Source of the DNA: a virus
DNA length: 20,610 bases
Virus record (IMG/VR): IMGVR_UViG_3300044825_003330
Span: 1-20,610 of that record
Strand: one strand, 5' to 3'
Part shown: piece after piece, positions 1 through 20,610 of the stretch
Layout: the number at the start of each line of letters is the position of its first letter
How positions within the stretch are numbered: the stretch's first letter is position 1
The notes under the pieces: generated by a model
Databases searched by the model: none
What the model was told of the DNA's origin: nothing
The model's input: the letters and a program-made list of their open reading frames with translations, nothing else
Translations under genes and position numbers: made by a program

Positions 1-1180
1 TGTCTAGAATTTCTGGAACAATACCAGCTACTGCATATTTTCTTAGTTCTGATCTAATATTATCTTTTGTATTATTGGATAAAAATGAACCAAAGAAAGG
101 TTTTATAGTGATGAACACTTTACCATATTGTGGTGGGACCAATTCTTCTCCGCCAAATGCACTAACAGATTCTGCTTCTGGATAAATTTTGGGAATTAGA
201 GTTTCATAATCTGCTGCGGTTACTGCTCTATTTTGTGAAGCATATGCTCTTGGTGCAAAATTTCTGATGGAATTTATTGATTCGATTGCAGAACCACCAG
301 AAGATGTCAAGTTTGTGGTAATTAGTGATACTGTTCCATTGATTGGTGCTCCATTTCCATCGACCAAAATACCAGCGAAGTTAAAGGAGGAAAATCCATT
401 ACCTTCTGTTCCATTTGAAATCAAACATGAAACTTCAACATAGTTATTTTCTATCAGTTTTTCCCCAAAAACTCCATCACCAAATATTAATTCATATCTT
501 TCATCTTCTATTTCTTGTATAAAAAATACTTTTGATGTTGATGTTACATCAAGAATACTTGTAGAGTTAATAAATTTTCTTGCGCTACTACTTGATTGTG
601 TATCTCTAACTGATACCTTTAAGGTTCTTGTATCTATTCCTCTATTTTCTAGAATAAATCTTTGATTGCTATATTCACTATTAATTGAACTGACTGTAAA
701 ATTTGTATTAATATAAGATCCTTCATAAATGTCAATACCATCGAAACTGGCAATTCCATTAATTACAGGAACAGTTATATCATCTAAAACAGAAAAAACA
801 AATGCAGATCGTCCAAAGTTTAATGTATTACAAATAACACCACTTTTTAATGTAACGACTTTAATCTTTGGGTCTGAAACCTCAACAAAAAAACTTATAT
901 TTGCTTTTGCTGCTCTTCTTGATTTGGGAATATACCCAATATTTCTTGCCAATGCTACAATATTTTCACGAAGAGTTGCACTATCAATGAAAACTTCATT
1001 GCTCACCATATTTGCATTGTATGATGCAATATAAGTGTTGTACGCCAACATGTCAATTAAAACAGACATGTTAGAACCTTCAAAATCATAATCAGTGAAA
1101 TTCGAGTTGGACCTCAAATAATCACGAATTGAAGTTTTTATCTGATCGAAATCTAAATTTGTGAAATTAACTAATGCCAT
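1..1180 (-). CDS. 6: Baseplate wedge protein gp6, partial (C-terminus beyond left edge)
   Basis: The minus strand is open from an ATG at 1180-1178 to the window edge, about 393 codons with no stop. The protein starts MALVNFTNLDFDQIKTSIRD and continues with a segment about being an N-terminal wedge region (DYDFEGSNMSVLIDMLAYNT), which is typical of T4 gp6 and the related J-like baseplate proteins. In T4, gp6 joins gp25 and gp53 to build the wedges around the baseplate hub. Its ATG overlaps the gp25 stop as TAATG, so the two are translationally coupled, and the order 25-6 matches T4-like phages. The family assignment rests on recognised sequence and gene order; no search was run. The missing C-terminus should lie to the left of the window. 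Confidence 0.88.
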   Translation of the reverse strand, partial: MALVNFTNLDFDQIKTSIRDYLRSNSNFTDYDFEGSNMSVLIDMLAYNTYIASYNANMVSNEVFIDSATLRENIVALARNIGYIPKSRRAAKANISFFVEVSDPKIKVVTLKSGVICNTLNFGRSAFVFSVLDDITVPVINGIASFDGIDIYEGSYINTNFTVSSINSEYSNQRFILENRGIDTRTLKVSVRDTQSSSSARKFINSTSILDVTSTSKVFFIQEIEDERYELIFGDGVFGEKLIENNYVEVSCLISNGTEGNGFSSFNFAGILVDGNGAPINGTVSLITTNLTSSGGSAIESINSIRNFAPRAYASQNRAVTAADYETLIPKIYPEAESVSAFGGEELVPPQYGKVFITIKPFFGSFLSNNTKDNIRSELRKYAVAGIVPEILD

Positions 1181-1581
1181 TATCGTACTGACTGTAGTGC
1201 AAATGTGAGCTGCTGTGGAAGGGCATCAATTCCAACAATATAGTATCTTACTGTTACATTAAATTCATATTCATCATAATTTGGTTCAACATCTACTCCA
1301 ATCAAATCAACTCTTGGCTCATAATTTTCGATAGTATTTGTAATTTCATCTTGTAGTATTGATGCTGATACATCATCAATATTTTCAAAAAGACTTTGGG
1401 AAACTTTAGATCCTAAAGTTTGATTGAAAAATCTTTCTCCAGGTATAGTAAATACTAAATTACGAATAGAGCGAGCAATTGCAGTTTCATTTTTGATGTC
1501 AATGATATCATAATTTAATGGATTGACCTGCAATGACAGGCTGATATCCTTAAATGCTTTACTGACTCGCTCTAACGGCAT
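1180..1581 (-). CDS. 25: Baseplate wedge subunit gp25 (lysozyme-like fold)
   Basis: A 133-residue protein, the usual size for T4 gp25. It carries the family pattern: a short N-terminal lead, then the conserved stretch AIARSIRNLVFTIPGERFFN (ARSIrNlv..pGER.F), then an acidic helix and a C-terminal beta region (PRVDLIGVDVEP...EFNVTVRYYIVG). gp25 initiates wedge and sheath assembly and lies beside gp6 in T4. The start at 1581 is supported by an AATAAATA late-promoter-like box about 23 nt upstream (1604-1611). The stop overlaps the gp6 ATG. I see no strong Shine-Dalgarno sequence, which is common in this window. Confidence 0.92.
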   Translation of the reverse strand: MPLERVSKAFKDISLSLQVNPLNYDIIDIKNETAIARSIRNLVFTIPGERFFNQTLGSKVSQSLFENIDDVSASILQDEITNTIENYEPRVDLIGVDVEPNYDEYEFNVTVRYYIVGIDALPQQLTFALQSVR

Positions 1582-1603
1582 TTATATCATATTAATTCTA
1601 TCT

Positions 1604-1611
1604 TATTTATT
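1604..1611 (-). promoter_or_regulatory. Late promoter-like box upstream of gp25
   Basis: The minus strand reads AATAAATA, one mismatch from the T4 late promoter core TATAAATA, 23 nt before the gp25 ATG. The same box at nearly the same distance precedes the genes starting at 16354 and 17923. It overlaps the end of the upstream 80-residue gene. Confidence 0.55.
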
Positions 1612-1852
1612 AACCAAATATAGGTTCTGTACCATATTCCCAGTCATCATAGTCATCATCATTGCGAATATGTGAATGAAGTTCATTTTGAACTACAAAA
1701 TCATGTTTTTTTGGTGTTGCATCATCATGATTGATTTCACGAAGCATTTTTTGTGATTCAAATTTTTTATCCCAGCCATATTCACTGGCTAAGTATGCGG
1801 TTCCCCACATTTCACGCATAAAATCACTACTTTTATCAACTTTTTTAGCCAT
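1610..1852 (-). CDS. Small hypothetical protein, 80 aa
   Basis: I do not recognise the function. The protein is basic at the N-terminus (MAKKVDKSSDFMREMWG) and very acidic in the C-terminal third, with an Asp-rich run RNDDDYDDWEYG. It lies directly upstream of gp25 and ends just before it, in a place where T4-like cyanophages often carry small uncharacterised genes. The start is firm: AGGAGG sits about 6 nt before the ATG, one of the best ribosome binding sites in the window. A small structural accessory role is possible from its position, but nothing in the sequence shows it. Confidence 0.75.
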   Translation of the reverse strand: MAKKVDKSSDFMREMWGTAYLASEYGWDKKFESQKMLREINHDDATPKKHDFVVQNELHSHIRNDDDYDDWEYGTEPIFG

Positions 1853-1896
1853 TTTGACCTCCTGATTGTATAAAATCAGAACTTTTAATGGGGTTG

Positions 1897-2349
1897 CTAT
1901 CCCAAGTCAATTAATTTATAGTCTTCTTCTAGTATTTCTTTGAGATATTCATCTTCCCAATATGAATAATAATCGGTTTTGGCTAATTTTTCTCTGAATG
2001 TTCTCAATTTATCTGTTGGTTGAGCTATAATCAGATTATATTTGCCGTTATTAGTTTGAATTCCATTGATATAGGTATTATAAGATGCACAATCTTCAAA
2101 AAATTTCCAAAAAGGGTATCTATCATTATAAAATTCCACCCATTTTTGAATTTCTTCCAAGCATAAATCATCTTTAACAATAAAAATTATCACATCATAC
2201 CCATCAACGGGCTTTATTTCTTTCACATCAATATCTATGATCTCATAAGAAGCGGATTTAGCATAAGGACACACAGCAAATCCACCTAATTCAGGACGCA
2301 TCTTAGAAACTTCTTGAATCCAATTTAAAATATATTCTTTTTTGGACAT
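1897..2349 (-). CDS. Hypothetical protein, 150 aa
   Basis: A soluble protein of mixed alpha/beta character, MSKKEYILNWIQEVSKMRPE at the start, with GGFAVCPYAKS near residues 22-32 and a Trp/Tyr-rich C-terminal region (KTDYYSYWEDEYLKEI). The segment around the CPYA motif weakly recalls DUF1415-type proteins (CPFA), but the rest does not let me assign it. The ATG lies directly after the U-tract of a terminator hairpin (2357-2372), and a late-promoter-like box lies 27 nt upstream, so there is little room for a normal leader. No Shine-Dalgarno sequence is visible. Confidence 0.78.
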   Translation of the reverse strand: MSKKEYILNWIQEVSKMRPELGGFAVCPYAKSASYEIIDIDVKEIKPVDGYDVIIFIVKDDLCLEEIQKWVEFYNDRYPFWKFFEDCASYNTYINGIQTNNGKYNLIIAQPTDKLRTFREKLAKTDYYSYWEDEYLKEILEEDYKLIDLG

Positions 2350-2373
2350 AAAAAAAGGAGTCCGTAGACTCCT
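2350..2373 (-). terminator. Intrinsic terminator touching a start codon
   Basis: On the minus strand GGAGTC-TACG-GACTCC forms a perfect 6-bp stem followed by six or seven T, then ATG of the 150-aa gene. It should end transcription of the 3439-2379 operon. See the finding on its overlap with a late promoter. Confidence 0.85.
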
Positions 2374-2375
2374 AA

Positions 2376-2383
2376 TATTTATT
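2376..2383 (-). promoter_or_regulatory. Late promoter-like box AATAAATA
   Basis: AATAAATA on the minus strand, with the stop codon TAA of the 47-aa gene inside it. A T4-type late start site 5-7 nt downstream would fall within the 5' arm of the terminator hairpin. Confidence 0.45.
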
Positions 2384-2522
2384 TGCCCTGACCTCTTGTT
2401 GGCTTTCGGGCATTGTTCCTGCTCGTTGCAGCATATTTTGTATGCTTCCCATCTCCCTGTCGGGATTTTTTGGGTTTAGATTCAATTTGATCTGCACCAC
2501 TCAGACTTTTGATTTTAGCCAT
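2379..2522 (-). CDS. Small basic conserved phage protein, 47 aa
   Basis: A 47-codon minus-strand ORF beginning MAKIKSLSGADQIESKPKKS, with the central stretch RQGDGKHTKYAATSRN and ending RGQGK. The pattern of two short basic clusters around a G-K-H-T-K-Y core matches a small protein that I recall from many T4-like cyanophages; its function is unknown. It is strongly basic, which would fit nucleic-acid or capsid contact, but that is inference. Its ATG overlaps the stop of the 46-aa gene as TAATG, so it belongs to the 3439-2379 operon, which ends in the terminator at 2350-2373. Confidence 0.82.
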   Translation of the reverse strand: MAKIKSLSGADQIESKPKKSRQGDGKHTKYAATSRNNARKPTRGQGK

Positions 2523-2662
2523 TAAACTTCCTCCAATTCAATTTCATTTGCATCAATTTCACCAGCATAAGATTTTTCTGCGAGTTCAAAGAGAACTTCA
2601 GTAGATTCTTCTTCGGTGAGATTTGTATAAATTTTTCTACCTTTGTAGAGTATGTTAATCAT
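2522..2662 (-). CDS. Small acidic protein, 46 aa
   Basis: A 46-codon ORF, MINILYKGRKIYTNLTEEES at the start and rich in Glu throughout. The opening beta-hairpin-like IxxLYKGxKIYTNLTEEE resembles a short cyanophage protein family of unknown role. It follows the glycosyltransferase stop by about 6 nt and overlaps the next gene (TAATG), so the three are likely one transcript. The overlap and the lack of stop codons in a region of otherwise tight packing are the main support. Confidence 0.78.
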   Translation of the reverse strand: MINILYKGRKIYTNLTEEESTEVLFELAEKSYAGEIDANEIELEEV

Positions 2663-2668
2663 ATTCCA

Positions 2669-3439
2669 CTACAACACACGAGTTTTCTCGTGACCCACTC
2701 GAACCCTAGGATCACACCAGATTTCAAATCCTGCTTCTTTTGCATCAAGACAGAATGAAACATCTTCTCCACACATATCCTGAACTGCGCCTGATTCAAA
2801 TATTTGCATCTTAGGAGCAAACCAAGGATACTCTAGATTCTCAAATACTCCATTCTTAATCAGAACCCAACCAAATCCAGTATAATCAACTGTAAATGGC
2901 TTACGACGCTTGCTGATGCTTTCCACTGTCTCATGATTCATCACACCGCCATTTTGACGGAATTCTTCCTCTTCGAGCCAATGTGCAACTGAAGTAGTGC
3001 GACCATCTTCGGTGCAATACCAACCAGCAACAACTTCTTTTTCTTCTCCTTCTTCATTCAAGGCAAGATCACAGAGTTGCCAAAACTTATTGGAATCAAA
3101 GACAATATCACTATCAATCCATAATTGATAATCATACTGAAGTTTTCCATCCCAAGGAATTTGCTTTGGTCCACGAAGTACATTTGCTCCAAGACATTTA
3201 CATCTAGCAAAGTTTACCATGGATGAGTAATCTTGTGAAATTTGAATGCTCATTCCATTCTGTACTAGATCAAAACATAATTGTACAAATGCCTTTAAGA
3301 AGATAAATGAACAACCTCGACCAGGTAAACAGAACACAATGCTCTTACCTTTCATTCGTTCTTTAATTTTTTCATAGTCCCATTCTTGCTTATTCTCTGC
3401 AATGGGAGCTTTTGCTTTTACTGTAAAACCACGACTCAC
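2669..3439 (-). CDS. Glycosyltransferase, GT-A fold type, 256 aa
   Basis: A nucleotide-sugar-dependent glycosyltransferase by motif. After a short lead (to about residue 30) comes KSIVFCLPGRGCSFIFLKAF, the first beta strand and nucleotide-binding part, then YDYQLWIDSDIVFDSNKFW (about residues 102-120) with the DSD metal-binding motif of GT-A enzymes, and a C-terminal GEDVSFCLDAKEAGFEIWCD, where the ED pair is the usual catalytic-base region. Such enzymes in phages modify DNA, virion proteins or host surface sugars; the acceptor cannot be read from sequence. The start ATG overlaps the stop of the upstream HNH gene by 4 nt. The DxD and ED motifs make this assignment fairly secure. Confidence 0.88.
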   Translation of the reverse strand: MSRGFTVKAKAPIAENKQEWDYEKIKERMKGKSIVFCLPGRGCSFIFLKAFVQLCFDLVQNGMSIQISQDYSSMVNFARCKCLGANVLRGPKQIPWDGKLQYDYQLWIDSDIVFDSNKFWQLCDLALNEEGEEKEVVAGWYCTEDGRTTSVAHWLEEEEFRQNGGVMNHETVESISKRRKPFTVDYTGFGWVLIKNGVFENLEYPWFAPKMQIFESGAVQDMCGEDVSFCLDAKEAGFEIWCDPRVRVGHEKTRVL

Positions 3440-3924
3440 GACAAATCCTCCAATAAATGTGTATAAGTTTTGTTATTTACGATATAAGAAATTGTAGATC
3501 TATGTACGCCATACATCTCTCCAAGTTTTATGGTTGTATAATTTCCTGTATTATACAATTCTCTAATGACTTTTACATCATCGTCTTTTAATTTTGATGC
3601 TCCATTATGTTGTCCTTTTTGATTCCCAGTAAAACACCTACCTTTAGAAATTTTATCTTTTATATTATCGAGATTAGTTCCTACAAATAAATGTAATGGA
3701 TTTACACAAGATGGATTATCACATTTATGTAAACAATGCAATTCTCCTAGTGGTTCTGCATAATAGATTTCATAAGAAACTCTGTGGGCTTTTAATGACT
3801 TTTTATTGTGGAATAGATTACCATATCCACCTCGTCTGTCATTTCTGTTTCCTTGCCATTCCCAACATTCATTTTCGTCAAGAATATCTGGTAAACTTCT
3901 ATTAAATTTTTCTATTAACTCCAT
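3436..3924 (-). CDS. HNH homing-type endonuclease with C-terminal DNA-binding helix-turn-helix
   Basis: The N-terminal half has the HNH_3-type pattern: CWEWQGNRNDRRGGYGNLFH, then AHRVSYEIYYAEPLGELHCL and HKCDNPSCVNPLHLFVGTN, which give the catalytic His, the zinc-like CDNPSC and the NPxHL Asn/His. A linker of the usual NIKDKISKGRCF type follows. The C-terminal 55 residues (KLKDDDVKVIRELYNTG to VHRSTISYIVNNKTY) look like a helix-turn-helix used for target recognition in phage free-standing endonucleases. The length of 162 residues is normal and no key residue seems lost, so it may be active. It overlaps the glycosyltransferase gene by 4 nt and is probably a later arrival in this operon. Confidence 0.92.
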   Translation of the reverse strand: MELIEKFNRSLPDILDENECWEWQGNRNDRRGGYGNLFHNKKSLKAHRVSYEIYYAEPLGELHCLHKCDNPSCVNPLHLFVGTNLDNIKDKISKGRCFTGNQKGQHNGASKLKDDDVKVIRELYNTGNYTTIKLGEMYGVHRSTISYIVNNKTYTHLLEDLS

Positions 3925-3972
3925 AAAACGAAATAAACTGCAACTTAATTGTAGCGTCCTATTTAGATCATG

Positions 3973-4158
3973 TCAATATGAGGAGCTGAGAGCAAATTCC
4001 TTGCTTGTGGTCAACTCCTCATACTGAATATCGTCTTTATTAATATCAGTCAACCAGGTTAACTTCTGGGCAAAATCCCATAAAATTTTAAACTCTTCTT
4101 CTGATAATGAATGACAAATGCATTCATTTTTTAAGTAGATGTGATATATCTTATTCAT
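3973..4158 (-). CDS. Small hypothetical protein, 61 aa
   Basis: MNKIYHIYLKNECICHSLSE at the start, then an aromatic stretch with FKILWDFAQKLTWL, and a Ser-rich tail. The opening KIYHIYxKxECxxHSLxEEEF resembles a short cyanophage family of unknown function that I recall from related genomes. It follows the 66-aa membrane protein gene by 9 nt, so they are probably cotranscribed. A 9-bp inverted repeat (3977-3985 and 4015-4023) spans its 3' end. Confidence 0.72.
   Translation of the reverse strand: MNKIYHIYLKNECICHSLSEEEFKILWDFAQKLTWLTDINKDDIQYEELTTSKEFALSSSY
3977..4023. repeat. 9-bp inverted repeat at a gene 3' end
   Basis: TATGAGGAG at 3977-3985 and CTCCTCATA at 4015-4023 are exact reverse complements separated by 29 nt. 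The arms lie in the last codons of the 61-aa gene. No T-tract follows, so this is not a standard terminator. Confidence 0.5.
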
Positions 4159-4167
4159 GTGTGAATC

Positions 4168-4368
4168 TCATCTTGTCGCATTATATAGCATCACCAAAAT
4201 AAACCCAATGGGAATTCCAATGAGTTTTGCGAATGTTTTGGGATATCGAATCAACCATCCAGCAAACACAACTTTCCAAAAATTCCAATAAGGCGTGGGG
4301 GGTTTTGGGCGATTTTTTCTGGCGGAAATTTTTTGTGGGGAAATTGTTCTTATAGTTGATTTTAGCAT
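4168..4368 (-). CDS. Small membrane protein, 66 aa
   Basis: A basic, Pro-rich N-terminus (ISARKNRPKPPTPYWNFWK) leads into a hydrophobic half, VVFAGWLIRYPKTF and then LIGIPIGFILVMLYN, which makes one good transmembrane helix near residues 47-62. Positive charges before the helix suggest the N-terminus stays inside. The ATG sits in the context ATCTCATG, without a Shine-Dalgarno sequence, like several genes here. Function not recognised. Confidence 0.7.
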   Translation of the reverse strand: MLKSTIRTISPQKISARKNRPKPPTPYWNFWKVVFAGWLIRYPKTFAKLIGIPIGFILVMLYNATR

Positions 4369-4383
4369 GAGATATTGTAAGCT

Positions 4384-4511
4384 TTTTTATGGTCGGCAGA
4401 TTTTTTATTATGTGAGGTTTTTGTGAATTTTTTATGGTCGGCGGATTTTTTTCTGGGAAGTGATTCTTATGATTGGTTTTGTGTGATTTTTTTATGGTCG
4501 GCGGATTTTTT
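4384..4511. repeat. Three copies of a TATGGTCGGCGGATTTT unit
   Basis: Near-identical units with the GGTCGGC core at about 4391, 4436 and 4496, each flanked by T-runs on both sides. Copies two and three are 60 nt apart and are separated by the GATTCTTATGATTGG motif, which recurs after copy three. Function unknown. Confidence 0.75.
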
Positions 4512-4635
4512 GATTCTTATGATTGGAATATTATGATGGGGTGTACCTAATTTTGTAGCCTTATGGTACCTGTTTTTTATTAACCGACGCATGGCCTCAG
4601 GATACCACGGCATGGGCGGCTTGGGGACTGTCCCT

Positions 4636-4657
4636 GTGCCACTTTGTGTACTGTCAC
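4636..4657. promoter_or_regulatory. GTGCCACT palindrome, copy 1
   Basis: GTGCCACT, 6 nt, then ACTGTCAC: an imperfect inverted repeat of the family found before most genes of the accessory region. See the finding on the palindrome family. Confidence 0.5.
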
Positions 4658-4695
4658 TTTATACCTTTATACGCTTTTAATACTGTAAAGAATAC

Positions 4696-4724
4696 GGGTG
4701 CACAGTTGTTTATACTGTGCACCC
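4696..4724 (-). terminator. 10-bp perfect hairpin after the 107-aa gene
   Basis: GGGTGCACAG, a 9-nt loop, CTGTGCACCC, lying 12 nt after the stop of the gene at 4737-5060. The stem is perfect but no run of T follows, so it may be a weak terminator or an mRNA 3'-end stabiliser. Confidence 0.5.
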
Positions 4725-4736
4725 ATAAGATCCTAA

Positions 4737-5060
4737 CTACCAGTTGATCTTAACCCAGCCATCTTGCCTACACCAGTAGACACTAACCCCCACACCATTT
4801 ACATCCCAGGTATACCAAACTACCTCTAAATCGTCCCATTGTTGTTGTAGATCAAACCCCACTTCTACAGGTCCAATGCGATACATTCCACGCCATTCTT
4901 GCCAAGACTGAATGAAGCTAACTGCGCGAGCGGTTAGAGTAAACAATTCCTTCACGATTGCGACTGCAAAGCATACGATAATCTCACACATTTCGATATA
5001 AATTTTCACCAGATCTGCACTGTTGGGAGTGTAAACAATGGTGCCGCGATTGCTGATCAT
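4737..5060 (-). CDS. Hypothetical protein, 107 aa
   Basis: Not recognised. The N-terminal half contains a long amphipathic to hydrophobic segment (LVKIYIEMCEIIVCFAVAIV, about residues 17-36) that could be a membrane helix. The C-terminal half is Trp-rich and beta-like (VEVGFDLQQQWDDLEVVWYT and VSVYWCRQDGWVKINW). The ATG lies in the context GATTCTCATG, shared with other genes of the accessory region and lacking a Shine-Dalgarno sequence. The hairpin at 4696-4724 follows its stop. Confidence 0.68.
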   Translation of the reverse strand: MISNRGTIVYTPNSADLVKIYIEMCEIIVCFAVAIVKELFTLTARAVSFIQSWQEWRGMYRIGPVEVGFDLQQQWDDLEVVWYTWDVNGVGVSVYWCRQDGWVKINW

Positions 5061-5125
5061 GAGAATCTAAAGCGATGGGATTGTGGGGGCAGTTTAATGT
5101 CATACCCCAGGACAGTTAGCTATAA

Positions 5126-5803
5126 TCAGAGGCCGAACTTTTCACGGCAGATAGGACCGATTCCTGCCGCAATCGAGTCAGGGTTTGTGAGATCACGACC
5201 GCAGCAGCTGCAGCTTCCGGTTTCCTTACCGTAGCGGATTGCAGCGGTGAGAGGATCACTGGCAGCCTCTAAAAGCACCGCTTTAACCTCATCGGCAAGA
5301 CGCGAATCTAAACGGTTAGGTGTAACCTTCCCAAGGTATTTGGGCTGTGGGCCATAATTACCCTCCTCAGTTTCAGTCTGAGAAGTAACCCATAGAGTTG
5401 TAAGATCACGGTTTGGCTTAACATTCACACCACTTAAACGCAGTGTGAGTCGCTTCAATCCGCGAGACTTTGCAGCCTGAAATACACTGAAGAGCCTATT
5501 AAACTGCGGCTCGCTGTTAGCATCCTCTGCAGATTCTGCCTGCAGCAGATCACAGCTCAGCTTGTGAGCCCAGGCCATTTGAGCTGGTGACAGGCCGCGA
5601 TCGTGAGACTGCTGCCACAGGGAAGCGGCAAAGCGCCCGGAGCAATACTGCAGCAGGTCTTGCGCGGCATCATCGCTCAGGCGGCTGGTGAAGCTCACAG
5701 CCTCCCCACGCGCGGTCACAGTGAGGGTTTGAGGGTCGCCCAGGGCGGCATGACGCGAGGCGCGTGCGATTGCGGCGGAACGGTCGGCGGTGGCGGTTTG
5801 CAT
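5126..5803 (-). CDS. DUF6011-type zinc-motif protein, 225 aa
   Basis: The last 30 residues, SCSCCGRDLTNPDSIAAGIG followed by PICREKFGL, match the DUF6011 pattern CxxCxRxLxxPxSxxxGxGPxC, a probable small zinc site seen in phage and actinobacterial proteins of unknown role. The first 170 residues are Ala/Arg-rich with an apparent beta-sandwich-like middle (LKRLTLRLSGVNVKPNRD) that I cannot assign. Base composition is clearly richer in G+C than the late genes, with many GCC/GCG codons, suggesting a different origin or recent gain from a GC-rich source. Upstream lies structured RNA element G, which here points the same way as the gene and so could form part of its leader. Confidence 0.8.
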   Translation of the reverse strand: MQTATADRSAAIARASRHAALGDPQTLTVTARGEAVSFTSRLSDDAAQDLLQYCSGRFAASLWQQSHDRGLSPAQMAWAHKLSCDLLQAESAEDANSEPQFNRLFSVFQAAKSRGLKRLTLRLSGVNVKPNRDLTTLWVTSQTETEEGNYGPQPKYLGKVTPNRLDSRLADEVKAVLLEAASDPLTAAIRYGKETGSCSCCGRDLTNPDSIAAGIGPICREKFGL

Positions 5804-5900
5804 GGCTCGATTGCATTGGCTCCGCCAATCTAGAACCTAGGAAGGCGACACCGTGCCTCAGATCACGAAACCGTCACAATCCGTCACACTTTTATTTCAT

Positions 5901-5969
5901 GGCAGGGTTAGCGTGGCTCACTTTCGTCGCTGGGCTTCGGACCCTCTGCCGGTTTCACCTATCCTACCA
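5901..5969 (-). ncRNA. Promoter-linked structured RNA element, copy G (opposite orientation to A-F)
   Basis: Read on the minus strand: TGG-TAGGAT (extended -10), 16 nt, hairpin GGGT-CCGAA-GCCC, then the conserved tail with GAGCCACGCTAACCCTGCC. The wobble U-G pair in the stem would be a C-A mismatch on the other strand, so this strand is the likely RNA. Unlike copies A-F it reads toward the following gene (5803). It lacks the ATG found in the tail of other copies. Confidence 0.65.
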
Positions 5970-5975
5970 TGCCAA

Positions 5976-5996
5976 GGGCGGCATCGGTGGCCGCCC
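5976..5996 (-). terminator. GC-rich hairpin after the 53-aa gene
   Basis: GGGCGGC-7 nt-GCCGCCC, a perfect 7-bp stem 16 nt after the stop at 6013. No long T-tract follows, so it is a possible rather than a certain terminator. Confidence 0.5.
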
Positions 5997-6012
5997 TGAC
6001 ATAAAACTTTAA

Positions 6013-6174
6013 CTATTCTTTTTCTGCGAAAGTTTCGACTTTTGCATCATAAGATCCCAAAGAATTGTAGAATTCGATCATTCTTTTAGCCTCTGAAATT
6101 GACTTGAATTCTTGATGCTTTCTCTCGCCATTAAAGCGAGGGTAAGGTGCAAAGAAAGAGATGCGGATTGTCAT
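6013..6174 (-). CDS. Small hypothetical protein, 53 aa
   Basis: MTIRISFFAPYPRFNGERKH at the start, then KSISEAKRMIEFYNSLGSYD, ending in an acidic tail. The layout (short beta, then one helix, then a charged end) suggests a tiny alpha/beta fold. The ATG is in the context GGTTCTCATG with GAGG 6 nt upstream, and it lies 7 nt after the stop of the 66-aa gene, so the two are probably an operon. Function not recognised. Confidence 0.72.
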   Translation of the reverse strand: MTIRISFFAPYPRFNGERKHQEFKSISEAKRMIEFYNSLGSYDAKVETFAEKE

Positions 6175-6181
6175 GAGAACC

Positions 6182-6382
6182 TCAGGAGGATTGTAGGTAG
6201 TTGGTGATAGCCTGTAGCATTTTGATTGCTACATTTAGATCCAGCAATTCTAGAGGATCGTTACAATCAGCTTGCAGATCTTGGAAGTATTCTAGATCTA
6301 TGGCGATTGATTGCAGCTGATCACCTACACTCACACCTAGAACAGGTTGGTGATAAGTAAGCACAGATTCAGACCTTTGCAT
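6182..6382 (-). CDS. Small hypothetical protein, 66 aa
   Basis: An acidic helical protein (GDQLQSIAIDLEYFQDLQAD, then LELLDLNVAIKMLQAITNYL). No domain recognised. The start at 6382 lies in TTTCTCATG without a Shine-Dalgarno sequence. It is followed closely by the 53-aa gene, and lies 58 nt after the stop of the 115-aa gene, so all three may share a transcript. Confidence 0.65.
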   Translation of the reverse strand: MQRSESVLTYHQPVLGVSVGDQLQSIAIDLEYFQDLQADCNDPLELLDLNVAIKMLQAITNYLQSS

Positions 6383-6440
6383 GAGAAAGAATAGCGAATG
6401 AATGTGGGGATGTTATACTCTATCCCCAGAGAGTTTGCGA

Positions 6441-6788
6441 TCAGGAGAGAATCATTCCCTCTGTAAATTCTTTCTCCACGAACACCGGAACGGTGCCAGC
6501 TTGCCCCACAAATTTGTGCACAAACCACTCACCTTTGCGCTGAAAGACACACTCACCAGCGATTCCATGCTCTGCCAGAATAGCATTCAGGCGGCTTTTC
6601 GTTGTGGTTGTTTTATAACCACAGCTGTAGAGTTCGACAAAATTATCACCAACCGTAGCGATGTGGTGGCCATAAAGGTGAACATAGGACGCCTTTCTTT
6701 CAGGCGAATATATCACCTTTGTATTGTCTTTCTGCCAATCCTGACACTTCAGAATGGCGTCATTCATGGCGGCTTCGATCTTACGCAT
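6441..6788 (-). CDS. Conserved hypothetical protein, 115 aa
   Basis: The pattern NTKVIYSPERKASYVHLYGH, HIATVGDNFVELYSCGY and TTTTKSRLNAILAEHG, then VFQRKGEWFVH, matches a family of short phage and bacterial proteins I have seen with the signature N-x-x-V-x-Y, IAxxxDxF, TxTTxSRLNA, and an aromatic end. No biochemical role is known to me. The start at 6788 is used here, but Met8 (6767) is a possible alternative that would give a start more like some family members. The gene follows element A and a GTGCCAGT palindrome. Confidence 0.75.
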   Translation of the reverse strand: MRKIEAAMNDAILKCQDWQKDNTKVIYSPERKASYVHLYGHHIATVGDNFVELYSCGYKTTTTKSRLNAILAEHGIAGECVFQRKGEWFVHKFVGQAGTVPVFVEKEFTEGMILS

Positions 6789-6848
6789 TGGAGGGATTGC
6801 GATTGCTCCGCCATCCTACAACTCAGATCCACAGCCGCCATAGCCAAC

Positions 6849-6872
6849 TTGTGCCAGTGATCAAACCGGCTG
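6849..6872. promoter_or_regulatory. GTGCCAGT palindrome, copy 2
   Basis: CTTGTGCCAGT, 8 nt, then CCGGCT. On the minus strand it reads ACTGGCACAAG, the well-conserved half of the family, 63 nt before the 6788 start. Confidence 0.5.
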
Positions 6873-6908
6873 AATTTGCCGGATCGGCTCGCGGATCGGC
6901 TGCCGGTC

Positions 6909-6980
6909 TGCTAGACTAAGATCACAAACGAGGCGAGGCTAAGAAGGCCGATGACGAACAGTAAGCCACGCTCACCCTGC
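6909..6980 (+). ncRNA. Promoter-linked structured RNA element, copy A
   Basis: TGC-TAGACT (extended -10), 19 nt, hairpin GGCT-AAGAA-GGCC, then GATGACGAACAGTAAGCC and CACGCTCACCCTGC. The stem differs from the GAGC/GCTC of other copies by paired changes, with a U-G wobble only on this strand. The transcript would run into the GGATC hairpin at 7011-7028. It points against the neighbouring genes. Confidence 0.65.
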
Positions 6981-7010
6981 GAAAAAATAGTTAAGTATAA
7001 AGAATAAAAA

Positions 7011-7028
7011 AAGGATCATAAGATCCTT
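7011..7028 (-). terminator. GGATC-class hairpin after the 59-aa gene's upstream element
   Basis: AAGGATC-ATAA-GATCCTT, preceded on the plus strand by a run of A, so on the minus strand a T-tract follows. It lies 9 nt after the stop at 7037 and should end that gene; it may also stop the plus-strand RNA from element A. Confidence 0.8.
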
Positions 7029-7036
7029 GTTATTTC

Positions 7037-7216
7037 TTATGCCCAAACTTTTGTGATAATCTTAAAATCTTTCCTAGATTGTTCGTAGATATAAACAACT
7101 CGACCGTTCAGTTCTGCACTCCAATCCAAGGCAGCATAGTGAGCATCTGCCAGATCAATGTACCATTGGGAATCTTTGCGGACAAACTCATCACCAGAGG
7201 GAAGAACAGCGAACAT
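7037..7216 (-). CDS. Small hypothetical protein, 59 aa
   Basis: Minus-strand ORF of 59 codons: MFAVLPSGDEFVRKDSQWYI, then DLADAHYAALDWSAELNGRV and ending with an alpha/beta tail to KVWA. Just under 60 codons, so short-ORF filters would miss it. It ends 9 nt before a strong terminator and begins after a palindrome, the same layout as its neighbours. GGAA lies about 9 nt before the ATG as a weak ribosome binding site. The frame stays open upstream to about 7273, but holds no better start. The pattern of a short beta protein with WYID and VVYIYEQSRKDFKI is like small phage proteins that process other proteins' residues, but I do not assign it. Confidence 0.72.
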   Translation of the reverse strand: MFAVLPSGDEFVRKDSQWYIDLADAHYAALDWSAELNGRVVYIYEQSRKDFKIITKVWA

Positions 7217-7279
7217 CGGATCAGTTCCGAACGACTCCCATACAGTAACAGCTGGACTCGCTGCTGTCTATGGGGTCTT

Positions 7280-7300
7280 GTGCCAGTGGTTGAACTGGCT
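7280..7300. promoter_or_regulatory. GTGCCAGT palindrome, copy 3
   Basis: GTGCCAGT, then GGTTGA, then ACTGGCT; the inner GCCAGT/ACTGGC arms match exactly. It lies 64 nt upstream of the 7216 start. Confidence 0.55.
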
Positions 7301-7337
7301 GGCTGTGGCCGCCAATGGTGGCGCTGGGTCAATTCTG

Positions 7338-7411
7338 TGGTAGACTATGGTCACAAGAGAAGACGAGGCCACGAAGGCCGATGACGATAAGTAAGCCACG
7401 CTAACCCTGCC
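7338..7411 (+). ncRNA. Promoter-linked structured RNA element, copy B
   Basis: TGG-TAGACT, 20 nt, hairpin GGCC-ACGAA-GGCC, then GATGACGATAAGTAAGCC and ACGCTAACCCTGCC. Both arms of the stem differ from the GAGC/GCTC copies while still pairing, which is covariation. Followed by an A-rich tract with repeated ACGAAAA. Confidence 0.68.
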
Positions 7412-7485
7412 ATAAAATACTCAAGAAAAAAACGAAAAACGAAAAGAAAAAAACGATTTTTTAATTTTTATTTCAAATTGTAGGG

Positions 7486-7512
7486 GGGCTGGTGATACCT
7501 ACACACCAGCCC
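7486..7512 (-). terminator. Terminator of the 72-aa gene (GTGATAC class)
   Basis: GGGCTGGTG, 9-nt loop containing ATACC, CACCAGCCC: a perfect 9-bp stem 11 nt after the stop. A T-rich stretch with TTTTTCG repeats follows on the minus strand. Confidence 0.75.
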
Positions 7513-7523
7513 ATAAGACTCAA

Positions 7524-7742
7524 TTAGGCACCAAACATTTCGAGAAAGAGATCACCGAGTTGTGGTTCTTCACGCTTAGGTAGTGGGGAAGCGTAGCATA
7601 CACCGACTGCGCGAGCGTAGTCCCAGATCTCAATAGTGCCGATGCCGATCACTGTACCATCCTTTGAGACCTCATTGCACACGGTACGGTAGGGAGTGCC
7701 TTTGACCCACTTGCGGTTGGGATCAGGGATAATGGCAGCCAT
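7524..7742 (-). CDS. Hypothetical protein, 72 aa
   Basis: MAAIIPDPNRKWVKGTPYRT at the start, then a beta-rich middle (VCNEVSKDGTVIGIGTIEIW) and an acidic end, PQLGDLFLEMFGA. No family recognised. A TATAAT -10 box (7767-7772) lies 24 nt upstream on the same strand, and a terminator lies just after the stop, so this is likely a one-gene transcript. The ATG has CCCC before it (ACACCCCATGG), a start context shared with the genes at 8783 and 9223. Confidence 0.72.
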   Translation of the reverse strand: MAAIIPDPNRKWVKGTPYRTVCNEVSKDGTVIGIGTIEIWDYARAVGVCYASPLPKREEPQLGDLFLEMFGA

Positions 7743-7766
7743 GGGGTGTCTTGCGTTGACTCCGTA

Positions 7767-7772
7767 ATTATA
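7767..7772 (-). promoter_or_regulatory. Sigma-70 -10 box TATAAT
   Basis: GCGC-TATAAT on the minus strand, 24 nt upstream of the 7742 ATG. No clear TTGACA lies 16-18 nt further upstream. The leader GGAGTC after the box is shared with the leaders of the 8783 and 9223 genes. Confidence 0.55.
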
Positions 7773-7815
7773 GCGCCTTGTGGGGGCTTCTGGGGGCTTC
7801 TCATGAGATCCTGCA

Positions 7816-7837
7816 CCGGTTCACCAGCTGGCACAAG
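7816..7837. promoter_or_regulatory. GTGCCAGC palindrome, copy 4 (inverted orientation)
   Basis: CGGTTCACCAGCTGGCACAA on the plus strand, the reverse of the usual direction relative to the next gene. It overlaps the upstream part of the 7742 promoter region. Confidence 0.45.
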
Positions 7838-7876
7838 GAAATGAAAGAAAACGAAAAAACGAAAAAAATACGAAAA

Positions 7877-7900
7877 AAAGGAGAGAAAAATCTCTCCTTT
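7877..7900 (-). terminator. Strong terminator of the four-gene operon 8783-7926
   Basis: AAAGGAGAGA-AAAA-TCTCTCCTTT, a perfect 10-bp stem with a T-tract on the minus strand. Between the last stop and the hairpin lies GTATCACAGTATCACAGG, a motif also found near other gene ends here. Confidence 0.9.
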
Positions 7901-7925
7901 CTGTGGGCCTGTGATACTGTGATAC

Positions 7926-8051
7926 CTATTCTTTTACCTGTTCAAATGTAACGATAATTTCCTTGTCTTCGTTGATGTATTCAGTTTGAATCACAGTCGG
8001 TGAGATTTGCATCTGACCGATCATGTAGGCAGCAGCGAGTAGTTCAATCAT
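7926..8051 (-). CDS. Small hypothetical protein, 41 aa
   Basis: MIELLAAAYMIGQMQISPTV at the start, then IQTEYINEDKEIIVTFEQVK. A helix followed by a short beta region. It overlaps the 45-aa gene upstream as ATGA and lies before the strong terminator, so it is the last gene of a four-gene operon. Support comes from the exact overlap, the position before the terminator and its protein-like composition. Function not recognised. Confidence 0.7.
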   Translation of the reverse strand: MIELLAAAYMIGQMQISPTVIQTEYINEDKEIIVTFEQVKE

Positions 8052-8185
8052 CGGAGAATGCGGTGGCGAATGTCCATAAAGCTCTGTACTTCATGAGCTT
8101 TGAAATACCAAATGTGTTTGTTGGTATCTTGAAAGGTCCAGTAGAGTTCTTTAGTTCTGATGTCAAATGTTTGAACAATTTCCAT
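8048..8185 (-). CDS. Small hypothetical protein, 45 aa
   Basis: MEIVQTFDIRTKELYWTFQD, then TNKHIWYFKAHEVQSFMDIR and a basic end. A beta-hairpin and helix layout, with several aromatic residues. It overlaps the genes on both sides (TGATG with the 42-aa gene, ATGA with the 41-aa gene), so its translation is likely coupled to theirs. No family recognised. Confidence 0.72.
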   Translation of the reverse strand: MEIVQTFDIRTKELYWTFQDTNKHIWYFKAHEVQSFMDIRHRILR

Positions 8186-8313
8186 CAGCAAGACTCCGTA
8201 ACTCTACAAATGAGTTCTGCTGCTTTTGTATCAGCAGATTTGGCTGCTTTGATAGATGCAACCACACTATTGCCAAAGATCACAATAGCGAAGACAAAGA
8301 TGAAGATTCGCAT
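8185..8313 (-). CDS. Small single-pass membrane or secreted protein, 42 aa
   Basis: The first 20 residues (MRIFIFVFAIVIFGNSVVAS) are a signal-anchor or signal peptide; VVAS followed by IKAA could be a signal peptidase site. The remaining 20 residues are short, with two Cys (LICRVTESC). Such tiny exported proteins in phage accessory regions sometimes act on the host envelope, but that is inference. It overlaps the genes on both sides (TGATG at both ends). Confidence 0.72.
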   Translation of the reverse strand: MRIFIFVFAIVIFGNSVVASIKAAKSADTKAAELICRVTESC

Positions 8314-8783
8314 CAGAACAGACCTTCCTTCACGAGACGATCATAAAGAACAGCAGCAAGTGCACCACAATGGGGGCAAGCTTTTGCGTATTTGATGTCA
8401 GACTTCAGGCTGTACTTTTGGGGAGTATTGTGATGCTTGCTGTAGATGAATTTGTAACGATGAACAGCTGAAATAAGAATGAGAAGTTCACGCTTCTGAA
8501 GATCTCCATCAGCAAGCTTATAGATGGGAATAAAGAAGCGATAGTCTTTGATCTCTTTGCAGCGATTCAGACGATCAACAATAGTTTTAGCGCCAGCTCC
8601 GCCGAAGTAAGGTGTCAGCTCCACCATCAGGAAAGCGGAGAAAGGCGCAAGAGCGTTGCTAGTGGCTGTTGTGGGCTGTTGTGCCTGTTGAGCCTGAAGC
8701 AGTGCCAGAGCCTCTTGCAGCGTGGTCAGGGACTCTGCTACAGTGGCGAGTTGGGCGGTGATCTGCTGGAGGTCGGTGTTCAT
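8313..8783 (-). CDS. Paralog of the 18788-19420 protein, 156 aa
   Basis: The N-terminal 45 residues form a likely coiled coil (MNTDLQQITAQLATVAESLT...) followed by a Gln/Thr/Ala linker. From about residue 60 the protein aligns with the product of 18788-19420: VDRLNRCKEIKDYRFFIPIY, a second helix pair, and the end SDIKYAKACPHCGALAAVLY. The shared signature is RLNxCxxIxDxxxxxxxYxL and KYAxACPxCGxLA. One CPxCG pair alone could hold half of a zinc site, perhaps as a dimer. First gene of a four-gene operon ending at 7877. Function unknown. Confidence 0.78.
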   Translation of the reverse strand: MNTDLQQITAQLATVAESLTTLQEALALLQAQQAQQPTTATSNALAPFSAFLMVELTPYFGGAGAKTIVDRLNRCKEIKDYRFFIPIYKLADGDLQKRELLILISAVHRYKFIYSKHHNTPQKYSLKSDIKYAKACPHCGALAAVLYDRLVKEGLF

Positions 8784-8847
8784 TGGGGGTGATTCCCTTC
8801 GACTCCTTAAAGATACCAGCCACAGAAGCCAGCGGTCTATGGGTCTT

Positions 8848-8868
8848 GTGCCACTCCTAGAACTGTCC
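8848..8868. promoter_or_regulatory. GTGCCACT palindrome, copy 5
   Basis: GTGCCACT, 6 nt, ACTGTCC. It lies 65 nt before the 8783 start, the same distance as copy 3 to its gene. Confidence 0.5.
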
Positions 8869-8905
8869 CAATTTGGTCAGCATCCGTCCCATTGGCCCCA
8901 TGACC

Positions 8906-8980
8906 TGCTAGACTATTAGCAACAAGAGAAGAAGAGAGCCCGAAGCTCGATGACGATAAGTAAGCCACGCTAACCCTGCC
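8906..8980 (+). ncRNA. Promoter-linked structured RNA element, copy C
   Basis: TGC-TAGACT, 21 nt, hairpin GAGC-CCGAA-GCTC, then GATGACGATAAGTAAGCC and ACGCTAACCCTGCC. A plus-strand RNA from here would end at the GGATC hairpin 9008-9027, giving roughly 105 nt. It points toward the 3' end of the gene at 9056-9223. Confidence 0.68.
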
Positions 8981-9007
8981 ATGAAATAGTTAAGTATAAA
9001 GAATAAA

Positions 9008-9027
9008 AAAGGATCTTATGATCCTTT
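9008..9027 (-). terminator. GGATC-class bidirectional hairpin
   Basis: AAAGGATC-TTAT-GATCCTTT, with A-run before and T-run after, 28 nt after the stop at 9056. It can serve the minus-strand gene and the plus-strand RNA of element C. Confidence 0.85.
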
Positions 9028-9055
9028 GTATTAGTATATCTTATGTTAAGAATTA

Positions 9056-9223
9056 TCAAATAAAATCACATAAGAGGCGAATCTTTCTGCGAATAGTATC
9101 AGCATCGTCATGACTCCACACATTATCGTCATAAGCATTTTCGATCATCATGTAGATCATCAGCCACTGCTCTTCAGTGAACAGCTGACGGTAGACGGTC
9201 TTGGAGAGTGAATCGACGGCCAT
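9056..9223 (-). CDS. Small hypothetical protein, 55 aa
   Basis: MAVDSLSKTVYRQLFTEEQW, then LMIYMMIENAYDDNVWSHDD and ADTIRRKIRLLCDFI. An all-helical small acidic protein. A one-gene transcript between element D upstream and the GGATC terminator downstream. The leader has GGAGTCGAAAGGGATTC before CCACCCATGG, nearly the same as that of the 8783 gene, which supports both starts. No family recognised. Confidence 0.75.
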   Translation of the reverse strand: MAVDSLSKTVYRQLFTEEQWLMIYMMIENAYDDNVWSHDDADTIRRKIRLLCDFI

Positions 9224-9285
9224 GGGTGGAATCCCTTTCGACTCCTATAGTCTCTCATGCTGTGCCGACCAGATCCAGCCGCCTT

Positions 9286-9306
9286 GTGCCAGTAATTAAG
9301 TGGCAC
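9286..9306. promoter_or_regulatory. GTGCCAGT palindrome, copy 6 (best match)
   Basis: GTGCCAGT-AATTA-AGTGGCAC, a nearly perfect inverted repeat (one mismatch in eight) with a 5-nt spacer, 63 nt before the 9223 start. This copy best defines the family. Confidence 0.65.
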
Positions 9307-9335
9307 ACCTTATGGTCGTTCTGGATCTTATGGCA

Positions 9336-9408
9336 TGGTAGACTGTATTCAACAACCAAGGGAGAGCAAGAAGCTCAATGACGATCAGTAAGCCACAGTC
9401 ACCCTGCC
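9336..9408 (+). ncRNA. Promoter-linked structured RNA element, copy D
   Basis: TGG-TAGACT, 19 nt, hairpin GAGC-AAGAA-GCTC, then AATGACGATCAGTAAGCC and ACAGTCACCCTGCC. The tail has two changes from consensus. An A-rich tract with ACGAAAA repeats follows. Confidence 0.66.
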
Positions 9409-9467
9409 AAAAAATACGAAAAACGAAATTAAAACGAAAAAAAACGAAAAAAATATAAAAATCTTGT

Positions 9468-9494
9468 GGGAGCCTGTGATACTGTCAGACTCCC
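9468..9494 (-). terminator. Terminator of the 121-aa gene (GTGATAC class)
   Basis: GGGAGCCTG, loop TGATACTGT, CAGACTCCC, with one C-A mismatch, 10 nt after the stop. A T-rich tract with TTTTTTCG repeats follows on the minus strand. Confidence 0.7.
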
Positions 9495-9504
9495 AGCAAT
9501 ACTA

Positions 9505-9870
9505 TCAACCTAGGTAAAAATCATCACGATGACCATACATTAAAGTGTGCCACTGTTCATCAGTTTCAACCTCAACTTCACGATGTTGTTCATTGAGATT
9601 CACTTCATAACGACCACCACCTTCACCTGAATCTACTGCCTCATGATAAGGTGCATTATGTTCACGATACACATGATCCACTGCGATCTTGTAGGCTTTA
9701 TCTACTGCATCAGCCCACACATAAAACCTATCAGTTTCGATTGTATTCTCTTGAATGTTAAAGACTTTCCAGGTTTGGAAGCAATAACGAAATGCAGTGT
9801 TTTCTTTATACCTAAAAGTATCCGTACCGATTAACTCGATACCACCGAGACCAAGATACTGTTCAGTCAT
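9505..9870 (-). CDS. Hypothetical protein, 121 aa
   Basis: The start used is the ATG at 9870 (MTEQYLGLGGIELIGTDTFR); an in-frame TTG at 9894 is less likely, since the ATG sits in TTCTTCTCATG, the same context as the 10985 gene. The middle has beta strands with aromatic residues (FRYCFQTWKVFNIQENTIET), then a helix (RFYVWADAVDKAYKIAVDHV), and an acidic, His-rich end with GEGGG. Function not recognised. A terminator follows the stop. Upstream is a 12-bp hairpin (9902-9933) and a palindrome copy. Confidence 0.74.
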   Translation of the reverse strand: MTEQYLGLGGIELIGTDTFRYKENTAFRYCFQTWKVFNIQENTIETDRFYVWADAVDKAYKIAVDHVYREHNAPYHEAVDSGEGGGRYEVNLNEQHREVEVETDEQWHTLMYGHRDDFYLG

Positions 9871-9901
9871 GAGAAGAAAACGGTTTTTGAACAATTCAAA
9901 T

Positions 9902-9933
9902 CTACAGGAGATTCCACAAGAAATCCCCTGCAG
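9902..9933 (-). terminator. 12-bp hairpin between two accessory genes
   Basis: CTGCAGGGGATT, 8-nt loop, AATCTCCTGTAG on the minus strand, all twelve pairs formed (two G-U). It follows the stop at 9941 by about 8 nt and precedes the 9870 start by 32 nt. No strong T-tract follows, so it could act as a partial terminator or as a leader structure. A similar ACAGGA...TCCTGT stem precedes the 10985 gene. Confidence 0.6.
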
Positions 9934-9955
9934 GAGCCAGTTAAACGAGTGTCAC
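9934..9955. promoter_or_regulatory. GTGCCAGT palindrome, copy 7, overlapping a stop codon
   Basis: GAGCCAGT, 6 nt, AGTGTCAC. The TAA stop of the 139-aa gene (9941-9943) lies inside the site (minus strand GTTTAACTGGCTC). Confidence 0.55.
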
Positions 9956-10360
9956 AGTCTTCTCATAAGTTTGCAGAATCTCATCAAGATCAACAACCTT
10001 ACCCATCTTACTGTATAGTGAGAAGTCAATGTCTACACCGGAACGACTATCAATCGTTGCAGACTTGACCTTCACATAATCAGATTTCATCACAGGAATG
10101 AACTGATCAATCAGCCAATCCCACACTTCACTGTTAGAATTATACTCTTCAGTATCAACTTCGATGAGAATGTTTCCACCAGACTCACGAACATAAGAAC
10201 TAAAATCTACATCGACTTTCCCACCAGCTTCACCATACTCTTCAAAGATGAAGTTCTCTTCCTTAACACAACGCTCAGAGATTGCATCAAGATAGGATTG
10301 AAGATTGAAACCCTCACAGACAGTAAGAGTAGCAGTGGCAACGAATTGAGTGTAGGACAT
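9941..10360 (-). CDS. Hypothetical protein, 139 aa
   Basis: MSYTQFVATATLTVCEGFNL at the start, then alternating helix and beta with much Asp/Glu, for example GGKVDVDFSSYVRESGGNIL and YVKVKSATIDSRSGVDIDFS. Acidic; no domain recognised. Its composition is close to the neighbouring 121-aa and 129-aa genes, so the three may be one gained group. Its stop lies within a palindrome copy. Element E and another palindrome copy lie upstream. Confidence 0.74.
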   Translation of the reverse strand: MSYTQFVATATLTVCEGFNLQSYLDAISERCVKEENFIFEEYGEAGGKVDVDFSSYVRESGGNILIEVDTEEYNSNSEVWDWLIDQFIPVMKSDYVKVKSATIDSRSGVDIDFSLYSKMGKVVDLDEILQTYEKTVTLV

Positions 10361-10421
10361 TGGTTCAGGTGGTGAACGAGATCAGTATGGCATGAGATCT
10401 TATGGGAATTCACTCATCACT

Positions 10422-10444
10422 GTGCCACTGATTTAAGTGTCCAC
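10422..10444. promoter_or_regulatory. GTGCCACT palindrome, copy 8
   Basis: GTGCCACT, 6 nt, AGTGTCCAC, 62 nt before the 10360 start. Confidence 0.5.
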
Positions 10445-10472
10445 TCATCACCCCATAAGACCCTGGATGCCC

Positions 10473-10540
10473 TATAGTTGTATCAACAACAGGGGGAGAG
10501 CAAGAAGCTCGATGACGAACAGTAAGCCACGCTAACCCTG
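10473..10540 (+). ncRNA. Promoter-linked structured RNA element, copy E
   Basis: TATAGT -10 box (no TGn extension), 19 nt, hairpin GAGC-AAGAA-GCTC, then GATGACGAACAGTAAGCC and ACGCTAACCCTG. The GGATC hairpin at 10571-10588 follows. Confidence 0.66.
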
Positions 10541-10570
10541 TCACAAAATAATAAAGTATAAACAATAAAA

Positions 10571-10588
10571 AAGGATCTTTCGATCCTT
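10571..10588 (-). terminator. GGATC-class hairpin after the 129-aa gene
   Basis: AAGGATC-TTTC-GATCCTT with a T-tract on the minus strand, 7 nt after the stop at 10596. Same class and same position as 7011-7028 and 9008-9027. Confidence 0.82.
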
Positions 10589-10595
10589 ATGATTA

Positions 10596-10985
10596 TTATT
10601 GTGCGTAAAGATACCCACCGCTCCAGTTTGCCCTACGATAACATTGCTCGCGTGAAACTGCATCTAACAAATTGTAACGAATACCTTTGGCAGGTGATTT
10701 CCATGATGCAGACTTGTAAACATCACCAGTTTGTTTATCTACAAAACAATGTACACTTCGTGAACCATTTGCAATCATAATCACCTTATAGTATTTCTTA
10801 CCTTCTTCAATTACAAATTCATAACCAAAATCATAAGTACCATCTGCAATCTCTTGCAGACAACGATTATGATAATCCATGTTAATCTCTCGTCTTACAG
10901 ACTCTCTATGGCTTCTCGTTGAATACAGACGAAAGTCGGTCTCCAGTGCTTCGCAGAGAGAACGAACATAACCAAGAACTTGCAT
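10596..10985 (-). CDS. Hypothetical protein, 129 aa
   Basis: The start chosen is the ATG at 10985 (MQVLGYVRSLCEALETDFRL); an in-frame ATG at 11009 exists, but the 10985 codon sits in CGTTTTTTTCTCATG, the same context as the 9870 gene. The N-terminal half is helical and basic (YSTRSHRESVRREINMDYHN). The second half looks like a beta domain: YEFVIEEGKKYYKVIMIANG, SVHCFVDKQTGDVYKSASWK and SPAKGIRYNLLD, ending GGYLYAQ. The pattern CFVDKxTGDVYKxASWKxPAKGxRYNL recalls a phage protein family of unknown function that I have seen in cyanophage and other phages. Followed by the GGATC terminator. Confidence 0.78.
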   Translation of the reverse strand: MQVLGYVRSLCEALETDFRLYSTRSHRESVRREINMDYHNRCLQEIADGTYDFGYEFVIEEGKKYYKVIMIANGSRSVHCFVDKQTGDVYKSASWKSPAKGIRYNLLDAVSREQCYRRANWSGGYLYAQ

Positions 10986-11048
10986 GAGAAAAAAACGAAA
11001 TCTCAACATTCAAAATATACAGGAAAAAATCTCAAAAAAATCTCCTGT

Positions 11049-11070
11049 GAGCCAGTTAAACAAGTGGCAC
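11049..11070. promoter_or_regulatory. GTGCCAGT palindrome, copy 9
   Basis: GAGCCAGT, 6 nt, AGTGGCAC, 64 nt before the 10985 start. Nearly the same sequence as copy 7 (GTTTAACTGGCTC on the minus strand), but without a stop codon role here. Confidence 0.55.
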
Positions 11071-11097
11071 ACCATCCTGTCATACCGTCTCATGTCT

Positions 11098-11171
11098 TGC
11101 TATTCTTATGTCATAAGAGAAGAGACAGAGCCCGAAGCTCGATGACGAACAGTAAGCCACGCTAACCCTGC
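11098..11171 (+). ncRNA. Promoter-linked structured RNA element, copy F
   Basis: TGC-TATTCT, 21 nt, hairpin GAGC-CCGAA-GCTC, then GATGACGAACAGTAAGCC and ACGCTAACCCTGC. No GGATC hairpin follows; instead the region leads to the consensus promoter at 11372. Confidence 0.66.
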
Positions 11172-11371
11172 TCTGAAATAATTGTTACAATGTGCGACTC
11201 ATAAGCAATACTCATAAAACTCGAATTACTCATAAGAATCTGATATATTTGATGTTCTTATGATTGGGGGTGGGCGTGATTGGATTTTGTGATATTTGGG
11301 ATTCTTATGAGTCGGTGTGGGTCTTATGAGTCTTATGGGGGTGTGTCAGTAATTTTTCCGTCCGCGCCCCC

Positions 11372-11400
11372 TTGACAAAAACGCGAGCGCGTGCTATAAT
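11372..11400 (+). promoter_or_regulatory. Full-consensus sigma-70 promoter with extended -10
   Basis: TTGACA (11372-11377), exactly 17 nt, TGC-TATAAT (TATAAT 11395-11400). All twelve hexamer bases match the consensus. It reads rightward into the tandem repeats and has no plus-strand gene downstream, so its product is likely non-coding or it serves replication. Confidence 0.9.
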
Positions 11401-11418
11401 GCGACGGCCTAAACCGCA

Positions 11419-11660
11419 AGGCATAAGACGGTTAAAATTAACATAAGAACCTAAAAATATCATAAGAATTCACAAGAAACTAGAGGCATAAGACGGTTAA
11501 AATTAACATAAGAACCCAAAAATATCATAAGAATTCACAAGAAACTAGAGGCATAAGACGGTTAAAATTAACATAAGAACCCAAAAATATCATAAGAATT
11601 CACAAGAAACTAGAGGCATAAGACGGTTAAAATATCATAAGAATTCATAAGAATAAGACA
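11419..11660. repeat. 65-bp tandem repeats, three full copies and a partial one
   Basis: Units start at 11419, 11484 and 11549, each beginning AGGCATAAGACGGTTAAAAT and ending CACAAGAAACTAG; they differ by a single C/T. A fourth, partial unit begins at 11614 and lacks the middle part. Each unit holds three CATAAGA or similar words. The copies are contiguous with no unique spacers. Confidence 0.95.
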
Positions 11661-11672
11661 CTAAGAATGACA

Positions 11673-11692
11673 ATATAACACTATTGTTATAT
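11673..11692. repeat. A/T hairpin in the A/T-rich tract
   Basis: ATATAAC-ACTATT-GTTATAT, a 7-bp inverted repeat just after the tandem repeats. The region after it to about 11800 has very little G or C. Confidence 0.5.
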
Positions 11693-11824
11693 AATCACAA
11701 CAAAACTAAAAAATCACAAAAAACAATTAAAATAAGCTTTTTAATTAAAAATTAAACAAAAATACGATATTTTTAACTAAAATCATAAGATTTTGATCAA
11801 ATTCTGTGTGAGCCCATGATACTG

Positions 11825-12178
11825 TTATCCTGGATACTTAATCATCGTATCAGAGATAGATTGATCCTTATTTTTACTGAATCCATGTTTATTATAAAAA
11901 CGATCTAATGCTTTCTTTTTACCTTGATCTGGTTCTGGTGTTAATGTTACTGGTAAGTTATTTCTTCTTGCAACATTTGATATACCTTTCATAACTCTTG
12001 ATCCAATTCCTTGTCCTTGCTTCTCTTTAGGAATACGGATATTATTCACTCTAATTGTATTAGATCTTGGAGAATGAGAAAACGATAATTTTACATCTGG
12101 ATGTTTTCTTTTATAATTTTTTTCAATTGTTGTGAGAGCCTGTGATACATCCTCCAGAAATTGTGAATATGATTTCAT
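11825..12178 (-). CDS. GNAT-like acetyltransferase with capsid-targeting-like N-terminus, 117 aa
   Basis: The centre and end fit a small GNAT fold: NTIRVNNIRIPKEKQGQGIG carries strand beta-4 and the acetyl-CoA loop motif Q-G-x-G-I/x-G, followed by a helix (SRVMKGISNVARRNNLPVTL) and the terminal ALDRFYNKHGFSK, the usual FYxxxGF motif. Acetyl-CoA transfer to an amine is thus likely; the substrate is unknown. The N-terminus MKSYSQFLEDVSQ resembles MKTFxxFLE of the cluster at 16380-17348 and the T4 internal protein capsid-targeting peptide, so this enzyme may be packaged. The ATG lies in CTTCTTATG, 7 nt after the Toprim gene's stop. Confidence 0.82.
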   Translation of the reverse strand: MKSYSQFLEDVSQALTTIEKNYKRKHPDVKLSFSHSPRSNTIRVNNIRIPKEKQGQGIGSRVMKGISNVARRNNLPVTLTPEPDQGKKKALDRFYNKHGFSKNKDQSISDTMIKYPG

Positions 12179-12185
12179 AAGAAGT

Positions 12186-12716
12186 TTAGAGTTTTATATA
12201 CTTACTTATGAGATATTCAATGTAGCTATCTGATGCATCAGAAAGATCTGTTTCTGGAACTTCTGTATAGTGACCGAATTTTGCTAACTTTCTTCCTGCT
12301 TTATCATTATCACAGACTGCTATAATTGGACGATTGAGCATAAGAAGAAAGTTCATATAATCTCTTGGTGGATCATTTGCCATGGTTGCTAATGCAGAGA
12401 AATTAAGACTTGTCATTCGAGCTGCATCGAATATACCTTCCGTAAGAAAGATTGGTTTGTGTGGTGAGTATAAGCTTTCTATTCCAAATAAGGTTACTGT
12501 AGGATATGACTTGTTTCTGTAGGTGTAGTATTTCGACTGTTCCTTTGTATTGAAGATTGTTTTTGAACCATGTGGTCTGTATTGCTGATAACCTGCTAGT
12601 TTTCCGGTTAGAGTGTATAAAAGAAAAGTGGCGGTGTTTGTTTCTTCATCAATGATCGTTGGATGTAGATCTGTGTTAAGATGCCTTTGTTTGAGATGGG
12701 ATCTGATGTTCATCAT
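12186..12716 (-). CDS. Toprim-domain protein, primase-like, 176 aa
   Basis: The second half is a Toprim domain: HKPIFLTEGIFDAARMTSLN (catalytic Glu in TEG, then FDAxxxxxxxFxALATMA), and RPIIAVCDNDKAGRKLAKFG, the DxD motif with AG. The C-terminal ETDLSDASDSYIEYLI is like the end of phage Toprim proteins that act as primase-like or nicking partners. The N-terminal part contains a beta-rich region with KLAGYQQYRPHGSKT and no zinc ribbon, so a full primase is not seen. I use the ATG at 12716, which overlaps the upstream stop as TGATG; a TTG at 12722 is also in frame. Confidence 0.85.
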   Translation of the reverse strand: MMNIRSHLKQRHLNTDLHPTIIDEETNTATFLLYTLTGKLAGYQQYRPHGSKTIFNTKEQSKYYTYRNKSYPTVTLFGIESLYSPHKPIFLTEGIFDAARMTSLNFSALATMANDPPRDYMNFLLMLNRPIIAVCDNDKAGRKLAKFGHYTEVPETDLSDASDSYIEYLISKYIKL

Positions 12717-12997
12717 CACCAATGCATACCTTCTTCATAATTATAATATCTCATCAGATACATACGACACATGAGTTCTGTTACATTTGGATTTTGTGTT
12801 ACATCATAAACAACAGAAAAACAATTATCTTCTAATAACAAAGAGAATAAGACTTTTTCTGGGGTATTTGGATTCATTGCAACTGCACAACGAATCCCAT
12901 CATTTTTATCCTTTGCCAATTCAGATAAAATTTCTGCTGATGTGTTTGGATTCTTTGCAATATTAATTTTTTCTTCGACAGTAAGAAATTCATCCAT
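12716..12997 (-). CDS. LRV-type repeat protein, 93 aa (third of three paralogs)
   Basis: Two to three copies of an about 24-residue repeat: KNPNTSAEILSELAKDKNDG, then IRCAVAMNPNTPEKVLFSLL and a divergent third copy. The pattern (N/D)PNTxxExLxxLAxDxxxxVRxxVA matches the leucine-rich repeat variant (LRV) family, alpha solenoids that bind proteins or nucleic acids. Start at ATG 12997 by the TGATG overlap; the TTG at 13000 is not needed. Ends LMRYYNYEEGMHW. Target unknown. Confidence 0.83.
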   Translation of the reverse strand: MDEFLTVEEKINIAKNPNTSAEILSELAKDKNDGIRCAVAMNPNTPEKVLFSLLLEDNCFSVVYDVTQNPNVTELMCRMYLMRYYNYEEGMHW

Positions 12998-13311
12998 CAA
13001 TCATTCATCAGATGTAAACGACGAGCAAGTTCTGGGGCGTTTTTGTTGTTTGCTGCTCCACAACGAACATCCCACTTTTCATCAGAAATCAATTTAATCA
13101 ATGTCTCTGGTGGCGTATTTGGATTCCATGAGACTTTCATCCGAACATAATCATCAATATCAGATGCAAGTAATTTTAGAGTTTCTGATGATGTATTCTC
13201 ATGTCTTGCAACACGATCACGAATATAAGAATTCTCATGAGTCGCCAGAACTGCTAGAGTTTCTGATGATGTATCTGGATTCCTCGCAAGATTAAAAGGA
13301 GTTTCAGTCAT
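12997..13311 (-). CDS. LRV-type repeat protein, 104 aa (second paralog)
   Basis: Four repeats of the same unit: ARNPDTSSETLAVLATHENS, RHENTSSETLKLLASDIDDY, WNPNTPPETLIKLISDEKWD and a last partial NNKNAPELARRLHLMND. The consensus is the same as in the neighbours on both sides, and the C-terminal (A/C)RRLxLM is shared by all three. Eight-base overlap with the upstream gene (ATGACTGA) and TGATG with the downstream one. Confidence 0.87.
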   Translation of the reverse strand: MTETPFNLARNPDTSSETLAVLATHENSYIRDRVARHENTSSETLKLLASDIDDYVRMKVSWNPNTPPETLIKLISDEKWDVRCGAANNKNAPELARRLHLMND

Positions 13312-13642
13312 TTTTCATTAATAATAAACGACGCATAATTTCGGTTGTGTTTGGATTTTGTGCCGCAAATCTACGAACAAAATCATCATTATCCTCAAAG
13401 AACTGCTCTAACAATTCCTTTGGGATATTTCCATTTCTTGCAACATGACAACGAACATAAGAATCCTTATCCTCCGCAAGAACTTTTAGAGTTTCCTGTG
13501 ATGTGTTTGGATGATCCGCAACAGCACCACGAATCAAAATACTTTTGTCAGTTGCAAGAACTACTAGAGTTTCTGATGGTGTACTTGGATCTTGGATGAT
13601 TTTGAGTTTTTCATCATAAGAAAGTTCAAGAATGTTGTTCAT
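13304..13642 (-). CDS. LRV-type repeat protein, 112 aa (first paralog)
   Basis: Repeats IIQDPSTPSETLVVLATDKS, ADHPNTSQETLKVLAEDKDS, ARNGNIPKELLEQFFEDNDD and AQNPNTTEIMRRLLLMKND. A typical LRV solenoid fragment; full proteins of this type in bacteria have more repeats, so these three genes may work as a stacked or mixed complex. The order and overlaps point to tandem duplication within one operon. Confidence 0.87.
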   Translation of the reverse strand: MNNILELSYDEKLKIIQDPSTPSETLVVLATDKSILIRGAVADHPNTSQETLKVLAEDKDSYVRCHVARNGNIPKELLEQFFEDNDDFVRRFAAQNPNTTEIMRRLLLMKND

Positions 13643-14469
13643 TGTACTGCCTTCAGAATCAAATCATGTACAAGATTTTGTTGTTCAACATTCACAGATC
13701 CATTACACTGTGTCACAATCTGTTTGATGTTAAATTTCTTATCGGTTTCTACCGTATAAAATGATTGTTCATTCTTTTCGATGAAGAAGATCCAGATACT
13801 ATCACCAATGCGTTCTTCATAAGAAGCAACACAGTTCTTCACTTTCCTACCCCAGAACACAAGATCCAAACTTTCCTTTGGTTGCCAAATAGTGTATCCG
13901 TCGATTGTCTTTGGTTCAATCAGAGTTTCAATGGGGACATTATTTGTGGTGTGTTCCAGATACAGTTCCGAAATATGATCATGAAACTCCACCATTCTCC
14001 ATCGTTTTGGCGCAGGAACTTCTACGGACTTTTCCAGAAGTTTATTCAGTTGATCAAATGTATCTCCTGCATATTCATTGATTTCAATACATCCAATCTT
14101 TTGATAATGATGATCAAGCATATGCAGAAAACTTTCTACTTTTGTATGAGAACGAATCCAATCAATTGTATTGTCACTCAATGAAAATTTTATAATTTCA
14201 AGAAGTTCAATATGATTCCGAATAATATCAAACGAAACATACGGCCAGATTGATTGAATGATTTCTGTATTCTCGATAACATTATTCTTTTCAAATTCAA
14301 TCAGTTTTTCTGGATAGCCAGAAATGATTTTATTACCATAATGCTTTTTGATACTTGGTTTCTCAAGAATTTGATCTGGAAGCATAACTGGAATGTTTGT
14401 TGCCGTGTGTATTCTAGCAGATACTGATGAGTTTAGTGTGATGTGGTGGACAGTTTGCTTATTGTCCAT
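13639..14469 (-). CDS. PcfJ-like protein, 276 aa
   Basis: The C-terminal 90 residues hold the PcfJ-like signature: LDLVFWGRKVKNCVASYEER (Gr.l.NCVasY..R), then GDSIWIFFIEKNEQSFYTVE (G.S.I.f....FyTvE) and a final IKQIVTQCNGSVNVEQQNLV (I.Qi....N). PcfJ proteins occur on plasmids and in phages and are of unknown biochemical function. The N-terminal 180 residues are mainly helical and not recognised. Start at ATG 14469 (TGATG overlap with the deaminase gene) rather than the TTG at 14472. Confidence 0.82.
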   Translation of the reverse strand: MDNKQTVHHITLNSSVSARIHTATNIPVMLPDQILEKPSIKKHYGNKIISGYPEKLIEFEKNNVIENTEIIQSIWPYVSFDIIRNHIELLEIIKFSLSDNTIDWIRSHTKVESFLHMLDHHYQKIGCIEINEYAGDTFDQLNKLLEKSVEVPAPKRWRMVEFHDHISELYLEHTTNNVPIETLIEPKTIDGYTIWQPKESLDLVFWGRKVKNCVASYEERIGDSIWIFFIEKNEQSFYTVETDKKFNIKQIVTQCNGSVNVEQQNLVHDLILKAVQ

Positions 14470-14903
14470 CAAATTTTCATAAAGTTAAAATCCTGTTCGC
14501 TTGTGCTCCAATGAATTTCCTTAATCGTCGGACAGTTTTTTGTGATGTACAAATAGCAAATTGGGCAGCAAAAACTATCTCTCAGTTCTGTTCCACCATG
14601 ACCACCAATTCTACAAATTACAATCTTATGTCCTGGATGCCTTGACTTTAAAATACAATTAAGTTCCGCATGAAGATATTGCTTCTGCTTTAGACTTGGT
14701 TGCTTGTACTTATTTGCTGCCATAACCGCAGCATAAAATTGTTGAGTATGTGTAATCTCGTAGGAATTCGTCCCACTTGCAATCACACGATTTCGTTTAT
14801 CAAGTAAAATAGCCCCCATTTTTTTGGGAGCATCGGATGCCATAGCAACGGCAATGGCCTGTTGTAGAATATGCTTTTTGAGTGGCGATCGAGTGGACAT
14901 CAT
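14469..14903 (-). CDS. Cytidine/deoxycytidylate deaminase-family protein, 144 aa
   Basis: The zinc motif of the CDA superfamily is present: HAELNCIL (His and catalytic Glu) and CCPICYLYI (CxxC) near residues 78 and 113. Upstream is the usual substrate region with KMGAILLDKRNRVIASGTNS. The family deaminates cytidine, dCMP or related bases; T4-like phages encode a dCMP deaminase (gene cd), but this protein is shorter, and lacks the PC of the usual PCxxC (it has CCPIC), so I do not assign substrate. Overlaps both neighbours (ATGA, TGATG). M1 at 14903 and M2 at 14900 are both possible. Confidence 0.87.
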   Translation of the reverse strand: MMSTRSPLKKHILQQAIAVAMASDAPKKMGAILLDKRNRVIASGTNSYEITHTQQFYAAVMAANKYKQPSLKQKQYLHAELNCILKSRHPGHKIVICRIGGHGGTELRDSFCCPICYLYITKNCPTIKEIHWSTSEQDFNFMKI

Positions 14904-15358
14904 TTGACTTGTTGGGGCTGAGATTCTTGATTGAATTCTTGATGAAGAGATTGTCCTTGAGTGAATCCAATGCCACCAAAGATCAGTGCCAGTGCAATCA
15001 CAAATGCTGCCCGTTTATGACCATGATCATCTTCTCGTTGCGTATATTCTTCGAGTGATTGACCCGCTGCAATTTCACCAAATTTAGTTCCTACTGCACC
15101 ACCCAATACCATCAGAATCCATGGCGTAAACATTGCAAATAAAAGAAAAAATCCGATCAAACCAATCGCAGCCCATGAGACTTCTGGTGAATAAGATGGC
15201 GAATTTGATGACGAAACTTGTCTTAAATTATGAATAAAAATTGGACGATACAATCGCTCAATTTCTTGTTTTGCAACATATGATGCACCAGCCTCAACTG
15301 TCACAGTATAAACTGATCCAGTTGGTGTGGTTTTAATATCCGCTTGAAAGGTTGCCAT
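14900..15358 (-). CDS. Membrane protein with two transmembrane helices, 152 aa
   Basis: A beta-like N-terminal 60 residues (TTPTGSVYTVTVEAGASYVA) lead into helix one (about residues 62-88, WAAIGLIGFFLLFAMFTPWI) with a glycine-rich turn, a charged loop with EYTQREDDHGHKR, then helix two (AAFVIALALIFGGIGF) and a Gln-rich tail. No family recognised. In an operon with the deaminase gene (ATGA overlap) and the 53-aa gene, which overlaps its start by 26 nt. Confidence 0.78.
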   Translation of the reverse strand: MATFQADIKTTPTGSVYTVTVEAGASYVAKQEIERLYRPIFIHNLRQVSSSNSPSYSPEVSWAAIGLIGFFLLFAMFTPWILMVLGGAVGTKFGEIAAGQSLEEYTQREDDHGHKRAAFVIALALIFGGIGFTQGQSLHQEFNQESQPQQVK

Positions 15359-15494
15359 CGTTCAGGAAATCAATTTGATTTTGATAATACTCAATATCAT
15401 CATTGATTGAATCAATGATATTCTGTTGTGTTTGTTTGTCTCTTTCTTGAATCAGATTCTTAATATGATTCAGTAGTTGTTGTCTATCAGTCAT
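15333..15494 (-). CDS. Small helical protein, 53 aa, overlapping the next gene
   Basis: MTDRQQLLNHIKNLIQERDK, then QTQQNIIDSINDDIEYYQNQ and a short end. A likely two-helix coiled coil. It overlaps the 51-aa gene upstream as ATGA, and runs 26 nt into the membrane-protein gene. The overlap is longer than usual here, but the helical composition and the start overlap favour a real gene. Confidence 0.65.
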   Translation of the reverse strand: MTDRQQLLNHIKNLIQERDKQTQQNIIDSINDDIEYYQNQIDFLNDGNLSSGY

Positions 15495-15646
15495 GTCTCA
15501 AAATTGTTTACAATAAAATCTTCGAGTTCATCAAATTTTGAGTCACTCATGTTCAAGACATATTCTTGAATAATCGTTTCCAACAAATCTCGATCTTTGG
15601 ATACAAGTTCTTCCAGCAGATCAATCATCTCGGTTCGTGTGGTCAT
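15491..15646 (-). CDS. Small acidic helical protein, 51 aa
   Basis: MTTRTEMIDLLEELVSKDRD, then LLETIIQEYVLNMSDSKFDE and an acidic end. The layout LLEELVxxDRxLLExxIxEYVxxMSDxxFxELxxF resembles short cyanophage proteins I recall from similar operons, function unknown. It starts the long overlapping operon that runs down to 11825 and has no gene within 80 nt upstream. Confidence 0.75.
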   Translation of the reverse strand: MTTRTEMIDLLEELVSKDRDLLETIIQEYVLNMSDSKFDELEDFIVNNFET

Positions 15647-15679
15647 GAGATTGTGGGGCTGTTGACATTCCTAGTATAA

Positions 15680-15703
15680 AGCCCCCAGATTGCTCTGAGG
15701 GCT
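15680..15703 (-). terminator. Terminator of the 208-aa gene
   Basis: AGCCCTCAG-AGCAAT-CTGGGGGCT on the minus strand followed by TTTATACT, 24 nt after the stop at 15728. It separates the cargo-like cluster from the operon beginning at 15646. Confidence 0.7.
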
Positions 15704-15727
15704 GAGAGTGGACAGTTTTTGAGGTGT

Positions 15728-16354
15728 CTAGTTATAGGGACCACCAATGTTCCTCATAGTTCCAAAAGCACTTTTAGCACCTTTTTTTTGTTTAACTCCT
15801 CTAGTAGAACTTCTTTCTGCTCTACGATTTGAAGTTTGTTGTCCTGCAGGTTCTCCAGGAAGAGCATATTCTTTATTTCTTTTTCTAATTTTTTGAAGAG
15901 GTGTTAAATCCTGATCTACCTTTGCCTCATCAAGAATGTCATCAATCCATTCTTCACTCATATTTGCCATAATTGTGATGGCATTCTCTTCAGTATCAGC
16001 ATAACCTTCATCGAGAAGATAATCAAGAACTACATCATAAAGATCTACTTCTTCATTTGATTGTCTTAATATATTTGCTGCTAATCTTTTTCTTTTTGCT
16101 GCTGCTTTTTTTGGGTCTGTTCTTTTTAATTCTTGTTCTGCATCTTTATGTGGAGTGGTTACTACAGGTCTAGATCCAGAAGAAGATGTACTTGGTTTAC
16201 GATCAGATGGATTACGATATGCTCTACCCTCATCATCTACTGCTTCTGCCATACCATGATCGCCATGTCTTTGATGATCGACTGCTGCCTCTGCTCTTGA
16301 TTTGATGTCACTATCTTCATAAACAGATAGATAAGCCTCGATTAAATCGTCCAT
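15728..16354 (-). CDS. LIEAYLSVY/LLDEGY-domain protein, 208 aa, possible packaged protein
   Basis: Starts MDDLIEAYLSVYEDSDIKSR, a motif shared with the plus-strand gene at 17986 (MQDLIEAYLSVYDDINEV). The middle is basic and low-complexity. Near residues 103-138 lies EVDLYDVVLDYLLDEGYADT, ENAITIMANMSEEWIDDILD, a domain that recurs in two other genes here. The rest is Lys/Arg-rich. I recall this domain from many T4-like cyanophage proteins of unknown role. An AATAAATA late promoter-like box lies 22 nt before the ATG (16377-16384), so it is likely made late with the head proteins. Terminator at 15680-15703. Confidence 0.82.
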   Translation of the reverse strand: MDDLIEAYLSVYEDSDIKSRAEAAVDHQRHGDHGMAEAVDDEGRAYRNPSDRKPSTSSSGSRPVVTTPHKDAEQELKRTDPKKAAAKRKRLAANILRQSNEEVDLYDVVLDYLLDEGYADTEENAITIMANMSEEWIDDILDEAKVDQDLTPLQKIRKRNKEYALPGEPAGQQTSNRRAERSSTRGVKQKKGAKSAFGTMRNIGGPYN

Positions 16355-16376
16355 AAGAATTTGATAGATTTTAGAT

Positions 16377-16384
16377 TATTTATT
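16377..16384 (-). promoter_or_regulatory. Late promoter-like box AATAAATA
   Basis: AATAAATA on the minus strand, 22 nt before the 16354 ATG. It overlaps the last codons and stop of the 87-aa gene. Confidence 0.55.
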
Positions 16385-16643
16385 TCTTAAACTGTTTTGC
16401 ACCATGGCGTTCAATTTCTTTTGTCTGAATTCTTCTTTCTGGTGAATTTGGTTCCGTTGGAACTGGTCTTGGACTATTACTCAAATTGTAAGTTTTTGTT
16501 CCATCTGAATCTATTTGCAAATCTTTTGGTTCGTTAACGACAATTCCTTTTGTCAGTTCTTTTTGTTGTTTTTTGCTGAATTTGGGCTCTTTGTCTTTTT
16601 TCTTTTCTTCGAGAAACTGTAAAAATTGTTGAAATGTTTTCAT
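16380..16643 (-). CDS. Short basic protein with capsid-targeting-like N-terminus, 87 aa
   Basis: Starts MKTFQQFLQFLEEKKKDKEP; the MKTFxxFL part and the LEE before a Lys run match the layout of T4 internal head protein leader peptides (I recall MKTYQEFIAEA), where the prohead protease cuts after a Glu. The rest is unstructured in look, rich in Lys, Glu, Pro and Ser, with KQQKELTKGIVV and ERRIQTKEIERHGA. The upstream stop overlaps its ATG (ATGA). Role unknown; packaging is inference. Confidence 0.8.
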   Translation of the reverse strand: MKTFQQFLQFLEEKKKDKEPKFSKKQQKELTKGIVVNEPKDLQIDSDGTKTYNLSNSPRPVPTEPNSPERRIQTKEIERHGAKQFKK

Positions 16644-17154
16644 GATCTTTTTGGTTGAGTTTTTGTTCTTTTTGGTTTACCTTGTGCTCTGAATGTTGGT
16701 TGTGTTGTTATTCCTCGATTAAAAGTGTCTGGATTCACTACAAGATAATCAGATTCAGTTCCTTTTGGTTTTTTATTTGAAGCATTTCTAGTTCTTTCCA
16801 TATGACTCGCAGCATTTTTAATTCTCACAGAGTTCCTAGGATTGCCATAGACAGCCTCTCTTCCCTTTTGAATTCCCTCACTATCACTATGCTCTGGTGT
16901 ACGAATAGTTTTAATTCTTTTTGTTGGAATTCTTGATTTCGTGACTCCCGCCGCATCACCAGAGTCTCCAGCATAATATCTAGCTACATTTTTATCGCTA
17001 CTTGCATATACACCTGGACCATAAACACCATACTCGGAAGATCGAGCATTTTTGTTTTTTGTATCCCTTTGGCAACTTCTTTGGAATCTCCACGATACAC
17101 ATTCAAAAATCTGATTCTTTTTGCTTCCTCAAGAAATTCTCCAAATGTCTTCAT
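16640..17154 (-). pseudogene. ADP-ribosyltransferase-like protein, split by a -1 frameshift at A6-C-A5
   Basis: The start is ATG 17154 with a capsid-targeting-like N-terminus MKTFGEFLEEAKR. The first frame continues with FLNVYRGDSKEVAKGIQ and then reaches a stop near 16983. From the run A6-C-A5 at 17060-17049 the coding signal continues in the -1 frame: NARSSEYGVYGPGVYASSDK, NVARYYAGD, and on to HMERTRNASNKKPKGTESDY and the stop at 16640. YRG, the YGPGVYASSD block and ARYYA look like the ADP-ribosyltransferase/PARP-like core (R or H, then GxYxxGxYxs...A..Ya). The second frame has no start codon for about 290 nt, so it depends on the first. This may be a sequencing indel, a broken gene or a shift site. 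Confidence 0.72.
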
Positions 17155-17348
17155 GATCTGCGATCTTCGATGTCTTTAATATCATGCTGTTGTTCTTTAT
17201 CGTAAGAACTTGCACTTTTCATTGTACTTTTTACAATGTTTGAATGTCTTCTTCTTTTTGACATATCTAACTGTCTTGCAGTAGTTTGCTGTTGTGATGT
17301 TTGAGGCGCATGGCCAACTTGTTCTAGAAACTGTGAAAATGTTTTCAT
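17151..17348 (-). CDS. Short basic protein with capsid-targeting-like N-terminus, 65 aa
   Basis: Starts MKTFSQFLEQVGHAPQ, then Gln/Thr-rich sequence and a basic stretch MSKRRRHSNIVKSTMKSASS, ending with charged residues (KDIEDRRS). Unstructured in look. ATGA overlap with the upstream 192-aa gene and with the downstream ART-like gene, so the three are read together. Packaging is inference from the N-terminus. Confidence 0.8.
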   Translation of the reverse strand: MKTFSQFLEQVGHAPQTSQQQTTARQLDMSKRRRHSNIVKSTMKSASSYDKEQQHDIKDIEDRRS

Positions 17349-17923
17349 GGCTCTTCTCCAAGATCTCTCAATCTTTGTTTGACATCTTCAATTTTCTTCC
17401 TTCCTTTTGCCTCACGACTTACAGAAGTGCGAATGAGTGCATCAGAAGCATTTTGTACTAATTGATGCTTTTTCTTGACATTTTTGATGAGTTCTGCTGC
17501 TTGCTTTTGAATTCCAGGACGATGCTTAGCAAATGGCTTATTTCTCAATTCTTTGACTCTTGCTGCACCTACTTGTATATCTCTTGCAAGTTCGCCTACT
17601 CTACCTTTGACTCTTTCTTCTTTTTCTGGTGTAAGATCCTTATATTCCTCGTCCAATTCGATAACTTCTAAAATTTCTTCGATGGGGACGCGAGCCATGA
17701 TGTCCAACACATCCTGCTCATCAAGATTCTCGGAAATTAGAAAATCATACACAAAGTCGAAAATATCAATTTCTTCTGTTTGGGATTGCTTCAATGCTTT
17801 CTCAGTTGGAGCACCTTCAGATCCAGGTCTCCTCATTCTTTCACCGGATCCAGCCTTGATTCTTCGTCTTTTCGCATGAATATTATCCCACAATCCTTGC
17901 TCTTCATTAATCGGGAAAGTCAT
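17345..17923 (-). CDS. LWDNIHAKRRRIKAGSG-motif protein with LLDEGY-type domain, 192 aa
   Basis: Residues 10-35 carry LWDNIHAKRRRIKAGSG and then ERMRRPGSEGAPT, a motif that I recall from the ends of many unrelated phage proteins, of unknown role. About residues 48-95 hold EIDIFDFVYDFLISENLDEQ and DVLDIMARVPIEEILEVI, a divergent copy of the LLDEGY-type domain. The second half is helical and basic (VGELARDIQVGAARVKELRN and beyond). First gene of the minus-strand cluster, with a late-promoter-like box 20 nt upstream. The ATG lies in AATCTTATG. Confidence 0.82.
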   Translation of the reverse strand: MTFPINEEQGLWDNIHAKRRRIKAGSGERMRRPGSEGAPTEKALKQSQTEEIDIFDFVYDFLISENLDEQDVLDIMARVPIEEILEVIELDEEYKDLTPEKEERVKGRVGELARDIQVGAARVKELRNKPFAKHRPGIQKQAAELIKNVKKKHQLVQNASDALIRTSVSREAKGRKKIEDVKQRLRDLGEEP

Positions 17924-17942
17924 AAGATTTTAGTGTTTTATA

Positions 17943-17950
17943 TATTTATT
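17943..17950 (-). promoter_or_regulatory. Late promoter-like box (minus strand side of divergent pair)
   Basis: AATAAATA on the minus strand, 20 nt before the 17923 ATG. Confidence 0.55.
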
Positions 17951-17952
17951 TT

Positions 17953-17960
17953 GATAAATA
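17953..17960 (+). promoter_or_regulatory. Late promoter-like box (plus strand side of divergent pair)
   Basis: GATAAATA on the plus strand, 26 nt before the 17986 ATG and separated by 2 nt from the minus-strand box, so the two promoters are back to back. Confidence 0.5.
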
Positions 17961-17985
17961 TTTTTATTGTGCAATTAAAAATCTC

Positions 17986-18717
17986 ATGCAAGATCTTATA
18001 GAAGCTTATCTTTCTGTTTATGATGACATCAATGAAGTGAAAGGATTTGGCGGTAGAGTTGATCCTAAAACTGGTAAGTACACTGGTGAAGTATCAAGCC
18101 CAAGCCAAAAAGTATTCCAGCAATTCAGTACTGATGCTGCAGTATTTGGTAGAAAAGCTGGATCAAATGCAAGATCTAGATCCATCACTCATGGTGAACC
18201 AAAAGAATCTGGTGTGGTTCGCTCTAAAAGAGCAGGTGTAGATGTGACCAAACAAGATCCTGGTCTTGCGATGACGCCTGCTGATAGAATGAAAGCCAGA
18301 GCAAATGCACTAGAAAAAAGAGGACAAGGAAAGAGAGCAAATAAAATTCGTGCTGTCATGAATCGCCCAAATATGGAAGAATCTTATGTGGAAATTGATG
18401 AGAAGCGTTTAGTTCCTGGAACTCCCGATCGTGCGCATCGTTTCCCACTTACCGACGAAGAGAGAGAAATTGTAGAAAGAATAAGAAAAGAAAGAGAAAA
18501 GAAGGACAAGAAAACTTCTGCTAGTTCCACCACCAAATCTGCAAGTAGAAAGCCAACTACAAAACTAAGTGACATTCAAGTTCGTGAATCTTATGATTTT
18601 TATGATCTCGTCCTAGATCATCTTTTAGATGAAGGTTATTGCGAATCTGAAGAGAATGCAATCTCCATGATGGCTGCAATGTCTGAGGAATGGATTGATT
18701 CTATTATTAACGGCTGA
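17986..18717 (+). CDS. LIEAYLSVY/LLDEGY-domain protein, 243 aa, possible packaged protein
   Basis: The only clear plus-strand gene. It begins MQDLIEAYLSVYDDINEVKG and ends with the domain SYDFYDLVLDHLLDEGYCES, EENAISMMAAMSEEWIDSII. Between them is about 180 residues of basic, Gly/Ser/Thr-rich sequence including ALEKRGQGKRANKIRAVMNR and a charged helix REIVERIRKEREKKDKKTSA. The layout is that of the 208-aa protein with the order of long linker and domain changed. It shares a divergent promoter region with the 17923 gene and ends at a strong bidirectional terminator. The role is unknown; the prohead or internal head location is inference. Confidence 0.85.
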   Translation: MQDLIEAYLSVYDDINEVKGFGGRVDPKTGKYTGEVSSPSQKVFQQFSTDAAVFGRKAGSNARSRSITHGEPKESGVVRSKRAGVDVTKQDPGLAMTPADRMKARANALEKRGQGKRANKIRAVMNRPNMEESYVEIDEKRLVPGTPDRAHRFPLTDEEREIVERIRKEREKKDKKTSASSTTKSASRKPTTKLSDIQVRESYDFYDLVLDHLLDEGYCESEENAISMMAAMSEEWIDSIING

Positions 18718-18741
18718 AGTCATAAATAAAACTAAAAACAA

Positions 18742-18767
18742 AAAAAGGAGCCGCGAGGCTCCTTTTT
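18742..18767. terminator. Strong bidirectional terminator between convergent genes
   Basis: AAAAAGGAGCC-GCGA-GGCTCCTTTTT: an 11-bp stem with a GNRA-type loop, T-tract on both strands. It ends the plus-strand gene at 18717 and the minus-strand gene at 18788. Confidence 0.93.
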
Positions 18768-18787
18768 AATGCTTATGTGAACTCAGT

Positions 18788-19420
18788 TCACATCTTAAGA
18801 CCGGCAGAGATCATTGTGTTGATCATGCTAGAAGCAAGTTCACCACAGTCAGGGCAGGCCATGGCATATTTCACGATTGAACGATCGCCAGAGCTAGCGG
18901 AGCGATCTTCATACTCTTTGACATTCAGACGATAAGCAGCACAAACAGCTTTCATCAGTTCGCGCAGAGCAGGAACATCCTTGTAGAGTTCATAAACAGA
19001 ACGCATATGACCAAAGTCATTGATGCGACGGCAGAAGTTCAGGCGACCCATAATGTGATTGACTTCCTCATCAGTGAAATAATCTGCGAGGATAATCTCA
19101 AATGCCACATTGACACGCTCAACATCTTTGATGCGAAGCTGATACTCATTGGTCATACGATCAATGCGTACATCAGTTACATCAGTGATCAGTGCAACAA
19201 GATCACAATCCAGTGAATCGTTTGATTCTTCTTCTTGGGCTTCTTCAGTTTGTTGGGCAGTTTGCTGTGCAATTTGATCTGCAATCAGCAAAAGTGCTTG
19301 CTGGGACTCTTCGATCTGGGACTGAATGTTGCTGAGCAGTTCTTGAGTAGTAGCCACGGTTGAGAAAATAATGAAGAAAATGGACGGTTTGGAGACTTTT
19401 AGGGCAACTACCATTCCCAT
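18788..19420 (-). CDS. Paralog of the 8313-8783 protein, 210 aa
   Basis: From about residue 105 on it aligns with the 156-aa protein: DYFTDEEVNHIMGRLNFCRR, INDFGHMRSVYELYKDVPAL, then SIVKYAMACPDCGELASSMI. The CPxCG pair is kept. Residues 22-55 form a coiled coil (ATTQELLSNIQSQIEESQQA...). Start is uncertain: ATG 19420 (GATTCTTATG context, 5 nt after the upstream stop) gives a 21-residue hydrophobic lead, while GTG 19357 gives an N-terminus more like the paralog. I use the ATG. Together with the 62-aa gene it forms a small operon ending in the 18742 terminator. Confidence 0.8.
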   Translation of the reverse strand: MGMVVALKVSKPSIFFIIFSTVATTQELLSNIQSQIEESQQALLLIADQIAQQTAQQTEEAQEEESNDSLDCDLVALITDVTDVRIDRMTNEYQLRIKDVERVNVAFEIILADYFTDEEVNHIMGRLNFCRRINDFGHMRSVYELYKDVPALRELMKAVCAAYRLNVKEYEDRSASSGDRSIVKYAMACPDCGELASSMINTMISAGLKM

Positions 19421-19425
19421 AAGAA

Positions 19426-19614
19426 TCAGAGAGACACGATCCAGTTAAGATCTGAATTGAGGTCTACCCAGAAAAAGTATTTTCTGTTCTTAGAGGCAAG
19501 AAAGACTTTACCATCTTTCTGCTGCTCGACAAAACAGGTTACATTCCGATCCATAAGATTTGCAAGGCGATTCTTGGCTTTGCTCGATTTGGGAGTGACG
19601 ATGGCGGTTTGCAT
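19426..19614 (-). CDS. Small conserved hypothetical protein, 62 aa
   Basis: MQTAIVTPKSSKAKNRLANL, then MDRNVTCFVEQQKDGKVFLA and SKNRKYFFWVDLNSDLNWIV. The pattern KAxNRLAN...VEQxxxGxVFLxSxNxxYxFWVxLxxDxNW matches a short family that I recall from cyanophages and marine cyanobacteria; no role known. Its TAA stop lies in CTTAACTGG, a piece of the palindrome family. A palindrome copy lies 60 nt upstream. Confidence 0.78.
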   Translation of the reverse strand: MQTAIVTPKSSKAKNRLANLMDRNVTCFVEQQKDGKVFLASKNRKYFFWVDLNSDLNWIVSL

Positions 19615-19670
19615 TGGCCTGTTGTCGATGAACTTAGTATAACCGGTGGAGCTGGACTGCGGTCTGGGTC

Positions 19671-19692
19671 TTGTGCCAGTTACCTATCTGTC
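19671..19692. promoter_or_regulatory. GTGCCAGT palindrome, copy 10
   Basis: TTGTGCCAGT, 7 nt, CTGTCC, 59 nt before the 19614 start. It lies outside the accessory region of 4369-11824, so the family is not limited to it. Confidence 0.5.
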
Positions 19693-19694
19693 CC

Positions 19695-19928
19695 TCATTG
19701 TTGTTTGACAAGTAATTCTTGACTCTTAATTTTACAAAGTTCAGTCAGTTTTTCGCCAGAAAGAAGCACATCCAGTTGACTATAATTAGTTCCACATTGT
19801 GTGTTCAGTTGTTTTTGAACTACACCTGCAGAGTTCCATTGAGTGAATGGGGCCGAGACAAGAATGCCAGCAATAAAAAGAATCATCAGTGCAAGAAATG
19901 CATTTGCTAGTTTTTCTGTTGTGTCCAT
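19695..19928 (-). CDS. Small membrane protein, 77 aa
   Basis: The first 30 residues, MDTTEKLANAFLALMILFIA then GILVSAPFT, form one transmembrane helix with a short acidic start, so the N-terminus is probably outside or inserted as a reverse anchor. The soluble part has two Cys (NTQCGTNYSQLDVLLSGEKL, ELCKIKS) that could form a disulfide bond. Ribosome binding site GGAG lies 8 nt before the ATG. Function not recognised. Confidence 0.75.
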   Translation of the reverse strand: MDTTEKLANAFLALMILFIAGILVSAPFTQWNSAGVVQKQLNTQCGTNYSQLDVLLSGEKLTELCKIKSQELLVKQQ

Positions 19929-19950
19929 AATAAATCTCCGTAATTAATTT

Positions 19951-20418
19951 TTACCAAGAGGCACGGTACTCAAATTCCCAATTTTCTGGGGCACTTTCTA
20001 GGATTTTATTAAGAATGGGGACAGTTCGCTCAAGATCCGCAAAATACCATTCATCATACTCAGTGCCACCAAAAAAGAATCCAGATTGCGATGGTAGCAG
20101 TTCTTCTGCTTTAGAATGATCTTCCAGGATAGATTCGCACTTCTCTATGAGATCCTTCAGATTATCACGATCAACATAAATGACTTGACACTCATCTGTA
20201 CCTCCACCACAAACATCTACAAAAAATTTGTGAATTTGATTTGCCTTACGCCAATGTGCAAGTTGAAGCTTAACTTCAGCAAATTGCAAATCATCATATA
20301 GAAAATCATTACCACCCATAAGATTGGCAATTTCTTTAACAGTTTTACATTCTTCCTCACTTTCCCAAGACGCAGAAGCAACAAACTTCTTTGCGTACAA
20401 ATAAGAATCGAGTCCCAT
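19951..20418 (-). CDS. Conserved phage protein MGLDSYLYAKK type, 155 aa
   Basis: I start the gene at ATG 20418 (MGLDSYLYAKKFVASASWES), because the opening G-L-D-x-Y-L-Y-A-K-K is the known N-terminus of a widespread phage family; the open frame reaches 20574 but shows no similar sequence there. Later signatures are LQLAHWRKANQIHKFFVDVC, GGTDECQVIYVDRDNLKDLI, and ELLPSQSGFFFGGTEYDEWY, all as in the family. No activity is known to me. Downstream neighbour is a membrane protein on the same strand, 22 nt away. Confidence 0.85.
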   Translation of the reverse strand: MGLDSYLYAKKFVASASWESEEECKTVKEIANLMGGNDFLYDDLQFAEVKLQLAHWRKANQIHKFFVDVCGGGTDECQVIYVDRDNLKDLIEKCESILEDHSKAEELLPSQSGFFFGGTEYDEWYFADLERTVPILNKILESAPENWEFEYRASW

Positions 20419-20459
20419 GATGTTGAAGTTGTTTGTACTTGAGTAGTCTAGTAGGTGAT

Positions 20460-20479
20460 GGGGAGCTTTGCTGCTCCCC
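20460..20479 (-). terminator. 7-bp hairpin between genes
   Basis: GGGGAGC-6 nt-GCTCCCC, perfect stem, 10 nt after the stop at 20490. No T-tract follows, so its terminator role is uncertain. Confidence 0.5.
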
Positions 20480-20489
20480 TTGTACCAGT

Positions 20490-20610
20490 TCAGAGATCGA
20501 ACACCTTGAAGCAACGATCCTCTTCTTTGTTCATAATGTTCCAAACATCGGTAGAATTGTTCTTGTCCCACCAAGACATAGAATCAGCAAGAATTTGGCG
20601 AACAGAAAGG
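20490..20610 (-). CDS. Hypothetical protein, C-terminal part (start beyond right edge)
   Basis: The minus strand is open from the window edge to TGA at 20492-20490, giving LSVRQILADSMSWWDKNNST, then DVWNIMNKEEDRCFKVFDL. Too short to assign. An internal ATG at about 20580 could be a start, but the upstream residues VRQILADSM read like coding sequence. Its stop lies in CTGAACTGGTACAAG, which resembles the palindrome family. Confidence 0.6.
   Translation of the reverse strand, partial: LSVRQILADSMSWWDKNNSTDVWNIMNKEEDRCFKVFDL

Follow-up and report, generated by a model that had tools for sequence, protein, structure and literature searches.

The window, as we call the whole stretch of 20,610 nucleotides analysed here (IMG/VR virus record IMGVR_UViG_3300044825_003330), carries a short element that recurs between genes, each time behind a promoter-like sequence and mostly pointing against the neighbouring genes. 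This raises the question of whether the repeats are RNA genes, and what such RNAs might do. A first-pass annotation had considered a new set of phage small RNAs plausible. The covarying hairpin, the diverged copies and the lack of an Rfam family support this view, and on this comparative evidence the element is a multi-copy, predicted small RNA gene of cyanophages that was not described before.

Element copies, neighbouring genes and relatives

Screening of the whole window with the pattern GTRAGCCACGCTNACCCTG (up to 3 mismatches) resulted in exactly 7 sites, 6 on the plus and 1 on the minus strand, while 0.00 matches are expected by chance (100 dinucleotide shuffles). The covariance model R1 recovered all seven with 72–104 bits each, and every copy was present where the first-pass annotation had placed it. 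On the plus strand, copy A spans 6908–6991 (−10 box TAGACT, 6912–6917; stem GGCT 6937–6940 / GGCC 6946–6949, loop AAGAA; tail from 6961), copy B 7337–7421 (TAGACT, 7341–7346; GGCC 7367–7370 / GGCC 7376–7379, loop ACGAA; tail from 7391), copy C 8905–8990 (TAGACT, 8909–8914; GAGC 8936–8939 / GCTC 8945–8948, loop CCGAA; tail from 8960), copy D 9335–9418 (TAGACT, 9339–9344; GAGC 9364–9367 / GCTC 9373–9376, loop AAGAA; tail from 9388), copy E 10469–10552 (TATAGT, 10473–10478; GAGC 10498–10501 / GCTC 10507–10510, loop AAGAA; tail from 10522) and copy F 11097–11182 (TATTCT, 11101–11106; GAGC 11128–11131 / GCTC 11137–11140, loop CCGAA; tail from 11152). Copy G lies on the minus strand at 5891–5970 (TAGGAT, 5966–5961; stem GGGT/GCCC with loop CCGAA, 5944–5932; tail from 5921 down). 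The stems, including the U.G pairs of copies A and G, were as annotated before. The tail, which had been called conserved, is present but not identical among the copies: it reads CACAGTCACCC in D and ends with CCTGCG in A, CCTGTC in E, CCTGCT in F and GTGAGCC in G.

All genes around the copies are on the minus strand. Copy A is divergent from a gene for a Kyanoviridae Gp96-like protein (PF23790; 6441–6788), copy B from a small ORF (7037–7216) with which copy A converges, copy C from a gene at 8313–8783 that has no family match above the curated cut-off, copy D from a small ORF (9056–9223), copy E from a gene without family match (9941–10360) and copy F from a DUF7717 gene (PF24835; 10596–11009). 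Copies A–F oppose the genes on either side, as had been noted; that they are transcribed in this direction is a prediction. Since the predicted RNAs end between genes, they would diverge from the gene on one side and converge with that on the other, and would not be antisense to gene bodies. Copy G is co-oriented with its neighbours and leads toward a DUF6011 gene (5126–5803), with no terminator seen after it in this direction, and may be a leader. An orthologous, G-like boundary copy is found in several contigs.

A covariance-model search, which the first-pass annotation had suggested, identified diverged relatives (clades B and C) that keep the hairpin, both in phage B23, a freshwater isolate, and in a further five contigs. 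The element is therefore shared by three or more diverged clades of phages of the Kyanoviridae type, clade A being represented by an alignment of 62 copies from IMG/VR contigs. B23 is the only named phage with the element among those searched: RN05-S, S-SCSM1, DSL-LC02, S-PM2, Sf-CH1b, S-CRM01 and S-SZBM1 gave no R1 match, and the match on Syn1 (17.8 bits, E 0.2) is probably due to chance. Rfam 15 assigned no family to the window at gathering score and cmscan yielded only chance matches in 5850–11250 (E up to 5); the element matches no known RNA family, tRNA or tmRNA, in line with the earlier statement. A host-derived origin was dismissed, the single cellular contig matched by a 20-mer of the tail (Streptomyces) being taken as chance.

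In the wider set, the copies are confined to one array near baseplate genes, with 11–12 copies in the largest arrays, and cassette content and order vary among related contigs at this one locus. Both neighbours are opposed by 103 of 118 copies (77/92 in clade A, 26/26 in clades B and C), and the distance from the element to the start of the divergent gene is about 110 bp, clustering at 108–123 bp. An array of element cassettes is therefore evident from the genome comparison. An integron array of the attC type was also considered and rejected, since the tyrosine recombinase PF00589 was absent from 10 records, which include complete B23 while the other nine may be fragments.

A short covarying hairpin in a non-coding body

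In the 62-copy alignment the 4-bp stem is paired in 248/248 cells (100% versus 81.8% in shuffles), and its covariation score of 0.647 (0.336 in shuffles) was reached by 0/500 shuffles. Stem changes that are no more paired than random had been named beforehand as a refutation of the RNA; this is not what we observed, and the stems covary on the promoter strand as proposed. RNAalifold, applied unaided to the same set, gave the identical 4-bp helix. Stem cells with both positions changed numbered 55, the independent events being fewer than the 82 copies of all clades, which represent 13 stem haplotypes and recombine or share descent. Wobble pairs on the promoter strand comprised 26 G.U and 0 A.C. 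For clades B and C, RNAalifold on a MAFFT alignment found no helix, because loops of unequal length misalign, and the stems were therefore examined copy by copy. A perfect stem of at least 4 bp with new sequence was present in 20/20 copies (2.3/20 in shuffles), with 8 G.U and 0 A.C wobbles, and the distance from the stem end to the end of the CCTGC tail was constant at 27–29 nt.

Stem and loop sequences differ even among copies within one genome. Stems that are re-paired with new sequence, with G.U on one strand only, argue for selection on an RNA and not for DNA identity. The hairpin and its strand are established by these sequence comparisons, and the view that the element is an RNA is well supported by them. 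Beyond the 4-bp stem, RNAalifold backs no larger conserved structure: an outer pairing between the 5′ end and CCCUGCC is seen in some copies only (E, G), a CAGG/CCTG hairpin in the tail in part of clades B and C only, and isolated RNA bodies fold no better than shuffles (C and B, z −0.2 to −0.7).

The body is more conserved than the control region in front of it, with identities of 0.84 versus 0.61 within and 0.80 versus 0.60 between genomes. A minigene or other tiny coding gene (e.g., M-T-N/T/I-S-K-P-R) might account for this part of the element, as a 7-codon ORF follows the hairpin in about half of the clade A copies. We regard this as most improbable: 20/62 bodies have no ORF of at least 5 codons, each of the four bases is found at the stop codon position (40 A, 11 C, 6 G, 5 T), the frame is lost where copies differ in length by 1 nt, and no such ORF was seen in the clade B and C sequences. 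On either strand start, stop and frame are all unconserved, which identifies the element body as non-coding by sequence comparison.

Predicted promoters, a shared dyad and terminator-like sites

The −10 box usually has a TG extension, as had been described (TG in 45/62 copies of the wider set), and the gap from the −10 box to the stem, given before as 16–21 nt, is mostly 19–21 nt in the same set. The dyad GTGCCAGT-N-ACTGGC was found in 40/65 control regions (1.2 in shuffles) and not in the other 25. Its centre is 39–44 bp from the element −10 box in 28 copies, 51 bp in 10, and 31 and 46 bp in the remaining two, and 49–52 bp from the gene leader in 20/21 cases. In the window it lies between copy A and the gene starting at 6788 (GTGCCAGTGATCAAACCGGC, 6851–6870), copy B and gene 7037–7216 (GTGCCAGTGGTTGAACTGGC, 7280–7299) and copy C and gene 8313–8783 (GTGCCACTCCTAGAACTGTC, 8848–8867), with the centre 51 bp from the −10 box in all three. 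For copy D and gene 9056–9223 (GTGCCAGTAATTAAGTGGCAC, 9286–9306) this distance is 43.5 bp, for copy E and gene 9941–10360 (GTGCCACTGATTTAAGTGTCC, 10422–10442) 41 bp, and for copy F and gene 10596–11009 (GAGCCAGTTAAACAAGTGGCAC, 11049–11070) 42 bp. This geometry of promoters and dyad is apparent from the sequences. As the spacings are about one helical turn apart, they suggest that one regulator may serve both the element and the gene promoter. An HLR1/RpaB-like box noticed by eye was discarded, as it occurs in 1/65 control regions only.

Terminator-like sites on the element strand passed a strict test in 28/60 copies (1.8 in shuffles) and lead to a predicted RNA length of about 100 nt (about 103 nt from these sites). 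By prediction, the terminator that closes the element is bidirectional. Terminator-like hairpins follow copy C (9008–9027, between the element and gene 9056–9223) and copy E (10571–10588, both strands). The one after copy A (7011–7028, plus strand, usable on both strands) is the predicted 3′ end of both RNA A and gene 7037–7216.

Possible function and comparison with known systems

We favour, with a probability of about 0.57, a co-regulated multi-copy noncoding RNA of about 100 nt that probably acts in trans. Transcription, co-regulation and trans action are inferred here from sequence features. Each copy would be an RNA gene that is read from an extended −10 promoter of its own and stops at an intrinsic terminator common to the element and its convergent neighbour. 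The RNA would have a 5′ end rich in purines, followed by a single short hairpin and a conserved tail that is single-stranded (CAC..CCUGC). In one variable region, each accessory operon stands back-to-back with one such element, the two being separated by about 110 bp of control region. The dyad present there in most cassettes is probably bound by a regulator acting on both promoters, and we propose that RNA and accessory genes are consequently expressed together. Near-identical copies number up to 12 per genome, which makes a trans-acting and dosage-dependent RNA most likely; hairpin and tail may bind a common protein or RNA partner of host or phage early in infection. In line with this, orthologous cassettes of the diverged pair L060/L067 are no more alike in their RNA (identity 0.852, n=5) than non-orthologous ones (0.851), both below the within-genome value of 0.879.

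One element per operon, the fixed divergent spacing, the shared dyad and the predicted terminator that separates each element from the next gene would also fit a cis unit, in which short divergent transcription tunes or insulates the neighbouring promoter (by supercoiling or by blocking read-through) and the hairpin affects only elongation or termination of its own RNA. We consider this unlikely, as it accounts neither for the much stronger conservation of the predicted transcript body compared with the control region nor for the retention of hairpin and conserved single-stranded tail in three clades. Pairing of the RNA with the leaders of cassette mRNAs (GGAGTCG..GGGATTCC..ATG) is much less probable still. 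Mean duplex energy with the leaders was slightly better than in shuffles in 7/7 arrays tested, but the effect is small (z mostly −1 to −2), the arrays are not independent, and the signal is inflated where leaders overlap elements and weak once cleaned. Moreover, leaders vary between cassettes and share no conserved complementary site.

The repeats might instead be a PeSL-like DNA module that shuffles accessory genes by homologous recombination, hairpin conservation being incidental. Cassettes are indeed reshuffled among related phages at one variable locus, and the RNA bodies of one genome show partial homogenisation. Nevertheless we judge this improbable, since stem sequences change yet stay paired, always with G.U on one strand, and 103/118 promoters are directed away from the gene that they would have to drive. 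In PeSL, an early promoter drives the adjacent downstream gene and the stem-loop works as a terminator. The promoter of the element, in contrast, is directed away from its associated gene, with boundary copy G as the sole exception, and the stem of 4–6 bp covaries, lacks a U-run on the strand of the promoter and is not a terminator; a long conserved tail, predicted to be transcribed, and a separate predicted terminator follow. What is shared with PeSL (Arbiol 2010; Comeau 2014; both cited in PMC4503421) is a small repeated intergenic promoter with stem-loop, of early type in PeSL, in a plastic region: the hypervariable regions of T4-like phages, where accessory genes shuffle around PeSL. For cyanophage S-PM2, which has no R1 copy, PMC4503421 gives only sparse PeSL-like sites.

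S-PM2 also encodes CfrI, an RNA of about 225 nt that is antisense to psbA/homing endonuclease and has been described for one place (PMC12197685, PMC2984593). Like CfrI, the element would be a cyanomyovirus noncoding RNA opposite to neighbouring genes, but it is multi-copy, predicted to be about 100 nt long, and its R1 model has no match in S-PM2. The motifs manA, wcaG and PhotoRC-II (Weinberg 2010, PMC2864571) are likewise structured RNAs of T4-like cyanophages recognised by comparative genomics. They differ in being located next to photosynthesis genes or in potential 5′ UTRs, and cmscan gave no match to the element. RNA anti-CRISPRs (Racrs), or solitary repeat units, are small noncoding phage RNAs, as predicted for the element, and mimic CRISPR repeats (PMC10651486). 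By this description they differ from the element, whose stem and loop vary within one genome and which is present in up to 12 copies.

The array design points to an RNA that is used during infection. More tentatively, each cassette of the accessory array may bring its own back-to-back copy of an RNA that acts in trans and is controlled from a shared operator. The more accessory genes a phage carries, the higher would be its dose of this RNA, directed at host or phage, and this would be a new phage regulatory system. Few noncoding RNAs of cyanophages have been described, and most cyanophage accessory genes have no known function. The geometry of dyad, phased promoters, RNA and accessory gene offers a testable model for the control of hypervariable regions, and as one clade includes the isolated freshwater phage B23, testing at the bench is possible. 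The partner of the RNA could expose a host process that is subverted by the phage.

Window copies and the predicted structured RNA

The first-pass annotation had listed seven copies of the element, and a pattern for the conserved tail indeed matched the window seven times, without a match in shuffled sequences; a repeat search recovered the same seven as families D2-D4. No Rfam family matched in the window, which contains neither tRNA nor tmRNA. It is an IMG/VR virus record whose genes include DUF7717, GPW_gp25 and a homologue of Kyanoviridae Gp96, and the source is therefore a T4-like cyanophage.

A covarying stem and the promoter strand as the RNA had been proposed, and both hold. In clade A (the window-type elements) the stem occurs as GAGC/GCTC, GGCT/GGCC, GGGT/GCCC, GGCC/GGCT, GGCC/GGCC and GGGC/GCCC and pairs in 248 of 248 cells. 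Wobbles on the promoter strand are G·U 26 times and never A·C, which identifies this strand as the RNA strand. Pairing is also complete in clades B and C, diverged relatives from Synechococcus phage B23 and five further contigs (GCGC/GCGT, ACGC/GCGT, GCGG/CCGC, AGAGC/GCTCT, AGAGG/CCTCT, AGAGCC/GGCTTT, AGAGGT/ACCTTT); here, 27-29 nt separate the end of the stem from the end of CCTGC. Because the copies are related and partly recombining, the stems of all clades together represent about a dozen haplotypes rather than 82 independent tests. Outside the stem the RNA is predicted to be single-stranded; its 5′ end is rich in purines or CAA, and its tail has the common core CAC..CCTGC. Predicted intrinsic terminators on the element strand follow 28 of 60 copies (1.8 in shuffles), and their positions give a predicted length of ~100 nt. 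It is very probable that the element is an RNA.

Nearest in layout are the PeSL elements of T4-type phages (definition in part from PMC4503421), but they match in neither promoter direction nor hairpin role. The element is also distinct from the CfrI RNA and from the manA/wcaG motifs. No description of the element family was found in the literature searched, to which the original PeSL papers did not belong.

Relatives and array architecture

The conserved-tail 20-mer was present in 14 viral-contig stretches with at most 10 exact copies each; a scan of the genome collection for exact copies of this 20-mer gave a single hit, in a Streptomyces, which was regarded as chance. The covariance model R1, based on an alignment of 62 distinct copies (A1) and then run on whole contigs, found 2-12 copies per contig, always in a single region: at 3.6-8.7 kb of a 100-kb contig and below 4.5 kb of a 133-kb contig. 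In the complete B23 genome seven matches (E 4e-5 to 0.04, rough model values) lie on a single strand at 112.7-119.2 kb, between opposite-strand genes and near gp25. B23 is a myovirus from subarctic freshwater with a Synechococcus-Cyanobium host, and the announcement of its genome makes no reference to the elements (PMC7171214). Four additional contigs (L092, L102, L104, L105) were reached by a B23-derived pattern and a fifth (L110) by another; R1 confirmed all of them. When elements of the three clades were compared with 50,697 phage records by blastn, B23 was the sole convincing match. Two elements whose stems are 6 bp long, whose loops read GAAGTA/GATGTA and whose tail has diverged further, in the B23-type arrays of contigs L089 (4687-6299) and L113 (1562-3175), are perhaps a distinct subfamily.

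As proposed, most window copies are oriented against the genes; the exception, copy G, lies at the array boundary and is directed towards DUF6011. With ORFs outside B23 being our own calls, 77 of 92 clade A copies (near-identical contigs included) and 26 of 26 in clades B and C oppose both neighbours. Distances to the divergent gene start cluster at 108-123 bp, those to the stop of the convergent gene mostly at 43-66 bp. Orthologous flanks (gene families F8, F4, F1, F2, F9, F6) mark one conserved locus, between which content and order of the cassettes, each an element with its accessory operon, vary.

Three tandem paralogous genes of family F3 (12716-13642, minus strand), a family also adjoining arrays in other contigs, encode short repeats like NPNTSxETLxxLA, similar to variant leucine-rich repeats. 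A promoter that fits the sigma-70 consensus perfectly (11372-11400, plus strand; TTGACA, 17 nt, TATAAT with TG) lies at the array's right border and points into three near-identical 65-nt direct repeats (99%) and a partial fourth (11419-11653) with no evident ORF; together they possibly specify another noncoding transcript. The heptamer CATAAGA/TCTTATG occurs 50 times in the whole window (4.7 expected, second-order model), and a 34-nt AT-rich repeat containing TTTATGGTCGGC is present at 4373-4511 in three imperfect copies (family D11).

Control region

A dyad, GTGCCAGT-N-ACTGGC, lies between the two promoters in 40 of 65 control regions, the ~110 bp between element and divergent gene (1.2 in shuffles). 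In 20 of the 21 cases that could be measured, its centre and the gene leader GGAGTC are 49-52 bp apart; the distance from the centre to the element −10 is 39-44 bp (28 copies), 51 bp (10 copies) or 31 and 46 bp (the other two). Since the two main spacings differ by about one DNA turn, a regulator occupying the dyad would face both promoters. A GTGCCAGT dyad also occurs outside the array (19665-19694), upstream of a small gene (19426-19614) with no adjoining RNA element, and the presumed regulator may therefore serve further genes. Element promoters combine an extended −10 (TG in 45 copies) with the lack of an evident −35, which would be consistent with activation; judged by sequence, transcription from these promoters is probable. 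Of the 65 control regions, 23 contain the recurrent mRNA leader GGAGTCG(T/A)(C/A)AGGGATTCC..CCCATG ahead of array genes (for example near 8783, 9223 and 7216), with a pyrimidine-rich stretch directly 5′ of the start codon instead of a Shine-Dalgarno sequence.

Conservation and putative function

Within genomes the predicted transcribed body is ~0.84 identical, versus 0.61 for the control region. In the diverged contig pair L060/L067, body identity is 0.852 for orthologous cassettes (n=5 pairs) and 0.851 for non-orthologous ones, thus bodies are partly homogenised within genomes, as expected of copies that have a common partner or that recombine. Orthologous cassettes still resemble each other more than non-orthologous ones in closer pairs (L061/L069; 0.937 versus 0.795). 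The loop differs by genome (permutation p 0.026), with CCGAA in 10 of 12 L060 copies and ACGAA in 7 of 12 L067 copies.

A coding function of the element is unsupported, pairing of the RNA to gene leaders gave a weak signal, and an integrase was not found in 10 records, complete B23 among them. Together with the conservation pattern, these results therefore favour a noncoding RNA of the dosage type that acts in trans and is expressed along with the accessory genes. Action in trans is itself somewhat favoured, and to the combined reading we assign a probability of about 0.57.

Follow-up and report, generated by a model that had tools for sequence, protein, structure and literature searches.

On the minus strand of the window, the whole stretch of 20,610 bases that was analysed and that makes up an entire IMG/VR virus record, lies a gene divided between two reading frames. 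It is likely a phage gene, inactivated not long ago in this copy, for a small ADP-ribosyltransferase (ART) that is packaged in the head. The frame break itself is present in the contig. As a lesion it is ordinary, a dispensable phage gene out of frame, and it led to a family of small ARTs, found on at least 43 contigs of uncultivated phages, whose members bear a putative packaging tag like that of T4. The family is probably, by analogy with T4, one of head-packaged and injected mini-ARTs; it would add to a kind of phage enzyme that is already known, the packaging tag, as read from the sequences, being the new information. Intact members are candidates for virion proteomics and for searches for host targets beyond T4, and a recently broken copy would fit the view of injected proteins as accessory.

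We take the window to be a fragment of a T4-like phage, as it encodes a gp25-like baseplate wedge protein according to Pfam and PHROGs. Compared with cultured phages, the part from 14400 to 20610 gives short, distant DNA matches only, and all five records matched are Synechococcus phages; the host was probably a cyanobacterium.

The split gene and its intact relatives

The gene starts with an ATG at 17154-17152 and its frame 0 ends with a TAG at 16986-16984, the last 22 or so codons lying past the shift and off-frame. The second frame is open from 17128 down to a TGA at 16642-16640 and encodes the remaining ART domain and a C-terminal RTKTQPK tail. Sequence comparison shows one gene in two halves, the open reading frame (ORF) at 17154-16984 and the adjoining frame as far as 16640; the switch between them falls at A6-C-A5 (17060-17049) or just past it. 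The preliminary description had placed the run, the TAG and the codons across the run correctly, and its count of about 290 nt of second frame lacking a start codon also holds, the first ATG, GTG or TTG being a GTG at 16828, after about 300 nt. None of 2000 mononucleotide shuffles of 17128-16640 left the 162 codons of this frame open; as a control this is weak, since the segment was picked for its openness.

That one gene is spread over two frames, as had been proposed, is borne out by a profile HMM of 20 relatives built with the window left out, with which 22,910 stop-to-stop segments were searched: positions 1-34 of the profile fall on the frame-0 piece (E 4e-8), positions 30-145 on the piece in the second frame (E 1.2e-11). 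In tblastn with the relatives, frame 0 stops at 17062-17053 (17008 with L114) and the other frame resumes at 17041-17002. The 3' part shares 35% identity over 143 columns with the L119 protein (E 1e-18 for the pair), and we accept the earlier proposition that both parts would be needed for the product.

Searches with the window protein itself matched 11 stretches in viral_contigs, none of them confirmed, found nothing in tblastn against 50,697 phage records at E 1 or E 10, and gave nothing relevant in Pfam and PHROGs, where a match to CFAP77 was taken as chance, like one to an AI-designed barrel. Relatives were reached through the neighbouring gene at 15728-16354, which gave L004 and L062, and the L062, L119 and L114 proteins as queries yielded further ones; together with L004 they come from 43 distinct contigs, counted from listings. 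They comprise 30 distinct protein sequences, including a second, adjacent copy in L107, and the intact ones are about 134-187 aa long, a few being portions of longer ORFs. The L062 protein has no relative in genome_contigs, two intact members queried have no match among the 50,697 phage records, and searches of open-licence PMC full text brought up no description of the family.

A comparison with homologues, of the kind that the preliminary description had called for, finds the gene unbroken in 42 of the 43 other viral contigs, each with a single ORF covering at least 125 of the 146 profile positions; in the 43rd the family member is cut by the contig end. The window carries the only split copy among the contigs with a family member, and a pattern spanning the frame junction has no match in any other viral contig. 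Counted by source, 79 have a family match at threshold, 76 full-length (including repeat entries of the same contigs) and three partial, of which one is the window and two, L099 and L154, represent a single contig truncated by its end. In L004 an intact copy is flanked by homologues of two window genes, the upstream neighbour (17151-17348) and the one at 15728-16354. The relatives' ORFs of at least 80 aa give 31 split pairs on the window, 29 of them at the split ART gene; the other two, at about 11229-11458 and 6825-6981, come from short L004 ORFs and lie in repeat-rich stretches.

Table 1. Positions in the window of the split gene, its parts and the genes around it.
Feature	Positions	Strand	Basis or remark
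First gene of overlapping chain, 192 aa	17345..17923	-	N-terminal segment of phrog_16028 (unknown function)
Upstream neighbour, 65 aa, MKTFSQFLEQ	17151..17348	-	CTS-like start without E10
CTS-like codons 1-10, MKTFGEFLEE	17125..17154	-	T4 CTS rule (excerpt of PMC9026906)
5' part of split gene, frame-0 ORF	16984..17154	-	56 aa + TAG
A6-C-A5, site of frame change	17049..17060	-	Sequence; tblastn of relatives
3' part of split gene, -1 frame	16640..17047	-	135 aa + TGA
ATGA overlap, second-frame stop and next gene start	16640..16643	-	Sequence
Downstream neighbour, 87 aa, MKTFQQFLQFLEE	16380..16643	-	CTS-like start
208-aa gene MDDLIEAYLSVYED, downstream landmark common to L004	15728..16354	-	Sequence comparison

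The ART domain and the N-terminal sequence

The preliminary description had called the product ADP-ribosyltransferase-like, an assignment with which the relatives agree through matches to ART-PolyVal, PARP and Tpt1/KptA. In Pfam, searched with 20 relatives at a limit of E 10, these matches are weak: ART-PolyVal in six of 20 (best E 0.0061, with one listed score of 15.8 bits below the cut-off of 31.2), PARP in two (best E 0.00039) and Tpt1/KptA in two (best E 0.0085). The best solved relatives of the family profile are Tpt1/KptA (E 0.011). A model of L098 (pLDDT 79.6) aligns with Tpt1/KptA over 82 residues (model 16-111; Z 9.5, rmsd 3.0) and with other ARTs at Z 7.5 and below, and Foldseek likewise relates it to Tpt1/KptA (E 5.9e-4). 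The L119 model (pLDDT 66) is of low confidence and lends weak support only, with no match at E 0.001 or below and a best one of 1.2e-3, to ARTs; it is for the intact relative L098 only that the predicted structure has the ART fold. These lines are each moderate and mutually agreeing; we read the domain as an ART closest to the ART half of Tpt1/KptA.

The likeness to Tpt1/KptA RNA 2'-phosphotransferase, the best structural match, covers Tpt1's C-terminal ART half, whereas its N-terminal half is without counterpart in the family protein. The Alt family of T4 is absent from the listed Pfam, PHROGs and solved-structure matches of the relatives. T4 Alt is much larger than 134-187 aa, and the Alt/VIP2 clade has the motif forms S-T-S and E-x-E. 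Like T4 Alt, the family would be an ART of T4-like phages, probably packed into the head by way of cleavable N-terminal residues and injected; unlike Alt, it has His-Gly-Thr or His-Tyr-Thr/Asn in strand 1, resembles Tpt1/PARP and would belong to another ART clade. Arg in strand 1 (VYRG) is peculiar to the window, which also has ASS after strand 2 and ESD rather than E-x-E. The active site of Alt is given as Arg-Ser-Glu in an excerpt of PMC5512222. Passages from PMC9503650 and PMC5512222 describe ART domains as frequent among polyvalent proteins and other phage proteins packaged in the head, and record homologues of KptA in phages. With the ART-PolyVal and Tox-ART-HYD2 domains of polyvalent proteins the family shares the strand-1 His, a predicted delivery with DNA and an association with GNAT (in the family, in L094), but its members are mostly stand-alone and carry the CTS-like tag. 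The L094 case is a 462-aa ORF (L094:5001-6386) that joins a CTS, an ART and a GNAT-like stretch, recognised by eye, which resembles a stand-alone GNAT gene in the window (11825-12178) with a CTS-like start and D10.

What tells most about the use of the protein is its N-terminus, which the preliminary description had overlooked and which is like a capsid-targeting sequence (CTS). In T4 internal proteins, as an excerpt of PMC9026906 sets out, the CTS comprises ten residues, of which 4 and 7 serve targeting and 8 and 10 processing; the gp21 protease cleaves after L/I-X-E, and Asp at position 10 prevents processing while leaving targeting unaffected. The window gene opens with MKTFGEFLEEA, that is, with F4, F7, L8, E10 and an L-x-E cleavage motif before Ala11, and as a sequence pattern this agrees with the T4 rule (F/Y4, F7, L/I8, E10, L/I-x-E). 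All 30 distinct relatives open with a similar stretch, MK[TS][FY]xxF[ILM]xEA or nearly so, with Met at position 8 in two of the 30 and Val at position 11 in one; one copy group is without the initial Met. The pattern MK[TS][FY]..[FY][ILM] occurs four times in the window against 0.013 expected per shuffle (300 shuffles), and three other window genes, at 17348, 16643 and 12178, have similar starts. Matches to phrog_2667 'internal head protein' were obtained for 18 of 20 relatives at E up to 1 (best 0.0013), each of them weak.

The T4 internal proteins IPI-IPIII are alike in that their first ten residues follow the same pattern (F/Y4, F7, L/I/M8, E10) and in that they are encoded by tandem small genes; they differ from the family, in which a recognisable enzyme fold makes up the body. 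An excerpt of PMC12373910 describes each of T4 Ip1-3 as blocking a GmrSD restriction enzyme. A further CTS-like start accompanies the ART in nine of the 20 loci scanned, and with at least one such start in only these nine, tandem CTS genes were rejected as a universal arrangement. One of the two extra CTS-like matches of L096 is a 40-aa ORF and may be chance, and the single match listed for L104 is a second gene, its ART being missed by the pattern because it lacks the initial Met. Tandem runs are found in L101 (about 4281-6170), with four genes with CTS-like starts, and in L107 (about 4423-5820), with three CTS-like genes including the two adjacent ART paralogues; such runs are possibly cassettes of injected proteins.

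Origin of the frame break

In the intact protein the first ten residues would serve as a CTS and carry it into the core of the prohead, whose protease would then cut after L/I-x-E, and the ART domain would be injected with the DNA and modify a host macromolecule, the steps of packaging, cleavage, injection and target all being carried over from T4. In the window a net -1 change near A6-C-A5 would leave a 56-aa product in which the CTS is followed by no more of the ART domain than its first strand and helix; this short CTS peptide may still be packaged, and no ART would be made. The second frame is without accumulated stops and its own stop still overlaps the next start, which suggests that the loss of the window gene was recent. 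Through this overlap, premature termination may also reduce translation of the gene that starts at 16643.

The strand-1 His and a Gly-Phe pair are present in all 30 distinct relatives, 29 by script and L121 (HYT and SGF) by reading, as the extra N-terminal part of its ORF made the script pattern miss it; the window lacks both. In the script-scored relatives strand 1 reads HGT in 26, HYT in two and HYN in one, with Gly-Phe about a dozen residues further on. The window has Arg in place of the His, so the histidine expected of H-type ARTs is found in the family and not in the window. At the junction, the match in frame 0 runs as far as the residue ahead of Gly-Phe and that in the other frame begins a few residues past it. 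This leaves two possibilities: a deletion of a few bases that took the Gly-Phe codons with it, or a one-base loss together with substitution of Gly-Phe. Composites with 0, 1, 2, 3 and 4 unknown residues score 83.0, 82.6, 84.9, 82.2 and 81.1 bits against the profile, a preference for loss of a few bases by 1.9 bits over the next best that decides nothing; as the scores differ by less than 4 bits, the exact size of the lesion is left unfixed. In both cases translation across the junction would give a product without residues common to all 30 relatives. Some caution is called for, since the window gene, in its 3' half, shares only about 40% identity with its nearest relative; the change of His to Arg and the lack of Gly-Phe could then reflect divergence between lineages and not decay.

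Against an inactivated gene it could be held that the real phage has an unbroken gene and that the contig consensus lacks one base in A6-C-A5 through a sequencing or assembly error, which is unlikely but deserves serious weight. The junction is a double A run covered by one assembly only, as L003 ends at window position 16490, short of it, and the other genes of the overlapping chain contain no similar break. On the other side, L003 aligns with the window over 8,760 bases with two mismatches and no gap, across 65 homopolymers of at least five bases, 21 of them of at least six, and a one-base error would leave the missing His and Gly-Phe unexplained.

Far less probable is that the break is used through programmed -1 frameshifting or polymerase slippage that yields a full-length ART besides the 56-aa CTS peptide. 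The A-rich site, a -1 frame kept open and an AAAGGG upstream of the run (17070-17065), which could be a Shine-Dalgarno-like stimulator, would suit such a mechanism, but the zero frame reads CAA AAA ACA AAA ATG and the X XXY YYZ heptamer is absent from it, the preliminary description having rightly recorded the site as non-standard. Nor is the downstream RNA unusually structured (83 nt, pseudoknot-free folding, z -0.65, with 44 of 200 shuffles folding as well), and none of the 42 complete relatives is split at the site. The read-through product would still be without His and Gly-Phe, losses that lie both upstream of the shift and beside it, and a gene that works through the -1 frameshift named in the preliminary description is therefore not upheld.

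It is equally improbable that the 56-aa product is itself a functional internal peptide and the 3' half leftover DNA: the CTS and its L-x-E motif are intact in frame 0 and further short CTS genes adjoin, but the relatives, where the CTS leads into the ART domain, have nothing that corresponds to the off-frame tail beginning at residue 35. There is, finally, a very slight chance that the gene is active and a low-level -1 shift yields a small number of full-length ARTs that are packaged and whose active site is switched from His to Arg, among mostly CTS-only peptide, in which case one gene would set the dose of injected enzyme.

Neighbouring genes and repeats

The split ART gene stands in a chain in which the four-base ATGA overlap recurs at 17154, where the upstream neighbour overlaps the split gene, and at 17348. 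L004 has a 71% identical gene in the same place as the upstream neighbour, and a search with the latter found no relative although L004 holds one, so the search misses true relatives. The gene at 16380-16643 does not occur between L004's homologues of the flanking genes. The gene at 15728-16354, with 523 confirmed viral relatives and no assigned function, and that at 17986-18717 both start with MxDLIEAYLSVY and share a 'LDEGY...MSEEW' stretch.

Elsewhere in the window an element of about 57 nt occurs in six interspersed copies (6936-6992, 7366-7422, 8935-8991, 9363-9419, 10497-10553 and 11127-11183), with related copies in L003 and L004. Its stem comes in two versions, of GGCC and GAGC types, which suggest a paired hairpin; Rfam gives no match to it in the window, and some short, weak matches to jumbo phages of Pseudomonas are likely to be chance. 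A 65-bp unit is repeated in 3.5 tandem copies with 98% matches at 11419-11643, and three consecutive genes of leucine-rich-repeat-variant (LRV) repeats occupy 12716-13642. They are followed at 13639-14472 by a gene for a PcfJ-like protein (PF14284, E 1e-9), of a family best known from conjugative plasmids.
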